In this document: positions 1 through 64,000 of the stretch, in pieces
Layout of the letters: each line of letters opens with the position of its first letter
Position numbering within the stretch: position 1 is the first letter of the stretch
From: Candidatus Oscillochloris fontis
GTDB taxonomy: Bacteria; Chloroflexota; Chloroflexia; Chloroflexales; Chloroflexaceae
Length of the DNA stretch: 64,000 bases
NCBI RefSeq assembly: GCF_004138135.1
Contig: NZ_RYFD01000006.1
Location: 30,992 to 94,991, forward strand
Direction of reading: 5' to 3'
Made by a program: the position numbers and the translations under genes
Notes under the pieces: model-generated
Database searches by the model: none
What the model was told of the DNA's origin: nothing
Seen by the model: only the letters and a program-made list of their open reading frames with translations

Positions 1-164
1 GTTGGGGTTCCCCCGGCCATCTGGGGCGCGATGCTTCGCCCCTACGGGATGACCGGGTATGGTGGGGCATGGCGGGGCCGGGGGATCATGTTGGGGTTCC
101 CCAGGCCATCTGGGGCGCGATGCTTCGCCCCTACGGGATGACCGGGTATGGTGGGGCATGGCGG
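1..164. repeat. REP-like tandem repeat, 89-bp period, two copies
   Basis: Two near-identical units start at 1 and 90. Each runs from GTTGGGGTTCC through a GCGATGCTTCGCCCCTACGG core to GGTGGGGCATGGCGG. The first unit may be cut by the window edge. The same core recurs in a 126-bp-period array at 34608-34880, where the opposite arm is also present. The array lies directly upstream of a RAYT transposase gene, the family known to be associated with REP/REPIN sequences. Confidence 0.75.
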
Positions 165-242
165 AGCATCGTAACAAAATGTCGTGTTTATACGGTATAT
201 GATAGTAAAAATGAATCTTCACAACCTTGATCTATACCAATT

Positions 243-764
243 ATGCCATACGACCCCTCTAAACATCACCGCCGTTCAATTCGCCTGCGTGGGTATGATT
301 ACACCCAACTTGGCTCCTATGCTGTGACAATCTGTACCCAAGATCGTGCTCCAATTCTAGGTAATTTGAACAATTTTTCGGTAACGCTCTCGCCAATTGG
401 CCATATCATCGAACAGTGCTGGATTGCACTACCATACCATTTTCCGCATATTACCCTTGATGTTCATATTGTAATGCCCGATCATTTTCACGGTATTATC
501 ACGATCAACGTGCCAATGGCCAAAGGAATAGCATCAGCAACGCAGGTCTCTTCCAATGGGACGACTCCTAACTCACTTGCAGCTATCGTTCAGAATTTCA
601 AATCGGTATCAACTCGTCGCGTAAATCAGATGCAGCATACCATTGGATCAACACTTTGGCAGCGTAACTACTACGAACATGTGATTCGTAGCGAGGAGGA
701 ATTGGTTCGGATACGCCAGTATATTCTCGGTAATCCAGCGCAATCAGTGGAGTTCGAACGCTAA
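243..764 (+). CDS. REP-associated tyrosine transposase (RAYT, HUH/Y1 family)
   Basis: Single-domain Y1 transposase of 173 residues, a normal length for the RAYT/IS200-like family. These enzymes nick and rejoin single-stranded DNA and are thought to mobilise REP hairpins. The metal-binding HUH motif is seen as MPDHFHGI around residue 80. The C-terminal helix with the candidate catalytic tyrosine is WQRNYYEHVIRSEEEL, followed by the family-typical RQYILGNP. The ORF appears intact. It stands alone, flanked upstream by two REP-like units, and has a lower GC content than the neighbouring operons, consistent with acquisition. No terminal insertion-sequence ends were found, so it is more likely a domesticated or REP-dedicated transposase than an autonomous IS. 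Family assignment is firm; activity is inferred. Confidence 0.85.
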   Translation: MPYDPSKHHRRSIRLRGYDYTQLGSYAVTICTQDRAPILGNLNNFSVTLSPIGHIIEQCWIALPYHFPHITLDVHIVMPDHFHGIITINVPMAKGIASATQVSSNGTTPNSLAAIVQNFKSVSTRRVNQMQHTIGSTLWQRNYYEHVIRSEEELVRIRQYILGNPAQSVEFER

Positions 765-820
765 GAGGGGCAGGCTAGATGAACCAGGGGGGCGATCTCA
801 GAATACCGCTGGAAAACTAA

Positions 821-847
821 GGAGCGAGGGCTTCCCACCCTCGCTCC
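821..847. terminator. Hairpin between convergent RAYT and plsC genes
   Basis: GGAGCGAGGG and CCCTCGCTCC form a perfect 10-bp stem with a 7-nt loop. An AATTTTT tract lies 13 bases downstream on the plus strand. It sits between two convergent genes and probably terminates both transcripts, although neither side has a classic U-run immediately after the stem. Confidence 0.55.
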
Positions 848-878
848 CTGAAAGAATTTTTCAACAAATATCCAGACC

Positions 879-1583
879 CTACTCCTCCCCCTTCTCCTCA
901 GGTGGCGGTGCCTCAACCGGGGGCGCAGGATTGGGAGCGATACCCCCCACCTGCAATACCGCATCGCGCAACTCCTCCGCCGCCGAGCGCCAAGTGGCGC
1001 GGAAGCGCGGGTGCGCCTTGATGTAGATCGGATCACCAAAACGCACCGTCACCCGATGCGGACGCGGTATAACCACCCCCTTCGGCATCACCTTTGTTGT
1101 ATCGAAGAGATAGGTCGGAATCACCGGCGTGCCAGGAAAGTCGGCAATCAGACGCCCCACCCCGCCCAAAAACGGCCCGACCTTGCCGTCTTTGCTGCGT
1201 GTCCCTTCCGGGAAGAGCAGCAGCGCATAGCCCTCGCGCAGCGCCCGCGCCGCATGGCGCAACGGGTCTTGCCCACCGCGCCGATCACGCGATATCGGGA
1301 TGGCATTGAAGAGTACCCGCGAGATGAACTGCCAGATCCCGCCCTGAAAGAAGTAATCCTTCGCCGCTGCGGCCACAAAGCGCTCACGCGCATGGCGCGG
1401 TAAGGCAGTATAGATCACCGCTGTATCGGCATGGCTACTATGGTTGGCCACAATGATAAAGGAGCCTTCGGTGGGTAACTTCTCAGCCCCCTCGACCCGT
1501 GGGCGCACATAGACCCGCACAAAGAGCCGAAAGAGAAACGGGACAAAACGTGCCGCCACATGACGGCTCCGATAGAGTCGCAT
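879..1583 (-). CDS. plsC: 1-acyl-sn-glycerol-3-phosphate acyltransferase
   Basis: Membrane-associated acyltransferase that transfers an acyl group to lysophosphatidic acid to make phosphatidic acid for phospholipid synthesis. Catalytic block I is NHSSHAD (residues 47-53) and the substrate-binding block is FPEGTRS (124-130); the later block ending in VIPTYL is also present. The protein is 234 residues, normal for the family, with a Pro/Glu-rich C-terminal tail. The ATG at 1583 is preferred because GGAG lies 7 bases upstream; an in-frame GTG at 1619 would add 12 residues. It is the last gene of the gcv run, 56 bp after gcvPB, and could be co-transcribed, but its function is unrelated to glycine cleavage. 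Other lysophospholipid acyltransferases share these motifs, so the exact acceptor is inferred. Confidence 0.85.
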   Translation of the reverse strand: MRLYRSRHVAARFVPFLFRLFVRVYVRPRVEGAEKLPTEGSFIIVANHSSHADTAVIYTALPRHARERFVAAAAKDYFFQGGIWQFISRVLFNAIPISRDRRGGQDPLRHAARALREGYALLLFPEGTRSKDGKVGPFLGGVGRLIADFPGTPVIPTYLFDTTKVMPKGVVIPRPHRVTVRFGDPIYIKAHPRFRATWRSAAEELRDAVLQVGGIAPNPAPPVEAPPPEEKGEE

Positions 1584-1639
1584 GACTACTCCGCAGATGG
1601 GTGAGTGAAACATCTCCACTCACCCACCATGATCATCAA

Positions 1640-3115
1640 CTATTCCGAACGGACCCGCGCTATCGCCTCACGATCATAGCGCAGGATGGGCTGCCGCGCA
1701 GCACGCACCTCATCCACCCGCCGCACCGGCGCTTTGGTCGGGGCCGCATGCAGCAGTTCGGGTGCCTCAACCGCCTCGCGGGCGATCTGGAGCATCGTGT
1801 CAATAAAGACATCCAAGGTCTGCTTGCTCTCAGTCTCGGTCGGTTCGATCATCAATGCCTCAGGCACGATCAGCGGGAAGTAGATCGTTGGCGGGTGGAA
1901 CCCGTAGTCAATCAGCCGCTTGGCAATATCGAGGGTGCGCACATCCTTCGGTGCCCCGGCAATCTGCCCCTTCAGCACCGACTCGTGCATGCAGATGCGG
2001 TCAATCGCCTGTGGATAGACATCCTTCAGCTTGACCCGTACATAGTTGGCGTTGAGCACCGCCATCTCGCTTACCTCGCGCAGCCCGGCTGCACCCAGCG
2101 TGCGAATGTAGGTCCACGTCCGCACCAGCATGCCAAAGTTACCATGGAACGACTTCATGCGCCCGATGGCCTTTTCGGGGTTGGCCAGCGCATAGCTGCC
2201 GTCGGTGTTCTTCACCACCACTGGCCCCGGCAGGAAGGGGGCCAGCGCCGCGCTACACCCCACCGCCCCACTCCCCGGCCCACCGCCACCATGGGGCGTG
2301 CTGAAGGTCTTGTGCAGGTTGTAGTGCATAAAGTCGAAGCCCAACTCGCCCGGCTTGGCAATTCCCAGAATGGCATTGAAGTTGGCTCCGTCACCATACA
2401 TCAAGCCACCCACGCTATGCACAATCTCACAGATCTCGACGATCTGCTCGTCAAACAGGCCCAGCGTATTGGGGTTGGTGAGCATCATGCCCGCTGTGCG
2501 CGACGACACCTTGGCGCGCAGGTCGTCCAGATCGACATTCCCGCGTGCATCACCCTTCACCTCCACCACCTTCAGGCCGGTCATCGCGGCAGTGGCCGGG
2601 TTGGTGCCGTGGGCCGATGTGGGCACCAGCACCTCCACCCGATCATGATCACCGCGATCCAGGTGGTAGGCGCGGAAGACCAGGATACCCGCAAATTCGC
2701 CGTGCGCCCCGGCAGCCGGCTGGAGGCTCACCGCCGGAAAACCGGCGATCTCGCCCAGGTACGCCTGCAACTCATAGATCAACCGCAGCGCCCCCTGCGA
2801 ATCGGCGGCATCCTGAAGTGGGTGCGCCGCCGCAAAGCCCGCCATACGCGCCGCCTCTTCATTCAGCTTGGGGTTCCACTTCATCGTACACGATCCGAGC
2901 GGATAGTAGCCGGTATCTACACTGTAGTTACGCTGGCTAATGCGTGTATAGTGACGCACCACCTCCGGCTCGGTCAGTTCGGGAAAATCGGCCAACCCAT
3001 CCTGGCGCAACAGGTCAGTCGGCACCTCGCACTCCGGCACATCCAGCACCGGGAGGCTCGTACCATACTTCCCTGGTGTCGAGAGTTCGTATATATGTGG
3101 CTCGTAGGTATTCAT
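1640..3115 (-). CDS. gcvPB: Glycine dehydrogenase (decarboxylating) subunit 2
   Basis: C-terminal half of the split P-protein of the glycine cleavage system. With GcvPA it decarboxylates glycine on PLP and passes the aminomethyl group to lipoyl-GcvH. The PLP lysine is K269 in HYNLHKTFSTPHGGGG, followed by the Gly-rich loop typical of the family. Length 491 residues matches other GcvPB proteins. The ATG at 3115 is chosen because GAAGG lies 8-12 bases upstream; a longer reading frame to 3160 would overlap gcvPA. The start is 10 bp after the gcvPA stop, so the two subunits are almost certainly translated from one message. Split P-proteins are usual in Chloroflexota, Thermus and Firmicutes. Confidence 0.96.
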   Translation of the reverse strand: MNTYEPHIYELSTPGKYGTSLPVLDVPECEVPTDLLRQDGLADFPELTEPEVVRHYTRISQRNYSVDTGYYPLGSCTMKWNPKLNEEAARMAGFAAAHPLQDAADSQGALRLIYELQAYLGEIAGFPAVSLQPAAGAHGEFAGILVFRAYHLDRGDHDRVEVLVPTSAHGTNPATAAMTGLKVVEVKGDARGNVDLDDLRAKVSSRTAGMMLTNPNTLGLFDEQIVEICEIVHSVGGLMYGDGANFNAILGIAKPGELGFDFMHYNLHKTFSTPHGGGGPGSGAVGCSAALAPFLPGPVVVKNTDGSYALANPEKAIGRMKSFHGNFGMLVRTWTYIRTLGAAGLREVSEMAVLNANYVRVKLKDVYPQAIDRICMHESVLKGQIAGAPKDVRTLDIAKRLIDYGFHPPTIYFPLIVPEALMIEPTETESKQTLDVFIDTMLQIAREAVEAPELLHAAPTKAPVRRVDEVRAARQPILRYDREAIARVRSE

Positions 3116-3125
3116 CAATCTACCT

Positions 3126-4460
3126 TCATATTCCGCCCAATACCCCAACCAGACGATCAATATCGGCCTTGCTGGTCATCTCTGTCACCGCGAGCAGCAT
3201 GGCGTTGCCCAACTGCGGCTCATCGTTGGCCAGATCGTAGCCGCCGATGATGCCCTGGCTACGCAACACCGCATTGATCTCGGCGGCAGGACGCGGCAGC
3301 GCCACCGCAAACTCCTTGAAGAAGGTGCCGCTGGTGAGCACGCGGTAGCCGGGCAACTTGGCAATCTCGGCAGCCGCATAGTGGGCACGGTGGTAGCAGA
3401 GTTCGGCCACCCGGTGCATCCCCTGTTTGCCCATCAGGCTCATATAGACCGTCGCGGCCAGCGCCATGAGCGCCTGGTTGGTGCAGATGTTACTCGTCGC
3501 TCGCTCGCGGCGGATGTCCTGCTCGCGTGCGCGCAGGGTGAGCACATACGCCAGTTGGCCATCAACATCCTTCGTGATACCCACGATGCGCCCAGCGATC
3601 TTGTGGACATGCTTCTGCTTGGTGGTAAAGATGCCTAGGTAGGGGCCACCAAAGTTCAGCCCGATCCCCAATGGCTGGCCCTCAGCAGTGGCAATATCCG
3701 CCCCCACCTCGCCAGGAGTCTGAAACAACCCCAGCGCAATCGGGTCGAAGTGGAGACACAACAACGCCCCCTGCGCCTGCACCTGCTCGGCCACCCCGCG
3801 CAGATCGTGAATCTGGCCCATGAAATCAGGGCTTTGCAGAATCACCAGCGCCGTCTGGTCGTCCACCTGCGCCAACGCCTCGGCCACGCCACTCCCTGGA
3901 GTCTCGTCACCCGTGATGGTAACATCGAGCGCCTGGAGGTAGGTGCGCAACACCGCCCGGTACTGCGGATTCACATTACGCGCCACGATAATCTTGCGCC
4001 GCCCGCGCACCACATTCAGCGCCATGATCGCCGCCTCAGCCAGCGCCGTCGCCCCATCATAGTGCGAGGCATTCGCAATCTCCATGCCGGTCAGCGACGT
4101 GATCAAGCTCTGGTACTCAAAGATTGATTGCAGCGTCCCCTGGCTAATTTCGGGCTGATAGGGCGTATAGGCAGTATAAAACTCGCCCCGGCGCAGGATC
4201 TGATCCACCGCTGCGGGGACAAAATGGTTATACGCCCCAGCCCCCAAAAAGATCGGGTGGCTATGCGCATGCGCATTCTGGCCACTCATGGCCAACAACT
4301 CACGCACCAGTTCCGGCTCGGACAAGGGTGCAGGCAGATTCAGCGTCGGAAAGCGCTTGGCAGCAGGCACATCAACAAACAGGTCAGCCGTATCGGCTAC
4401 CCCGACGGCCTGGAGCATCGCGGCCCGCTCAGCCTCGGTAATCGCAATATAGTGTGACAT
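3126..4460 (-). CDS. gcvPA: Glycine dehydrogenase (decarboxylating) subunit 1
   Basis: N-terminal half of the split glycine decarboxylase, 444 residues, a full-length GcvPA. It begins MSHYIAITEAERAAML and contains the recognisable GAGAYNHFVPAAVDQI, TAYTPYQPEISQG and SSADIATAEGQ-like (here ADIATAEGQPLG) blocks. It forms the active heterotetramer with GcvPB, whose gene follows 10 bp downstream. The 272-bp gap to gcvH upstream is filled largely by a palindromic repeat, so gcvPA may depend on read-through from gcvTH or on a promoter inside that gap. No unusual residues or frameshifts were seen. Confidence 0.95.
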   Translation of the reverse strand: MSHYIAITEAERAAMLQAVGVADTADLFVDVPAAKRFPTLNLPAPLSEPELVRELLAMSGQNAHAHSHPIFLGAGAYNHFVPAAVDQILRRGEFYTAYTPYQPEISQGTLQSIFEYQSLITSLTGMEIANASHYDGATALAEAAIMALNVVRGRRKIIVARNVNPQYRAVLRTYLQALDVTITGDETPGSGVAEALAQVDDQTALVILQSPDFMGQIHDLRGVAEQVQAQGALLCLHFDPIALGLFQTPGEVGADIATAEGQPLGIGLNFGGPYLGIFTTKQKHVHKIAGRIVGITKDVDGQLAYVLTLRAREQDIRRERATSNICTNQALMALAATVYMSLMGKQGMHRVAELCYHRAHYAAAEIAKLPGYRVLTSGTFFKEFAVALPRPAAEINAVLRSQGIIGGYDLANDEPQLGNAMLLAVTEMTSKADIDRLVGVLGGI

Positions 4461-4542
4461 AGAATTATGCTACAGGACTATAAGAATTGGCAGAAAGATC
4501 TGCGGGGGCGGCGTCGCCGCATAGTCATTATCCTCGGTGGTA

Positions 4543-4664
4543 CACCCTATCAACCGCAGAGAACACAGAGGGACGCAGAGGGATGGGTTTCGCGCTCCCT
4601 GGGGTGACGACCTCTGGTTCTTCCTCTGCGTTCCTCTGCGTCCTCTGCGGTCAACAACCGGGGT
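4543..4664. repeat. Imperfect palindromic intergenic repeat between gcvH and gcvPA
   Basis: The left arm (CAACCGCAGAGAACACAGAG and onward) pairs imperfectly with the right arm ending CGTCCTCTGCGGTC, with the middle forming the loop. Iterated CGCAGAG/CTCTGCG words are typical of a widespread class of dispersed bacterial intergenic repeats. It lies inside the gcv operon. The adjacent 4489-4516 stretch holds another small GGCGGCGTCGCCGC palindrome related to hairpins elsewhere in the window. Confidence 0.55.
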
Positions 4665-4732
4665 ACAAGCAGACACGTAACCAAACGCATATTCAACTGC
4701 GCCGCCTCCGCCCCCCCGGCATAGACATACCC

Positions 4733-5122
4733 CTAATGCCCGCGCTCCTCGCAGAAGGCCGTGTATGCGGCAGCATCCAACAACTCCTCCTCCGCACCGG
4801 AGGGGCGTACCCGAATCAGCCATCCCTCACCATACGGATCGCGGTTGATCGGCTCCTGGCTCGCATCCAGATCAGCATTCACCGCCACCACCTCACCGCC
4901 CACCGGGGCGTAGAGGTCGGAACTGGCCTTGACCGACTCGATCACCCCAAACGACTCACTAGGGGCAATCAGCGTCCCCACCTTGGGTAGCTCAATATAG
5001 ACGATGTCACCCAGTTGATCCTGGGCAAAGTCGGTAATCCCGATCACCAACTCATCGCCCTCGACGCGCACCCACTCATCGGACTTACTGTAGCGCAGTT
5101 CCTCTGGGACGTTGTAGCTCAT
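4733..5122 (-). CDS. gcvH: Glycine cleavage system H protein (lipoyl carrier)
   Basis: Small lipoyl-domain protein of 129 residues that shuttles the aminomethyl group between the P, T and L proteins. The lipoylated lysine is K65 in GVIESVKASSDLYAPVGGEV, the classic GcvH signature. It starts MSYNVPEELRYSKSDEW, the usual H-protein N-terminus, with GAGGAGCAAG upstream of the ATG providing the ribosome binding site. It follows gcvT by 37 bp. The C-terminus (AFCEERGH) is normal. Confidence 0.97.
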   Translation of the reverse strand: MSYNVPEELRYSKSDEWVRVEGDELVIGITDFAQDQLGDIVYIELPKVGTLIAPSESFGVIESVKASSDLYAPVGGEVVAVNADLDASQEPINRDPYGEGWLIRVRPSGAEEELLDAAAYTAFCEERGH

Positions 5123-5159
5123 GGTTACTTGCTCCTCTTATGGATGCCGCAATTGGGCA

Positions 5160-6254
5160 TCACTTCTTATACCGAGGTGTATAGAACGGCATCTTGATCG
5201 CCCGTGCCCGCACGGGCTTCTCACGAATGATAATATCAAATTCACTGCCCTCGCGGCTCAGTTCCATCGGCACATAGGCTATGCCTAAAGGCCGCCCGAC
5301 TGTCGGCGCAGGCATGCCCGTCGTCACCGAACCCACCAACTCACCGGCCAGATTATGCACCGGGTATTCACCACGCGCAATGCCCTTACCCACCATCTCA
5401 AACCCGGTCAGACGGCGACTAACCCCACGCGCCTTGATCTCGGCTAACGCTGGGCGGCCAATAAAATCGCCCTTATCGAGCTTCACCACCCAACCCAGCC
5501 GAGCCTCATAGGGGTTGATGGTATCACTAATCTCGTGGCCATACAGCGCCAGACACGGCTCAAAGCGCAGGCTATCACGCGCACCCAGACCACACGGCTT
5601 CGCGCCAAGAGCCACAAGTTTATCCCAGAAATCAACCGCATGGATCGCATCGAAAAAAAGCTCAAATCCATCTTCGCCGGTATAGCCGGTTCGTGCCACA
5701 AGTGTTGTAAAGCCGAAGAGTGAACTCAGCGCCACCCCATGGAAGGGCAACCCTGCAAGGCTCCCCGCATCAGCCTCCTCGGCATGAACCAAGAGATTCT
5801 CGGCCTCTGGCCCCTGTAAAGCCAACATCGCCCAGCGATCCGAGCGCCCGACAATCTCGACATCGAAGTCCGCAGCATGTTCCTGGAACCACTGCCATAC
5901 CCGCTCACGGTTCGACGCATTCGCGACTACCAGATACTCTTCGGGCAGGTGATAAATGAAGAGATCATCAATGATCCCGCCATCAGGCTGACAGAGCAGC
6001 GCATAGTTAGATTGACCCAGCGGAATGGCCGAAACATCGCAGGTGACCACATACTGCAAGAATTCCTCAGCCTGTGGCCCCCGCACCATGAAGCGCCCCA
6101 TATGACTAATGTCAAAGAGCCCAACATGCTCGCGTACCGCATGGTGCTCATCAATGATGCCCGTATAGAGTACCGGCATCTCCCAGCCACCAAACTCGAC
6201 CATACGTGCGCCCATGGCGACGTGCTTTTCGTAGAGGGGAGTTCGCTTTAACAT
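5160..6254 (-). CDS. gcvT: Aminomethyltransferase (glycine cleavage T protein)
   Basis: Tetrahydrofolate-dependent T protein that releases ammonia and forms 5,10-methylene-THF from the aminomethyl-lipoyl group on GcvH. The sequence shows the family N-terminus LKRTPLYEKHVAMGARMVEFGGWEMP, the DISHMGRF block and the YTGEDGFELF block, and ends in the beta-barrel domain (GIAYVPMEL). The ATG at 6254 is preferred over the one at 6260 because GGGAAG is then about 8 bases upstream; this gives 364 residues, a normal length. It is the first gene of the operon gcvT-gcvH-gcvPA-gcvPB. The 75-bp leader contains two hairpins but no recognisable glycine riboswitch. Confidence 0.96.
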   Translation of the reverse strand: MLKRTPLYEKHVAMGARMVEFGGWEMPVLYTGIIDEHHAVREHVGLFDISHMGRFMVRGPQAEEFLQYVVTCDVSAIPLGQSNYALLCQPDGGIIDDLFIYHLPEEYLVVANASNRERVWQWFQEHAADFDVEIVGRSDRWAMLALQGPEAENLLVHAEEADAGSLAGLPFHGVALSSLFGFTTLVARTGYTGEDGFELFFDAIHAVDFWDKLVALGAKPCGLGARDSLRFEPCLALYGHEISDTINPYEARLGWVVKLDKGDFIGRPALAEIKARGVSRRLTGFEMVGKGIARGEYPVHNLAGELVGSVTTGMPAPTVGRPLGIAYVPMELSREGSEFDIIIREKPVRARAIKMPFYTPRYKK

Positions 6255-6329
6255 GATCATTCTTCCCGATGGGCAAGTTCATGGGGGAAACGCCCCAGCG
6301 AGCTTCACCCACCCTAGCGGGTGGTTCCA

Positions 6330-7472
6330 TCACCCGGCGAGTCTGTCGCGAATATGCCGGAGCATCTCGCGGCAATCAATGGCATAGTCGGCCAATTCAT
6401 CATCACCACTCGCCCGTGCCACAGCCGCAAACTGCGCAAGCGCGTGCAGAGCCGACTCATCTAATAAGAACGGATAGTGATCCAGAACCTCGATTATTGC
6501 TGCTTCACCCTCGACACTCAACAGCGCCTCAATCGCCTCTTCCAGATTCATACTGGTTGACTGCTGCGCTATCGCAGCGGCCCGCAACGCCGCTACCGCT
6601 TCGCGACGCTCCTCCAAGCTACTCGCCAACCGATCATGGCCGCTATCAAGGGCGTGTTCGATCTCTTCTGCCAATAACGCATCCACCTGCGGATGCAACA
6701 GCAGTGGGTAGTGCTGCACCAACTCCTGCACCTCAGCCGGACTGGTGGCCTGCATCAAGGCGCGCAGCGCCGCTGCGGGTAACTCCGTCTCGGCAATGGG
6801 CGGGCGTACCTGCCCCACCTGACTCAACACCTGACGTGCCTGTTGCAGACTCTCCGCCACATCGTGGGCGCGCTGCTCCACCGCCACATCCGCCAACTGG
6901 GCCAGCGTGAGATCGGTGGCAGGTGCCAACAATACCGGGTACTCACCCAAAACCCGCTGGAGATCCTCTGGCGTCTGTGCATCCAGCAACGCCGCCACCG
7001 CCAACAGAAGGGGCGGCTGGGCCGTATCATCACGAGATGCACGATCCGCTACCGACTCTGCGGGTTGCGCCGCCCGTCGCCGCTGCATGCGTTCTAAACG
7101 CCGCGCCAGCCCATCAAGATCTTGGGCAATATCCACATCCGCGAGGTAGGGCCGCCGCTGCTCCTCAGGGATCGCGCCCACCAACAGTGCATGCAAATCA
7201 CGCGCCTGATCACGCCACGCATGCTCGGCCATGCCCGGTGCCACTACGAAGACGACCTGGCGCGCCAAGCCGTCATGGAAGAGCAGAGGTGCCCCTGCCG
7301 GGCCATGGTCGCCACACTGAGGACACACTACCCGATTGAGTTCACCGCGTCGCAATGCCTCAACCGCCATCGGCTGCTCTTGGGCATCGAGTATCAGCCA
7401 GATCGCAGCAACAACATCGGCTCCACAACTTGGACAGGTGAGATTGGCCTGCTCCTGGTACGAGATTGGCAT
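6330..7472 (-). CDS. CpXC-domain protein with C-terminal helical repeats
   Basis: The N-terminus carries a CpXC-type zinc-binding domain: CPSCGADV near residue 15 and VCPQCGDHG near residue 48, followed by PLLFHDGLARQVVFVVAP. The rest (about residues 120-380) is all-helical and contains three related stretches of 70-90 residues: LGEYPVLLAPATDLTLAQLA, VQHYPLLLHPQVDALLAEEI and LDHYPFLLDESALHALAQFA. The function of CpXC proteins is unknown. The ATG at 7472 is chosen over an in-frame TTG at 7499, although no strong ribosome binding site is visible at either. It is upstream of, and on the same strand as, the gcv operon with a 75-bp gap. No enzymatic motif was recognised. Confidence 0.7.
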   Translation of the reverse strand: MPISYQEQANLTCPSCGADVVAAIWLILDAQEQPMAVEALRRGELNRVVCPQCGDHGPAGAPLLFHDGLARQVVFVVAPGMAEHAWRDQARDLHALLVGAIPEEQRRPYLADVDIAQDLDGLARRLERMQRRRAAQPAESVADRASRDDTAQPPLLLAVAALLDAQTPEDLQRVLGEYPVLLAPATDLTLAQLADVAVEQRAHDVAESLQQARQVLSQVGQVRPPIAETELPAAALRALMQATSPAEVQELVQHYPLLLHPQVDALLAEEIEHALDSGHDRLASSLEERREAVAALRAAAIAQQSTSMNLEEAIEALLSVEGEAAIIEVLDHYPFLLDESALHALAQFAAVARASGDDELADYAIDCREMLRHIRDRLAG

Positions 7473-7538
7473 AGTGAGATCTGAGACATGTACAATCAAT
7501 CATTCTCTACACCTATTGTACCATGTGGCAGCACCGCA

Positions 7539-9674
7539 CTATACCACCTCAATCATATAATCCTGGCGTACCTCATGAACCACGCCCGTCAACTCCAACG
7601 CCAAACAATAGCGCCCGCGCATCGTTGGGGTCAGGCGCAGCCGATCCACCTCAATGGCCTGACAATCCGGCGGCAGATCACGCATGCGGATCGTCTCGGC
7701 CAGCAGTTGCCCCTGTGGATCAGTGAGCCGCGCCACTAATCGCGCCCCGCCAATGGTCATCTGCGCATCATTGATCAGATAGAGCGGCAGTTCAACCGCC
7801 TCCCCCAGACTATATGCGCGTGGCGGGAAGAGGCAAAAGGCGTACTGCGGGCTAAAGGCCATCCGCATGGCATAGTAGGAACGCTTTGGTACCCGCCAGT
7901 AATCCACCACACTCCACAAGACCGCCGGGTAGGGATCAACAAACAGAAAGGGGATGATCCCGCCATTAGGCCGATATTTGTAGAAGCGTAGCCGATCAAT
8001 ATAGTAACGGTTGATGAAGATCTGGTAGTCCTGGGTCAGATCAACCAATTCGGCCAGCGATTCGGCTTGACGCCAAGCAATCCAGTTGTCCATGATCTCG
8101 GCCTGAAAGCCGTGGTGGATACTCAGACGCGCAATCGCCTCGGCATCGAGCGGATCGGGCATGAAACGGCGACTACTCTCGACATTCGGGAAACTCTGCG
8201 CCCCAAACTCGGTAACAAAGCTCATGTTGCCACTGAAGCGCCGCTGCATCACCTCGGCATCATCGAGCGTCCCATAGGTACGGTACCAGCCAAAATAGGC
8301 GTGCCCATCGGTACCCCGCCGCAGGTAGGGCACATCCGGCTCACCCGAACTGCGGATCGCCGGGCGCGTCGGGTCGTCGGCTTCCACCAGCGCCTTGAGT
8401 TGGCTATCCATCACATCGCGGTTCCAGTTGAAGCCAAAGCCGGTCGCATAGGTACGCAAACGCGCCAACAGACTCTCATCGGTCGTATCCTCGATCAACA
8501 CCGCCTCGTTATGCATACACCAGATCACGACGCTCGGATGGCTCCCCAAGAGCCGCGTCATCTCCAACACTTGCCGCCGCGCCTCCGGCAGGATCTGCTG
8601 ATCGTAGAGCCATTGTAGTGGGAAATCTTGCCAGATCAGGATTCCCGCCACATCCGCTGCTTCATACAGCGCCGGGTGATCAATATGGGCGTGAATGCGC
8701 AGCATATTCATGAAGCACTCGCGCACCAAGAGCAGATCCTGATCGTAGCGCTCACGAGTCATAGTAGCGATCCACATATCACCCGGTGGATAGTTATTCC
8801 CCTTGGCCTGAAAACGCACCCCGTTCAGATGCGGTGCCCAGTTGCGTAACTCAAAACGCCGCACGCCAAAACCAAACGCGCAACGGTCACTCACTCCTTC
8901 TTCCAACACCACCTCAACCTGCACATCATACAGATCGGGCCGCCCCAGGTCGTGCGTCCACCACAAGCGCGGCTCGCGCAACTTGAACAACCCGCCCACC
9001 TCCTGCTGCCCCGCACGCAACACCCGGCGCTGGATGATCGTCTGTACGGGTGCCACAAAGGTGCGCGGCGTAAAGGTGAAGCGCAGCGTGACCGCACAGG
9101 CATGCGCAGCATCAAGATCGAGATCGAAGCGAATCTGGGCGAAACGCTCATCGCAGGCTAGGGTCAGACAGCGGGCATGGGTGAGGCGCAGCGGGCCACT
9201 CTGGTGCAACTCAACGGGGAGCCAAAGCCCGCCCGGATTGGCATACGGATCGAGGCAGTCCCAATGCGAAAAGACCCCCGTAATCATCCGCTTGCCACTC
9301 TTATTGCGCTCTTCGGGGCTATCAAGCTCGATCAGCAGATCGTTCTCGGCCTGGAGCAACGCGCCGACCTCATACTCCACGGGAGCAAAATAGCCCTCGT
9401 GGCTGCCCACGACCACCCCGTTCAGGTAGACCCGGCTATAGTAGAAGGCACCGTTCAACCGCAGCCAGCGCCGCTGCCCCGCCGCGCCCTCCGCAGCCGC
9501 AAAGTGGCAACGATAGACCACCTTACCAATATGGGTAGACAATTCGGGAATCTGCTGCCAATGCCCCGGCACGACTGCTGGCAGCCAGCCTTCATCATCA
9601 CGAGGATAGATGCCTTGGGTAAAATGTTCGAGCGGGCGAATCTGCCAAGCGGTGTTGAGGGTTTGATCAAGCAT
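7539..9674 (-). CDS. Glycoside hydrolase family 2 protein (beta-mannosidase-like)
   Basis: A 711-residue GH2-type retaining beta-glycosidase. The N-terminal jelly-roll sugar-binding domain has RRWLRLNGAFYYSRVYLNGV and GYFAPVEYEVG. An immunoglobulin-like domain follows, then a TIM barrel. The acid/base glutamate is E390 in WCMHNEAVL and the nucleophile is E489 in SFVTEFGAQ; both are in the right context. The WCMHNE and TEFG wording is closer to beta-mannosidases and beta-glucuronidase-like GH2 than to lacZ, but the substrate cannot be fixed. There is no signal peptide, so it is probably cytoplasmic. It appears to be a monocistronic gene between the CpXC gene and mazEF. Confidence 0.85.
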   Translation of the reverse strand: MLDQTLNTAWQIRPLEHFTQGIYPRDDEGWLPAVVPGHWQQIPELSTHIGKVVYRCHFAAAEGAAGQRRWLRLNGAFYYSRVYLNGVVVGSHEGYFAPVEYEVGALLQAENDLLIELDSPEERNKSGKRMITGVFSHWDCLDPYANPGGLWLPVELHQSGPLRLTHARCLTLACDERFAQIRFDLDLDAAHACAVTLRFTFTPRTFVAPVQTIIQRRVLRAGQQEVGGLFKLREPRLWWTHDLGRPDLYDVQVEVVLEEGVSDRCAFGFGVRRFELRNWAPHLNGVRFQAKGNNYPPGDMWIATMTRERYDQDLLLVRECFMNMLRIHAHIDHPALYEAADVAGILIWQDFPLQWLYDQQILPEARRQVLEMTRLLGSHPSVVIWCMHNEAVLIEDTTDESLLARLRTYATGFGFNWNRDVMDSQLKALVEADDPTRPAIRSSGEPDVPYLRRGTDGHAYFGWYRTYGTLDDAEVMQRRFSGNMSFVTEFGAQSFPNVESSRRFMPDPLDAEAIARLSIHHGFQAEIMDNWIAWRQAESLAELVDLTQDYQIFINRYYIDRLRFYKYRPNGGIIPFLFVDPYPAVLWSVVDYWRVPKRSYYAMRMAFSPQYAFCLFPPRAYSLGEAVELPLYLINDAQMTIGGARLVARLTDPQGQLLAETIRMRDLPPDCQAIEVDRLRLTPTMRGRYCLALELTGVVHEVRQDYMIEVV

Positions 9675-9692
9675 GAGGTTTGAGGGTAAATG

Positions 9693-10010
9693 CTACTCAG
9701 CAAAAAGTTCGGCGAGCACCCCCAGCACTTTGGTTTGCGTCGTTGGGGTAATACGACCAAGATATTTGACGAGCCGCCGCTTATCCACGGTGCGAATCTG
9801 ATCAAGAACAATATGGGCATCTTTGCCATCAAAACGGGTCGCAACACGCGATGGATACGCACGCGCTTTTGTGGTCATAGGAGCCACAATCACCGTCTGA
9901 ATGTAGTCATTCATTTCATCCGGCGAGATAATGAGACATGGGCGAGTCTTTTGGATTTCAACACCCACTGTTGGGTCGAGGATCACCAAATAGACATCAA
10001 AACGCTTCAT
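9693..10010 (-). CDS. mazF: MazF/PemK-family endoribonuclease toxin
   Basis: A 105-residue toxin of the CcdB/PemK fold. It starts MKRFDVYLVILDPTVG and has the family motif KTRPCLIISPDEMN, followed by VIVAPMTT and an LDQIRTVDKRRL block. MazF proteins cleave mRNA at short sequence motifs and are neutralised by their AbrB-type partner. The ATG overlaps the mazE stop codon (ATGA, 4 bp), indicating translational coupling and fixing this start over an upstream in-frame codon at 10037. Cleavage specificity cannot be read from the sequence. Confidence 0.9.
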   Translation of the reverse strand: MKRFDVYLVILDPTVGVEIQKTRPCLIISPDEMNDYIQTVIVAPMTTKARAYPSRVATRFDGKDAHIVLDQIRTVDKRRLVKYLGRITPTTQTKVLGVLAELFAE

Positions 10011-10273
10011 TCCCACTCCCATTCCGTCGTATCCCAAAGGGTTGCTGGTTCCTCAGCATCAAGCAGCGCATCGTCGTGTTGTTCGGCCATACGCTGAAAC
10101 TGCGTCGCCCACAGCGCACGCGGCGCAGAACTAGAGCGCACGATCAAGTGGGTGCCTTGAACTTCCAATTCGATGGCATCAATCAGACCCACCTGATCGC
10201 GTACAATTTTTGGAATACGAACACCATGTGAGTTGCCAATTTTGACGAGGCGGGTTTTAATCACTGTGCTCAT
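10007..10273 (-). CDS. mazE: MazE/AbrB-family antitoxin
   Basis: An 88-residue antitoxin. The N-terminal swapped-hairpin AbrB DNA-binding domain is MSTVIKTRLVKIGNSHGVRIP followed by IELEVQGTHLIVR, and an acidic C-terminal tail (LLDAEEPATLWDTTEWEWE) is presumed to wrap MazF. AAAGGA lies upstream of the ATG. It is first in the operon with mazF and probably autoregulates: the promoter (10299-10327) contains a perfect TGTAATTACA palindrome at 10301-10310. Confidence 0.9.
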   Translation of the reverse strand: MSTVIKTRLVKIGNSHGVRIPKIVRDQVGLIDAIELEVQGTHLIVRSSSAPRALWATQFQRMAEQHDDALLDAEEPATLWDTTEWEWE

Positions 10274-10298
10274 ACGTGTATCCTTTCAACGTAGGTAC

Positions 10299-10327
10299 AG
10301 TGTAATTACAATCCACGCTGGTGTCAA
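10299..10327 (-). promoter_or_regulatory. mazEF promoter with palindromic operator candidate
   Basis: On the minus strand TTGACA (10322-10327) and TACACT (10299-10304) are separated by exactly 17 bp, 26 bp before the mazE ATG. The 10-bp palindrome TGTAATTACA overlaps the -10 and part of the spacer, a plausible site for MazE/MazEF autorepression. Promoter elements are seen; regulation is inferred. Confidence 0.65.
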
Positions 10328-10341
10328 GCACAGATGCGACC

Positions 10342-10477
10342 GTAACTGTTCACCCTTGGGGTAAAAGAAATCTCGTGTTGACGCCAAGGCGCAAGGACGC
10401 AAAGGTTTTGTTGCAGGCTTTGCGCCTCTGCGTCTTTGCGTCAAAACCTGGAAGCTAGGAGAAGTGTGAACAGTTAC
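10342..10477. mobile_element. MITE-like element, copy 1, with 8-bp target duplication
   Basis: 136 bp bounded by the perfect 12-bp inverted repeats GTAACTGTTCAC and GTGAACAGTTAC. An inner inverted repeat (TTGACGCCAAGGCGCAAGG against TTTGCGCCTCTGCGTC) makes it foldable. The 8-bp direct repeat ATGCGACC lies immediately outside both ends (10334-10341 and 10478-10485). It encodes nothing. A related copy lies at 60589-60730. It provides the TAA stop of the glycosyltransferase gene. Confidence 0.85.
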
Positions 10478-11430
10478 ATGCGACCAAGCGCAGCCCAGAC
10501 CTGGCGATACACCGCGATCCGCTGGCGGCGTAGTTCACGGCGATGCCCCAACAGCCATTTCAACCCTTCGACAAGCAACTCATACAGATAGCCCAGCCGC
10601 AGCACGAGGCGCAATAGGCGTGCAAAGCGCCACCCGAACCAGATCTGGGCCAAGCGGATCTTACTCGACTGGAACCAGATATGCCGCCGCGCCAGCACCT
10701 GTTCGCTACTCTTGCCCTCATAATGCATAATCTCGGCGTCAGGCACATAGGCAACCCGTCCCTCCCGCTGCAACCGCGCCTGCCATTCCAACTCCTCACT
10801 ATACATGAAGAAGCGTTCATCAAACAGTCCCGCCGCCTGGATCGCCCGCCCGCGCACCAACAGCGCCGCTCCCACCAGCCAATCCACGCGCTGCACCCGC
10901 GCCTCAAACTGGTTGACGCAGCGATAGTGGCGCAGCCACGGGTTGTGCGGCCAGAGCCGCTCCAACGGGGTACTCTCCCAGAATAGTGTCATACGGGTGG
11001 GGAAGTGCCGCCGCGAAGATTGCAGGCTGCCATCGCCATACCGCAAACGTGGCCCCACCACCACCAGATCAGGATGCGCCTGCATCTCGGCCATCAAGCG
11101 CCCCAGCGCCCGCCCCACCACCTCCGTATCCGGGTTGAGCAACAAGACATACGCTGGTGCAGTGGTACGCGGTTGCACGCCCAGCCCCAAGCGCTCTAGC
11201 GCCAGATTATTGCCCGCCGCAAAGCCCAGATTCGCCCCGGACTCGATCAACTCAACCTGTGGAAACTCAGCCCGCAGCATCTCCGGGGTACCATCACCAC
11301 TCGCATTATCCACCACCACAATCCGCGCATCCAGATCACTCAGCGCTAACGAATCAGCAACCGATTGCAAACAGCGCCGCAACAAGTCGCGTACATTCCA
11401 CGAAACAATGACAATTGCGAGTGTGGGCAT
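10474..11430 (-). CDS. Family 2 glycosyltransferase (WbbL/rhamnosyltransferase-like)
   Basis: A 318-residue GT-A fold enzyme that transfers a sugar from a nucleotide-sugar donor, probably in cell-envelope polysaccharide synthesis. It begins with the GT2 signature [20 protein letters not shown] and has [11 protein letters not shown], a metal-binding NPDTEV, and the [21 protein letters not shown] block that resembles WbbL-type rhamnosyltransferases. A basic, hydrophobic C-terminal region may associate with the membrane. The stop codon TAA belongs to an inserted MITE-like element. Joining the target duplication restores an ancestral end Arg-Ile-Cys-Ala-stop, so the insertion changed only the last few residues and probably left activity intact. 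Donor and acceptor are unknown. Confidence 0.88.
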
Positions 11431-11448
11431 AATAGCACCATGGGGGTA

Positions 11449-11564
11449 ATACCAATTCCTGAAGAAGCTACCGCATTGTCACGCTGAGCGAAGCGAAGCG
11501 TCTCGGACGGGATTCCTCGCTACGCTCGGAATGACAATGCGGTATATTCACCAGGAACTGGTAT
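11449..11564. repeat. Nested inverted-repeat element upstream of the GT2 gene
   Basis: The ends ATACCAATTCCTG (11449-11461) and CAGGAACTGGTAT (11552-11564) are inverted repeats with one mismatch. Inside, ACCGCATTGTCA (11470-11481) and TGACAATGCGGT (11532-11543) pair perfectly. The middle contains GAAGCG and GGGATTCCTCGC words; a related CTCGGAATGACAA word recurs near 34917-34930. It is non-coding and MITE-like, and a clear target duplication was not seen. Confidence 0.65.
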
Positions 11565-11590
11565 AATGAGGGGGATTGGTTCGGGAGATA

Positions 11591-12004
11591 TTATACATAC
11601 CCATACTCAAGAAATGTACGTGGATTCAGAATCGCAACTCCGCGATATGGATGAAGATCAAGAAGATCATTATCTCCACTTATAATCAATTTTGCATCCC
11701 CACAGATTGCCACTTCAAGGAATTTATTATCTTTCGGGTCACGACAAGCAATAATAGGCTCAATAATCTCTACAAGTACAGTTTTCTGCAAAAAAATTGT
11801 CAGAAAACGCTCTCGTACATCGCGTGAAAGATAGCGATCAAATTTTTCTCGTAAAAGTACTGTAGTTAATTCAAGCGTCGTTGCTTCCGAAACAAGCACA
11901 ATCCCTCCTACAAGAGCAGCGTCTACTGCCTGACGTGGTACGGATTGACGAAAAAGTGCAGCGCTAACAATGGTGTTTGTATCAATAACAAAGCGATTAC
12001 TCAT
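11591..12004 (-). CDS. PIN-domain ribonuclease toxin (COG1569-like)
   Basis: A 137-residue single PIN domain, the nuclease fold of VapC-like toxins. Acidic active-site residues are visible in VIDTNTIVSA (D8), in the central TTLELTTVL and in the C-terminal RDPKDNKFLEVA and IISGDNDLL blocks. The pattern is closest to the putative toxin family that pairs with small non-AbrB antitoxins. An ATG at 12010 is also possible; the one at 12004 is used because MSNRFVID is the usual N-terminus. It overlaps the preceding antitoxin gene by 8 bp. The region is notably AT-rich compared with neighbouring genes, suggesting recent acquisition. Confidence 0.82.
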   Translation of the reverse strand: MSNRFVIDTNTIVSAALFRQSVPRQAVDAALVGGIVLVSEATTLELTTVLLREKFDRYLSRDVRERFLTIFLQKTVLVEIIEPIIACRDPKDNKFLEVAICGDAKLIISGDNDLLDLHPYRGVAILNPRTFLEYGYV

Positions 12005-12230
12005 AGTCATTAAGAATTTGGTCAAGAATTTCAGGAGTTAATCCACGCGATTGCGCCTCATCACTCATTTCATCCATAATCTGCTGTAGCGTTCCCTCTA
12101 CAGGCATCACACTAGTCCGGAAAAGCAGGCGTACAAGTAATTGTACTTTCCGTCGTTCTTCTTCCGTTGCAGCATAGTATTTCGCCGCTGTTGCAGTATC
12201 AACCGGAATCATAATCGTTGCATTGCTCAT
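11997..12230 (-). CDS. Putative antitoxin partner of the PIN toxin
   Basis: A 77-residue protein starting MSNATIMIPVDTATAAKYY, with a charged helical segment AATEEERRKVQLLVRLL and an acidic C-terminus (LTPEILDQILNDYE). This architecture is typical of small antitoxins found directly upstream of PIN toxins. The ATG at 12230 has AAGGAA about 8 bases upstream; the longer frame to 12308 has no support. It overlaps the toxin gene by 8 bp, implying translational coupling. No DNA-binding fold was recognised with certainty; the antitoxin role is inferred from position and size. Confidence 0.7.
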   Translation of the reverse strand: MSNATIMIPVDTATAAKYYAATEEERRKVQLLVRLLFRTSVMPVEGTLQQIMDEMSDEAQSRGLTPEILDQILNDYE

Positions 12231-12441
12231 GATGAATTCCTTGACCACCCTACTTCTTAGGTGTACCCTCTGATAGAGAGTATAGCACGTTTGTTTGTAG
12301 TATACCACTCAAACCTAAGCCTTGCGCTGCTACGAACCTCAACTACTGTCCACTCTACCATGTTGGGTGAGTGAGATCCATCCCCACCCAATCCATGGTA
12401 CGCTCTCTATACGCTATTCGTATCAACACATGGAGCAACAC

Positions 12442-13191
12442 ATGAATCGTAACACCATGATCGGGATCGCCGCCGGAGTGCTCGTCGTCGTGATCGCCCT
12501 CGGTGTATGGCTCTATACCTCCGTCCAAGGTGAAACCCAACCCGCCAGCGGGCCAATCACCGCCATCCCCTTAGCCACCAGCGCCCCCACATCGCCCCCC
12601 GCTGGTGCCACGATGGCCCCGGTTACCAATCCAACCAGCGCCCCCACAACTGGCGATCTGCTGCGCTTCCAGATCGTGCAGAGTGAATCGACCGCCACCT
12701 TCACCATTGATGAGGTGCTGAATGGCAACCCCTTCACCGTCGTTGGAACCACCGACCAAGTTGCCGGGGAGATTGCGGTCAATCCGACGGATCTCAGCAC
12801 AGCCCAAATCGGTACGATCACCGTTAATGCCCGTACCCTCGTCACCGATAGTGAGCGCCGTGACCGGGCGATTAAAAATGCTATCCTCAATACCGATACC
12901 TATGAGTTTATCAGTTTCGCTCCCACCACAATCACGGGCCTGAGTGGTAGCGGCACTCCCGGAACGCCCTACACCTTCCAGATTAATGGCAATCTCACCA
13001 TCCGCGACAAGACTGTGCCGGTCGTCTTTACCGCGACGATCATGGCCGAGAGTCCCAACCGCATGAGTGGTACCGCTACTGCCACCGTCAACCGCGCCGA
13101 CTTTGGCCTAACCATTCCGAGTGTGCCCATGGTCGCCAGCGTGAGCGAACAGGTCACCATCGCCATTAATCTTGTGGCAACCGCGCCGTAA
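12442..13191 (+). CDS. Membrane-anchored YceI-family protein
   Basis: A 249-residue protein with one N-terminal transmembrane anchor (IGIAAGVLVVVIALGVWLYT, about residues 6-25), a Pro/Thr/Ala-rich linker (about 30-70), and a C-terminal YceI lipocalin-like domain. The domain starts at RFQIVQSESTATFTIDEVL and includes VGTTDQVAGEI and RDRAIKNAILNTDTYEFISF. YceI proteins bind isoprenoid-like lipids in a beta-barrel; some are stress induced. The ATG at 12442 has GGAG 6 bases upstream. The gene is convergent with the cyclomaltodextrinase gene, and the 3-prime ends overlap by 26 bp. Ligand unknown. Confidence 0.88.
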   Translation: MNRNTMIGIAAGVLVVVIALGVWLYTSVQGETQPASGPITAIPLATSAPTSPPAGATMAPVTNPTSAPTTGDLLRFQIVQSESTATFTIDEVLNGNPFTVVGTTDQVAGEIAVNPTDLSTAQIGTITVNARTLVTDSERRDRAIKNAILNTDTYEFISFAPTTITGLSGSGTPGTPYTFQINGNLTIRDKTVPVVFTATIMAESPNRMSGTATATVNRADFGLTIPSVPMVASVSEQVTIAINLVATAP

Positions 13192-15082
13192 AGATCACGC
13201 CGCCATATGCGGGCAACCAAGCCGCGCCACCTTCTATGGTAACGCTATCACTCACAACCGCGAGCGTCCATTCAGCCGCAGGCAGGGGCACCCGCCCCAC
13301 CTGCGGGCCATTGTTCAGCACCACGAGGCCGATCTCGTCACCGTCGCGACACTGGTAGGCGTAGTGGCCCGCCACATCATCAAGGTAGACCGTCTGCCGT
13401 ACCCCGCGCCACAGTGCTGCTGTCGCCCGCCGAACAGTACCTAAACGCCGGTAAAACGTCAGCAGATCCTGATCCTGCTCTGCTCCCCATAGCATCGGCA
13501 AGCGCGCCTCCTCCGGGTGTCCGCTTCCATCAGCGTGGCGGACATCGTCGCGCTGACTCAAGCCGACCTCGGTGCCATAGTAGAGAATCGGTGGGTGCGG
13601 CAGGGTATATTGACACAGCGCGGCCAATTTGAGCCGCCGCCGATCCCCGCCCACAATCCAGAGGAAGCGGTTCATGTCGTGGTTGTCGAGAAAACTGGGC
13701 AGCACAAAGCCCGGCGGAAAGGCGCTCAGATGGCGGCACACGAAGCTATCAAACTGGCTCGCCCGTATCTCATGGAAACCGAAGAAGAGCCGCAGCGCCT
13801 GGAGTAGCAGAAAATCCAGACACCCATCGAGCCGCCCGCTATAGGTGCGTAGCAGATCGGCGGTCTCGACTGCCTCACCAATCAACACCACCTCAGGTTG
13901 TATGTTCCGCATCGCAGCACGGAAATCCACCCAAAAAGCATGCGAGGGGCCGATATTATAATCCAGGCGGAATCCGTCCACCCCCTGGCGCAACCAGAAG
14001 GCCGCCGCATCAATCAATGCCTGCCGCGCATCAGGATGATCGGTGTCAATCTGCGGCAAACTGCGCACCCCAAAGAACGAGATGTAGGTCTCTGGGTACT
14101 CGGTGAAGGTGAACCAGCCATACGTCGGGCTGTGCGGGTCACGACACGCCGCTTGGAAGGCCGGATGTTGATCCGAGACATGGTTGGCGGTAAAGTCGAG
14201 CAGCACCCGTATCCCGCGCACATGGGCCGCATCGAGCAATTCCCGCAGATCAGTCAGGGTGCCTAAACGCGGTTCTACAGCATAGAAATCGGTTGTATCA
14301 TACCCGTGGTGCGAGGGGCTTGAAAAGATCGGTGAGAGCCAAATCAGCGTCACCCCCAACGCAGCGATCTGATCAATCTGCTCGATCACGCCCGCCAGTG
14401 TGCCGCCATAGAATCCGTTAAGGTCATCCGGCTGCGTAAACGCACGCCCACCACCAGGAGCGTAACGATCTACAAAGACCTGATAAATCAGCCCGTCATA
14501 CAACCAATCTGGCGTCTGCTCATGATCGACCCGAAAAGCAAACGTGCGCGCCCGCCGCACAAAGGTCAACCCAAACTCCACCCCCATCGCGTGCAGGTAG
14601 ATGTCGCCCGGTGACTCATCCCCCAACACGGTTCCATCACCCGGCGTACTGCCGATGATCTCGCTGGCCCAACTGCTACCATCCTCCAGGCTCGACCATG
14701 CCTCAATCCGGTAACGTACCGTTGTCCCCGCCGGTTGGGGCGGAATGTCAGCCACCCACTCCTCCAGGTAGCCCCACAGGAAGGTCTCCCACCGCACCGC
14801 CTGGCGCACAAAGGCCACCATCTGCGAACCATCCCCCGCTACCCCACGCGCTCCAACAGGTTCACCTCCATCGGTCGTGAAGTAGCAGGTCACCCGGTCG
14901 CCAGGAATATGCGGGCCAAGCGAGACCCACAACCGCACCGGCTGATCGGGGATCGGATCAATTGGCTCGATACGGTGGCGATGCGCAATCCCCGCTAACT
15001 CCGCCTGCATGGCCCCCAATCGCCGCGCATCGGTCGCCAGTGTCCCAAAGATAAAATCGGACGAGACATGATCCGCCCCCAT
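13166..15082 (-). CDS. GH13 cyclomaltodextrinase / neopullulanase-like alpha-amylase
   Basis: A 638-residue alpha-amylase superfamily enzyme hydrolysing maltodextrins or cyclodextrins. The first 190 residues form a beta-rich N-terminal domain (VRLWVSLGPHIPGDRVTCYF), and the barrel starts near DWLYDGLIYQVFVDRY. All four GH13 regions are present: DFTANHVSD (I), GFRLDYN with nucleophile D374 (II), LIGEAVE with acid/base E403 (III), and FLDNHDMNR with D469 (IV). No signal peptide is visible, so it probably acts on imported oligosaccharides. It is the last gene of the malE-malF-malG operon, starting 3 bp after malG. The exact specificity is not resolvable from sequence alone. Confidence 0.9.
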   Translation of the reverse strand: MGADHVSSDFIFGTLATDARRLGAMQAELAGIAHRHRIEPIDPIPDQPVRLWVSLGPHIPGDRVTCYFTTDGGEPVGARGVAGDGSQMVAFVRQAVRWETFLWGYLEEWVADIPPQPAGTTVRYRIEAWSSLEDGSSWASEIIGSTPGDGTVLGDESPGDIYLHAMGVEFGLTFVRRARTFAFRVDHEQTPDWLYDGLIYQVFVDRYAPGGGRAFTQPDDLNGFYGGTLAGVIEQIDQIAALGVTLIWLSPIFSSPSHHGYDTTDFYAVEPRLGTLTDLRELLDAAHVRGIRVLLDFTANHVSDQHPAFQAACRDPHSPTYGWFTFTEYPETYISFFGVRSLPQIDTDHPDARQALIDAAAFWLRQGVDGFRLDYNIGPSHAFWVDFRAAMRNIQPEVVLIGEAVETADLLRTYSGRLDGCLDFLLLQALRLFFGFHEIRASQFDSFVCRHLSAFPPGFVLPSFLDNHDMNRFLWIVGGDRRRLKLAALCQYTLPHPPILYYGTEVGLSQRDDVRHADGSGHPEEARLPMLWGAEQDQDLLTFYRRLGTVRRATAALWRGVRQTVYLDDVAGHYAYQCRDGDEIGLVVLNNGPQVGRVPLPAAEWTLAVVSDSVTIEGGAAWLPAYGGVIFTARLPQD

Positions 15083-15085
15083 ACG

Positions 15086-15931
15086 CTACCCCTTTACGCC
15101 ACCTACCGTCAGCCCCGACTCCAGGTAGCGCTGGAGGAAGAGGAAGACCAAAATAGTTGGAATGATGATCAGTAAGCCGCCCGCCGCGAAGTAGCCCCAC
15201 GGCACACTCTGGCTGTTCGCCATACTGTATAGCCCCGGCACTACCAACTTCATCGAATCGGGTGCAGGTACCAGCACCGAGGCAAAGATGAAGTCGCCCC
15301 AACCCGCCAAAAAACCCAGCAGCGCTGTCACCGCCAACGCCGGGCGCGCCAGTGGCAACGCAATCAACACAAACGACTGCACCGGCCCACAGCCATCAAT
15401 CTGGGCCGCCTCCTCCAACTCCACCGGGATAGTATCGAAGTAGCCCTTCATATTCCAGGTACTAAAGACGAGCGTGCTGGTGGTGTAGGCCAGGATCAAG
15501 CCCTCGTGCTTCCCATATAAACCGAGTGCAGTGAGCAATTGCGCCACCGCCACCAGCGAGAGCACCCCCGGAAAGGTCTGGATGGCCAGCAGTAAGATCA
15601 ACCCAAACTCGCGCCCATAGAACTTGAAGCGCGAGAAGGCAAATGCGGCTGAGGTGGTCACCACTAATGACACCACGGTGGTAACACTCGCCACATAGAG
15701 GCTATTGCGCAACCACGTCAAGAGTGGTTTATCGAAGAGCATCGTGCGATAGTTCTCGAACGTCCACTCCAAGGGCACAAACATCCCCGCCAGATTCAGC
15801 GTATAGAGCCGGTCACCCACCCGCCCAGACGCGATCAGGGCAAACCAGAGTGGATAGATCGCAAAGAGCGCACCGAGGATCAAAATGCTATATTGCAGCA
15901 CCAATGCCGCTGTGGTCGGTTTGCGTCTCAT
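15086..15931 (-). CDS. malG: Maltodextrin-type ABC transporter permease (MalG-like)
   Basis: A 281-residue inner-membrane permease of the CUT1 sugar ABC family, with six predicted membrane segments. The cytoplasmic EAA loop that contacts the ATPase is visible as VELEEAAQIDGCGPVQSFVLIALPLARPA (split here only by description; about residues 170-200). The start overlaps the malF stop by 4 bp (ATGA), so the two permeases are translationally coupled. No ATPase gene is in this operon, so a shared MsmX/MalK-type ATPase elsewhere is inferred. Maltodextrin specificity rests on the downstream amylase and the malE-like binding protein. Confidence 0.9.
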   Translation of the reverse strand: MRRKPTTAALVLQYSILILGALFAIYPLWFALIASGRVGDRLYTLNLAGMFVPLEWTFENYRTMLFDKPLLTWLRNSLYVASVTTVVSLVVTTSAAFAFSRFKFYGREFGLILLLAIQTFPGVLSLVAVAQLLTALGLYGKHEGLILAYTTSTLVFSTWNMKGYFDTIPVELEEAAQIDGCGPVQSFVLIALPLARPALAVTALLGFLAGWGDFIFASVLVPAPDSMKLVVPGLYSMANSQSVPWGYFAAGGLLIIIPTILVFLFLQRYLESGLTVGGVKG

Positions 15932-17148
15932 GACTCAAATGCCCCTTTCGTGATCTTAGTCATCCGCAAACTATAGAGCGTGAGCGCAAAGAGGAAGATG
16001 AAGAGAATGACCGCAAATGCGGTCGCCCGCCCATAGTTCTGGGTCTGGAAGATCTGCTTAAAGGCATAGACGATCACAAACTCGGTCGCCCCCGGCTTGC
16101 CCACCGATTGGATCGGCCCGCCCTGGGTGATCGCCCAGGCCGTCCCGAACATCTGGAAGGCGGTGATCGAGGTCAGGACGGTGGCAGGCAAGATCGCGGG
16201 GCGCACCAAGGGCAGCGTGATGCGGGTCAGTTGTTGCCACCAACTCGCGCCATCCAGATCCGCCGCCTCATACACATCGTGCGGCACCGATTGCAGCGCC
16301 CCCAAGATGGTAATCATAAAGAAGGGGTACGAGAACCACGTATCAACCAATACCACCGCCGCAAAGGCGGTGAAGGGATCCTTCAGCCATGCCATCCCCG
16401 TCAGGCCAAAGATGCTGAGAACCTGGTTGATCGTTCCCTGCTCACGGAAGAAGAACTGCCAGATCAGCGCCATGAGGATACCCAACGAGGATGCGGCCCA
16501 AGGAATAAAGAGCGCAATCCGAAAGAAGGTACGCCCCGGTAGATGTTCACTATTCAGAATCAGTGCAAAAGTCAAGCCCAAAACAAAACTGAGCGGCACC
16601 CGCGCTATGACAAAGATCAGGGTCCGCCCCACCACCACCACAAAATCGCCGGTATCCATCAGCACGTTATAGGCCGCGCCGATATTGAGCGCAAACGCCA
16701 ACACCAAACTCAAACCTAGCCCTCCCCACCAGAGTGTGGTACGAGAGACAGGCGGCGTCGCTAGTTTGGCAAAGCGCTTGGTGAGCACCCACGCGGCAAT
16801 CAGCGGCAAGAAACAGAGCACCATCAAGAACATCGAACCTAATGCAGTTGGGGTAAACATCGTCCCCAACAGATCGGCATAGTTCTTGAAGATCGGGTCT
16901 TGCAGGCCATAAGGCGAACCCAACCCCACTGGGGCACGGTCGCGGAACTGCGGCCAACAGAGTGGCTCCAACAACCCCGTCAGGAACACCGTACAATCAG
17001 GATTGGGGCGAAACTTATTGCGGTCGGTAAAGGAGACATAGGTACTGAGCACAATTGGGTAAACACTGAACAGCAGAATACCGATCAGTGTTGGCCCAAT
17101 GAAGAGCAGTATCGTTAGTGCCTTCCGCCGGGCTGACCATGAGACCAT
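15928..17148 (-). CDS. malF: Maltodextrin-type ABC transporter permease (MalF-like)
   Basis: A 406-residue permease with about eight membrane segments. An enlarged extracytoplasmic region after the first helix (FTDRNKFRPNPDCTVF through FKNYADLLG) resembles MalF proteins. The EAA loop reads DVYEAADLDGASWWQQLTRI. The start at 17148 is fixed by a near-perfect GGAGGTGA ribosome binding site five bases upstream; the upstream in-frame extension to 17211 would run into the intergenic hairpin. It pairs with MalG to form the translocation channel fed by the lipoprotein MalE. It is separated from malE by an 82-bp gap containing a 25-bp perfect inverted repeat. Confidence 0.92.
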   Translation of the reverse strand: MVSWSARRKALTILLFIGPTLIGILLFSVYPIVLSTYVSFTDRNKFRPNPDCTVFLTGLLEPLCWPQFRDRAPVGLGSPYGLQDPIFKNYADLLGTMFTPTALGSMFLMVLCFLPLIAAWVLTKRFAKLATPPVSRTTLWWGGLGLSLVLAFALNIGAAYNVLMDTGDFVVVVGRTLIFVIARVPLSFVLGLTFALILNSEHLPGRTFFRIALFIPWAASSLGILMALIWQFFFREQGTINQVLSIFGLTGMAWLKDPFTAFAAVVLVDTWFSYPFFMITILGALQSVPHDVYEAADLDGASWWQQLTRITLPLVRPAILPATVLTSITAFQMFGTAWAITQGGPIQSVGKPGATEFVIVYAFKQIFQTQNYGRATAFAVILFIFLFALTLYSLRMTKITKGAFES

Positions 17149-17175
17149 AAAGTCACCTCCGGTGGGATTCGGGAG

Positions 17176-17228
17176 ATCTCGTTTGTTGGTGTTTGGCGGC
17201 TGCGCCGCCAAACACCAACAAACGAGAT
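17176..17228. promoter_or_regulatory. Perfect 25-bp stem hairpin between malE and malF
   Basis: Arms 17176-17200 and 17204-17228 are exact reverse complements, with the 3-nt loop TGC; the core is GGCGGC-TGC-GCCGCC. No U-run follows on the minus strand, so it is more likely an mRNA-stabilising or partial-attenuation structure than a full terminator. In Escherichia coli a REP structure at the same malE-malF junction stabilises malE mRNA, and an equivalent role is inferred here. Confidence 0.75.
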
Positions 17229-17230
17229 AC

Positions 17231-18571
17231 CTACTTCATCTGACTAATGGCGTCCTCGATCACCGTCTGGGCAGCAGCTAACGCATCAGCCGGAGCCTGC
17301 GATCCACTAAAAATGGCAATGCTCGCATCACCCACCGGAGTCCACTGGGCCGACGCAAACGGGGTGTTGGCCATCGGCACACCCGCATTCATCGCCACCC
17401 CAAAACCTGCGAGAGTTGGCAGCGCCTGAATCTCGGCATCTTGCACCGCAGCCGTTGCAGCCGGGATGGTCTTATTTGCCAGCGCAATCACCTTCTGCAC
17501 CTCAGCACTCGTGAAGTACTTCATAATGTCGAGCGCAACCTCGGCATTCCCGCGATCCACGGCGTTCTTGGTAAGCAGCAGGGTCTTGATACCCACAAAC
17601 GGCTTACCCATCGAGAGGATACCGTAATCCACGCCATCCTCCTCGATCCCCGCAATCGCCCACGGGCCGGTCCACCACATGGCCACCTTACCCTCAGCCA
17701 AAGCCGCCTTGCAGATGTCATAACTCTGCTCGGAGAGCGAAACCTTGCTCATCGCCGCCAGCCACTCACCACCCTGGATCATCTCTGGAGTGTTGACATA
17801 GGCCACACCGGCATCATCTACATAGGCCGGTACACCAAACCCAAAGTAGATCGGCGCAACATGGTAGGCGTCTTGCGTGCCAAAACCCTGGTTACACACA
17901 TAGGTCTTGTCGGGGTTGGCCTCTTGGAAGGCGGTCGCCTTCACCAACAGATCATCCAAACTCGTCGGCAGATCGGCCTCAGCAACCAGCGCCTTGTTGT
18001 AGATCAGCGCGATGCCCTCCTGGCTCTCCGGCAAGCCCCAAATCTTCTCCTGCCACACGACACCATTCACCGCCGCCGGCTCATAAGTGCTGGTGAGGAA
18101 CTCCTGCGTAATCCCGTAGTCATCGAGCGCTACGATACTACCCGCCATCGCCGACTGGCCGATCTGATCATTGGCCCAGCCAATGATGTCGGGGCCTTCA
18201 CCCGCCGGAATGGCCACCATCAACGCATTATTGACATCATCCGGCTTGGAGAGATCAATCGTCACCCCCGGATGGCTGGCCTCATAGGCATCGAAAGCAG
18301 CGGCAATCGCATCCACATACTTCCCATCCCACTGGTGCCAGATCGTAATCTTCACCTCGCCCGCCGGGGCAGTTGTCGCATCTGCCGGGGGAGTCGTCGC
18401 GTCTGTCGGGGGAGTCGTCGCGTCTGTCGGGGGAGTCGTCGCATCACCAACCGGGGCCGTCGTTGCCGCCGGGGCAGTCGTTGGCGATGCCGCTGGAGCA
18501 CCACCACACGCGGTAAGGAACAGCGCCAAGAGCGCGATCAAGGCCGCGAATGAGAGATGAAAGCGTTTCAT
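17231..18571 (-). CDS. malE: Maltodextrin-type ABC transporter substrate-binding lipoprotein
   Basis: A 446-residue extracellular sugar-binding lipoprotein. The signal peptide MKRFHLSFAALIALLALFLT ends in a lipobox LTAC with the lipidated Cys at residue 22. A Thr/Pro/Ala linker follows, containing three tandem ATTPPxD repeats. The mature domain starts VKITIWHQWDGKYVDAIAAAF and shows GPDIIGWANDQIG, WGLPESQEGIALIYNK and KVAMWWTGPWAI, typical of maltose/maltodextrin binding proteins. The ATG at 18571 has AAGGAG upstream; an earlier codon at 18592 is less likely. First gene of the operon, divergent from a PucR-type regulator. The sugar is inferred from the cyclomaltodextrinase in the operon. Confidence 0.93.
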   Translation of the reverse strand: MKRFHLSFAALIALLALFLTACGGAPAASPTTAPAATTAPVGDATTPPTDATTPPTDATTPPADATTAPAGEVKITIWHQWDGKYVDAIAAAFDAYEASHPGVTIDLSKPDDVNNALMVAIPAGEGPDIIGWANDQIGQSAMAGSIVALDDYGITQEFLTSTYEPAAVNGVVWQEKIWGLPESQEGIALIYNKALVAEADLPTSLDDLLVKATAFQEANPDKTYVCNQGFGTQDAYHVAPIYFGFGVPAYVDDAGVAYVNTPEMIQGGEWLAAMSKVSLSEQSYDICKAALAEGKVAMWWTGPWAIAGIEEDGVDYGILSMGKPFVGIKTLLLTKNAVDRGNAEVALDIMKYFTSAEVQKVIALANKTIPAATAAVQDAEIQALPTLAGFGVAMNAGVPMANTPFASAQWTPVGDASIAIFSGSQAPADALAAAQTVIEDAISQMK

Positions 18572-18724
18572 AGTCCTATTGCTCCTTAGCAAAAAGTGGC
18601 CATCATTGGCCCGAATTGAGAAACAGGGGAACTTGTGCTACCTCCGCACGCTGTACGATTGATGGATGACCACCTCCCTTCTTAATCGCTAAACCGAAGG
18701 GGGCGAACGAGAGGATGAATGAGA

Positions 18725-18754
18725 ATTATACCGCGTTGAATGGTATCAACGCAA
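18725..18754 (-). promoter_or_regulatory. malE promoter with inverted-repeat operator
   Basis: On the minus strand TTGCGT (18749-18754) and TATAAT (18725-18730) are 18 bp apart. The spacer and the end of the -35 hold the perfect inverted repeat GCGTTGA-N6-TCAACGC (18733-18752), a plausible repressor or activator site directly beside the -10. The leader to malE is about 150 bp. The cognate regulator is not known; the divergent PucR-type gene is a candidate. Confidence 0.55.
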
Positions 18755-18816
18755 GGTATTGGGCCAGTATCACAGGGCATGTGCAAAGTCCTTGGGTCTG
18801 AAGCCCCAAACCTCAA

Positions 18817-18893
18817 TTTTTGTTGTTTTTTGGCGGCGTAGCCGCCAAAAAACAACAAAAAAGATCTTCGGGGGCGGCGCAGCCGTCCCCGAA
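18817..18893. repeat. Two adjacent hairpins between malE and the PucR gene
   Basis: The first hairpin has perfect 21-bp arms (18817-18837 and 18841-18861) with loop GTA and a GGCGGC/GCCGCC core flanked by T-rich and A-rich arms. The second pairs TTCGGGGGCGGC (18867-18878) with GCCGTCCCCGAA (18882-18893), one mismatch, loop GCA. Both resemble the malE-malF hairpin core and those near 4505 and 33310, so this is a dispersed palindrome family. The remaining part of this 392-bp intergenic region holds only the two divergent promoters. Confidence 0.65.
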
Positions 18894-18919
18894 CTCCCCA
18901 CCGAAGGTAGAGATTGCCG

Positions 18920-18928
18920 TGCTATAAT
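18920..18928 (+). promoter_or_regulatory. Extended -10 promoter of the PucR-type regulator
   Basis: TGCTATAAT is a perfect extended -10 element, 35 bp before the ATG at 18964. No convincing -35 was seen, which is acceptable for extended -10 promoters. Confidence 0.4.
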
Positions 18929-18963
18929 AGATATGAGTCCTAGTATATGAAGAATGCAACACC

Positions 18964-20523
18964 ATGCCATCAGTCACTGTCCGCGACGTTCTTCGTCTCG
19001 CGTTACCGCTAGGGACGATGATCGCCGCAGGCTCCACCAATGTGGGGCGTCAGGTGACCTGGGTTGCAACGCTGCGTGCCACCTTACCCGCCTTCGCAGA
19101 GTTGCGCGGCGGTGAGCTGGCCCTGCTCTCGGTCGACGCTGCCCGAGCCCTGGACACACGGCTGACCCTCGCAACACTTGTTCGCCGCCTTGCCCAAGCG
19201 CCCGTGCCGGTTGCCGGTGTGATCGCGCTAGGTGCGATTACGGCAGAAGATGCCGCCGCCGCTGAGGAGGGCAAGCTCCCACTGCTGCAACTCCCTAGTG
19301 GCACCGATCTGCGCGATGTCGAACGCGAAATTACGCGCCTCATTGCCGACTATGAAGCCCAGTTTGAACGCCGGAGCGCCCAACTCTACGATCTGCTCAC
19401 CCAACGCTCCCTGACTGGCGAAGGTATCCCTAGCCTACTTGACACCCTAGCCGAACGTACTGGCCAGAGTGTGGCGTGCTATGCGCCCAATGGCGAACTA
19501 CGCAGCCATCGCAGCAAAGGATCAGCCCGCATCGCCCTGCAAGCGCTCCGTCCAACCAGTAAAGGCGAGGCCAATCTGCTCAATCAGCAGATTTGGGTCG
19601 AGGTGATCGGCTCGACCGATTACCCTAGTGGCTACCTCGCCGTAGCCGGTAACCAACTCGATCCATGGGATCGCGAATCGGCCCTGCGCGGAGCCGCTGC
19701 AATGGCGCTTGAGATCGCCAAAGAACAGGCTGTCCAAGCAGCAGAAGAACGCCTACGTGGCGATTTTCTCTCCAATATCCTGACTGGCCCACCAAGCGAC
19801 CTTGCCGCTGCCATCCAACGTGGCCAAGAACTCGGTTATAGCCTGACGTTGCCCCATATGGCGGTGCTGATTAACCTCGATGATGCCAACCCCGCAGCAC
19901 TTGGGCGGGTCGCAAGTAGTGTGCAGAGCGAACTCACCCGCCGGGGAATCACCGCCCCCATCTCACGCCGCGATACCAACGTCCTCGCCATGATCCCGAT
20001 CAGTGGCACCACCCGCCCCCGCGATCTGATCGAGCAGATCCGTGAACGCCTCCGGGTTGATTACCCCAGCGTCGCCGTCGCAATTGGTGGCCAAGTGACG
20101 ACCCTCGCCGATTGGCGGCGTACCCTCGAAGAAGCCGAACAGGCGCTCATCTTGGGTCGCCAACTCTTTGGAACCGACCGCGTTCTCGCCTTTAGTGATC
20201 TGGGAGTCTACCGCCTACTGGTACGCCTGCGTGAAACCCCCGAACTCTGGACCTTCTACCGCGAAACGTTGGCCAAACTCGCCGATTATGATACCCGTCA
20301 ACGCGCCGATCTGATTAAAACCCTCGAAGCCTATTTCGCTAACCTTGGCAACCTGCGTGCCACCTCCGAAGCCCTCCACGTGCATCGCAATACCCTGCTC
20401 TATCGCCTTGATCGCATCAAGGAGATTAGTGGCATGGATCTCGATAACTCCGAGGAACATTTTGCCCTCTGGTTAGCACTGCGGGCGCATCGCGTGCTCG
20501 CAACCCTCGATGAAGCCTCGTAG
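18964..20523 (+). CDS. PucR/CdaR-family transcriptional regulator
   Basis: A 519-residue regulator. The N-terminal PucR sensory domain covers about residues 5-125 (VTVRDVLRLALPLG, ELRGGELALLSVD, VAGVIALG). A GAF-like middle section around 150-250 includes GQSVACYAPNGELRSH and SGYLAVAG. A CdaR-type GGDEF-like domain with VAVAIGG follows. The C-terminal PucR helix-turn-helix is LEAYFANLGNLRATSEALHVHRNTLLYRL (about residues 460-490). Proteins of this type usually respond to small metabolites and activate catabolic genes. It is transcribed divergently from malE, so maltodextrin control is plausible but not shown; purine or other metabolite sensing is an alternative. Confidence 0.88.
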   Translation: MPSVTVRDVLRLALPLGTMIAAGSTNVGRQVTWVATLRATLPAFAELRGGELALLSVDAARALDTRLTLATLVRRLAQAPVPVAGVIALGAITAEDAAAAEEGKLPLLQLPSGTDLRDVEREITRLIADYEAQFERRSAQLYDLLTQRSLTGEGIPSLLDTLAERTGQSVACYAPNGELRSHRSKGSARIALQALRPTSKGEANLLNQQIWVEVIGSTDYPSGYLAVAGNQLDPWDRESALRGAAAMALEIAKEQAVQAAEERLRGDFLSNILTGPPSDLAAAIQRGQELGYSLTLPHMAVLINLDDANPAALGRVASSVQSELTRRGITAPISRRDTNVLAMIPISGTTRPRDLIEQIRERLRVDYPSVAVAIGGQVTTLADWRRTLEEAEQALILGRQLFGTDRVLAFSDLGVYRLLVRLRETPELWTFYRETLAKLADYDTRQRADLIKTLEAYFANLGNLRATSEALHVHRNTLLYRLDRIKEISGMDLDNSEEHFALWLALRAHRVLATLDEAS

Positions 20524-20526
20524 AAG

Positions 20527-20564
20527 ATCACCACACCAACTAAGGTTTTGGTTGGTGTGGTGAT
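20527..20564. terminator. Hairpin after the PucR-type gene
   Basis: ATCACCACACCAAC (20527-20540) pairs perfectly with GTTGGTGTGGTGAT (20551-20564) over 14 bp, 4 bp after the stop codon. It is followed by AAAAATCTTTTC rather than an uninterrupted U-run. Probable terminator. Confidence 0.6.
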
Positions 20565-20746
20565 AAAAATCTTTTCATCTCCACACAATATACCTACTCA
20601 CGCGGCACAGTTTTTTATGACATATATTACGATTACTTATAGTAATCTAAGAAAGAATACACAAAAAACACTTTTCTTTCATCTTCTTCAACCATGCCAC
20701 ACACTTCAGACATGCGAACGGTATGCACGCTGTACACAATCGGTTG

Positions 20747-20787
20747 TATAATAGTAACATCGCCGGTGCGGGGCAAACCAACACCGG
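20747..20787 (+). promoter_or_regulatory. Possible promoter and leader hairpin of the V4R gene
   Basis: A perfect TATAAT at 20747-20752 is the only good -10 in the 451-bp gap before the V4R gene; the matching -35 is poor. A CCGGTG/CACCGG hairpin follows at about 20763-20787. This implies a leader of roughly 215 nt. The rest of the gap is AT-rich and holds no credible gene. Confidence 0.35.
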
Positions 20788-20974
20788 ATCGCCTTGGTAG
20801 CAGCAGACCTTCCTTTCCTATTTTTATGTAAACAACAAACAAATAGAGACGAAGGTTCCCCAAATTCCAATAGGGAGTGATACAACCAAGCAATATCTTC
20901 AGATTAGGTAAAGATGTGGTAACGTAGCACTATCACATAAGCACCCCGCCAACATACCTAAGGAGTAGCTTGCA

Positions 20975-21430
20975 ATGACTGCCAACAACCGCCAAATACT
21001 CGGCCCCTTTATGAACTTGGTCTGTTTCCAGTATCTGCGCAACACCACTGAAGATGTAGCCGGACGCGCACCAATTATTGCCGCCGGTCGTAAGCGTGGC
21101 TACGATGTTATCGTCTCGCTCGGCCTTGTCGGTAAGATGAGCGATGCTGCTGAGATACAGGAAAAGCTCAATGGTGCCCTTGGTGTCGAAGGCACGCGCC
21201 TCTGCATTGTTGAGCAAATTACAACGCTCCCCGATGGTGGGTATGAGGTACATATCATTGAGAGTGCCTGTACTGCCAATCAACATGCGAGCGAACCACT
21301 CTGCGCCTTTACCCTCGGCGTCTTCATCGGTGCGATCCACGCCCTCACAGGGGTACGTATGAGCGGTAAAGAGCTAGAGTGTCAAGCATGTGGTGCACCA
21401 CAGTGTGTCTACCAGATTACGCCCATTTAG
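20975..21430 (+). CDS. V4R-domain small-molecule sensor protein
   Basis: A 151-residue stand-alone V4R (4-vinyl reductase) domain. The C-terminal signature is seen as GVFIGAIHALTGVRMSGKE followed by ECQACGAPQCVYQITP, with three closely spaced cysteines (C-x2-C-x4-C) that could bind metal or a ligand. The domain is related to BchJ and to sensor modules of signalling proteins; it is not expected to be a reductase. AAGGAG lies 9 bases before the ATG. It precedes the PATAN gene by 71 bp on the same strand and is probably in the same transcript. Ligand unknown; a hydrophobic or tetrapyrrole-related ligand would suit a phototroph but is speculation. Confidence 0.72.
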   Translation: MTANNRQILGPFMNLVCFQYLRNTTEDVAGRAPIIAAGRKRGYDVIVSLGLVGKMSDAAEIQEKLNGALGVEGTRLCIVEQITTLPDGGYEVHIIESACTANQHASEPLCAFTLGVFIGAIHALTGVRMSGKELECQACGAPQCVYQITPI

Positions 21431-21501
21431 TTGTGATGTTTGATGCCTGATCCATGAGATGAAGACTCCCCGATCAAGCATCAACAGAGATAGAGGGAAT
21501 T

Positions 21502-22203
21502 ATGGCACTCGAGGGAACACTGCGTGATATTTCGCTCGAAGATCTCTTTGATATCTTCGTCACTGGCCAACGTTCTGGCCGTCTGCTCCTGGCACAAGGA
21601 GGTGAACAGGGCAAGATCACGATTAGCCGCGGGCGAATCGCTGATGCGTCCCTCTTCGCAATGCCAGGGCGGACACTCGTCGCCTCTGATACTGAGGCCA
21701 TGATCCGGATGTGTCTCTGGGATCATGCCAATTTTATCTTTGTTCACGATAAAGCACTCGATAATCAACCGATCCAAATCCGTGCAACCTTCCCTGAGAT
21801 TCTTAAACAGGCCGAACGCCAACGTGCATTGGCTCACGTTACGTTGCAAACAACGGATCTCCTCCGTATAGATAATCGCCCCGATGTGAGCGATGATAGA
21901 ATCGAGATCAATCGCGAAGAGTGGCAATTGTTGTGTGCCCTCTTTAATGAACGTACTGTGGAAGAAGTAAGCCGCGATCTCGGTGTTGCCCCCTCACAGG
22001 CTCTCGCGGTGGCCAAGGGTCTGCTCGACCGTGGTCTGCTGCGGAACCCCTTGGCTGAACCCATCCGCCCGGCCTATGCTACAGCACCTACACCCATTTG
22101 GGCTAATCGGGTCACCAATACGAATAAGAAGCCAGAGAGCGCACCCGCAGGTGCAAATAATGTCCTGCTGCGAGCCATTATTCGTAAGGTGCAGAATCTT
22201 TAG
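21502..22203 (+). CDS. PATAN (DUF4388) domain protein
   Basis: A 233-residue protein. The N-terminal DUF4388/PATAN domain is recognisable from ALEGTLRDISLEDLFDIFVT, GQRSGRLLL and GKITISRGRIADASLF (residues 2-57, then to about 110). A winged-helix-like region follows (INREEWQLLCALFNERTVEE, then SRDLGVAPSQALAVAKGLLDRGLL). The tail is low-complexity and ends in a basic helix. PATAN domains are signalling or protein-interaction modules found in response regulators and motility-associated proteins. It follows the V4R gene and is terminated by a strong hairpin before the CHAT gene. Function in this organism is unknown. Confidence 0.75.
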   Translation: MALEGTLRDISLEDLFDIFVTGQRSGRLLLAQGGEQGKITISRGRIADASLFAMPGRTLVASDTEAMIRMCLWDHANFIFVHDKALDNQPIQIRATFPEILKQAERQRALAHVTLQTTDLLRIDNRPDVSDDRIEINREEWQLLCALFNERTVEEVSRDLGVAPSQALAVAKGLLDRGLLRNPLAEPIRPAYATAPTPIWANRVTNTNKKPESAPAGANNVLLRAIIRKVQNL

Positions 22204-22228
22204 TCTGGTTCGTTCACTTGTGTATAAT

Positions 22229-22260
22229 GGAGGAGCCTCAAAGGCTCCTCCATTTTTATT
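22229..22260 (+). terminator. Rho-independent terminator after the PATAN gene
   Basis: GGAGGAGCC (22229-22237) pairs with GGCTCCTCC (22243-22251) around a 5-nt loop, followed by ATTTTTATT. It ends only 13 bp before the CHAT gene. A TATAAT immediately upstream (22223-22228) might start transcription of the CHAT message through this hairpin, which would put the stem near the 5-prime end of that mRNA. Confidence 0.75.
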
Positions 22261-22272
22261 GCAGGCAATCCT

Positions 22273-24357
22273 ATGGCTGCTGCTCCTGCCGATCTTGAGA
22301 TCGGGTTGCATCCCCGTGGTGAACATACCTATAGCGTTGACCTGCGCTATACCCAATCCGATAGCGCAACCGATATTCGCCTCAACTCCTCCGAACCAAT
22401 CCTGGTTACAATTGATCCCGTAACCCTGCGTGCCCTTGAACTCGATCCGCTTGCCTATGGTCAGTCCCTCACGGCGGCACTCTTCGCCCCCCCAGAACTG
22501 CGCGTCGCCTTCGCCCAGGCTCGCGCCAGTGCCCAGTCGCTTGATCTGCCCCTGCGCCTGCGCCTCGTGATAGGGGTCGGCGCGACTGAGTTACACGCCC
22601 TGCGCTGGGAAATGCTGCGTGACCCCGAACAAGATCGTCCGCTGCTCACCGATGAACGCCTGCTCTTCTCACGCTACCTCGCCGCCGGTGATTGGCGTCC
22701 GATTACGCTGCGCCCCAAAAACGAGTTGCGTGCGCTCATTGCGGTCGCCGCACCCTCCGATCTGGTTCGCTTTCGTCTGGCTCCGATTGATGCCCCCGCC
22801 GAACTTGCCCGCGCTCAGGCGGGCTTAACCGGGATGACAACGCTAACGCTTAGTGAACCCGGTCAGGCTACCATCGCCGGAATTATTGCCGCTCTACGCG
22901 AGGGTGCCGATCTGCTCTATTTGGTCTGCCACGGCTCACTGGTTAAAGGTCTGCCTACCCTCTGGCTCGAAGATGAGAACGGTACGGTTGCCCATACCTC
23001 CGGGGTGGAATTTGCCCAACGCATCCGCGAACTCGATCAGCGCCCGCGCCTCGTCGTGCTGGCCTCCTGCGAAAGTGCCGGTGATAGCGCTGGGGTGGCC
23101 CTGAATGCCCTGGGGCCACTCTTAGCTGAGGCTGGGGTTCCGGCGGTCATTGCGATGCAGGGCAAGATCTCGATGGAGACTATCGCCGATTTTACCCCCG
23201 CACTCTTCCGCGAATTGAGCCGCGATGGCCAGATTGATCGCGCCCTCACCGTGGCACGCGGCGTTGTGCGCCATCGCCCCGATAGCTGGATGCCCGCGCT
23301 CTTTATGCGTCTGCGCGCCGGACGCATCTGGTATGTGCCCGGCTTTGCCGATGAACGCCAGTCCTTCGAGAAGTGGCCCACCATTGTGCGCAGTGTTACC
23401 CGTGGCCAAGCTACTCCGATCATCGGCGCAACGCTTGATGAACAGGTGATCACGTCACTACGTACCCTCGCCAGCGAGTGGGCGGAACGCTACAACTTCC
23501 CGCTCGCAGCCCACGAGCGCGAGGAACTGCACGATGTCACACAGTATCTCTCGATTAGCCAGGCTCCTATGTTCCCCCGCGAGGAGTTGGTGGATACCCT
23601 GCGCCATACGCTGGCCCAGCGCTTCGCTGCTGATCTCGCCGAAGGGGCGGAACAGGCCGATATTTATGATCTCTTGGCTGTGGTTGGTGAGATCCAGCGT
23701 GAACGCAATCCCTATGATCCCTACAAAGTGCTGGCCGAACAGCCCTTTCCGATCTACCTGACGACCGCCTACCATAGTCTGCTCAGTGAGGCGCTACGCG
23801 CCGCTGGGAAAGATCCGCTGATCGAGTTCTGCCGCTGGCGCCCCGAACTGGAGTCGATTCCCTCGATCTATGACGATGAGCCGCGCTACCTGCCTACTGC
23901 CCAACGGCCCCTGGTCTTCCACCTCTTCGGTATCCTCGCCGAACCCGAATCACTGGTACTGACAGAGGACGATCATTTCGACTTCTTGCTGCGCGTGGCC
24001 CGCGTGCCCGATCTGGTTCCTTTGGCTGTCCGCGAGGCCCTCACCGATACCGCTCTGCTCCTGCTTGGCTATCGCATTGATGGCTGGGATTTCCGCGTGC
24101 TCTACCGTAGCCTCCTGCAACAAGAGGGCCGCGCTCGCCGCAGTAAGTATGCGAATATCGCCGGGCAGGTCTCCCCCGATGAGGACTACTTCTTGCTCCC
24201 CGTGCAGGCCCGCCGCTACTTCGAGCGCTATTTCGACTATAACGATATTAGTATCTTCTGGGGAAGTGTCGAAGACTTTACTCGTGAATTGTTGGCCCAG
24301 ATCGCGGCTGCCCCACCACCCGCTGCTCCCGAACGGGCGAGTCTGCGTCGTCGCTAA
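22273..24357 (+). CDS. CHAT protease fused to a SIR2-like domain
   Basis: A 694-residue two-domain protein. Residues about 1-355 form a CHAT (caspase HetF-associated with TPRs) domain with a complete catalytic dyad: H220 in LYLVCHGSL and C266 in VVLASCESAGDS. Residues about 365-690 match the SIR2-like (SIR2_2) fold: TPIIGATLDEQ, YLTTAYHSLLSEAL, PLVFHLFGILAEPESLVLTEDD and LLLGYRIDGWDFRVLYR. In the SIR2 half, the usual Asn of TTNYD is Ala (residue 499) and the usual HG motif reads HLFG, so NAD hydrolysis may be lost or altered. No signal peptide is present. The gene is 27 bp upstream of an nSTAND-WD40 gene, which is the likely activator. No strong ribosome binding site is visible. Domain calls are confident; a role in immunity or regulated death is inference. 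Confidence 0.85.
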   Translation: MAAAPADLEIGLHPRGEHTYSVDLRYTQSDSATDIRLNSSEPILVTIDPVTLRALELDPLAYGQSLTAALFAPPELRVAFAQARASAQSLDLPLRLRLVIGVGATELHALRWEMLRDPEQDRPLLTDERLLFSRYLAAGDWRPITLRPKNELRALIAVAAPSDLVRFRLAPIDAPAELARAQAGLTGMTTLTLSEPGQATIAGIIAALREGADLLYLVCHGSLVKGLPTLWLEDENGTVAHTSGVEFAQRIRELDQRPRLVVLASCESAGDSAGVALNALGPLLAEAGVPAVIAMQGKISMETIADFTPALFRELSRDGQIDRALTVARGVVRHRPDSWMPALFMRLRAGRIWYVPGFADERQSFEKWPTIVRSVTRGQATPIIGATLDEQVITSLRTLASEWAERYNFPLAAHEREELHDVTQYLSISQAPMFPREELVDTLRHTLAQRFAADLAEGAEQADIYDLLAVVGEIQRERNPYDPYKVLAEQPFPIYLTTAYHSLLSEALRAAGKDPLIEFCRWRPELESIPSIYDDEPRYLPTAQRPLVFHLFGILAEPESLVLTEDDHFDFLLRVARVPDLVPLAVREALTDTALLLLGYRIDGWDFRVLYRSLLQQEGRARRSKYANIAGQVSPDEDYFLLPVQARRYFERYFDYNDISIFWGSVEDFTRELLAQIAAAPPPAAPERASLRRR

Positions 24358-24384
24358 CGTCGAGCGACTACTGAGTGAGTATCT

Positions 24385-27300
24385 ATGAGCCATACCCCGA
24401 TCACTCCGCCCTTTCGTGGTCCCCGCCCCTTCCAAGTGGGTGAACGCCTCTATGGGCGTGATTATGAGGCCCGCACCCTCCTGAGTATGCTGGTGGCTGA
24501 ACGTGCGGTGCTGCTCCATTCACCCTCCGGGGCCGGTAAAACCTCGCTCATCCAAGCCGCACTGCTACCGCTGCTCGCAGAACGCGACTTTGTCGTTCTG
24601 CCCACCGTGCGCGTCGGTGAGGAGGCTCCTCCTGGTTGGGTCGGCAATCGCTATGTGCGCGCCATGCTGCTCGCATTGGAAGAGGGCCAAGCCGATGACG
24701 ATCAGATCTCGACCACTGAGATCTCGGCTACCTCGCTCAAACAGTATCTCACCCAGCGTATCCCTAAAGATCAAGATACGGTATTGATTATTGATCAGTT
24801 TGAAGAAGTACTCACCCGCGATCCAACAGATCAGGATGCCAAGGCGGTCTTCTTCCGCGAATTGGGCGCGGCGCTGCAACAACCACGCCTCTGGGTGCTG
24901 TGTGTGGTGCGCGAAGAGTATGTGGCCGCACTTGAACCCTTTATGCGCCTGCTCCCCAACCGCCTCGCTGCCCACTTCCGCCTCGATCTGCTGGGGGTTG
25001 AAGGCGCACTTGAGGCGCTGTGCGAACCATTGCGCAGCGCCGGGGTGGATATTCCTACAACTCAGGCCAACCGCCTGATTGATGATCTGCGCCGCGTGAA
25101 TGTCCAACAGGCCGATGGCAGCATCCGGAGCGAACTTGGCCCCAGTGTTGAGCCGGTGCAACTTCAGGTGGTTGGCTTACGCCTCTGGGAGCGCTTGCCT
25201 CCCGGTACGACAAGTATTTCGGCGCAACAGATTGATGCCCTCGGTGATGTCGGTACTGCCCTCGGCGACTACTACGCCGAACGGGCGGCCTCGGTGGCCC
25301 AAGCCAGTGGGGTTGCGGAACGCACGCTGCGCAACTGGTTTGAGCATGAACTAATTACCCCTCAGGGGGTACGCGGTCAGGTACTTCAGGGGGCCGGAAG
25401 TAGTGCGGGGTTGGAGAATAGCGCCATTACTCTGTTGATTGACGCCTACCTTGTGCGGGCCGAACCACGGCGCGGTGCCACATGGTACGAACTGGCCCAC
25501 GACCGCCTGATCGCTCCGATCCAGGCCAACAATGCCTTCTGGTTTGAGTCGAATTTGAGTACCCTGCAACGCCAAGCCCAGCTCTGGGAGCAGCAAGGTC
25601 GCCCCGAAGGCTTGCTCCTACGGGGCGCAAGTCTGCTTGAAACTGAGGCGTGGGCCACCCAGCACAGCAAGAGCCTGACCTCCAGCGAACGCGATTTCCT
25701 CGATCTCTGTCGCCGCGCACGCCAACGCGCCGCCCTGCTGCGCAATCTGAGTATTGCGGTGGCAGTTGTGGCGGTTATTGCCCTCATTCTGGCCCTCATT
25801 GCCAACGCCTTCCGCATTCAAGCCGAACAGAATGCCCGCCAAGCCCGCTCACGGGAACTGGCCGCCGCTGCCGTCAGCAACCTACAGGTTGATCCCCAAC
25901 GCAGCCTCATCCTGGCCCACGCCGCCTATGCCACCAGTGCCGCTGCCGGTGATCCCGCTCCACCCGAAACGCTAGAGGCATTGCACCAAGCCCTCGCCGC
26001 CTCGCGGGTGCGCCAGATCATCCGCGTGAGTGAACGCGGCCTGCAAGACCTCGCCCTCAGCCCCGATGGTCGCATGATTGCCACCAACGCCAGTGATGGC
26101 CAGATCCACCTCATTGATCGCGCCCAAGGCCAGGAGATCCAACACATCACAGCCAATGATGCCGGGTTACCCACCTTTGGCCTCGCTTTTAGCCCCGATG
26201 GTACCTATCTGGCGGCGGGAAGTAGCGATCAGATTATGATCTGGGCGATCACGAATGGACAGGTTGCGTACCAATTTGATGCCCATCCAGAGAGCGGTGC
26301 TGAGGTTATGAACAATGATATTCTTGCCGTCGCCTTCAGCCCCGATGGTAGCGTTATTGCAAGTGGCTCCGCCGATGGCACTGCCCGGCTTTGGGATCGC
26401 AACCAGGATCAACCCATCTACACCCTTGAGGTGGGAAGTGAGGTGTGGGCCATTGCCTATAGCCCCGATGGTCGCTACCTCGCTACGGGTGACTTCGCAG
26501 GCCAGATCATGTTCTGGGATGTGCTGACAGGTGATCTGATCTGGAGCCTCCCCGCTCACCAAGACCTTATTACCGGGATGGCCATCAGCCCCGATGGTAG
26601 TGTCATCGCCAGTAGCTCAGCCGATCTGAGTGTGCGGTTGTGGGCGAGCAGTGATGGCAGTGCCCTGGATATCCTACGTGGCCATGTCACCACCGTAGAG
26701 ACCGTAGCCTTTAGTAGGACTGGCGACCGACTTGCCACGGCCAGTGCCGATGGCAGTGCCAAGGTCTGGGCAATGAATAACAGCCGCATGATCCTCAGCC
26801 TCATGGGGCACGAGAATGGACTCAGCGGAGCCATCTTCAGCCCCGATGGTGCCCAACTAATCACCAGTAGCCTCGACGGGACGTTGCGCACCTGGGATCT
26901 CAGCCTCGCCCCCGCTGACGGAGCCTACGGGGCGATCTTTAGCCCCGCTGGTGACACTTTGGCTACCTATGGAGCAACACAGGTACAGATCTGGAATCAG
27001 TCTGACGAAACGATGCTCTATAGTATCGAAATTCCTATCCTAATCGCTACCATCGCCTATCATCCGCAAGGCACTGAGATCGCCGTGGGAAGTATTGATG
27101 GCACCATTCTTTTGATCACCCCCCAGAGTGGCACTATCAATCAACGGTTAGAAGGTCATAGCGATCAGGTTAACCGCATAGCCTATAGCCCTGATGGGCA
27201 GCGGCTAGTGAGTGCCAGCCGCGATGGCAGCCTGAGTATCTGGGACTGCACCGACGGTAGCGAAATCATCAATCTTCCCACAACGAATAGTGATGAAGTT

Positions 27301-27846
27301 ACCGTTGTTGCCTTTAGCCCCGCTGGAAGCATGATCGCAAGTGTCGCCAACGGAGAGATCAGCCTCTGGGATGCCGCTGGTCAGAGCCTCGGCAAGACCT
27401 GGACACTCCGCAGTAACGAGATCGTGCAGGGGCTAACCTTCAGCCACGATGGGCGTTGGCTGGCTGCGGGCAATGATAGTGGAGATCTGGCTATCTGGGA
27501 GGTCAGCACTAGCCGCGAAGTGGCTCGGATCACAACCCAGAGCGCCTTCACCGATCTCGCCTTTAGCCCCGATGGCACCCACATCGCCAGCGCCGAACGC
27601 ACCCGGCAGGTACGGATCTGGGATGCGGCTACCCTGCAACAGATCCAGGTACTACCACATCCATCCGAGGTCTATACGGTGAACTACCACCCACAGGGAA
27701 GCAGTATCGTTAGTGCCAGTGCCGATGGTATTGCACGGATCATGCCGGTAAGCACCGCAGATCTGCTCAGGCTCGTCACCCAAACCACGCTGCGGCCCGC
27801 CAGCCGATCTGAATGTACAACATATGGACAATTTGATGGGTGTTGA
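24385..27846 (+). CDS. nSTAND NTPase with transmembrane segment and 14 WD40 repeats
   Basis: A 1,153-residue STAND-class ATPase. The N-terminal region begins FRGPRPFQVGERLYGRD and has Walker A SPSGAGKT (residues 46-53) and Walker B VLIIDQFEEVL (D137). A winged-helix and helical region follows. One membrane segment lies at about 454-475 (LSIAVAVVAVIALILALIAN), and then the helical RELAAAAVSNLQVDPQRSL linker. The C-terminus (about 550-1140) contains 14 WD40 repeats, most with SPDG and a terminal W-D, enough for two seven-bladed propellers. STAND proteins act as ligand-gated oligomerising switches. No effector domain is fused here; the effector is probably the CHAT-SIR2 protein encoded 27 bp upstream. 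The topology predicts the NTPase and the propellers on opposite sides of the membrane. The trigger is unknown. Confidence 0.9.
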   Translation: MSHTPITPPFRGPRPFQVGERLYGRDYEARTLLSMLVAERAVLLHSPSGAGKTSLIQAALLPLLAERDFVVLPTVRVGEEAPPGWVGNRYVRAMLLALEEGQADDDQISTTEISATSLKQYLTQRIPKDQDTVLIIDQFEEVLTRDPTDQDAKAVFFRELGAALQQPRLWVLCVVREEYVAALEPFMRLLPNRLAAHFRLDLLGVEGALEALCEPLRSAGVDIPTTQANRLIDDLRRVNVQQADGSIRSELGPSVEPVQLQVVGLRLWERLPPGTTSISAQQIDALGDVGTALGDYYAERAASVAQASGVAERTLRNWFEHELITPQGVRGQVLQGAGSSAGLENSAITLLIDAYLVRAEPRRGATWYELAHDRLIAPIQANNAFWFESNLSTLQRQAQLWEQQGRPEGLLLRGASLLETEAWATQHSKSLTSSERDFLDLCRRARQRAALLRNLSIAVAVVAVIALILALIANAFRIQAEQNARQARSRELAAAAVSNLQVDPQRSLILAHAAYATSAAAGDPAPPETLEALHQALAASRVRQIIRVSERGLQDLALSPDGRMIATNASDGQIHLIDRAQGQEIQHITANDAGLPTFGLAFSPDGTYLAAGSSDQIMIWAITNGQVAYQFDAHPESGAEVMNNDILAVAFSPDGSVIASGSADGTARLWDRNQDQPIYTLEVGSEVWAIAYSPDGRYLATGDFAGQIMFWDVLTGDLIWSLPAHQDLITGMAISPDGSVIASSSADLSVRLWASSDGSALDILRGHVTTVETVAFSRTGDRLATASADGSAKVWAMNNSRMILSLMGHENGLSGAIFSPDGAQLITSSLDGTLRTWDLSLAPADGAYGAIFSPAGDTLATYGATQVQIWNQSDETMLYSIEIPILIATIAYHPQGTEIAVGSIDGTILLITPQSGTINQRLEGHSDQVNRIAYSPDGQRLVSASRDGSLSIWDCTDGSEIINLPTTNSDEVTVVAFSPAGSMIASVANGEISLWDAAGQSLGKTWTLRSNEIVQGLTFSHDGRWLAAGNDSGDLAIWEVSTSREVARITTQSAFTDLAFSPDGTHIASAERTRQVRIWDAATLQQIQVLPHPSEVYTVNYHPQGSSIVSASADGIARIMPVSTADLLRLVTQTTLRPASRSECTTYGQFDGC

Positions 27847-27880
27847 TCTGAAAAACGGTTAGCTTCTTAAGGAAAAACCT

Positions 27881-30800
27881 ATGCTGCACCCACGTTATGC
27901 CGTATCATTCACGCTCATCATCGTTCTGATCAGCACCACGATGATTGATCTCCCGGTTGTTTCGCGTCTTCCTATGGCACAGGCGGCTGGAGTTGCCTTA
28001 CAATCATACTGGCTCTCTACCGATGCTGCAAATGTAGGTAATCTTGCCTGGGGTGATGTAGATAATGATGGTAATCTTGATCTTGCCATAAGTAGTGGAG
28101 CAAAACCGCTACGGGTATATCGTAATAACAATGGCGTTATTGATACTCAATCTGTATGGTCGGCAACTGATCGCAACAGTGGCGGGCTCGCCTGGGGCGA
28201 TGTAGACAATGATGGCGATCTCGATCTTGCCATTGGTGCCCGCCTCTATCGCAACGATGCGGGTCTGCTCAGTGCCACCGCCGTATGGACGGCCAGCGAC
28301 CTCAATTCGCTAGAATCAGTCCCTAGTGTTGCCTGGGCCGATGTTGATGCAGATGGGGACTTGGATTTGGCAATTGCCAAAACAACCCATGTGAATGATC
28401 TAGGCGAAATTTCAAAAGGAAATGCCTTGATCTATGCCAATACAAGTGGGGTCTTAAGTTTAACCCCGGTTTGGCAATCTGGTGAAGCAAGCTATGCCCA
28501 ATATGTCGCGTGGGGTGATATAGATAACGATGGAAAACCCGACCTCGCCGTAGGTAATGGCGAATTGTTTGAATCTGAACCAACCCGCATTTATCGCAAT
28601 ACTGGTACATCACTTCAGACAAGTGCCTACCTGACCACAAATCAAACCAGTAGCCTCACGACCCTCGATTGGGGTGATGTGAATGGCGATGGCAAACAAG
28701 ATCTGGTGGTAGGTAATAATACGCCTAGCCCACAGCAACCGCTCTTCGTCTACATCAACAACAATGGCAATTTTTCATTATCAGAAGGAATCATGACCTG
28801 GGCTACATCGCCTTGGATTCCAACCGAGACCGATCATAGCACTGATGTCGCCTTAGTTGATGTTGATCAGGATTTCGATCTCGATCTGAGTGTCGGCAAC
28901 TCAAACGGAAAGAATCGCATCTACCTCAATACAGGTGGAACCTTCAGTACAACTGCGGATTGGCAAGCAACCCATGGTGATAGAACTGCGAGTCTCGCCT
29001 GGGCAGATATTGATGCCGATAATGATCTCGATCTTATCGTCGGCAACCAGCTTAATAGTCGCATCTACCTGAATGGACAGAGCAGTCTCAGCGGCAGCAT
29101 TGTTTGGGAAAACAGCGTAACCGACTACAGTTCCAAGGTGGCATGGGGCGACATGAATGGTGACGGGCGGCTCGATCTGGCGGTTGGTAATCTCTCCATC
29201 CCCAATCAGGTCTTTCTCAACCAGAGCGGGATGCTCCAAACCAGTGCGACATGGAACGCCGATGAGACCAGCACCACCACCGATCTTGATTGGGGTGATG
29301 TGGATGGCGATGGCGATCTCGATCTGGCCGTTGGGAATGACGGTCAACCACGGCGACTCTATCTCAATAATGGCTCCACGCTCAGTACGAGTGCCAATTG
29401 GAGTTCTACAGATTTTTTCACCTTTAGCATGGCCTGGGCTGATGCTGATAACGATGGCAATCTCGATCTTGCCGTCGGAACCGACACCGATTTCAGGTTC
29501 CACCAGAATACGAGTGGAACGCTCAATCCAAGTACCCCTCTTCCTGTCAGCTTTTGGGGCAATACGTCCGCTGTAGCCTGGGGTGATGTAGATGGCGATG
29601 GTGATCTTGATCTCGCCGTCGCAAATGAAGTCTATCGAACAACCAATGGGAGCCTAGAAGGTCAGCCCTATTGGCGCGCCGAGGAGAATAATACCCTCTC
29701 TAGCATCGCCTGGGGTGATGTGGATGGCGATGGTGATCTCGATCTGGCAGTAGGGAATAAGGGGCAACCCAACCGCGTCTATCGCAACGATCAAGGGATC
29801 TTGACCTCAAGCGCGGTGTGGGCCTCAAATGAATCCGATACCACCACCGCGATTGCCTGGGGCGATGTGGATGGCGATGGCGATCTCGATCTGGCCGCTG
29901 GGAATAACGGGCAACCGCTGCGCATCTATCGTAATCAGCGCGGGCAACTGAGCCAGAATGCCACGTGGTCATCTGCTGAGATCAGCAATACCCAGTCTAT
30001 CGCCTGGGGCGATATGAATGGCGATGGTCAACTCGAACTGGCCGTCGCGAATCGCGGTACCTCCAATCGGGTCTATGCCTTCCAGCAGACTCCGAGCAGT
30101 GCCGCGAATCAACTGCCGCGTGCCGCGCTCGCCTACCCAACCAAGACCAGTGGCACCGGGAGCTATAGCGCTAACTTCTTCGCGGTGAGTCGTATCGTCA
30201 GCGGCGAAATCAGTATTCCCTATGTGCTACGCGATGCCGAGAGTCATCCAGCCAATATCTATGTCGAATATTCACTCAACGGGGGTGGCAATTGGCTTCC
30301 GGCAATCCCCACTGGTAGTACCATCACCCGGCACCTAACCACCAGTGCCACAGGGGTGAACCATACCTTTGGTTGGGACACGCTGGCCAGCGAGGTCATC
30401 GGTCAGTCTGATATGGCAGTGGTGCGGCTACGCGCCTTCCCCAGCTATCGCCCCACAACCAGTATGATTCCTGGGAACTACCAGTATAGCTACACCGGCA
30501 CCTCCAGTTTCCCCTTCCGGTTGCGTGGAACGATTGCCCGCGTCATGAACACCCAGACACCAGCCCAGCCTATCGCCAACGCACGGGTCTATCGGATTCC
30601 GCATGGCCAGAATCTTGCTGGTCTGCCCCTGAGTAATTCCCTCAATGGCAGCCCGGTTCTGAGCGATCAGAGTGGTTATGTCAACAGCCGCACGCCGCTC
30701 AATCCTGGCGATCAACTGGTTGCGCTTCACGTCATCAATCAGGATGATAGCCGTTTCACCTTCGCCTATACCAGTGCAGCCCCCACCAGCAGCGGCTTGA

Positions 30801-33259
30801 ATACGCTGCCAGTTGGCAGTACGGGTGGTACCCAAACCCTGGTTGTCAACCCTAGCAATCCGCTCCTGCTGCTCAATCTCAATATCGGCATCGAATGGGA
30901 TGCGCGCCAAGATGCGGCCTTTATGCAGGCGCTACGCAACCGCCTGCAACGCACCTCCGAGGTACTCTACGATTGGAGCAACGGCCAAGTTGCTCTGGGC
31001 AGTATTACCATCTACCAGAATAAAGAGCGCTGGAGCCATGTGCGTGATGCCCAGGGCAATGTCACTCAGCGCGGGGTCGATCTGCGTATCTACGCCGCCA
31101 ATAACCTGCGCCCCAATGCCACCCAGGGCGGCATCGTCAATGCCCCCACCAGTGTCACCTATCTATCGGGAAAGAGCGCCACCTATGAGCCAGGCTATAT
31201 TCGGATGGGTTCGGCATGGAATAGTGATGGTAACCCCCAGATTGATAATGGTGAAGAGTGGGCACGCGCTTTAGCGCATGAGATCGGTCATTATGTCTTC
31301 TATCTTGATGAGACCTACCTGGGCAAGATCAGTAGCCCCGATGGCAGCCTGCTTGTACCCACCACCGGCTGTAGCAGCGCCATGTATGATCCCTACGTGG
31401 ATAGTTCGAGTGAGTTTCGCCCCAGTAGCGATTGGCCGAGCGCATGCCAAACCACGCTCCAACATCTGGGGAGTGGGATGAGCGAGTGGGGCAGCATCAC
31501 CCACTTCTATACCCGTACTCAGGCGCAGCATGGTTTTACTTTCAGCTTGAATGTTCCGGCAAGCACCCAGAGTAATCCGGGGCCAAGCCTGTTGCCACTC
31601 CAACTGCTCCAGGTGGCCGAGGCCAGCGCCACGGGCACTGCCGCGCCTGCCGCAGCCTTCTACAGCATCATTGCCCCCGGTGGTGGTCGTTACACACCCA
31701 GCCCGGTTGCCCGCGCCTTCATCTTCCCGGCAAATAATGCCACCCCGATTGATCTGGGTGTGCCCGCTACCGGCCAAGTGCTCGCACGCGGCTTCCGCAG
31801 TGGGGATCGGCTGTGTCTCTTCGATCCTGCCCAGGGTCTCTTCGGGTGTAACCTGACCGCCACTGGCCTGCAACTCACCGCCAACTACCCCGACTGGCAG
31901 CCGGAGATCCAGATCACACCGCAGACCGATCCTACCGCGATGACCATGGTGCTCCAGGTGCGCATCCCAGTGCAGAGTACCATCACTGAAGGGCAAACCC
32001 CACCCACTGCGCTCCAGATCCGGCTCTTCCCGCGTGAGGGCGAGATCGCGCCGGTACTGGTGAGTGCGCCGCTTCAGAATGGCTTCTACACAGCCAATAT
32101 TGCCCTGAGTAGCATTGTTGAGGAGGGCTTGCTACACATCTGGGTGGATGAAGCCACACCACGCCGCGAGGCGATCAGCGACTACGCGATTGGAGGCAAC
32201 CCGGCCCCACGCAGCCAACCACCCCGCCGCTCACGCCGCAATGCGCCCGCCGTCTCTCCCGATGGCCAGGCAACGATCTTTGCCGAAGATACCACCTTCC
32301 CAAGTGGCGACTTCTTCGCGCTGCAACGCGCAGCGAGTCTACCCACCCTACCCGCTTGGGCCACTCAGGTCGGCCAGGGCTACCGCCTGCTCGCCTCGCG
32401 CCCAGAGATGCTCAGTCAGGTGGATAAGCCCCTGGCGCTGAGTCTCAGCTATAGCCAGGGCGATGTGCCCCTCGGTCTGGAGCGTGATGTGCGTGTCCTC
32501 TTCCACGATGGCACCCGCTGGAGAGAGTTGGAGACTCGTGTTGATACGGCCCGCAACGAGGCAGCGGTGAAAGTCCAGCCTACCCCCGGCATCTATGTAC
32601 TGGTCACGAGCCTACGCCTCACATTCAACCGTGCGGGCTGGAACTTCGTCTATTCCTACCCCGGTGCCACTGGCCCGGTGACAGAAGTTCTCAGTGCGGC
32701 TGCCGAACAGCAAGCCTACACCATGCTCTATGGCTATGATCCGAACGATGCCAATGATCCATGGAAGGTCTTTACGCCCGATCCCATGATCCCCGCATGG
32801 GTGCTAGAATTAACCCAGATGCAGGAGAGCGAGAGCTACTGGATCTACCTGACCACGGCCAATAGCACAATTGCCCTACCCATTCCCGATACGAGCCTGA
32901 ATGCGATGCTACTGCCACCGCCGCCCTCAAACGTGTATGGATTCCTCGATAGTAGTTGGGGCTTTACACCCCAAACCGGGCTGAGTGTCAAAGCCATGAA
33001 CGGAACAACCGTCTGTGGCACGAGCACAACCCGGAATGTTGCTAGTGGGCAGATCGGGTTTGCACTGGATATGCTGGCTCTTGATGGCGAACACCCTCAG
33101 TGTGGTGTCACGCAGGAGATGATGACAATCCAGATCAGTAATGGTGCGAATATCTTATCTAGCGTCACTATTCCTTGGAGCAACAGTGCCATCCGCGAAG
33201 TCGGGCCAAATGGAATCGTGATCAAGAATCCTGTCTATCTGCCGCTGGTGATGCGCTAG
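27881..33259 (+). CDS. Secreted FG-GAP/VCBS repeat protein with zincin motif
   Basis: A 1,792-residue exported protein. A signal peptide spans about residues 1-35 (SFTLIIVLISTTMI, then LPMAQAAG). Residues about 50-730 hold 14 repeats of the type WGDVDGDGDLDLAVGN, with calcium-binding DxDxDGxxD loops, enough for two seven-bladed propellers. The middle region contains a metalloprotease-like HEIGHYVFYLDETY motif (H1133, E1134, H1137), surrounded by a PLCx-like globular segment with conserved cysteines (GCSSAMYDPY, WPSACQTT). The C-terminus is beta-rich and ends VYLPLVMR. AAGGAA precedes the ATG. It begins 34 bp after the nSTAND gene, so it may be co-transcribed. Peptidase activity is suggested by the motif only. 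Confidence 0.8.
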   Translation: MLHPRYAVSFTLIIVLISTTMIDLPVVSRLPMAQAAGVALQSYWLSTDAANVGNLAWGDVDNDGNLDLAISSGAKPLRVYRNNNGVIDTQSVWSATDRNSGGLAWGDVDNDGDLDLAIGARLYRNDAGLLSATAVWTASDLNSLESVPSVAWADVDADGDLDLAIAKTTHVNDLGEISKGNALIYANTSGVLSLTPVWQSGEASYAQYVAWGDIDNDGKPDLAVGNGELFESEPTRIYRNTGTSLQTSAYLTTNQTSSLTTLDWGDVNGDGKQDLVVGNNTPSPQQPLFVYINNNGNFSLSEGIMTWATSPWIPTETDHSTDVALVDVDQDFDLDLSVGNSNGKNRIYLNTGGTFSTTADWQATHGDRTASLAWADIDADNDLDLIVGNQLNSRIYLNGQSSLSGSIVWENSVTDYSSKVAWGDMNGDGRLDLAVGNLSIPNQVFLNQSGMLQTSATWNADETSTTTDLDWGDVDGDGDLDLAVGNDGQPRRLYLNNGSTLSTSANWSSTDFFTFSMAWADADNDGNLDLAVGTDTDFRFHQNTSGTLNPSTPLPVSFWGNTSAVAWGDVDGDGDLDLAVANEVYRTTNGSLEGQPYWRAEENNTLSSIAWGDVDGDGDLDLAVGNKGQPNRVYRNDQGILTSSAVWASNESDTTTAIAWGDVDGDGDLDLAAGNNGQPLRIYRNQRGQLSQNATWSSAEISNTQSIAWGDMNGDGQLELAVANRGTSNRVYAFQQTPSSAANQLPRAALAYPTKTSGTGSYSANFFAVSRIVSGEISIPYVLRDAESHPANIYVEYSLNGGGNWLPAIPTGSTITRHLTTSATGVNHTFGWDTLASEVIGQSDMAVVRLRAFPSYRPTTSMIPGNYQYSYTGTSSFPFRLRGTIARVMNTQTPAQPIANARVYRIPHGQNLAGLPLSNSLNGSPVLSDQSGYVNSRTPLNPGDQLVALHVINQDDSRFTFAYTSAAPTSSGLNTLPVGSTGGTQTLVVNPSNPLLLLNLNIGIEWDARQDAAFMQALRNRLQRTSEVLYDWSNGQVALGSITIYQNKERWSHVRDAQGNVTQRGVDLRIYAANNLRPNATQGGIVNAPTSVTYLSGKSATYEPGYIRMGSAWNSDGNPQIDNGEEWARALAHEIGHYVFYLDETYLGKISSPDGSLLVPTTGCSSAMYDPYVDSSSEFRPSSDWPSACQTTLQHLGSGMSEWGSITHFYTRTQAQHGFTFSLNVPASTQSNPGPSLLPLQLLQVAEASATGTAAPAAAFYSIIAPGGGRYTPSPVARAFIFPANNATPIDLGVPATGQVLARGFRSGDRLCLFDPAQGLFGCNLTATGLQLTANYPDWQPEIQITPQTDPTAMTMVLQVRIPVQSTITEGQTPPTALQIRLFPREGEIAPVLVSAPLQNGFYTANIALSSIVEEGLLHIWVDEATPRREAISDYAIGGNPAPRSQPPRRSRRNAPAVSPDGQATIFAEDTTFPSGDFFALQRAASLPTLPAWATQVGQGYRLLASRPEMLSQVDKPLALSLSYSQGDVPLGLERDVRVLFHDGTRWRELETRVDTARNEAAVKVQPTPGIYVLVTSLRLTFNRAGWNFVYSYPGATGPVTEVLSAAAEQQAYTMLYGYDPNDANDPWKVFTPDPMIPAWVLELTQMQESESYWIYLTTANSTIALPIPDTSLNAMLLPPPPSNVYGFLDSSWGFTPQTGLSVKAMNGTTVCGTSTTRNVASGQIGFALDMLALDGEHPQCGVTQEMMTIQISNGANILSSVTIPWSNSAIREVGPNGIVIKNPVYLPLVMR

Positions 33260-33270
33260 ACAGTAGGCTA

Positions 33271-33370
33271 TTGGGGCAACGCCCCAAACCCCAATGTTTG
33301 GTGGTGGTTGGCGGCTGCGCCGCCCACATCAGAGAAAAAAGCGGGTCTGGGGCGCAGCCCCCGAACCCGC
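33271..33370. terminator. Three consecutive hairpins after the FG-GAP gene
   Basis: TTGGGG-N5-CCCCAA (33271-33287), GGCGGC-TGC-GCCGCC (33310-33324) and a GCGGGT...ACCCGC hairpin (33341-33370) lie in the 132-bp gap before the L,D-transpeptidase gene. An AGAAAAAA tract lies between the second and third. They probably reduce read-through. The middle one shares its core with the malE-malF hairpin. Confidence 0.5.
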
Positions 33371-33391
33371 ACCGCATTAGACAGGTGAACT

Positions 33392-34525
33392 ATGCACCGA
33401 CGCATGCGCCACATCTTGCAGATCGGGATCATTCTGGGGCTACTCGTACCTCTCTGGCTCCACCCAGCGCTGAGCCGTGCCAATCCCGACCGCCTCTTCT
33501 TTGTCTCGACTGGACACCACCTCAGCGATGACTTTCTGGGCTATTGGCGTGCCAGTCATGGCCCGCAGACCCTCGGTGCGCCGATCAGTGAGCCATTTAC
33601 CGATGGCGATCTCACGGTTCAGTACTTTGTTCTTGGGCGGCTGGAGCGCCACCCGGAGTATGGCAATGCAATTGTGCGCGGCCTCTTAGGGCACGAGTAT
33701 AGTCGCGCCCTCGCACGGCGCTTCCCCGCCGCAACCAGCCGCGCCGACCAAGCCGATACCCGCTTCTTTACTGAAACCAAGCATACCCTTGGCTCACCCT
33801 TCCGCGAGTTCTGGGAGGCCAATGGTGACATCGAGGTCTTCGGGTTTCCGATCAGCGAACCACTCTGGGAATATGTCGGATCGGAATTGATCCACGTCCA
33901 GTACTTCGAGCGCACCCGGCTTGAGTACCGCGCCACAAATACGCCAGCAGTCACCATGAGTGGCTTGGGGCGTGATGTAGCCCGGCTGCGCGGTATCCAT
34001 ACTGCCCCGGTCACCCCCGACAATGCGATCCGAGTTGGTGATGATGGTGCCACGATCATCGAACCAACCCCCACCCCCGCCCCAGCCCCGACTAACCGCC
34101 CGGCTGCCACGCCCCGCCCGACGAGTAAACCGGTGGCTCCAGCAACAAGTAGTAGTGGCAAGAGCATGATTGTGGATATTAGCGACCAATGGCTCTATGC
34201 CTACGAGGGCCAGACCCTCATCTATGATGCGCCTGTCTCAACCGGACGTGATGGCTTCAATACCCCGATTGGTACCTTTGCGGTCTATGCCAAAATCCGC
34301 TCGCAGACGATGGAGGGCACTCTGGGCGGTGAATACTACCGCGTCCCCGATGTGCCGCACGTGATGTACATTGTGGGTGGGGTTGCCATTCATGGCACCT
34401 ACTGGCACAATCGTTTTGGCAGCGGGGTACGCATGAGCCACGGCTGTATCAATGTGGGCCTCAGCCAAGCTGCCTGGCTCTACAATTGGGCACCGATGGG
34501 CACCCCAGTAACGGTGCGCTGGTAG
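33392..34525 (+). CDS. Secreted L,D-transpeptidase (YkuD) with N-terminal repeats
   Basis: A 377-residue exported peptidoglycan cross-linking enzyme. An N-terminal signal or anchor helix (ILQIGIILGLLVPLWLHPAL) is followed by two related units, each with a (F/L)G(F/A)PISEP motif and a VQYF(E/V) motif, about residues 35-210. A Pro/Thr-rich linker comes next (about 228-255). The C-terminal YkuD domain starts SMIVDISDQWLYAYEGQ. The catalytic signature HGTYWHNRFG...MSHGCINV is intact, with the nucleophilic cysteine in SHGCIN. AGGTGA precedes the ATG. It is likely a cell-wall modifying enzyme in a monoderm-type envelope. Confidence 0.9.
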   Translation: MHRRMRHILQIGIILGLLVPLWLHPALSRANPDRLFFVSTGHHLSDDFLGYWRASHGPQTLGAPISEPFTDGDLTVQYFVLGRLERHPEYGNAIVRGLLGHEYSRALARRFPAATSRADQADTRFFTETKHTLGSPFREFWEANGDIEVFGFPISEPLWEYVGSELIHVQYFERTRLEYRATNTPAVTMSGLGRDVARLRGIHTAPVTPDNAIRVGDDGATIIEPTPTPAPAPTNRPAATPRPTSKPVAPATSSSGKSMIVDISDQWLYAYEGQTLIYDAPVSTGRDGFNTPIGTFAVYAKIRSQTMEGTLGGEYYRVPDVPHVMYIVGGVAIHGTYWHNRFGSGVRMSHGCINVGLSQAAWLYNWAPMGTPVTVRW

Positions 34526-34607
34526 AAGAGATCTGGAGATAGCAAAGCTCGCTCGATATCGTGGATATGGCGGGGTGGGAGAACATTGGGTATGCCGCAA
34601 CGCACCC

Positions 34608-34880
34608 GTAGGGCGAAGCATCGCCCCCCAACATGGTTGGGGTTCCCCAGGCCATCGGGGGCGCGATGCTTCGCCCCTACGGGAGGCCAGGGAATGGTGG
34701 CGCACCCGTGGCATGCGCGGGGCCGGGGTTCATGTAGGGGCGAAGCATCGCCCCCCAACCATGTTGGGGTTCCCCAGGCCATCGGGGGCGCGATGCTTCG
34801 CCCCTACGGGAGCCAGGGAATGGTGGCGCACCCGTGGCATGCGCGGGGCCGGGGTTCATGTAGGGGCGAAGCATCGCCTG
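34608..34880. repeat. REP/REPIN-like tandem array, 126-bp period
   Basis: Units start at 34608, 34734 and 34860 (the last is partial). Each unit contains GTAGGGGCGAAGCATCGC and its inverse GCGATGCTTCGCCCCTAC around a TTGGGGTTCCCCAGG middle, so one unit folds as a long hairpin. The core is the same as in the repeats beside the RAYT gene at 1-164. It fills most of the 478-bp gap between 34526 and 35003. The remainder holds a CGGGATTCCGCGCTGCGCTC word (34899-34918) and an inverted CTCTCTCGC/GCGAGAGAG stem at about 34962. Confidence 0.8.
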
Positions 34881-35003
34881 CGGGCAACCCACTGCCGGTC
34901 GGGATTCCGCGCTGCGCTCGGAATGACAAGCGCTTCAGCACCAGAAAAGCAATACCCCCTCTCTCGCACGCGAGAGAGGGGGCTAGGGGGGGTGAGGGCC
35001 AGA

Positions 35004-35672
35004 TTACCCCTTATCGCTATCATTCGTGTGGGTTCGTCGGCGCTGAGTAGGCGCAAAGCGTACCACAAGACTCATACCAATCAAAATCACCCCGATCAGG
35101 AGCCAGGTTGTTGGTGTACCCAGATCACTTGACGTTGAGGTATTGGGCAACGATTGAGGGATCTGAGGGGTCGCAACTGGCACGCTGGTGGGAACAACCG
35201 GAACCAGTGTTGCGGTTGGCTGGATAACCGGTTGCACCGTAACCGTAGGCTCTGTGCTACGGAAGAAGAGATGGACAACTACCGTATCCCCAGCACCCAC
35301 TGCAACCACCTGTGCAGGCTGAATCGCAGTCCCCTGTTGAGCAGTCAGCACCAGATCGAGCGTATAGTTGCCTGATACCAACCAGATATCGTAGTTTCCA
35401 TTTGAGTCAGTACTGATCGTTTGATCCCCAACCGCTACGGTAATACCCGTTGCTGGTATCCCTGTGCGAAGATCAATGACCGTTCCTGTTAGCCGACCAG
35501 GAACAACCGCAGTGGGTTTACGATCCGAACCTTCGCCAGGAAGGCCAGGGCGTGGGGATGGTTCAGGTTCCTGTGCAGAAACTGCTGAGGGCATCGACAT
35601 TGTCATCATTCCAAGCACGAGTGCCAAGATGCCACACCCCATCAGGATCAAGCTACTCAGGTGTTTTCGCAT
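35004..35672 (-). CDS. Surface protein with regulatory-like beta domain and LPNTS-type tail
   Basis: A 222-residue exported protein. A signal peptide (about residues 1-33, ending VSAQ) is followed by a carboxypeptidase regulatory-like beta-sandwich: GRLTGTVIDLRTGIPATGIT, STDSNGNYDIWLVSGNYTL. A Pro/Thr/Val linker comes next. The C-terminus has LPNTS, a hydrophobic helix (WLLIGVILIGMSLVVRF) and a basic end (QRRR), the layout of a sortase sorting signal with Ser in place of Gly. AAGGAAG precedes the ATG. It lies 85 bp downstream of the giant adhesin gene on the same strand. If not sortase-processed it would simply be membrane anchored. Confidence 0.75.
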   Translation of the reverse strand: MRKHLSSLILMGCGILALVLGMMTMSMPSAVSAQEPEPSPRPGLPGEGSDRKPTAVVPGRLTGTVIDLRTGIPATGITVAVGDQTISTDSNGNYDIWLVSGNYTLDLVLTAQQGTAIQPAQVVAVGAGDTVVVHLFFRSTEPTVTVQPVIQPTATLVPVVPTSVPVATPQIPQSLPNTSTSSDLGTPTTWLLIGVILIGMSLVVRFAPTQRRRTHTNDSDKG

Positions 35673-35703
35673 ACGATCTTCCTTGTTCTTACGGCAGAAG
35701 AAC

Positions 35704-35738
35704 GGTGATTGCTGAGGAATAGACCCTCAGCAATCACC
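35704..35738 (-). terminator. Strong hairpin after the giant adhesin gene
   Basis: GGTGATTGCTGAGG (35704-35717) and CCTCAGCAATCACC (35725-35738) form a perfect 14-bp stem with a 7-nt loop, 20 bp past the adhesin stop codon on the minus strand and followed by GTTCTTCTG. Probable terminator or processing signal between the adhesin gene and the LPNTS protein gene. Confidence 0.65.
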
Positions 35739-35757
35739 ACCATCTCACAACCCAACG

Positions 35758-38700
35758 TTACGGACGCGTATAGTTCCGATTGGCAGGCACTTCCTGAAGC
35801 GGAGCCGCTTGGGCATTCGGCGTCAAGACTATCGTCTTTTCAGCCCGGTTATTGGCCTCGTTCGACTCAATAACCGCACCGTTGGGATCGCGAACGGTTC
35901 CGTTGGCACTCCGGTTCCAGCTATCAACATAGGCGTACAGCTTCTGCGTCCCGAGGTTGAAGAAGCCTTGCCAGTTGGTAGCGGTCAGAGTGAAACCATT
36001 CGGATTGGCCGCACTCTGTGGGTTGCTATTCAGCACCACACTCTGCCCAGGAGCCAAGGTTCCGGTGTAGTACCAAGCGAGACCAAGGCACGGGTTCATC
36101 GAACAGAGCTCGTACCACGGCTCGTTTACCTGCGGCGCACGGCTGGGCTGGATGTAGAAGTCTACCCAGAAGTTCGTGGCCGATATCTCACCATTGTTTG
36201 TCACCGTCACCTCGATGGCAGCCGGACCGCGCACCTTGGGGCTGGTTGGGTTGACCGTGAAGTCCACCACCAGCTCCGCAAAGGCCGAGCGCACCACCAA
36301 CGGCAAGTAGACACGATGCGGATTCACCTCAATGGTGACGGTTGCTGTTGCACTTGCCCCGTTGCTATCGGTGATGGTGTAGGTGAAGGTGTCAGACCCC
36401 ATGTAACCGGCAGTAGGCGTATAGGTCACCGTAGTTGCATCGAAGATGACACTCCCGTGCGTTCCCTGTGTAACCGCTGTCACATCGAACGTATCATTAT
36501 CCAGGTCACTGTCGTTGTCCAGTACGGAGATAACGACATTACCACTATCTACCACCAGATCACCAGTGTCATCAACAGCCACCGGGGTGTTGTTGAGCAC
36601 CATACCCTTGGTCTGTGCTGCGCTGGCACCACCATCACCATCATCAACAATGAACGTGACTGTGCGCACAAGCGAGGTGGTCGTTGTTGCGTTAGCAAAG
36701 GTGATGTTCTGCATCAGGGCTTGAACAGCCGCTGGCGTGGCAGCCGCACTGTTAAAGGTGATGACGAGCGGATTCGGATAGCTGCCACCACTCATGGTAC
36801 CGATGACAACACCACCATAGGAGATGTTGGTTCCCGCTACCGTGATTGCGGTTGGGCCAGCAGGCTGGCTATTGACGCCCAGGATGTCCCCACTGGTGCT
36901 GGTTGCAGCATCCAGCGAGACCTGCAACTGGCCACCATTCAGATCCGACGAGTCACCGTCGGTCAGGGTAGCCGCCGCATCAATCACGACCGCTGGGTCA
37001 GGCAGGTTGTAGGAGGTCGTCCCAGCGCTGGTGGTCACCACTGGTGCGTCATTCTCACCTGTGATGACGATTGACAGGGTTCCAGGAACCGAATTGATTC
37101 CGTCCGAGAGCGTGAAGGTGAAGCTATCGCTGGTCGTGTTGGTGCCATCATGCGTGTAGGTGACCGAACCAGCGTCCAACTGGGCCTGGGTAAAGGTTGT
37201 ACTAGAGAGTGTTCCATTGGTCGGGCCAGAGGTCACCGTGTAGGTCAAGTTGGCTGGCAGCGTGTCAGGGTCAGTGGCACTCAGCTCACCAACGAAGGCC
37301 TTGGTTGCACCTTCACTCACCGTGAAGGTCTGCGGTGTCACCGTTGGCGCATCAGCCAGCGGCGTGATGTTGATCTGGATCTGGGCATACGGGCTGTTCT
37401 CTAAGCTTGGGCTGCCAGTATCCCAGGCGATGATGTGCAGGGTACGCGCTGCGGGCGGTGTGTAGGATGTATTGTCATAGGTGAGTGATCGCAACACCGT
37501 CTGCATGTCGGCGAGAGTGGCCGGACCAGGGATGGTCAGGATGCCAGTTGACGGATCGTATGACGGGACAATGCTACCTACCGTCGAGGCACCCAGCGAC
37601 TCACCCGCCAATTGGGTGTACGGAGCAACGAACTGGACGTAGGCACGGTCAATGGTATCGTTCTCTGGATCGGTGAGTACCAAGCCAGAGGCAATCTGCT
37701 GGGCACCCGTGCGCTCGTTATAGGTAAAGGTGCCATTGATGCCGGCTGCACCACCATTGGCGTCGGCCACCGGCGGCTCGTTGACGTTGGTGATGGTAAC
37801 TGGCACAACGAGATCAACCTCATGACCAACCTGACCATCCCAGATCCGGATCGTGAAACTGGTGGAAGTGATCGTATCGGCGTCGAATGCCGTATTGAGT
37901 GTGACGTTACCACTCGCATCTACACTGAAGGGCGAGACACCCTGCACTGAGAACTGGATAGGATCAAGGTCGCTATCAGCCGCAGTGATGGTACCAACAA
38001 GGCCAGTGTAGTTCTCAGCGACGGTGAATGCTAACGGCACAGGCCCGGTCACGTATGGTGGATCGTTAGCATTGGTGACGTTGATCGTGATGGCGATGGT
38101 GGTCGTATCCAGACCATCACTGATAGCTACATTAAAGACGTAGGGGTTCGGACCGAACGTCTCATAGTCCAGCGGCAAGGCTACACTAATGTTGCCCGCG
38201 CTATCCACTACAAACGGACTTGGGGAGAGCGGATACGCGGCGACACTGAAGGCCAACGCATTTGGCCCATCAGGATCTGGGGCAACCACTATCGGCCATG
38301 AGAAGCCAACTGCGGTGTTCTCAGGGACATCGAAGGTCTGAGGAGCCGCGATTGGCGCGTCGTTCTGGGCTGTAATGGTGATGTTGAAGGTGCCAGGGAC
38401 AGGTGTGTTCACACCATCACTCAGCGTGAAGGTGAAGCTGTCGCTGGAGGTATTAGTCCCGTCATGGGTGTAGGTGACAGTCCCAGCAGAGAGTTGCGCC
38501 TGGGTGAAGGTCGTTGCGGAAAGGCTTCCGTTACTTGGTCCACCCGTCACCGTAAAGGTCAGGTTGGCAGCAGCCGTATCCGGGTCGCTGGCGCTGAGAG
38601 TCACCGGATTGGTGCTCCCCTCAGATACCGTCATGCTGGCGTTACCAACCACCGGCACATCATCCACCGGGGTGATGGTGATCGTAATCGTGGCGAGCGG

Positions 38701-41700
38701 GATGTTGTCCAGTCCACCAGCATCCGAGGCGGCGATCCTCACTGTGCGTGGCGTGTTGGGCGTGTTCGATGTGTTGGCGTAGGTGAGCGTGCGCAGGACA
38801 TCCTGCATCACCGCTGGCGTTGCTGGCCCAATGAGGGTGAGGGTGCCCGTGCCAGAGAAAGCTGACACCCCACTGCTTCCCACATTCACCGCCAAGGTCT
38901 CACCGGGTTGGACAGAATCGATCTGAACCACCACCGCAGGGATGGTGTCGCCTGCATCGGGATCAGTCAGATCCAGGTTCGGAGCGATAAGGGTTGCCGG
39001 GTCCTGCTCGGTATAGGCAACCGCGTTGTTAATACCATCACCAGGACCATTGCCATTGGCGTCCACCACTGGGCGCTCGTTCACATTGGTCACGTCGATC
39101 GTCACCGTGACCGGCACCGGAAGAGCCACCCCATCCGAGACATTCACCGTGAAGGTGTAGCTCGGAGTCGTCTCCCGATCCAGGGCACCATTGACAGTAA
39201 TCGCACCGGTCGAAGTGTTCAGGATGAAGACAGCGGGGACATTGGTATCGTCATAGGTCAGAGGACTATCAGGATCAGTGGCAGTCACCGACATCACGGG
39301 AGTACCCACTGTCGCATCCTCAGCAACCGAGCCGGACTGCGGCGAGCTTGCTGTTGGTGCGTCGTTTTGTGGGGTAACCGTGATGGTGAAGGTTGCCTCT
39401 GGCAGCGTGGTCGTGCCATCACGCAGCGTGAAGGTGAAGCTGTCGCTGGTGGTCTCACTTCCGTTGTGGGTGTAGGTGACCGTGCCAGCCACCAGATCGG
39501 CCTGGGTGAAGGTCGTTGCGGAAAGGAGGCCATTGATAGGCCCACCCGTCACGTCAAAGACCAGATCGGCATTCGCCGTGTCCGGGTCGCTGGCGCTGAG
39601 TTGCGCGGTGGTGATGGGGCCACTCCCACCCTCAAGCACCGTCATACCGTTATTGGTCAGCGTCGGTACATCATCTATCGGGATAATGGTGATGCTAACC
39701 TGCGGAACAGCGGAATTGTTACTCGCTGGCGGGGCACCTGCATCGGTCGCAGTGATCGTCACCACCCGTAGCGGTAAGGGGATCGAAGACGCATTGGTGT
39801 AGGTGAGGGAGCGCAGCACCGTCTGCATCTCCGCGAGGGTCGCTGGCCCGGTGAGGGTGAGCGTACCCAAGGTCGGATTGTAGGACTTGATAACCGGAGT
39901 CCCGGCCACGGTGACATCCAAGGTCTCATTGGTACCGTCAATCGGAGCCGTGATCTGGAGAACCACCAGGGAGATGGCGTTATTCTCCGGATCGGTGAGC
40001 GTCAGCGCCGAGGCAATAGGAGTTGCCGGTGCACGCTCGGTATAGGTAACCGAGGCATTGATACCAGCAGGCGCACCATTGGCATCAACCACCGGCGCCT
40101 CGTTGACATCGGTGATCGTCACCTCAACCTGAACCGTCGTCGTTCCACCAGCACCATCCGAGACATCTACATCAAAGATGATGGTATTGTTGGGCAGGAG
40201 CGCCTCATAGTCCAGACCCGAAGTGAGGCTCAGCGTTGCCCCACCGGGAGTTGGCGTGAGCGTAAAGCGTGCATCGCCTGAGATATAGGCCAGTGCTGGC
40301 CCATCAACATCGCTGACAAGAACTTCCCCAACCGGCCCGGAAGTATTCTCCGCAATCGAGAAGGACTGCGGCGAGGCTGCCGTTGGCGCGTCGTTCAGTG
40401 GGTTAACCGTGATGTTGAAGGTTGCTGCTGGAAGCGTGGTCGTGCTATCACTCAGCGTGAAGGTGAAGCTATCGCTGGTGGTCTCACCACCGTCGTGGGT
40501 ATAGCGGATACGATTATTCGCCAGATCGTCCTGGGTGAAGCCAGTAACAACTACCCAAGCACTACCGTTCCAATACTCAAGCTGCCCATTGAAAGGCCCA
40601 CTCTGAACCGTAAAGGTCAGACCAGCATCAGCAGTGTCCGGGTCAGTGGCGCTGAGATTCGTGGTGGTGATAACACCACTCGCACCCTCATCTACACCCG
40701 CACCGTTATTGGCCACTATCGGCGCATCGTCCTCCGGTTCGATGGTGATCGTAATCGTGGCGGGCGGGATGTTGTCCAGGCCAAGGTAATCAATGGCGGT
40801 AATCGTCACGGTGCGTGGCGTGCTGGGATCGTTAGATGGATTGAAGTAGGAGACCGAGCGCAGGACATCTCGTAATTCAGAAAGTGAATAAAATGGATCG
40901 TAAGTAGTAATAGTGACACTACCAGATCCAGGGGTATAGATAAAATCAGACGGCGTATATGGTACTACCAACTGATCATCCGGCTGTGGATTCGTGATCT
41001 GAACCACTACATGAGTGATATAGCTGTTTGGTAGCAAACTATCAGGATCAGTCAGTTCCAGGTTCGGAGCGATTGGGGTTGGCGGATACTGCTCGGTATA
41101 GGTGATCGTGTTGTCAATACCATCACCAGAGCCATTGGCGTCCACCACTGGGCGCTCGTTGACGTCGGTGATGTTGATCGTCACCGCGACCGGCACCGCA
41201 GGAGCCACACCATCCGAGACATCTACCGTGAAGGTATAGCTCGGAGTCGTCTCCCGATCCAGAGCACCAGCGACGGTAATCACACCAGTCGAAGTGTCCA
41301 GGCTGAAGACAGCGGGGACATTGGTATCGTCATAGGTCAGAGTACTATCAGGGTCAGTGGCAGTCACCGCCATCACGGGAGTAGTCGGAGGCGCATCCTC
41401 AGCAACCGAGCCGAACTGCGGCGAGCTTGCTGTTGGTGCGTCGTTCTGCGGGGTAACCGTGATGGTGAAGGTTGCCTCTGGCAGCGTGGTCGTGCCATCA
41501 CTCAGCGTGAAGGTGAAACTGTCGCTGGTGTTCTCACCACCGCTGTGGGTGTAGGTGACCGTGCCAGCCACCAGATCGGCCTGGGTGAAGGTTGTTGAGG
41601 AAAGGCTGCCATTGCTGGGGCCACCCGTCACGTTAAAGACCAGATTGGCATTCGCCGTATCCGGGTCGCTGGCGCTGAGCCGTGCGGTAGTGATGGTGCC

Positions 41701-44412
41701 ACTCGCGCCCTCAAGCACCGTCATACCTGTATTGGTAGTGACCGTCGGCGGATTATCCACCGGCTCGATGTTGATCGTAATCTGGGCGAGCGGATTATTA
41801 CTTAATCCGGGGGTGCCCGCATCAGTGGCAGTAACCGTCACCAAGCGCGAGGCACTCGGCGTGTTCGATGCGTTGAGATAGGTGAGGGTACGCAACACCG
41901 ACTGCATCTCAGCCACGGTCATTGGGCTAGCTGGAGTGAGAGTGAGGGTACCATTGCCCGAATCGTACACCTTGTTAATCGTGACCGAAGTCCCCGTCAC
42001 CGTCGCATCCAACTGCTCGTTGGTGCCATCAAGTAGATTGGTAATATCTACGACTACCTGAGAAATACGCCCATTATTCGGGCTGGTGGATGCCGCCTGC
42101 TCAGGGTCAGTCAGAACTAGATTAGGCGCAATATTGGCCGCTGGTGCGCGCTCGGTATAGGCAACAATGTCGTCAATACCGTCACCAGCGCCATTGGCGT
42201 CCACCACTGGGCGCTCGTTCACGTCAGTGACGGAGATCGTCACCGTGACGGGCACCGCAGGAGCCACGCCATCCGAGACATTCACCGTGAAGGTGTAGCT
42301 CGGTGTACCCTCGTAGTTTAGAGCACTAGCGACGGTAATATCACCATTAGATGCAAGGTTAAAGACGGATGGGGTATCGCTACTGGTGTAGGTCAGGCCC
42401 GGCCCATCAGGATCAGAGGCAGTCACCGTCATCACGAGAGTAGTCGGAGCCGCATCCTCAGCAACCGAGCCGGACTGCGACGGGGCTGCCGTTGGCGCGT
42501 CGTTCTGCGCGGTGACGCTGATGTTGAAGGTTTCCACTGGCAGCGTAGTCGTGCCATCACTCAGCGTGAAGGTGAAGCTATCGCTGAGGGTCTCACTACC
42601 GTCGTGGGTATAGCGGATACGATTATTCGCCAGATCGTCCTGGGTGAAGGTTACGAAAGATTGCCACGCAGCACCATCCCAGCGTTCAAGAGAGCCATTA
42701 GAGGGGTCAGCCACAACCGTAAAGGTCAGGTTGGCATCAGGCGTATCCGAGTCGCTGGCATCAAGGTACGTGGTGGTAATCAAACCACTCCCGCCCTCAT
42801 CCACGGTCAAAGTGGCATTGGTGTCAATCGTCGGCGCGTTGTCCTCCACGTCAATCGTGATCGTGGCCGTAGACGAGTCGAGCGCACCATCATTGGCAAC
42901 GATAGTCACGCTACGGGAGGTGGTTCCAAGAGTAAGTGCCGTGTAATTATAGGTGAGCGTGCGCAGGACAGCCTGCATGTCGGCTGGCGAAACTGGCCCA
43001 GTGAGGGTAAGAACGCCAGTAACAGTATTATAGGAATCAGTCACGCCACTGGTTCCTACTGTCACCGCCAACACCTCAGTGGCTTGGACGCCAGCAATCG
43101 TCACCGTCACCGTTGTAATCTGATCGCCAGCATCGGGGTCGGTCAGACTCAGGTTCGGTGCGATGGAGATGGGGCCACTGCCAATGGGGCCAAAGGTAGC
43201 CGTGCCATCAATACCAGGAGCGGGACTATCGGCATCCACCACTGGAGCTTCGTTGACGTCGTTGAGTGCCAGCGTAACCTCAATGGTTGTGCTCCTAGCA
43301 GGAGTACCATCATCGGTAATCGTCACCTCGAAGATGATTGGGGTGAACGGTGCCTCATAATTCAGCGCCGTAGCCAGGAACACAGTACCATCCGAGGCCA
43401 AAACAAAGGGGGTTATGGTATCAGATGTGCTATACGTGAAATTAACACTATCAGGATCGGTAACACCAGTGATTGAAGCTGTCTGGAGTGCAGCCGTCTC
43501 TTCATCGAAGGACAGCGTCTGGTTACTCGCAGATGGCGCATCGTTATCATCGGTAATCGTGCCGGTGGCCGAGGTGGGGCCAAAGTTCACGTTGGCCGAA
43601 TCGGCAGGCAGCAGTTCGAGGGTAAAGGTCTCAGGCATCTCGTCAATTGCGTCATCAACGAGCGGGATGGAGATCGTAAATGTCGTCCCAGACGATCCCT
43701 TAGGGATGATCAACATACCAGTACTCGTACCGGTATAGTCACTGCCATCGGTAGCGGTTACGGCTACCGTTCGGTAGGCGATACGAATATCATCAACCGT
43801 ACTCGCAGCATCTAGGCTGACAACGAAATCTATCGTACCCGCATTCTCAGCGGCAATTGGGTTCGATATACCCGTTACCGCTTGATTATCATCATCGAAG
43901 ATAATCGCGTAGGTATCATTAGATACTGGCGTGGTATCGGGAAGTGTCGTATCCGGAAAGACCACCTGAGTACGAACGAAAAATCCCTCGTTTAACTCAT
44001 CAAGGTCATCTGCGATGATAGTAACGGGGAATTGCTTTGCGCTCTCACCAGGAGTAAAGGTAAGCCGCATAGGTACAGCACTATAATCAACGCCTGGTGC
44101 TGCGTATTCAGGATTAGCCGGATCTAGGGGCACAACAACCGCATCGATCACGACCAAATTACCTGCAGGAACAGGGGCTGAGAGTGTGATGTTAAAATTC
44201 ACAACCTCATCACCAGGGCCAGGAGCCGGATCGCGCTCAAAAATTTGAGCCGTTGAGAGCTGAACAGTGATTGTCGGGTTGGCCCAGATCATGCGTGCGC
44301 CAAGGCCAAGCATTCCAAGAACCAGGAGGGAGGACAGGATCATGGCGAAACGAAGCCGTGCGTGTCCGATGCTCACAAGGAGCTGTCTGAGGGGTGAGGG
44401 CAAGTTCTGCAT
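35758..44412 (-). CDS. Giant secreted Calx-beta / cadherin-repeat adhesin
   Basis: A protein of about 2,884 residues. A signal-type helix (FAMILSSLLVLGMLGLGARM) is followed by two Calx-beta domains (about residues 50-290). Then come six tandem modules of about 345 residues, each ending near N-E-(R/A/P)-P-V-(V/A)-D-A; each module combines a cadherin-like unit (SVAEDA...TPSYTFTVNVSDG), an EQ-rich beta unit (AEMQTVLRSLTY) and a Cadherin_5-like unit (DSFTFTLSDGTTTLP). A final VDDTGDLVVDSGN domain, an internal VYLPLVVR and a CARDB-like C-terminal domain complete the protein. The repeats are also conserved at DNA level (about 1.04-kb period from 43.2 to 39.1 kb). The ATG at 44412 has AGGAAG upstream; a GTG at 44460 is the alternative. 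Likely calcium-binding surface adhesion. Confidence 0.85.
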   Translation of the reverse strand: MQNLPSPLRQLLVSIGHARLRFAMILSSLLVLGMLGLGARMIWANPTITVQLSTAQIFERDPAPGPGDEVVNFNITLSAPVPAGNLVVIDAVVVPLDPANPEYAAPGVDYSAVPMRLTFTPGESAKQFPVTIIADDLDELNEGFFVRTQVVFPDTTLPDTTPVSNDTYAIIFDDDNQAVTGISNPIAAENAGTIDFVVSLDAASTVDDIRIAYRTVAVTATDGSDYTGTSTGMLIIPKGSSGTTFTISIPLVDDAIDEMPETFTLELLPADSANVNFGPTSATGTITDDNDAPSASNQTLSFDEETAALQTASITGVTDPDSVNFTYSTSDTITPFVLASDGTVFLATALNYEAPFTPIIFEVTITDDGTPARSTTIEVTLALNDVNEAPVVDADSPAPGIDGTATFGPIGSGPISIAPNLSLTDPDAGDQITTVTVTIAGVQATEVLAVTVGTSGVTDSYNTVTGVLTLTGPVSPADMQAVLRTLTYNYTALTLGTTSRSVTIVANDGALDSSTATITIDVEDNAPTIDTNATLTVDEGGSGLITTTYLDASDSDTPDANLTFTVVADPSNGSLERWDGAAWQSFVTFTQDDLANNRIRYTHDGSETLSDSFTFTLSDGTTTLPVETFNISVTAQNDAPTAAPSQSGSVAEDAAPTTLVMTVTASDPDGPGLTYTSSDTPSVFNLASNGDITVASALNYEGTPSYTFTVNVSDGVAPAVPVTVTISVTDVNERPVVDANGAGDGIDDIVAYTERAPAANIAPNLVLTDPEQAASTSPNNGRISQVVVDITNLLDGTNEQLDATVTGTSVTINKVYDSGNGTLTLTPASPMTVAEMQSVLRTLTYLNASNTPSASRLVTVTATDAGTPGLSNNPLAQITINIEPVDNPPTVTTNTGMTVLEGASGTITTARLSASDPDTANANLVFNVTGGPSNGSLSSTTFTQADLVAGTVTYTHSGGENTSDSFTFTLSDGTTTLPEATFTITVTPQNDAPTASSPQFGSVAEDAPPTTPVMAVTATDPDSTLTYDDTNVPAVFSLDTSTGVITVAGALDRETTPSYTFTVDVSDGVAPAVPVAVTINITDVNERPVVDANGSGDGIDNTITYTEQYPPTPIAPNLELTDPDSLLPNSYITHVVVQITNPQPDDQLVVPYTPSDFIYTPGSGSVTITTYDPFYSLSELRDVLRSVSYFNPSNDPSTPRTVTITAIDYLGLDNIPPATITITIEPEDDAPIVANNGAGVDEGASGVITTTNLSATDPDTADAGLTFTVQSGPFNGQLEYWNGSAWVVVTGFTQDDLANNRIRYTHDGGETTSDSFTFTLSDSTTTLPAATFNITVNPLNDAPTAASPQSFSIAENTSGPVGEVLVSDVDGPALAYISGDARFTLTPTPGGATLSLTSGLDYEALLPNNTIIFDVDVSDGAGGTTTVQVEVTITDVNEAPVVDANGAPAGINASVTYTERAPATPIASALTLTDPENNAISLVVLQITAPIDGTNETLDVTVAGTPVIKSYNPTLGTLTLTGPATLAEMQTVLRSLTYTNASSIPLPLRVVTITATDAGAPPASNNSAVPQVSITIIPIDDVPTLTNNGMTVLEGGSGPITTAQLSASDPDTANADLVFDVTGGPINGLLSATTFTQADLVAGTVTYTHNGSETTSDSFTFTLRDGTTTLPEATFTITVTPQNDAPTASSPQSGSVAEDATVGTPVMSVTATDPDSPLTYDDTNVPAVFILNTSTGAITVNGALDRETTPSYTFTVNVSDGVALPVPVTVTIDVTNVNERPVVDANGNGPGDGINNAVAYTEQDPATLIAPNLDLTDPDAGDTIPAVVVQIDSVQPGETLAVNVGSSGVSAFSGTGTLTLIGPATPAVMQDVLRTLTYANTSNTPNTPRTVRIAASDAGGLDNIPLATITITITPVDDVPVVGNASMTVSEGSTNPVTLSASDPDTAAANLTFTVTGGPSNGSLSATTFTQAQLSAGTVTYTHDGTNTSSDSFTFTLSDGVNTPVPGTFNITITAQNDAPIAAPQTFDVPENTAVGFSWPIVVAPDPDGPNALAFSVAAYPLSPSPFVVDSAGNISVALPLDYETFGPNPYVFNVAISDGLDTTTIAITINVTNANDPPYVTGPVPLAFTVAENYTGLVGTITAADSDLDPIQFSVQGVSPFSVDASGNVTLNTAFDADTITSTSFTIRIWDGQVGHEVDLVVPVTITNVNEPPVADANGGAAGINGTFTYNERTGAQQIASGLVLTDPENDTIDRAYVQFVAPYTQLAGESLGASTVGSIVPSYDPSTGILTIPGPATLADMQTVLRSLTYDNTSYTPPAARTLHIIAWDTGSPSLENSPYAQIQINITPLADAPTVTPQTFTVSEGATKAFVGELSATDPDTLPANLTYTVTSGPTNGTLSSTTFTQAQLDAGSVTYTHDGTNTTSDSFTFTLSDGINSVPGTLSIVITGENDAPVVTTSAGTTSYNLPDPAVVIDAAATLTDGDSSDLNGGQLQVSLDAATSTSGDILGVNSQPAGPTAITVAGTNISYGGVVIGTMSGGSYPNPLVITFNSAAATPAAVQALMQNITFANATTTTSLVRTVTFIVDDGDGGASAAQTKGMVLNNTPVAVDDTGDLVVDSGNVVISVLDNDSDLDNDTFDVTAVTQGTHGSVIFDATTVTYTPTAGYMGSDTFTYTITDSNGASATATVTIEVNPHRVYLPLVVRSAFAELVVDFTVNPTSPKVRGPAAIEVTVTNNGEISATNFWVDFYIQPSRAPQVNEPWYELCSMNPCLGLAWYYTGTLAPGQSVVLNSNPQSAANPNGFTLTATNWQGFFNLGTQKLYAYVDSWNRSANGTVRDPNGAVIESNEANNRAEKTIVLTPNAQAAPLQEVPANRNYTRP

Positions 44413-44609
44413 AGGGAGCCACTTCCTGAGATTCAAGAAAGCACTACACCAAAAGCGCACACCGAGGCGAACATTGATTGAACCTACTAGCTCGCACCTA
44501 TAATACCCTGTCTTGGCAAATATCTCAAGTAGCCTCGCTTTCCAAGAGTACCGCTTGCCTATAGCTTCAGGTACTAATTAAAGATAGTACCAAGATACAG
44601 TTTTCGGAC

Positions 44610-46637
44610 TTAGAAGCGAAGAAGAGCCATGAGAAGGAGAGTCAGGAATGCCATGGAGAGCGCTCCGATAGCGACCAGCCGTTCCCAATTGAAGAAACGG
44701 TTATCGTTAGGGATGAATTTCTCGAATCCATAGATATACAAGCAATAGAGATCATCCTCACCTGACTTGCCAAGATCAAAGACGATCTCGGTGACAGGAA
44801 CGACATGAATACGTAGTTCACTCAGTACCATGCGGGTATCGTTACTCAGACGACGCTGGGCTTGGGTAGTGAGCGGAGCCACGCCCTCAAGTTGGTTCCA
44901 GAGCGGATTGAAGCCAGCAGGATAGCGTTCACGATAGATCTCTTCCGCAGGACAGGTACGCAATAACAGGTGGGGATTGATCTTGTGCAGACCATCATGG
45001 GCGGTAAAGAGGGTCGTTTGGCGGCTCCAGCTAAAGGTCTTCTCTTGGATCAGCCGCCGAGCGCCCTGGCAGCGCGAACATGGCAAGCCACCACGGCCAC
45101 TACAATCGGGGCATGGTTCAAGCACCTGCTCCATTGCGGGGGGCGAAGCGGCTGGCGGCGGCGGCGTTTTCGCCGCCGCAGAGCCACTGGAACTCCTCGG
45201 CGGGCGTTGGGTGGAGGAAGAGGTAGCGGCGGCAGTTGCGGATGCCACAGGAGCAAGCGAAGCGACAACCGGGCGAGTAACCATCACCCGCCGTGATCCC
45301 TTACAGCGGGGGCAAACGGAGACACCCGCGCCCTGGCAGGCGGGGCATTTGAGTATCTGGATAGAGCCAGGGATCGTCAGACGGCTGCCCGGTTCATCAC
45401 GGAAATCGGTTCCTTGTGGCAACTCAATCTTCCAGTAATCAACCTCGGACTCAACCGGGAAATGCTCGGCCTTGTGATCTGGTCGCTCTTGCAATTGGGG
45501 GGCTGTGCGTTGTTCATACAGCACCCGCAGGTAGTAGAAGGCGATCAGCTTGGTTGTTGCTTGGTGAAACTTGGCCAAGCGGCCCAAGAGCGGACGGCGC
45601 AGCGCCCACGGATATTGGGCCGCCCACTGGTTGAGCAGGTGGGTCAATTCCTGGGGGTTCGAGAGTTCATCGGCATGCTGGCGCACTTTGTCGAGCACAA
45701 CCTGGGCAACAGCAGTACCAAGGATGCTCTCGATCTGACTCGGTTCTAGGCCGTGGGCTTGGAATGCGGGAGTGGTCGGAGCGGTGGTGGTTGAGGAATG
45801 CCCGACCACCTGGGTTGCGACGTGGTGGCGGGCAATCAGACGATCCAGTTCCTCGACCGCCGCCTGGAGCGAGGGATAGCGACGCGCAGGATCAAGGGCC
45901 AGCATCGTGAGCAGTACCCGATCAACAGATCCTGGCAAGTGGGGAATGTTGCGCTGGTGCAACGGGATTGGCGCGGAAAAGGTTGCTTTGGGTGGATTAT
46001 CCAGGGATTCTTCCCAGGGTAATTTGGCACTCAACATGTAGTAGAGGACGATCCCAAGCGCGAAGATATCCGAAAGATGCGAAATGGGCTGCCCATTGGG
46101 GAAGTGTTCGGGTGAGAGAAAACCCAGTGTCCCCATAAATGAACCCGTCTCGGTATGGGCGGGATTATGCTCACGGGCAATACCAAAATCAATCAGGATC
46201 ACCCGTTGGCTCGCTGCTTCGATCAGAATATTCTTGGGCGCAATATCGCGATGGATAATTTTCTGTTTGTGTGCATAATCCAAACCGGCTGCAACTTGGC
46301 GGAAGATATGTAATGCGGTTTCAAATGGAATTGGGCCTTGTTGTTCGATCAATTGAGCCAGCGATGAGCCGGGAATATATTCACTTATTGTATAGTAGAG
46401 ATCCTCAGACTGGCCATAGTCATAGGTTTTAATAATATTAGGATGATGCAACCGCAGCGCAATGGTCGCTTCGCGCTCAAAGCGGCGGATATTTTCACTG
46501 TTGCGATCACGCAAAAACTTAAAAGCAACCTTGTGTTCGGTCAAAACAGCATGATGGGCCAACCAAACAACGCTTGAGCCACCATCGCCAATTGGGTTAT
46601 CAAGAATATAATGGCCGATCTGTGCTGGTATTTTCAT
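44610..46637 (-). CDS. Ser/Thr protein kinase with DnaJ-like zinc ribbons and C-terminal TM
   Basis: A 675-residue Hanks-type kinase. The kinase domain (about residues 8-275) has GDGGSSVV (P-loop), the ATP lysine K40 in VAFKF, the catalytic loop HRDIAPKN (H129-N136) and DFG at 150-152, so it looks active. The middle region (about 295-415) is helical. Two cysteine-rich units follow: CPACQGAGVSVCPRCKGS and CPDCSGRGGLPCSRCQGA, which resemble DnaJ zinc-finger repeats. They are separated by a Ser/Ala/Pro-rich spacer. The C-terminus ends in one membrane helix (IGALSMAFLTLLLMALL), so the kinase is predicted to be tail-anchored in the cytoplasm. It is divergent from glgX. Substrates unknown. Confidence 0.88.
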   Translation of the reverse strand: MKIPAQIGHYILDNPIGDGGSSVVWLAHHAVLTEHKVAFKFLRDRNSENIRRFEREATIALRLHHPNIIKTYDYGQSEDLYYTISEYIPGSSLAQLIEQQGPIPFETALHIFRQVAAGLDYAHKQKIIHRDIAPKNILIEAASQRVILIDFGIAREHNPAHTETGSFMGTLGFLSPEHFPNGQPISHLSDIFALGIVLYYMLSAKLPWEESLDNPPKATFSAPIPLHQRNIPHLPGSVDRVLLTMLALDPARRYPSLQAAVEELDRLIARHHVATQVVGHSSTTTAPTTPAFQAHGLEPSQIESILGTAVAQVVLDKVRQHADELSNPQELTHLLNQWAAQYPWALRRPLLGRLAKFHQATTKLIAFYYLRVLYEQRTAPQLQERPDHKAEHFPVESEVDYWKIELPQGTDFRDEPGSRLTIPGSIQILKCPACQGAGVSVCPRCKGSRRVMVTRPVVASLAPVASATAAATSSSTQRPPRSSSGSAAAKTPPPPAASPPAMEQVLEPCPDCSGRGGLPCSRCQGARRLIQEKTFSWSRQTTLFTAHDGLHKINPHLLLRTCPAEEIYRERYPAGFNPLWNQLEGVAPLTTQAQRRLSNDTRMVLSELRIHVVPVTEIVFDLGKSGEDDLYCLYIYGFEKFIPNDNRFFNWERLVAIGALSMAFLTLLLMALLRF

Positions 46638-46698
46638 AAGAAATTGATGTTAGAGACCAACAGATCGCGGTAGGAGATGAAGATAATCTAGGAGAGAT

Positions 46699-46728
46699 AT
46701 TATACCACCTAGGTCTATCGGGCAACAA
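46699..46728 (-). promoter_or_regulatory. Possible promoter of the kinase gene
   Basis: On the minus strand TATAAT (46699-46704) lies 62 bp before the kinase ATG, with TTGTTG (46723-46728) 18 bp further upstream. The -10 is perfect and the -35 weak. The rest of the 192-bp divergent gap before glgX holds no other clear signal. Confidence 0.4.
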
Positions 46729-46829
46729 TAGTTGCAAAGATATGGTATCATACCCGCAGAAGGAACGCACGTCCGTTCGCTCAATGCCGAGTACACGTTG
46801 CATCATTATTAGACTCGGGAGCATACGAC

Positions 46830-48968
46830 ATGCCGGCAATCTTTCCAGGCCGACCGTATCCGCTTGGTGCGAGTTGGAACGGTGACGGTGTCAATTTTGC
46901 GATCTTCTCGGCCCACGCGACACGGGTTGATCTGTGTCTCTTCGATAGCCCGACGGCCCTGCGCGAGTCGGTGCGCTTGACGCTCCCCGAACGGAGCGAG
47001 CATATCTGGCATGGCTACGTGCCGGGCTTGGAGCCGGGGCAACTCTATGGCTATCGCATCTATGGCCCGTATAACCCACAACAGGGCCACCGCTTTAATC
47101 CGCATAAACTGTTGATTGACCCGTATGCGCGTGCGCTGAGTGGGACGATCCAGTGGGATAAGGCGATGTATGGTTATCGGGTGGATAGCCCCTATAGCGA
47201 TCTGACCATTGGGAAGCGGGATAGTGCGCCCTATATACCGCGCTCAGTGGTGATCGATCCGCGCTTTGATTGGGGCGATGATACGCGCCCGGATACCTCG
47301 TACCGTAAGAGTGTGATCTACGAACTGCATGTGAAGGGCTTTACCCAGCAGCATCCCGACGTGCCGCCCGCATTGCGCGGGAGCTACGCCGGGTTGGCCA
47401 GCGCACCGGTGATCGCCTACCTCAAGGAGTTGGGGGTCACGGCGGTCGAGTTATTGCCGATCCATCAGTTCGTCAATGATCAACACTTGGTTGATCACGG
47501 GCTTACCAACTACTGGGGCTACCAGACGATCAACTTCTTTAGCCCCGATGGACGCTATGCCAGCCAGGGAAGTCTGGGGAAACAGGTCAACGAGTTTAAG
47601 CAGATGGTCAAGGCCCTGCATGCTGCCGGGATCGAAGTTATCCTTGATGTCGTCTTTAACCATACGGGTGAGGGCAACCAGCTTGGGCCGACACTGAGTT
47701 TCCGTGGCATTGACAATGTCTCCTACTACCGCCTGGTGCCCGAAGAGCAGCGCTACTACATGGACTACACCGGGACGGGGAATACGCTCAATCTGATGCA
47801 TCCACGGGTGCTTCAGATGGTGATGGATTCGTTGCGTTACTGGGTAACCGAGATGCATGTTGATGGGTTCCGCTTCGATCTGGCGCGGGCTTTGGTGCGG
47901 GGTGCCCATGATGGGGATCGTCCGAGTGCCTTTTTGGATGTGGTGAAGCAAGATCCCACCCTCGCGGGAGTCAAACTGATTGCCGAACCCTGGGATATTG
48001 GGCCAGATGGCTACTGGGTGGGCGGCTTTCCCGCGCCTTGGGCGGAGTGGAATGGGAAGTACCGCGACAATATCCGCTCCTTCTGGAAGGGTGATCAGGC
48101 GCAGGCTCCCGAATTTGCCTCGCGCTTTCTTGGATCGTCGGATCTCTTCCAGCACAATGGCCGCCGTCCCTACCATAGTGTCAACTTCATCACCGCGCAT
48201 GACGGCTTCACGATGCGGGATCTGGTGAGCTACAACGAGAAGCACAACGAGGCGAATGGCGAGAGGAACCGCGATGGTGATAACCACAACAACTCGTGGA
48301 ACTGTGGGGTGGAAGGGCCAACGGATGATCCCAAGATCCAGGAGTTGCGCATGCGCCAGATGCGCAACCTGTTAGCAACGCTGATCTTCTCGCAGGGAAC
48401 CCCGATGCTACTCGCCGGGGATGAGCGTGGCCGCACCCAGCAGGGCAACAATAACGCCTACTGCCAAGATAATCCAATCTCGTGGGTTGATTGGTCGCCC
48501 GATCCCGATGCGGAGGAGCTCTTGGCCTTCACCAAGAAGCTGATCGAACTTCGCAAGCGCCACCTGATCCTCCGCCGCCGCAGCTTCTTTCGCGGCAGCA
48601 TCAACCCAACTGGAGCCGAGTATGATGTGGAGTGGCTCAGCCCGGATGGGCAAGAGATCGGCCCAGAGCTATGGCACAATCCCGATCTGCGCTGCATCGG
48701 GCTACTGCTCAATGGCAAGGTGATGTATGAATATAATCGCGAGGGCCGCCCGGTACGCGATGATGTCCTACTGATGCTCTTCAATGCCGACCACGCCCCT
48801 GTACCGTTCATCCTGCCGGATTGGCCCGATGACCCGGTGTGGGAGGTGCTCATTGATACAGCCGATCCAGAGGGGAATGGAGATCGCGCACCATCGAGTG
48901 AGATCTATCACCTTCAGGCGCGTTCGTTGGTGTTGTTGCGGGAGCGAGCCGGGGCGGTATTGCCGTAG
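46830..48968 (+). CDS. glgX: Glycogen debranching enzyme GlgX (GH13_11)
   Basis: A 712-residue isoamylase-type debranching enzyme that hydrolyses alpha-1,6 branches of phosphorylase-limited glycogen. It starts with the family N-terminus FPGRPYPLGASWNGDGVNFA (a CBM48-like domain) and has all four GH13 regions: DVVFNHTGEG, GFRFDLARAL with nucleophile D350, IAEPWDIG with acid/base E386, and FITAHDGFTMRD. Length is normal for GlgX/TreX. GGGAG lies 9 bases before the ATG. It is monocistronic and convergent with bchL, with its TAG stop inside a 28-bp palindrome. It fits storage-glycogen turnover in a phototroph. Confidence 0.95.
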   Translation: MPAIFPGRPYPLGASWNGDGVNFAIFSAHATRVDLCLFDSPTALRESVRLTLPERSEHIWHGYVPGLEPGQLYGYRIYGPYNPQQGHRFNPHKLLIDPYARALSGTIQWDKAMYGYRVDSPYSDLTIGKRDSAPYIPRSVVIDPRFDWGDDTRPDTSYRKSVIYELHVKGFTQQHPDVPPALRGSYAGLASAPVIAYLKELGVTAVELLPIHQFVNDQHLVDHGLTNYWGYQTINFFSPDGRYASQGSLGKQVNEFKQMVKALHAAGIEVILDVVFNHTGEGNQLGPTLSFRGIDNVSYYRLVPEEQRYYMDYTGTGNTLNLMHPRVLQMVMDSLRYWVTEMHVDGFRFDLARALVRGAHDGDRPSAFLDVVKQDPTLAGVKLIAEPWDIGPDGYWVGGFPAPWAEWNGKYRDNIRSFWKGDQAQAPEFASRFLGSSDLFQHNGRRPYHSVNFITAHDGFTMRDLVSYNEKHNEANGERNRDGDNHNNSWNCGVEGPTDDPKIQELRMRQMRNLLATLIFSQGTPMLLAGDERGRTQQGNNNAYCQDNPISWVDWSPDPDAEELLAFTKKLIELRKRHLILRRRSFFRGSINPTGAEYDVEWLSPDGQEIGPELWHNPDLRCIGLLLNGKVMYEYNREGRPVRDDVLLMLFNADHAPVPFILPDWPDDPVWEVLIDTADPEGNGDRAPSSEIYHLQARSLVLLRERAGAVLP

Positions 48969-48992
48969 AGACGCAATATTTTGCGTCTCTAC
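48965..48992. terminator. Palindromic hairpin between convergent glgX and bchL
   Basis: GTAGAGACGCAA (48965-48976) and TTGCGTCTCTAC (48981-48992) pair perfectly over 12 bp with loop TATT. The glgX TAG stop is part of the left arm. No flanking U-run is present, so it may be a repeat element acting as a bidirectional transcription end. Confidence 0.6.
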
Positions 48993-49001
48993 GTGCATGC
49001 G

Positions 49002-49823
49002 TTATTTCCAACCGCCGATCACATCGAAGATCTCGCGGTCGTTGAGCGGGGTGGGGATGGTGGTGGCTGGCTCACCGAGGAGCTCGTCGGCCATCTCGTA
49101 GAAGGGCTGGACACAGATATCCTTGCCGGGACCTTCCATCTCGAAGAGGGTCTTACCAGCGAGGCGCGAGCGGCGAATGAGATCGTGGTAGGGCACCTTG
49201 CCAAGCAGCCGGGTGTTCACGGTCTCGGCGAACTGCTCAAGCAGGCTGGTGCCACCGCCATTGACGTGATCGACACGGTTGGCAATGATGCCGGCCATCT
49301 GCACCTTGTGGCGCTGGCTCTTCTGGGCAATCGCCAAGCAGAGGCGGTTGGCAGCAAAGATGCTGTCGAAGTCGTTGCAGGCCACGATGATGCCATAGTC
49401 GGCGTAGTTGAGCGGAGCCGAGAAGCCACCGCAGACAACATCGCCGAGCACGTCGAACACAATCACATCATACTTGTGGTAGAGGCCAAACTCCTTGAGC
49501 AGCTTGACCGTCTCGCCGACCACATAGCCACCACAGCCACTGCCAGCGGGGGGGCCACCGGCCTCAAGCGCATCCACACCCGCAAAGCCGGTGCGGATGA
49601 CATCCTCGCGGGAGATATCTTCGATATGGAAATCAACTTCATCAAGCACATCAATCACCGTCGGCTGGAGCATGCCAGTCAGCGGGAAGGTGCTATCGTG
49701 CTTCGGATCACAGCCAATCTGGAGCACCTTGGCACCCCGCAGCGCCAGCGCCGCCGAGAGGTTCGCCGACGTGGTTGATTTGCCGATCCCACCTTTACCA
49801 TAGATTGCGATCACAAGGGACAT
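49002..49823 (-). CDS. bchL: Light-independent protochlorophyllide reductase iron protein
   Basis: A 273-residue NifH-like ATPase that delivers electrons to BchNB for ring-D reduction of protochlorophyllide without light. The P-loop is [12 protein letters not shown] (residues 8-19). The [4Fe-4S] cluster bridging the dimer is bound by C97 ([10 protein letters not shown]) and C131 ([11 protein letters not shown]), at the same positions as in Rhodobacter BchL. It is the last gene of bchN-bchB-bciB-bchL, 78 bp after bciB; the gap has a small CTGTCAC/GTGACAG hairpin (49855-49872). AGGAGAAG precedes the ATG. Confidence 0.97.
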
Positions 49824-49901
49824 TGACTTCTTCTCCTGCTAGGGTCTGGTATCCCTGTCACAGCGGTGACAGTCGGGTTTGATCTGTGGGCCACAAAGAA
49901 C

Positions 49902-51158
49902 TTAGGGAGCGAGCGTGCGCCCGAATTCCTCTTCATAGACCGTGGCATACGCTGCCAGCGCACGGTAGACATAGGCGGGAATGATGCGGCGCTCCAGACG
50001 CCCATGCGCATCACGGATATACTGGAGGTTGCGCAGCAATTTCATTTCGATCACCGAGCGGGCGAACTCCATGCCACGCGGGCCACGGTTGCGCTGCATC
50101 CAGGCGATCAGTTTGCGGATGGGGAAGGGTGGGCGTTTACGTGGGCGCTTGAGCATGCGGACATACTCACTCACGCCGATCTGGCGGTTGCCACGTTCGC
50201 TGAAGGTGCCGAACTCTAACAAAGGCCGGATCAACTCAAAGAGTTCCTCGCCGACCTGAGTACGCACCAGCGTCCACTGCCAGCGCTCCGGCGGTGGCAG
50301 CGGGGCCGCCAAATAGCCAACGGTGATGTCGGCGAGGCTGTTCTGGTAATCGAAACAGGAGAGACAGGCCGCCGGGAAGATGCCCAACTCGCCACCGAGT
50401 GCCGAGACATCGAGATCAACATAGTTCATCTTCTCGATGTGCCCATCCTCGTGGCGCATCCAGACCCGGAAGTCCTGCATGAACTCGTGGTGAACGATGG
50501 TATCAGGCGACTTCGAGACGATCTTGAGGAAGCGCAGCAGATCGGGGTAGGCGACATTATCGGTACAGGGGATGCCGATCACATAGAGCTTTTCGAGGCC
50601 CAACTGTTCCTCGATAGCGCGGAGGGCATGCACTTGGCAACTGGTGCCGATAAAGGCCAAGCGCTTGACCCCGCTCTCGCGCACCTGATCGAGCAGATCG
50701 AGATTGGGCGAGAGACAGGGCTTGTTGCGGGCACTAGCGCGCACCTCTTCCGGGGTGCGCGCCAGGACGGGCAGCGGCGCGTGGTGCGTTCCGGGTACCG
50801 CCATCGTGGTGATGACCGCCTCGACCATGCCGCGCTCTAGCAGCATGGCGGCAAGGTTCGTGACGACCCCACTCCACTGGGCATCGAGATTAGGCTTGGC
50901 CATGCGAATTACATGGCGCGAGCGATAGATGCCGAAGAGCAACTCATCACCATCGTTACGGTTGCGTCCGTGGAGTTTACGCTCGATCTGCTCAGCCCGG
51001 TTCTCAACGAACATACAGACCTGTGGTAGCAGCGGGCGGTAGCTGCTGGAGCAGATCCCGCAGTCACTACAGATCTTAGGCCGACCCTGAATGCGTTCGG
51101 CAACGCTCATCAGGGTAATCTCGTGCAATGGTCGCTTGACGGCCTCATTGACGGTCAT
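49902..51158 (-). CDS. bciB: Ferredoxin-dependent divinyl (bacterio)chlorophyllide 8-vinyl reductase
   Basis: A 418-residue FrhB/F420-dehydrogenase beta-like flavin and Fe-S protein matching BciB, which reduces the C8-vinyl group of divinyl chlorophyllide using ferredoxin. The N-terminal cluster motif is CSDCGICSSS followed by PQVC; further cysteines lie in GTSCQVHALRA, IPCTDN and AACLSCFDYQN. The Asp-Ile-Thr-Val-Gly segment (SLADITVGY) is typical of the family. The start at 51158 is set by the bchB stop at 51161, two bases upstream; a longer frame to 51314 would overlap bchB and has no homology. Its place inside the bchNBL operon supports the function. Other FrhB-family reductases are possible but less likely. 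Confidence 0.9.
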   Translation of the reverse strand: MTVNEAVKRPLHEITLMSVAERIQGRPKICSDCGICSSSYRPLLPQVCMFVENRAEQIERKLHGRNRNDGDELLFGIYRSRHVIRMAKPNLDAQWSGVVTNLAAMLLERGMVEAVITTMAVPGTHHAPLPVLARTPEEVRASARNKPCLSPNLDLLDQVRESGVKRLAFIGTSCQVHALRAIEEQLGLEKLYVIGIPCTDNVAYPDLLRFLKIVSKSPDTIVHHEFMQDFRVWMRHEDGHIEKMNYVDLDVSALGGELGIFPAACLSCFDYQNSLADITVGYLAAPLPPPERWQWTLVRTQVGEELFELIRPLLEFGTFSERGNRQIGVSEYVRMLKRPRKRPPFPIRKLIAWMQRNRGPRGMEFARSVIEMKLLRNLQYIRDAHGRLERRIIPAYVYRALAAYATVYEEEFGRTLAP

Positions 51159-51160
51159 AA

Positions 51161-52765
51161 CTAGGCCCCAATACTCTCTTTGGCCGTCAGCAGAACATCG
51201 CCGGTAATCAGGGTGATGCCATGCTCGCGGGCGTACTTTTCGACATTCCCGCGTGCCTTGCCACGCACGAAGAAGGGGATCTTCTTCAGCATCGCCTCGG
51301 CTTCGGGTGACCAAGTGATGACCCCAGAGGAGGGTAGCGCATCTGGGAGGCCGGCACTTGGTGCCGGAGTCGCCCCGTTGGTCGCCACGGCAGCCGCTGT
51401 TGGCTCCGCTACCATCTCTGGCTCTTCCTGCGCCTCCTCAAGGCCAGCGTCCCCGAAGAGGTCAATCAGGTGCTTCTCCATACCCAGGGTACAGGTAGTA
51501 TACACCTCATCGGCAATCACATCGGCACCATCGAAACCAAAGAAGGGGCGGTAGGAGAGCAGATGGTTCTCGATATGGGTAGGTGGTGCGATCACCATAC
51601 AGTTGAGGTCGTACTTACGGGCAGTATGGCGTTCCATCTGAGTGCCACAGATCAGTTCGGGGCGCAACTCAGCGATGCGATTGGCCGTCGTCTGGAACTC
51701 ATCGGTAGCCAGGAACTGCTCGTCAGTGACATAACCCTTGAGTTGCTCGCGCACCCAATCGGCCTCGCGCAGCAGGTAAGTACCGGCACCAACAATCGGC
51801 ATGCCCAATTCATCGTGGAGGAACTTGGTCATCCCGACGGTATGGGTCGCATCGCCGAAGACGAAGGCGGTCTTCCCGGCGTAGCTCTCCATATCGGCGG
51901 TACGGGCGAACCAGGGCACCGACGAAGGGGCCGACATGCCATCGAGCGAGAAGGCGGTGAGGTGGGGCATGCGGATGACCGGCGCATTGTTACGGGCACC
52001 GATCTCATTGAGCGCCTCGAGCAGTGCATTGAGCCAACGCAGGGTGGGCTGGACACCAATCGGAGCCTCGCGCAGGGCGGGCGTACCAAACTGCTCTGCG
52101 AGATAATCGGCAGCCTGGGCACCGAGTTCGCGGTAGGGAGCAATATTGAGCCACGCAGCGGGCAAGCGGCGCAGATCATCTACCGAGGCGCTCCAGGGAG
52201 CGACCACATTGATCTGTACACCGAGGGTAGCCAACATGCGGCGCAGGCTGGTCAGGTCGTGGCGGACGTGGAAGCCAAGCGAAGCCGGGCCAAGAATATT
52301 GACGCTGGGGTAGTCAGTGAGGGGCTGGGCGGTTGCAAAGCGGCGCACCAGTTCGGTAAAGAGACCCTCGGCGGCCATATTCTCCTGCATGCGGTAGGGA
52401 TTGGCCTCGTAGATCATCACCTCAGAGGTGAGGTCAGCGGTCGCAGCGGCCACATGCAGATTCTCCTGCAAGAGGATCGTACTACACGAGGGCACCACCA
52501 CGATCAGATCAGGGTGGAGGCGCTGCTCAACCTGACGCAAGGTTTCGGGCAGACGCAGGGTACCACGTGCAAGATCGGTACCACTCACCACCGAGGTCGT
52601 CATAGCGGGGAAGGTGGGCGTGCGCTCCAGCATGGTATAGATGGTGCTCACGTAGTCATCGCCCTGGGGCGCGTGGAAGACTGCGTGGACATTGCGCATG
52701 CTATTCATCACCCGGCCAACGCCGTGGTGGGCAGTGCCCTCATACATCCAGTAGGCAAGACGCAT
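51161..52765 (-). CDS. bchB: Light-independent protochlorophyllide reductase subunit B
   Basis: A 534-residue NifK-like subunit of the dark-operative protochlorophyllide reductase. It begins [20 protein letters not shown]36 (HAPQGDDYV) is the unusual aspartate ligand of the NB cluster, and the [15 protein letters not shown] segment provides a cysteine ligand. The C-terminus carries the small PCP_red-type domain ([20 protein letters not shown]) after a low-complexity Ala/Pro/Glu linker (about residues 430-475). It follows bchN by 43 bp and is followed by bciB at 2 bp. Confidence 0.97.
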
Positions 52766-52808
52766 ATTGATGTTCCTGTTATGTGTATGTATGCTGCCTC
52801 AGAAGGAA

Positions 52809-54095
52809 TTAGTCTTCCAAGGCGGACGAGATCACACCACTGGGTGCCGAAGGCATCATCCCCGTCATCCAGATCGGGTCCATCCCAAGCGGATCGAGCT
52901 TAGCGTGGCGACGCATGGCGCGGGTGAAGGTCGTGGCGAGGGTATTCACCCCGGACCAGCCGTGGATAGGCATAAAGGCAAACTCGGTACCCCACTTAGC
53001 GACGATCCCATGGCCGACCATCGGGTTGGTGGTGATCATGTTGGAGATGACCAGATCGGCCTTCGCGGCCACAATATCGCGCATCTGGCGATCAAAGTTG
53101 GGCTGCTCGACCAGGCGCACACCATCGAGCAGCGCCAGTTCACGCGAATGAAAGCGGCGGTTGATGGAAGGAGTGCTGCACTCGACCACATTGGCACCAC
53201 AGGCCCGCAGGAAGCGCGCCAACGGCAGTTCCATCAGGGTGTCGCTGGTGAGGAAGACCTTCTTGTCGCGCAGCAGGTCGGTATGTTCCTTAATGCGCTC
53301 CCAGGCGGCGGCCTCGCGCTCGGAGAGATCGATCTTCATCCCGAACTCAGCAGCGAGATCCTCCCAGAAGGCGCGGCTGCCATCGGGGCCAAAGGGGAAG
53401 AGCGAGTTGAGCACCTTGGCATCGCGCTCATTCTGGAGCAGCGTCGCCACCTTGGGCAAGAAGGGCTGAAGCGGCGCGATGACCGTACCGGGGCCAATCG
53501 GCGGCAACTCGGAGAAGTGCGCAGCGGGCAAAAAGCCGGCCACCGGAATACCGAGGCGTTGCGCCTCCATGGTGAAGTCGGCGGCAATCGCGTCGTTCAC
53601 CGAACCCAGGAAGACTACGCGCTTATCCTCTGGCGGTGCCACCGGGCAGAAGGGCAAGAGCGCCTGGAGCACCGAGTCCTCACTCTGGGCGAAGGTGTAG
53701 TCGAGGCCAGAGGCAGGAACGAAGAGCACCGGCAGTTCTGGCGTGCTGAGCGAGTGAGCCAGACCCTCAAACTCAACCTTCATCACCTCGGGCGTACACG
53801 AGGAGAGCAGGAAGATGACCGAAGGATTATGCTCACGCTTAATCTCTGCAATCTGGTCAACAATATCGGGCTGAGCAGCGGAGAGATCGCCCTCTTCAAG
53901 TAGTGAAACCGCAAAGCGCGGACGGGCGAAGATCATCACGCCAAGCGTATTCTGAAGTAGATGGGCGCAGGTATGGGTGCCGAGGATCAGGAAGAAACTA
54001 TCTTTGATCTTCTGGTAGAGCCAGCCCACGCTGACAAGCCCGCAGAACGAGTGGTAAAGGCCGTCCTCGCGGACAAACTGGGCCTTCGGCGGCAT
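52809..54095 (-). CDS. bchN: Light-independent protochlorophyllide reductase subunit N
   Basis: A 428-residue NifD-like subunit that binds the NB cluster and protochlorophyllide. Cluster cysteines C18 (HSFCGLV), C43 (GTHTCAHL) and C100 (LLSSCTPEV) are present and correctly spaced. It is the first gene of the bch operon. AAGGAGGT 7 bases before the ATG is a near-perfect ribosome binding site, and a good promoter lies about 40 bp upstream. Length is normal for BchN. Confidence 0.97.
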
Positions 54096-54133
54096 ACAAG
54101 ACCTCCTTGGAGCACGGTGGGATTTTCGATAGG

Positions 54134-54162
54134 ATTATAGCATGTAATGAAATAACCGTGAA
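54134..54162 (-). promoter_or_regulatory. bchN operon promoter
   Basis: On the minus strand TTCACG (54157-54162) and TATAAT (54134-54139) are separated by exactly 17 bp; the predicted start is about 30 bp before the bchN ATG. The bch operon is likely regulated by oxygen or light, but no recognised operator (for example a PpsR or Fnr site) was seen. Confidence 0.65.
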
Positions 54163-54357
54163 ATATAGGCAAAAGGTGTGCAGGTGGTTTTCAGCTAGGC
54201 TAGCTCCTTTCGGATCTCAGATAGATACCATTGACAAGCACTGTGCGCAGCGCTACCATAAAGCGTTACCACTTTTTGTCGATGGAAGACAGGCGACCAA
54301 GGCAGGACGGCGAGCGACGAGCGGCGAACAACGGGCGACTAGGTTTTGAACCTGGAG

Positions 54358-54406
54358 CGTTGGTTGTTGGTCATTGGTCGTTGGTAGTTCGGCGTTGGTC
54401 GTTGCC
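54358..54406. repeat. Iterated TTGGTCGTTGG-type words upstream of the SulP gene
   Basis: Several degenerate TTGGT(C/T)(G/A)TTGG words in a row (such as GTTGGTCATTGGTCGTTGG) lie in the 344-bp gap between bchN and the SulP gene. They resemble dispersed low-complexity intergenic repeats. No other feature is evident in the 54163-54357 part. Confidence 0.45.
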
Positions 54407-54439
54407 ATTCATTGCCCTTAAACATGATAAGGAGCGAGC

Positions 54440-56191
54440 ATGGGAGCGATGCTGAGCCGTTTGAGCCTCTTGAGTTCTTTGCGGCGCGAGTTTGCCGGGT
54501 ACAATCGCCATATGTTCCAGCGTGACCTACTGGCCGGGTTGACGGTGGCGGCGGTGGGGTTGCCCCTAGCACTCGCCTTTGGGGTGGCCTCAGGCGCGGA
54601 TGCAGCCGCCGGGTTGGTGACAGCGATTTTAGCCGGGTTGATCATCGGTGGATTAGGTGGTGGTTCCTTTCAGATTTCCGGCCCTACCGGAGCCATGTCG
54701 GCTATTCTGATCGCAATTGCCCTGAATTATGGGCTAATAGGGGTCTGGGTGGCCTGTGTCATGGCCGGAGCCTTGATGCTGCTGCTCGGTCTGCTCAAGT
54801 TAGGGCGCTATATCGCCTTCATTCCCTCACCAGTCATCACCGGGTTTACCAGTGGGATCGCGATTATTATCGCCGTCGGCCAACTCGATAATGTCCTGGG
54901 GGTCAAGACCGAAGCTGCCGAGAACACCATGCTGAAGTTGTGGGGCTACCTTGCGCACCCACCCAGCCCGCATTGGCCGAGTGTGGCACTGGCCTTGATC
55001 GTGATCGCGACCATGATCATCCTGCCGCGCTTCCTCAAGAGTATTCCCGCGTCGTTGGTTGGGTTGATCCTGGCCAGCCTGATCGCAATTGGGTTGGATT
55101 GGAACGTGGACACCATCGGTAGTATCCCGCAGACAATTCTGCTTGAGCATCGGCTGAGTTTCAGCGGTATCCCATGGAGTGATCTCGGCGACCTGATTGC
55201 TCCGGCGATCTCCATCGCGGCCCTCGGTGCCATCGAGAGCCTCTTGTGTGGTAGTGTTGGGGCCACGATGACTGGCAAGCCCTTCGATAGCAATGCCGAA
55301 CTGGTCGCCCAGGGTATCGGCAATATGATCATCCCCTTCTTTGGTGGTGTTCCGGCTACAGCGGCGATTGCGCGCACCAGCGTGGCGATCAAGAGCAATG
55401 GCGTCACCCGACTGACCAGTATTATCCATTCGGTGACGCTCTTACTGAGTGCCTTGCTGCTGGCCCCGATGATTGGGCGGGTGCCCTTGGCGGCCCTCGG
55501 TGGTGTCCTGCTCGTCACGGCATGGCGCATGAACGAGTGGGAGACGATCCACTTCTACTGGCACACCAAAATCCGGCACGCCCTCGTGGGCATTGTGGTG
55601 ACGATGATTGCCACGGCGGCGCTCGATCTGACCCAGGCCATCCTGATCGGGTTGACTATTTCGGCGGTGATCTACATCCGGCAGTCGGCGCAGAGTACGG
55701 CTGTGGCGAGCGAACCCGTTGATACCGCCAAACTACGTGCCCAAGGCTACAACATCGAAGAGTACTGTCCGGCAGTTCATGTCTACTACCTGACCGGGCC
55801 GGTCTTCTTTGGCAGTGTCCACATCATTATGGAAGCCTTCGCTAATGCCAAGCAGTACCACACTCTGGTGATCAGTATGCGCGGCGTGCCCTTGATTGAT
55901 GCAATGGGCGTAAAGGCGCTAGGTGAACTGATCGAGGAACACCATGCACGGGGTGGGGTGGTCGCCTTTAGTGGCCTCCAGCCAACAGTACGTGAGATGT
56001 TTGCGCGGGCTGGCTTAACCAATCTGGTTGGCGAGCAGCAGGTCTACTGGAGTGCAATTGAGGCGATTATTCAACTCCACGAGCGCCGCGAAATCCACAA
56101 GTGCCCGCACTGTGATGCCCACGGCGATAATTGTCGGGTGTTACAGGCAGCGGTGGAGCGGCGCGGGATAAACCCGCCGCCGAACATGTAG
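54440..56191 (+). CDS. SulP-family anion transporter with STAS domain
   Basis: A 583-residue secondary transporter. About 12 membrane segments span residues 25-430, including GLTVAAVGLPLALAFGVASG, the SulP signature-type FQISGPTGAMSAIL and GGVPATAAIARTS. A C-terminal STAS domain follows (about 445-555; VYYLTGPVFFGSVHIIMEAF, VPLIDAMGVKALGELIEEHH), with a tail that includes a CPHCDAHGDNC cysteine cluster. AAGGAG lies 6 bases before the ATG. SulP proteins carry sulfate, bicarbonate or other anions; the substrate cannot be told from sequence. It is divergent from the bch operon. Its TAG stop falls inside a 28-bp palindrome. Confidence 0.88.
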   Translation: MGAMLSRLSLLSSLRREFAGYNRHMFQRDLLAGLTVAAVGLPLALAFGVASGADAAAGLVTAILAGLIIGGLGGGSFQISGPTGAMSAILIAIALNYGLIGVWVACVMAGALMLLLGLLKLGRYIAFIPSPVITGFTSGIAIIIAVGQLDNVLGVKTEAAENTMLKLWGYLAHPPSPHWPSVALALIVIATMIILPRFLKSIPASLVGLILASLIAIGLDWNVDTIGSIPQTILLEHRLSFSGIPWSDLGDLIAPAISIAALGAIESLLCGSVGATMTGKPFDSNAELVAQGIGNMIIPFFGGVPATAAIARTSVAIKSNGVTRLTSIIHSVTLLLSALLLAPMIGRVPLAALGGVLLVTAWRMNEWETIHFYWHTKIRHALVGIVVTMIATAALDLTQAILIGLTISAVIYIRQSAQSTAVASEPVDTAKLRAQGYNIEEYCPAVHVYYLTGPVFFGSVHIIMEAFANAKQYHTLVISMRGVPLIDAMGVKALGELIEEHHARGGVVAFSGLQPTVREMFARAGLTNLVGEQQVYWSAIEAIIQLHERREIHKCPHCDAHGDNCRVLQAAVERRGINPPPNM

Positions 56192-56215
56192 GGGCGCGTC
56201 GCGACGCGCCCCTAC
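56188..56215. terminator. Perfect 28-bp palindrome at the SulP stop codon
   Basis: GTAGGGGCGCGTCG and CGACGCGCCCCTAC are exact complements (14-bp arms, no spacer). The SulP TAG stop is in the left arm. A second imperfect GGGGGC/GCCCCC pair follows at about 56226-56250, before the end of hemL. It probably acts as an end signal for the convergent SulP and hem transcripts. Confidence 0.6.
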
Positions 56216-56259
56216 GATGGGGACACGGGGGCACATTGCGATGCGCCCCCACACTCCAC

Positions 56260-57594
56260 CTACCCGCGTGCGGCGAGGAATGCCTCGCGGCATGCGGTCA
56301 GAGTCACCGCGATGTCTACCGAGTCATGGGCGGAACTGAGGAAGCCCGCCTCGAACTGCGAGGGTGCCATATAGACCCCGCGCTCGCACATGGCCCAGAA
56401 GAACTTGGCATAGCGTGCAGCGTCCACATACTCCTTGGCTTCGGCGTAGCTACGCACCTTCACCCCTGGCTCCTTCAAGAAGTAGAAGCCGAACATGGTG
56501 CCGATGTTGCCCACTTGAAGTGGCACACCCGTCTCCTCGCTGAGTGAACGGATGCCATCGGCCAAGTTCTGGGTGCGCCCCACAGCACGCTCAAAGAGGG
56601 TCGTTTCACCCTCTGGAGCCTCGAAGGCGGTGCGGAGCATGGCGATACCGGCGGCCATGGCCAACGGGTTGCCCGACAGCGTCCCGGCCTGATACATCGG
56701 GCCAGCCGGAGCGACCGTCTGCATGATCGCCTTCTTGCCCGCGTAGGCTCCGACGGGCAGACCGCCGCCGATCACCTTGCCGAGACAAGTCAGGTCGGGG
56801 TCAACCCCCCAGTGAGTTTGGGCACCACCGGGGGCAGCGCGGAAGCCGGTCATGACCTCGTCAATGATCAGCAGAGCGCCATTGGCGGTAGTGATTTCGC
56901 GCAGCATCTGGAGGAAGCCCGGCTCGGGCACCACGAAGCCCATGTTGGCCGCAATCGGCTCAACGATCACCGCCGCGATCTGTTCGCCATACTGGCGGAA
57001 GATCTCGGTGACACCCGCCACGTCGTTATACTCGACGGTCAGAGTATCTGCGGCGGTTGCGGCGGGCACGCCGGGGCTATCGGGTAAGCCCAGGGTGAGC
57101 ACGCCACTACCGGCCTGCACCAGCAGCATATCGGCGTGGCCGTGGTAACAACCGACAAACTTGACGATCTTCTCGCGCTTGGTGTAGGCACGTGCCAAAC
57201 GCAAGGCACTCATGGTCGCCTCGGTGCCACTACTGACGAAGCGCACCTGCTCGACACTTGGAATGAGGTTGATCACCAACTTGGCGAGTTCGGTCTCTAG
57301 TTCGGTGGGAGCACCGAAGCTGCTGCCACGGGTGAGTTGCTCATTCACCGCCTGGATGACCGCCGGGTGGGCATGGCCCAGCAGCAGCGGCCCCCAGGAG
57401 AGCACGTAGTCAATGTAGTTATTGCCATCTACATCCTCAACGTGCGAGCCATTGCCGCGCGCAAAGAAGATCGGCGAACCGCCGACGCCACGGAAGGCGC
57501 GCACCGGAGAGTTCACCCCGCCCGGAATGACCTCCTGGGCGGCGGCGAAGAGCTCCTTGGAGCGGGCGTAGCGATCAATTGTAGTCGTGGTCAT
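56260..57594 (-). CDS. hemL: Glutamate-1-semialdehyde 2,1-aminomutase
   Basis: A 444-residue PLP enzyme converting glutamate-1-semialdehyde to 5-aminolevulinate, the second step of the C5 pathway. The PLP lysine is K273 in [27 protein letters not shown] and the [13 protein letters not shown] block are intact. It starts [16 protein letters not shown]. Last gene of the hem operon, 15 bp after hemE. Length and motifs are entirely normal for the family. Confidence 0.97.
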
Positions 57595-57609
57595 AGAGAA
57601 AAGCCCCTA

Positions 57610-58650
57610 TTACTGCGCAGGCTCAACGACAAAGTTATGCACAAAGTCCACCAGACGACCGACATTCTCTTCGGGCGTCTCGGTCAGGATACCGTGGCCG
57701 ACATTGAAGATGTGGCCAGGGCGTCCACCAGCGCGGCGCAGGATATCGGCGGCGCGGCGCTCAATCTCCGGCCATGGTGCGTGCAGCGTCATCGGATCGA
57801 GGTTGCCCTGCACGGCGACCTTGTGGCCCAGGGCGGCCCAGCCCTCATCAAGCTGAACGCGCCAGTCGAGGCCGATTACATCGGCACCGACATCGCTGAG
57901 CATCGAGGACATCCCGAACATCTCGGTACCGAAGAAGATGATCGGCACATCAGTGGCGGCGCGCACAGTGGCGATCACCGTCTTGACGTGGGGCAACACA
58001 TACTCGGCGAAGTCGTTGGGCGAAAGCGCACCGGCCCACGAGTCGAAGATCTGCACAATATCGCAGCCCGCTTCAACCTGCGCGATCAGGTAGTCGCTGA
58101 CCAACGTATTCAGCTTCTCCATCAGCGCGTGCCAACTCTGCGGATCGCGATACATCAACTGCTTGGTGCGGCGATACTCGCGGCTGCCACCGCCCTCAAT
58201 CGCATAGCTGGCGAGGGTGAAGGGCGCACCGCTAAAGCCGAAGAGCGGGATACGGCCATTCAGTTCGCGCTGGACAATGCGGATCGCATCGAGCGTATAC
58301 GCGGTCGTCTCACGCGGGTCACACTGCTTGAGTGCCGCAATATCAGCCGGGCTACGCACGGGATTGTGGATCACCGGGCCTTCACCCTTCTCGAAGGTGA
58401 GATCAATACCCAGACCCTCCAGCGGCGGCAGAATATCGGCAAAAATGATCGCCGCGTCAATATCAAACGCTTGGGCAGGCTGGAGCGTCACTTCAGCCGC
58501 AACCTCAGGAATCTTGACCATCTGGAGGAAGCCATAGCGCTCGCGCACGGCGCGGTAGACGGACATGTAGCGGCCAGCCTGGCGCATGAGCCAGATCGGA
58601 GTGCGGTCAACCGGCTGACGACGAGCGGCTCGAAGAATTCTGTCGTTCAT
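57610..58650 (-). CDS. hemE: Uroporphyrinogen decarboxylase
   Basis: A 346-residue enzyme converting uroporphyrinogen III to coproporphyrinogen III by removing four carboxyls. The conserved N-terminus [20 protein letters not shown] is present, as are [20 protein letters not shown] and IIFFGTEM. The start at 58650 has GGAAG 4-8 bases upstream; the open frame continues to 58770 but would overlap hemB and has no homology. It lies 77 bp after hemB. Shared by haem and bacteriochlorophyll synthesis. Confidence 0.96.
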
Positions 58651-58727
58651 GTTTCTTCCACAATACTGGTGAGGCGAGAGGGTGAGGGTACCATACCCCA
58701 ACCATCGCCCCCAATCTACTACTACAA

Positions 58728-59747
58728 CTACGCGCCACCACGCATCCAGCGGACGGCATCCTTGGCCCAATAGGTGATAATCATATCGGCACCGGCGCGA
58801 CGGATGCTCATCAGCGACTCCATCGCCACCCGGCGCTCATCAATCCAGTCCTTCTCAGCCGCAGCCTTAACCATACTGTACTCGCCGCTAACCTGATAGG
58901 CTGCGAGGGGGAGCGGGTGGCGATTCTTCACCTCGCGGATGATGTCGAGGTAAGCCAGGGCCGGCTTGACCATGAGCATATCGGCACCCTCCGCCACATC
59001 CTGATCGGCCTCGCGGAGCGCCTCAAGGCGATTGGCGGGGTCCATCTGGTACTGGCTGCGATCACCGAAACTAGGGGGGCTTTCGGCGGCATCGCGGAAT
59101 GGCCCGTAGAAGGCCGAGGAGTACTTGACCGCATAACTCATGATGGAGGTATTGATCAGACCCGCCGAATCAAGGGCAGCCCGGATGGTGCCAATCATAC
59201 CATCAATCATCCCAGAAGGCGCAATGATGTCGGTACCGGCCTGAGCGTGGACAATCGAAGCTTTACCCAGAATACTCAGGGTCGGATCATTGAGCAGGTA
59301 GCCTTCTGGTGCATGCGCGTCATAACCCTCAACCCCTGGGAAGTTGAGGATGCCACAGTGGCCATGATCGGTATACTCACAGCAACACATATCCGAAATG
59401 ATGATCAGTTCTGGAATGGCCTTCTTGATTGCATAGGCCGCCTGGGGTACGATGCCCTCAGGATCAAAATTCTCGCTCCCCACGGCATCCTTGTGATCAG
59501 GAATACCAAACAGCAGCACCGCCGGAATCCCCATCTCGGCCAGCGTCTCGGCCTCACGCACCGCCATATCCACCGAGAGTTGCGAATGGCCGGGCATCGA
59601 GGCAATCGGGCGGCTCACGCCACTGCCATGGCGAATAAAGAGCGGAGCAATCAGGTTATTGGCGGAGAGAGTCGTCTCACTCACCATACGACGCATATTC
59701 TCACTGAGCCGCAAGCGACGCGGGCGATTGGCAGGGAATGCGGTCAT
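58728..59747 (-). CDS. hemB: Delta-aminolevulinic acid dehydratase (porphobilinogen synthase)
   Basis: A 339-residue enzyme condensing two 5-aminolevulinate molecules to porphobilinogen. Schiff-base lysines are K208 ([12 protein letters not shown]) and K261 ([12 protein letters not shown]). The [15 protein letters not shown] motif (C121, C123, C131) marks it as a zinc-binding type. The ATG overlaps the hemD stop by 4 bp, so the two are translationally coupled. Confidence 0.97.
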
Positions 59748-60544
59748 AGGCGCACCTCCATATAGGCAATCAGGGACTCCAGCAGCCCCTCTTCGGTGTA
59801 GACCTCGGCCACCACCTGTGGCTCAAGGCCAAATTCTTGACAGACAACCGCCGTTGCGGGGCCAATGCAGGCCAGCACGGTCTTCTGCATGAGCGCGATT
59901 GCGTCCGGGCCGACCTTTTCGATAAAGGCACGCACAGTTGAGCCGCTCGTGAAGGTGAGTGCGCCGATGTCGCCCGCAGCCAACAACGCCGCCATATCCA
60001 CGCCATTATCAGGCGCAGTGACGGTGCGATACGCAATGACCCGATCCACCTCAGCCCCAGCGGCACGTAGAAGATCGGGTAACACCAAGCGGGCAATGTC
60101 GGCATTAGGCAACAAGATCCGCGTACCAGTCAGATCGCCCAAACTGGCCGCCAAGCCTTCGGCAATAAATTGCTCAGGCACGGTTGTGGGAGTCAGGCCA
60201 AGACGCTTCGCACATGCCTTCGCCGTAACCGGGCCAACCGCTGCCACTTGGAAGGTTCCCGATGGCAGATCGGCGGGCATATGCTCAGCAAGCACCCGCA
60301 CCACCTGAAGACTCGTCACCAGCAGCCAATCGTACCCACCAGCGGCAAGGCGAGCGAGGGCGGCGTCCAGCGCAGAAGGGTCTTCAGGGGGCGCATAGGC
60401 AATCGTCGGATAGATGATCGGCTCAGCCCCCAACTCGCGCAAACGAGCGGCCATACCATCAACTTTACCCGCCGAGCGAGTAATGACGATGCGCTGACCA
60501 GCGAGGGCCGAAGGCTGCGGGGTGAGGGCTGCGGGCTGGCTCAT
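59744..60544 (-). CDS. hemD: Uroporphyrinogen-III synthase
   Basis: A 266-residue enzyme that cyclises hydroxymethylbilane with ring-D inversion. It has the weakly conserved two-lobe architecture: LAGQRIVITRSAGKVDGMAARLRELGAEPI at the start (two halves of one motif), YDWLLVTSLQVVRVL, VAAVGPVTAKAC and LTFTSGSTVRAFIEKVG. The ATG at 60544 is used; an in-frame TTG one codon upstream is better spaced from the AAGGAG and could be the true start. A MITE-like element separates it from hemC. The C-terminal end overlaps hemB by 4 bp. Confidence 0.9.
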   Translation of the reverse strand: MSQPAALTPQPSALAGQRIVITRSAGKVDGMAARLRELGAEPIIYPTIAYAPPEDPSALDAALARLAAGGYDWLLVTSLQVVRVLAEHMPADLPSGTFQVAAVGPVTAKACAKRLGLTPTTVPEQFIAEGLAASLGDLTGTRILLPNADIARLVLPDLLRAAGAEVDRVIAYRTVTAPDNGVDMAALLAAGDIGALTFTSGSTVRAFIEKVGPDAIALMQKTVLACIGPATAVVCQEFGLEPQVVAEVYTEEGLLESLIAYMEVRL

Positions 60545-60588
60545 CAATGACTCAACTCCTTGTGATACCCTAGCTTACGAAACGCTCG

Positions 60589-60730
60589 GTAACTGTTCAC
60601 GCTTAGGATAAATCGAAGCCTTTGTTTGACGCCAAGGCGCAAAGGTTGCAATGAGGGCCGCTAGTAAAGGCTTTGCGCCTTGGCGTCTTTGCGTCAAAAC
60701 CGGGATGTTAAGAGAACTGTGAACAGTTAG
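60589..60730. mobile_element. MITE-like element, copy 2, inside the hem operon
   Basis: 142 bp bounded by GTAACTGTTCAC and GTGAACAGTTAG, with the same inner arms as copy 1 (TTGACGCCAAGGCGCAAAGG against CTTTGCGCCTTGGCGTC), in the same orientation. It lies between hemC and hemD, where most operon neighbours are separated by less than 100 bp. The right terminus differs by one base from a perfect repeat, and no target duplication could be seen, so it is probably older than copy 1. Confidence 0.8.
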
Positions 60731-60749
60731 CTTCCCGGAAGCTCAGAAC

Positions 60750-61769
60750 TTAGTCACGCGGTGTGGCCAACTCGGCGAGGATGTCGGAGGCACCCTGCGA
60801 GATCAGATCCTCGGCGAGGGCTAGGCCAATCGCCGCCGGATCGGCCAGCGAACCCACCAACTCGCCGCGCACCTGGGTGGTGCCATCGAGCGAGCCGACC
60901 ATACCGCGCAGGCGCAGGTTCTCGCCTTCAATCACAGCGAAGGCCGCAATTGGCACCTGGCAACCGCCCTCAAGGCGAGCCAGGAAGGCGCGCTCGGCCA
61001 ACGCCGCCGCCCGTGACGGAGCATGATCGAGGGCAGCGAGCAGACTGATGGTATTGGCATCCTCGGCGCGGCACTCAATCGCCAGAATACCCTGCGAGAC
61101 AGCGGGCAACATCTGGGTGGTGGGGATGGGCAGGGCCACAAAGCGGGCCTCAACCGCCTCGAAGTGGCGCGGGCCATCAATCGTGGCATCGGTGAAGCCC
61201 AGGCGATCCAGACCAGCCGAGGCCAGGATGATCGCCTCGAACTGACCTTCGGCCAGCTTGCGCAGGCGCGTATCAACATTCCCGCGTACATCACGCAGAT
61301 CGAGGTCGGGGCGAATCGCGCGGATCTGGCAGGCGCGGCGCAGCGAACTCGTACCGACAACCGCGCCCTGGCGCAGCAGCGGCGAATCCTGCATCGAGAA
61401 GTTGGAGAGATCGAGATCCCCCACCGCCGACTCCATCACCACCAGCGCATCGCGGGCATCAGCACGCGGAGGGAAGGCGGCCAGAGTCAAGCCATCGGGC
61501 ACCACCGAGGGCAGATCCTTGCAGCTATGCACACAAAAATCAACCTGATCATCGAGTAGCGCCTGCTCCAACTCCTTCACAAAGAGACCCTTGTCCCCAA
61601 CTGCCGAGAGGGCGACATCGAGGATACGATCACCCTTGGTGGAGATCATCTGCATCTCGACCTCCAGACCGGCGTGGGCGGCGCGCATGGCGTCGGCCAT
61701 CATACCGGACTGGGTGACAGCCAACTTCGAGCCACGTGTACCCAGGATGAGCTTTGTTACGTTTGACAT
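60750..61769 (-). CDS. hemC: Hydroxymethylbilane synthase (porphobilinogen deaminase)
   Basis: A 339-residue enzyme polymerising four porphobilinogens to hydroxymethylbilane. The dipyrromethane cofactor is attached to C270 in LARLEGGCQVPIAAFA. ILGTRGSKLAVTQSG, SCKDLPSVVPDGL and GTSSLRRACQIRAIRPDL are all present. The ATG at 61769 (MSNVTKLILGTRGS) is chosen, with AAGGTAG upstream; an extension to 61868 would overlap hemA. It starts 82 bp after the hemA stop. A MITE-like element follows the stop codon. Confidence 0.95.
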   Translation of the reverse strand: MSNVTKLILGTRGSKLAVTQSGMMADAMRAAHAGLEVEMQMISTKGDRILDVALSAVGDKGLFVKELEQALLDDQVDFCVHSCKDLPSVVPDGLTLAAFPPRADARDALVVMESAVGDLDLSNFSMQDSPLLRQGAVVGTSSLRRACQIRAIRPDLDLRDVRGNVDTRLRKLAEGQFEAIILASAGLDRLGFTDATIDGPRHFEAVEARFVALPIPTTQMLPAVSQGILAIECRAEDANTISLLAALDHAPSRAAALAERAFLARLEGGCQVPIAAFAVIEGENLRLRGMVGSLDGTTQVRGELVGSLADPAAIGLALAEDLISQGASDILAELATPRD

Positions 61770-61851
61770 CACATCTACCTTAAAAAAAGAAATCGTACAT
61801 GACGATGAGTGCCGCCGGACCGTCCGACGGCGCTCGCGAACCAACGGAACA

Positions 61852-63174
61852 TTAACGTCGTTCGGCAATAGCAGCGTGCTCTAGGTTGAAGAGATCGCTC
61901 AACATTGCGGCATAGCGCTGGCCATCGCCCTGGGCGGCGGCATCACGCAGGCGGCGGGTGGGCGAGTGGAGCAGTTTATTCACAATGCTGCGGCTGAGCG
62001 CCTCGACCACATTACGCTGCTCCGGCGAGAGCGAATTGAGTCGCCGCAGGGCGCGATCCAGTTCACTGGAACGCAGACTCTCGGCATACTCGCGCAGGCT
62101 GGTCAGGGTCGGCACCGCCTCCTGGCTGCGCACCCAGCCCATGAAGGCATCAACCTCACTCTGAGCAATCGATTCGGCCATCGTGGTCAGCGCGGAGCGC
62201 TGATCCAGGGTTGCCCGCACCACTTCCTGAAGATCGTCCACGGTACAGAGGTGGACACCATGGAGTTGGCCAACATCACCGGCAATGTCACGCGGCACTG
62301 CCAAGTCAATCAGCAACATCGAAGGCGGCGGCTCGCCATCGTGGCGGGCGCGCTGTTTGGCGTGCATCGCATCGAGAATATGCTGGCGATAGATCACCGG
62401 CACGGGAGCAGCGGTCGAACTGATCACAATATCGGCATGGGCCAGAGCCATCGGCAGATCCTCGAAGGCCAGTGCCTCGGCACCATAACGCTCGGCCAGT
62501 TCGCGGCCACGCGCCATAGTACGATTAACAATCGTAAGCCGATCCGCACCATTGGCAAGCAGGTTCTGAGCCGCCAGTTCGCTCACCTCACCACCGCCGA
62601 CGAGCAGCACCGAGCGACCCTTCAGATCGCCGAGGCGCTGACGGGCCAACTCGACACCCGCCTGGGAGACACTCGCCGCCCCCTGGCCAAGCGCGGTCTC
62701 GTGGCGCACGCGCTTCCCGGCGGTAAGTGCGTGCTGGAAGAGACGGTGCAGCACCGGGCCGACCGTCCCCGCCTGTTGCGCAATCTCAAAGGCATTGCGC
62801 ACTTGGCCCTGAATCTGCGCTTCGCCAATCACCAGCGAGCGCAGGCCAGAGGAGGTGGCACACAGATGGTTGGCCACATCCTCACCATTGTGAAAGAAGA
62901 GCGTATGGACAAAATGCTTCTCCTCAAGACCGTGGAACTCGGCGAGGAAATCCGCCAAACTCTGCGCAGTGGCATTGTCGGACGAGACCCCATAGATCTC
63001 AACCCGGTTACAGGTCGAGAGGATCACGGCTTCACTAAGGAGCGGACTGCGATGCCCACGGGGCATCGTCAATTGCATGAGTGCCGCAGGAATGTCGGTA
63101 GCGTTGAAGGCCAGGCACTCGCGGATTTCCACCGGCGCGGTTGTGTGATCGAGGCCAGCTAGCAGGAGGTTCAT
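61852..63174 (-). CDS. hemA: Glutamyl-tRNA reductase
   Basis: A 440-residue NADPH-dependent enzyme making glutamate-1-semialdehyde from glutamyl-tRNA; first committed step of the C5 pathway. The catalytic cysteine is C55 in [25 protein letters not shown] at the N-terminus, [13 protein letters not shown] and the NADPH-binding [16 protein letters not shown] are intact. It heads the hem operon hemA-hemC-hemD-hemB-hemE-hemL. GAGGG lies about 8 bases before the ATG. The 94-bp gap to the upstream transporter gene does not show a clear promoter, so read-through is possible. Confidence 0.97.
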
Positions 63175-63268
63175 TACGCGACCCTCTGAGTATATTTGAA
63201 ATTCATCCTAAATCTGAACAAATCTGAGCAGTAATGCGTCGCATCACAAAGTCTGTAGGCCAAAAAAA

Positions 63269-64000
63269 TCAGGCATCACCGATGACAGCAATAAGCTGGG
63301 TCATTGAGACCTGATCATTGCGGAAGGCCGAGACATCAATCCGACGCAGCATAAACAAGGCCACACAGAGCATCAAGGACTCCAGGAAGAAGACCGTAAC
63401 ATAGCCAGACAAGTCGCTCATCAGCACCCGTCCAACGACATCACGAACCCCACCGGCGAGCAGGTTTCCCAGCCCACGAGCGGACGAATCGGCCACACCC
63501 CAGGCACCAATGAAGAGCCCCACCTTTTCCGGGGTGGTCATATCAAGCATCAGCGCGAGGTTTGTGGTGGTTGCAATACCCGTACCAAAACCGAGCAGTG
63601 CAATCGCCGGTACAAAGAGCGGTTGATAGTGCAACATACCACTCAGTGCAATCAGAAAGAGCCCCAATGCCGCAATCGTGCCACCGAGCGTCGCCCCAGA
63701 CTTCTTACTCATAAAGCGGCTGAGCAGCATCCCTTGGAGCAAAAGCGCCACCAACGTTGAGGCCCCCCAGATCGCGGTGAGCTGGGTCGTCTCGCGAACA
63801 CTCATCCCGAATGCAACCGCCCCGAAGGGTTCCAGCAAGACATCCTGACCCAAAATAGACGCCAGCATCAGCATCAGATAGACGAAGAAGAAACGTGCAT
63901 GGGGGTTAGCGATGACGGCCCCAATCGCCTCCTTCGTGCTATGCCGTTCACCGAGCGTAACCGTGGCGTTACGCGGTTCCAACCCGACCAAACCAAGCGT
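63269..64000 (-). CDS. PucC/BCD-family transporter, truncated by window edge
   Basis: The 3-prime 243 codons of a major-facilitator protein; the 5-prime end lies beyond the window. About six membrane segments are visible. The sequence DVLLEPFGAVAFGMSVRETTQL and the later GIATTTNLALMLDMTTPEKVGLFIGAWG segment match the BCD/PucC family, which is associated with light-harvesting complex assembly and (bacterio)chlorophyll transport or delivery. A TTG at 63991 could be mistaken for a start, but the frame is open to the edge. It lies immediately upstream of hemA on the same strand, supporting a pigment-related role. Exact paralogue (pucC, lhaA or bch2-type) is not resolvable. Confidence 0.85.
   Translation of the reverse strand, partial: TLGLVGLEPRNATVTLGERHSTKEAIGAVIANPHARFFFVYLMLMLASILGQDVLLEPFGAVAFGMSVRETTQLTAIWGASTLVALLLQGMLLSRFMSKKSGATLGGTIAALGLFLIALSGMLHYQPLFVPAIALLGFGTGIATTTNLALMLDMTTPEKVGLFIGAWGVADSSARGLGNLLAGGVRDVVGRVLMSDLSGYVTVFFLESLMLCVALFMLRRIDVSAFRNDQVSMTQLIAVIGDA

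Follow-up and report, generated by a model that had tools for sequence, protein, structure and literature searches.

The stretch of DNA that was analysed (64,000 nucleotides, referred to here as the window) carries a 136-bp element lying between the 3' end of a GT2 glycosyltransferase gene and the promoter of a mazEF-like toxin-antitoxin pair (Table 1). The element is a MITE. Its terminal inverted repeats (TIRs) are complementary at 12/12 positions and it is overlapped only by short mechanical ORFs; what a preliminary description of this locus had read there, a 136-bp element with perfect 12-bp TIRs and an 8-bp duplication, ATGCGACC, is borne out letter by letter. The MITE hairpin is strong (z -6.2 on one strand and -4.5 on the other). 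No match to an Rfam RNA family was found within window 9600-11700, and no terminator-like site at the MITE.

Table 1. Features of the locus, and a second copy of the family, in window coordinates
Feature	Position	Strand	Remarks
PemK/MazF-like toxin of toxin-antitoxin pair	9693-10037	-	named from Pfam; coordinates are those of the longest frame
MazE-like antitoxin	10007-10273	-	Pfam E=6e-4, under the curated cut-off
TACACT, -10 of mazEF promoter	10299-10304	-	spacer 17
TTGACA, -35 of mazEF promoter (target motif)	10322-10327	-	6 bp from duplication, 14 bp from MITE
Target duplication, promoter side	10334-10341		ATGCGACC
MITE, 136 bp, without transposase gene	10342-10477		letters read directly
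TIR, GGG-arm end	10342-10353	+	GTAACTGTTCAC; matches IS66 3' end
Palindromic CGCAAAG-type core	10380-10442		repeat occurs also in genomes without the TIR
Self-nesting hotspot of other copies, empty here	10451-10458	-	8 bp, then 6 bp, then TTGACG (10444-10439)
TIR, TCC-arm end	10466-10477	-	GTGAACAGTTAC; matches IS66 5' end
GT2 glycosyltransferase gene	10474-11430	-	Glycos_transf_2 E=6.5e-18; stop supplied by MITE
Target duplication, GT2 side	10478-10485		ATGCGACC
Second, diverged family copy, 142 bp	60589-60730		one TIR mismatch; no duplication found

The GT2 gene ends GGT CGC AT/G TAA (the slash marks the border of the MITE), so that the element contributes the last base of the Met codon and the stop. 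When the flanks are joined without the MITE, the frame continues as GGT CGC ATC TGT GCT TGA (G R I C A stop) and its TGA sits within TTGACA, which confirms the earlier reconstruction of a frame ending Arg-Ile-Cys-Ala with a TGA in the mazEF -35 hexamer. The accompanying statement that the insertion rewrote the end of the glycosyltransferase is true by the letters, but the change is small, a single residue (M) replacing three (ICA), and affects a variable tail. In the GT2 genes of the relatives used for comparison the segment that follows RRQRIAVYR varies, so a neutral effect is probable. The GT2 loci of congeners, with a DNA identity of only 66-69%, were set aside as an empty-site comparison, and no mazE or mazF match was found in 29 relatives' GT2 loci, several of which are short. 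Just 5' of the GT2 start (window 11450-11575) lies a separate palindromic repeat, TACCAATTCCTG ... CAGGAACTGGTA around ACCGCATTGTC ... GACAATGCGGT, which resembles a different dispersed element.

Copies, duplications and interior

The genome that holds the window (G000) is a 4.46-Mb draft assembly of 139 contigs. DNA search with the window MITE yields at least 63 matches in this genome (40 of 303 first-look candidates were scored). The TIR 12-mer has 190 exact matches, vs one for the reversed control, and 343 vs 16 when up to one mismatch is allowed; the pattern of both ends, 96-126 bp apart, is matched 84 times over both strands, vs 0 for controls. Both ends stand together at 55 distinct places (counted from the pattern list). 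Duplications were assessed for 28 full-length copies at loci L001-L030 (L026 and L030, truncated by contig ends, provide no end pair): 18 are flanked by exact 8-bp and one by exact 9-bp duplications, four by duplications with one mismatch, and five by none (one of these five being cut by a contig end). At 18/28 copies the joined flanks are not crossed by any frame of at least 120 aa.

The search for further bounded copies that the preliminary description had suggested is thus answered by 19/28 full-length copies with exact 8- or 9-bp duplications. Its claim that a MITE with an 8-bp duplication is mobile in this lineage holds: copies with duplications are many, the exact TIR 12-mer is absent from 5/5 congeners, and nested copies, discussed below, provide empty sites within the genome itself. 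That the insertion at the window locus is recent, as also claimed, is moderately supported, the 29 next-closest copies with loci being 94-97% identical to the window MITE. Beyond the genus, the exact 12-mer is found in other genera of the order (for example with 50, 23, 18, 16 and 15 matches).

The sequence enclosed by the arms has a distribution of its own. The 8-base-periodic CGCAAAG sequence (GACGCAAAGGCGCAAAG...) forms a dispersed repeat in its own right, matched in 38/82 genomes of the order. Its core GACGCAAAGGCGCAAAG (up to one mismatch) is abundant in genomes without the exact TIR 12-mer, with 50 matches in congener G001, 119 in congener G004, 146 in G042 and 218 in G070; it has no match in G010, the genome holding the IS66 element. 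At the 12 loci that were read (L200-L211) the core is present as repeats or imperfect hairpins without MITE ends, and a scan around these cores for flanking inverted repeats with duplications gave nothing convincing. In other genera the same arms enclose another palindrome, GGGAGCG(A/C)GGGCGTCCCGCC; this palindrome, too, is frequent in some genomes that lack the 12-mer (for example 79 matches in G064 and 32 in G042).

Promoter-directed insertion

Copies in G000 were all turned the same way, TCC arm first, before motifs were read. A TTG trinucleotide (mostly as TTGAC or TTGC) was first seen six bases past the GGG-side duplication in 10/14 single copies. Among held-out copies (those with a duplication and lying outside family copies) TTG stands at this +6 position in 14/21 (P=2e-22, with a background of 1.2% per offset), and in the first set it does so in 9/18; with nested copies included, the counts are 24/34 and 18/28, respectively. 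On the opposite side of the MITE the motif is rare in G000 (1/21 held-out and 2/18 first-set copies, or 3/39), and that side was rejected as a target.

The samples behind these counts were assembled as follows. Of 51 pairings in the first set, 23 had no duplication and were dropped, which left 28, including 10 judged nested; of 50 in the held-out set, 16 were dropped for the same reason (many of these pair the ends of one copy in another way), which left 34, including 13 judged nested. The held-out copies are a non-random selection from similarity, TIR and both-ends place lists, 1/21 coming from the nesting-junction search. The nesting filter makes mistakes in both directions. It counted L239 and L244 as single, although they are probably located within or next to family sequence (the held-out count is 13/19 when these two are left out), and it scored as nested some copies that look single, L254, L261 and L262 among them.

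The TTG is accompanied by a second element at fixed distance. TANNNT lies at exactly 17 bp in 14/23 TTG sites, vs a mean of 0.69 and a maximum of 3 in a sliding control. Scored at 12 positions against the textbook promoter consensus, 10/39 sites reach at least 9/12 at the target offset, vs a mean of 0.01 elsewhere and 0 at the mirror offset. At the more relaxed threshold of 8/12, 15 of the 39 sites score at +14, four at +13, none at +12, two at +15 and none at +16. At two insertion sites tRNA-Gly and tRNA-Lys genes start just downstream. TTG is missing at the offset in 16/39 G000 sites outside family copies, and some of these TTG-less sites (L274, L271) keep a good -10 hexamer in register. Insertion is, in short, promoter-directed, at 14 bases upstream of the -35 hexamer, and this is a preference. 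The second family copy in the window (60589-60730) has no TTG at the target offset.

The window locus has the same geometry. On the minus strand its order is TCC arm, MITE, GGG arm, GGTCGCAT, ctgtgc, TTGACA, 17 bp, TACACT, and TTGACA-17-TACACT is the sole promoter-like match in window 10200-10600. The TTGACA beside the MITE is therefore probably no coincidence but the insertion target, a role that the preliminary description had overlooked. The target is the mazEF promoter and the change in GT2 (ICA to M) is collateral: the final codons of the GT2 gene overlap the landing site, and the gene is a bystander because it was the promoter of the neighbouring toxin-antitoxin pair that was the target of insertion.

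The family also inserts into itself. Seven copies lying within another family copy were analysed among L001-L030, and six of these occupy one site in the same orientation, 20-27 bases from the TCC end. Genome-wide there are 13 nesting junctions with up to two mismatches, all 13 in the same orientation; five more, at three mismatches, are doubtful (three of the five have the opposite orientation). The nested copies look like independent insertions, because in the tree the inner copies are dispersed between single ones (mean identity of inner copies to one another, 96.3%) and the outer copies are more diverged (88.5%) and differ in length. On the same observations, the multiplication, many times over, of one nested composite was rejected. 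Self-nesting is explained by the MITE's carrying its own TTGACG at the target offset (CTAGCCTC-6-TTGACG). At this hotspot no -10 is visible at the right distance, so that insertion here does not depend on a complete promoter. At L102:1258-1502 stands a 245-bp derivative, its outer duplication exact, that looks like a nested pair minus 27 bp between its two left ends.

Outside G000, among MITEs of other genera whose duplication has at most one mismatch, 11/29 have a promoter of at least 8/12 at +14, six on the GGG side and five on the TCC side (the means elsewhere are 0.09 and 0.23, respectively); 15/29 are without TTG on both sides. Orientation is not strict beyond G000. In G053, the TCC arm faces the promoter at L332, L336, L339 and L340, opposite to most G000 MITEs, and the usual orientation is seen at L333.

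IS66 elements with the ends of the MITE

A transposase whose ends match those of the MITE, which the preliminary description had proposed to look for, was not found in G000 but was found in relatives, where it belongs to the IS66 family. In G000, a search that covered the IS66 family only gave 0 PF03050 matches; across the order, IS66 (PF03050) is present in 28/82 genomes. Among the 25 largest open-frame clusters near TIRs in G000 and relatives no transposase was recognised by eye. The two IS66 elements that bear the MITE ends are L151 (1439 bp, with one large transposase frame of 461 aa, in a contig of the MAG Oscillochloris sp. RM1_1_4) and L152 (1435 bp, in Chloroflexi bacterium REEB485). 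The domain of the partner transposase matches PF03050 at E=8.2e-48, and at E<=0.001 only IS66 models match; the IS66 zinc-finger PF13005 scores 26.7 bits vs a cut-off of 27.3. Single-gene members of IS66 exist beside classic ones with accessory tnpA and tnpB genes.

The IS66 3' end, GTAACTGTTCACACTTGGGGTAAAGGAA, is identical to MITE copy L242 at 28/28 bases and to the window copy at 26/28, and the 5' end agrees with the other MITE arm at 23/28 for L242 and the window copy alike. The MITE arms therefore correspond to the two different ends of an IS66 element. The ends of L151 and L152 start with GTA, and both full-length elements are without matching duplications; an exact 8-bp duplication flanks L183, an IS66 relative of 47% identity.

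These IS66 elements stand before promoters in the same way. The 3' end of L151 faces TTGGCG-18-TATAAT at the MITE offset, and that of L152 faces TTGCCA-17-GACAAT, again at this offset. Two IS66 remnants of G006, L078 and L352, retain, beside the 3' end, no more than the final portion of the transposase gene, and are possible intermediates on the way to MITEs; at the same offset L078 has TTGACA-16-TATACT and L352 has TTTTAC-17-TATAAT, with a poor -35. Among IS66 elements with a duplication, mostly distant ones, TTG is found at +6 in only 2/12. Promoter targeting as a trait of all IS66 is thus unsupported, and would be the property of a sub-clade at most. Two further elements, IS66 members of 50-51% identity, were considered and rejected: L283 has TTGACA-17-TATACT at +7 and no end pair with a duplication was found for it, and the similar end at L282 lies far from the transposase and is untrusted.

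Explanations and known systems

What is described here is very probably a non-autonomous, IS66-derived MITE that is moved in trans and inserts 14 bp upstream of a sigma70-type -35 hexamer. The MITE would derive from a Chloroflexales IS66 IS of which both unlike ends were kept (~28 bp of the 3' end and ~23 bp of the 5' end), with a dispersed palindromic repeat taking the place of the transposase gene. Its multiplication would have been the work, in trans, of an IS66 transposase, presumably since lost from the genome or missing from the assembly. This transposase would prefer a site 14 bp before the -35 hexamer (8 bp of duplication and 6 bp beyond it), in G000 mostly with the IS 3' end towards the promoter, and may recognise promoter-bound RNA polymerase, with or instead of DNA sequence. 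Guidance by RNA polymerase is favoured by the two promoter hexamers occurring together, 17 bp apart, and direct reading of TTGAC by the self-nesting site without a visible -10; both may contribute.

Direct reading in its strict form, in which the transposase recognises TTGAC-like DNA and strikes promoters merely as containing it, is a serious contender whose chances we put somewhat short of even. The nested copies at TTGACG in the family core agree with it. On the other hand, a preference for TTGAC alone leaves unexplained the -10-like hexamers that lie 17 bp away at 14/23 TTG sites, as well as the TTG-less sites with a good -10 in register (L274, L271 and the IS66 remnant L352). An other-family transposase acting on GTAA ends and making 8-bp duplications, of ISKra4 type for example, is an unlikely mover of the MITE: elements of the ISKra4 group are known upstream of promoters (PMC3942029, in its available part) and no IS66 was found in G000, but the arms match IS66 at 28/28 (copy L242) and 23/28, and the promoter offset is shared by IS66 copies themselves.

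It is very unlikely that the distribution reflects selection in place of targeting, with insertions elsewhere purged and those upstream of promoters retained. Insertions in genes would be harmful, and the 18/28 copies at which no long frame crosses the joined flanks fit such purging, but selection is not expected to produce a base-exact offset (+14 in 15/39), nor the same offset inside other copies of the family. Scarcely credible, finally, is the view that the sequence is no MITE but a functional RNA or a terminator which recombination has spread. The strong hairpin would suit an element of this kind; exact duplications of differing 8-mers and nested insertions argue against it, as does the absence of both an Rfam match and a terminator-like site. 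The IS66-derived MITE directed to promoters remains the reading that we adopt.

The relation of this MITE to described IS66 elements is one of likeness with differences. Its partner has the DDE_Tnp_IS66 domain (PF03050), ends begin with GTAA or GTAC, and 8-bp duplications flank MITE copies and the IS66 relative L183; in the available parts of the sources, IS66 insertions in Frankia likewise have 8-bp duplications, with inverted repeats starting GTAAGCG (PMC11946415), and Pseudomonas IS66 inverted repeats start GTAAGCGTCC and GTAACCGTCC (PMC12888890). The MITE end, GTAACTGTTCAC, differs from all three of these published starts, and the partner's one large transposase frame differs from the three ORFs of classic members (PMC12888890, available part). 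Among MITEs, MITEPsy1 and MITEPsy2 (assigned 'IS5?' and unknown, respectively, and present in few copies; PMC3189936, available part) are similar in being short and non-coding with inverted repeats, and differ in not being IS66. The available parts of PMC3189936, PMC9769881, PMC11946415, PMC3942029, PMC12888890 and PMC10433421 contain no IS66-derived MITE. A literature search of partial coverage, with few subscription papers, returned nothing on IS66 elements or MITEs that target promoters, and no hit to strings of the MITE core sequence.

The closest parallel is provided by TnGBS, ISLre2 and ISKra4-group elements, which insert 15-17 bp upstream of sigmaA -35 elements, are oriented when their inverted repeats differ, and have been proposed to contact the RNA polymerase initiation complex; they are Mutator-like (p-MULT 3 and 4) and share a sequence signature (PMC3942029, the available part of which nowhere mentions IS66). 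The fixed distance from the promoter and the orientation by dissimilar inverted repeats are common to these elements and to the MITE. The former are Mutator-like, encode their own transposase and insert at 15-17 bp, whereas here a MITE of IS66 type inserts at 14 bp. We give an even chance to the broader proposition, that a clade of IS66 independently evolved RNA-polymerase-guided integration upstream of sigma70 promoters and that this drives modular MITE families with unrelated palindromes. The MITE lands beside promoters and leaves the core promoter unbroken, and could serve as a natural promoter marker in Chloroflexales. Promoter-directed integration by bacterial DDE transposases has been described for Mutator-like elements (PMC3942029, available part), and a near-identical geometry with an IS66 transposase would mean that it had more than one origin. 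Comparison of two unrelated enzymes would then make contact between transposase and RNA polymerase testable, and the IS66 case, if true, would be convergent with TnGBS, ISLre2 and ISKra4 as well as with the Ty elements of yeast.
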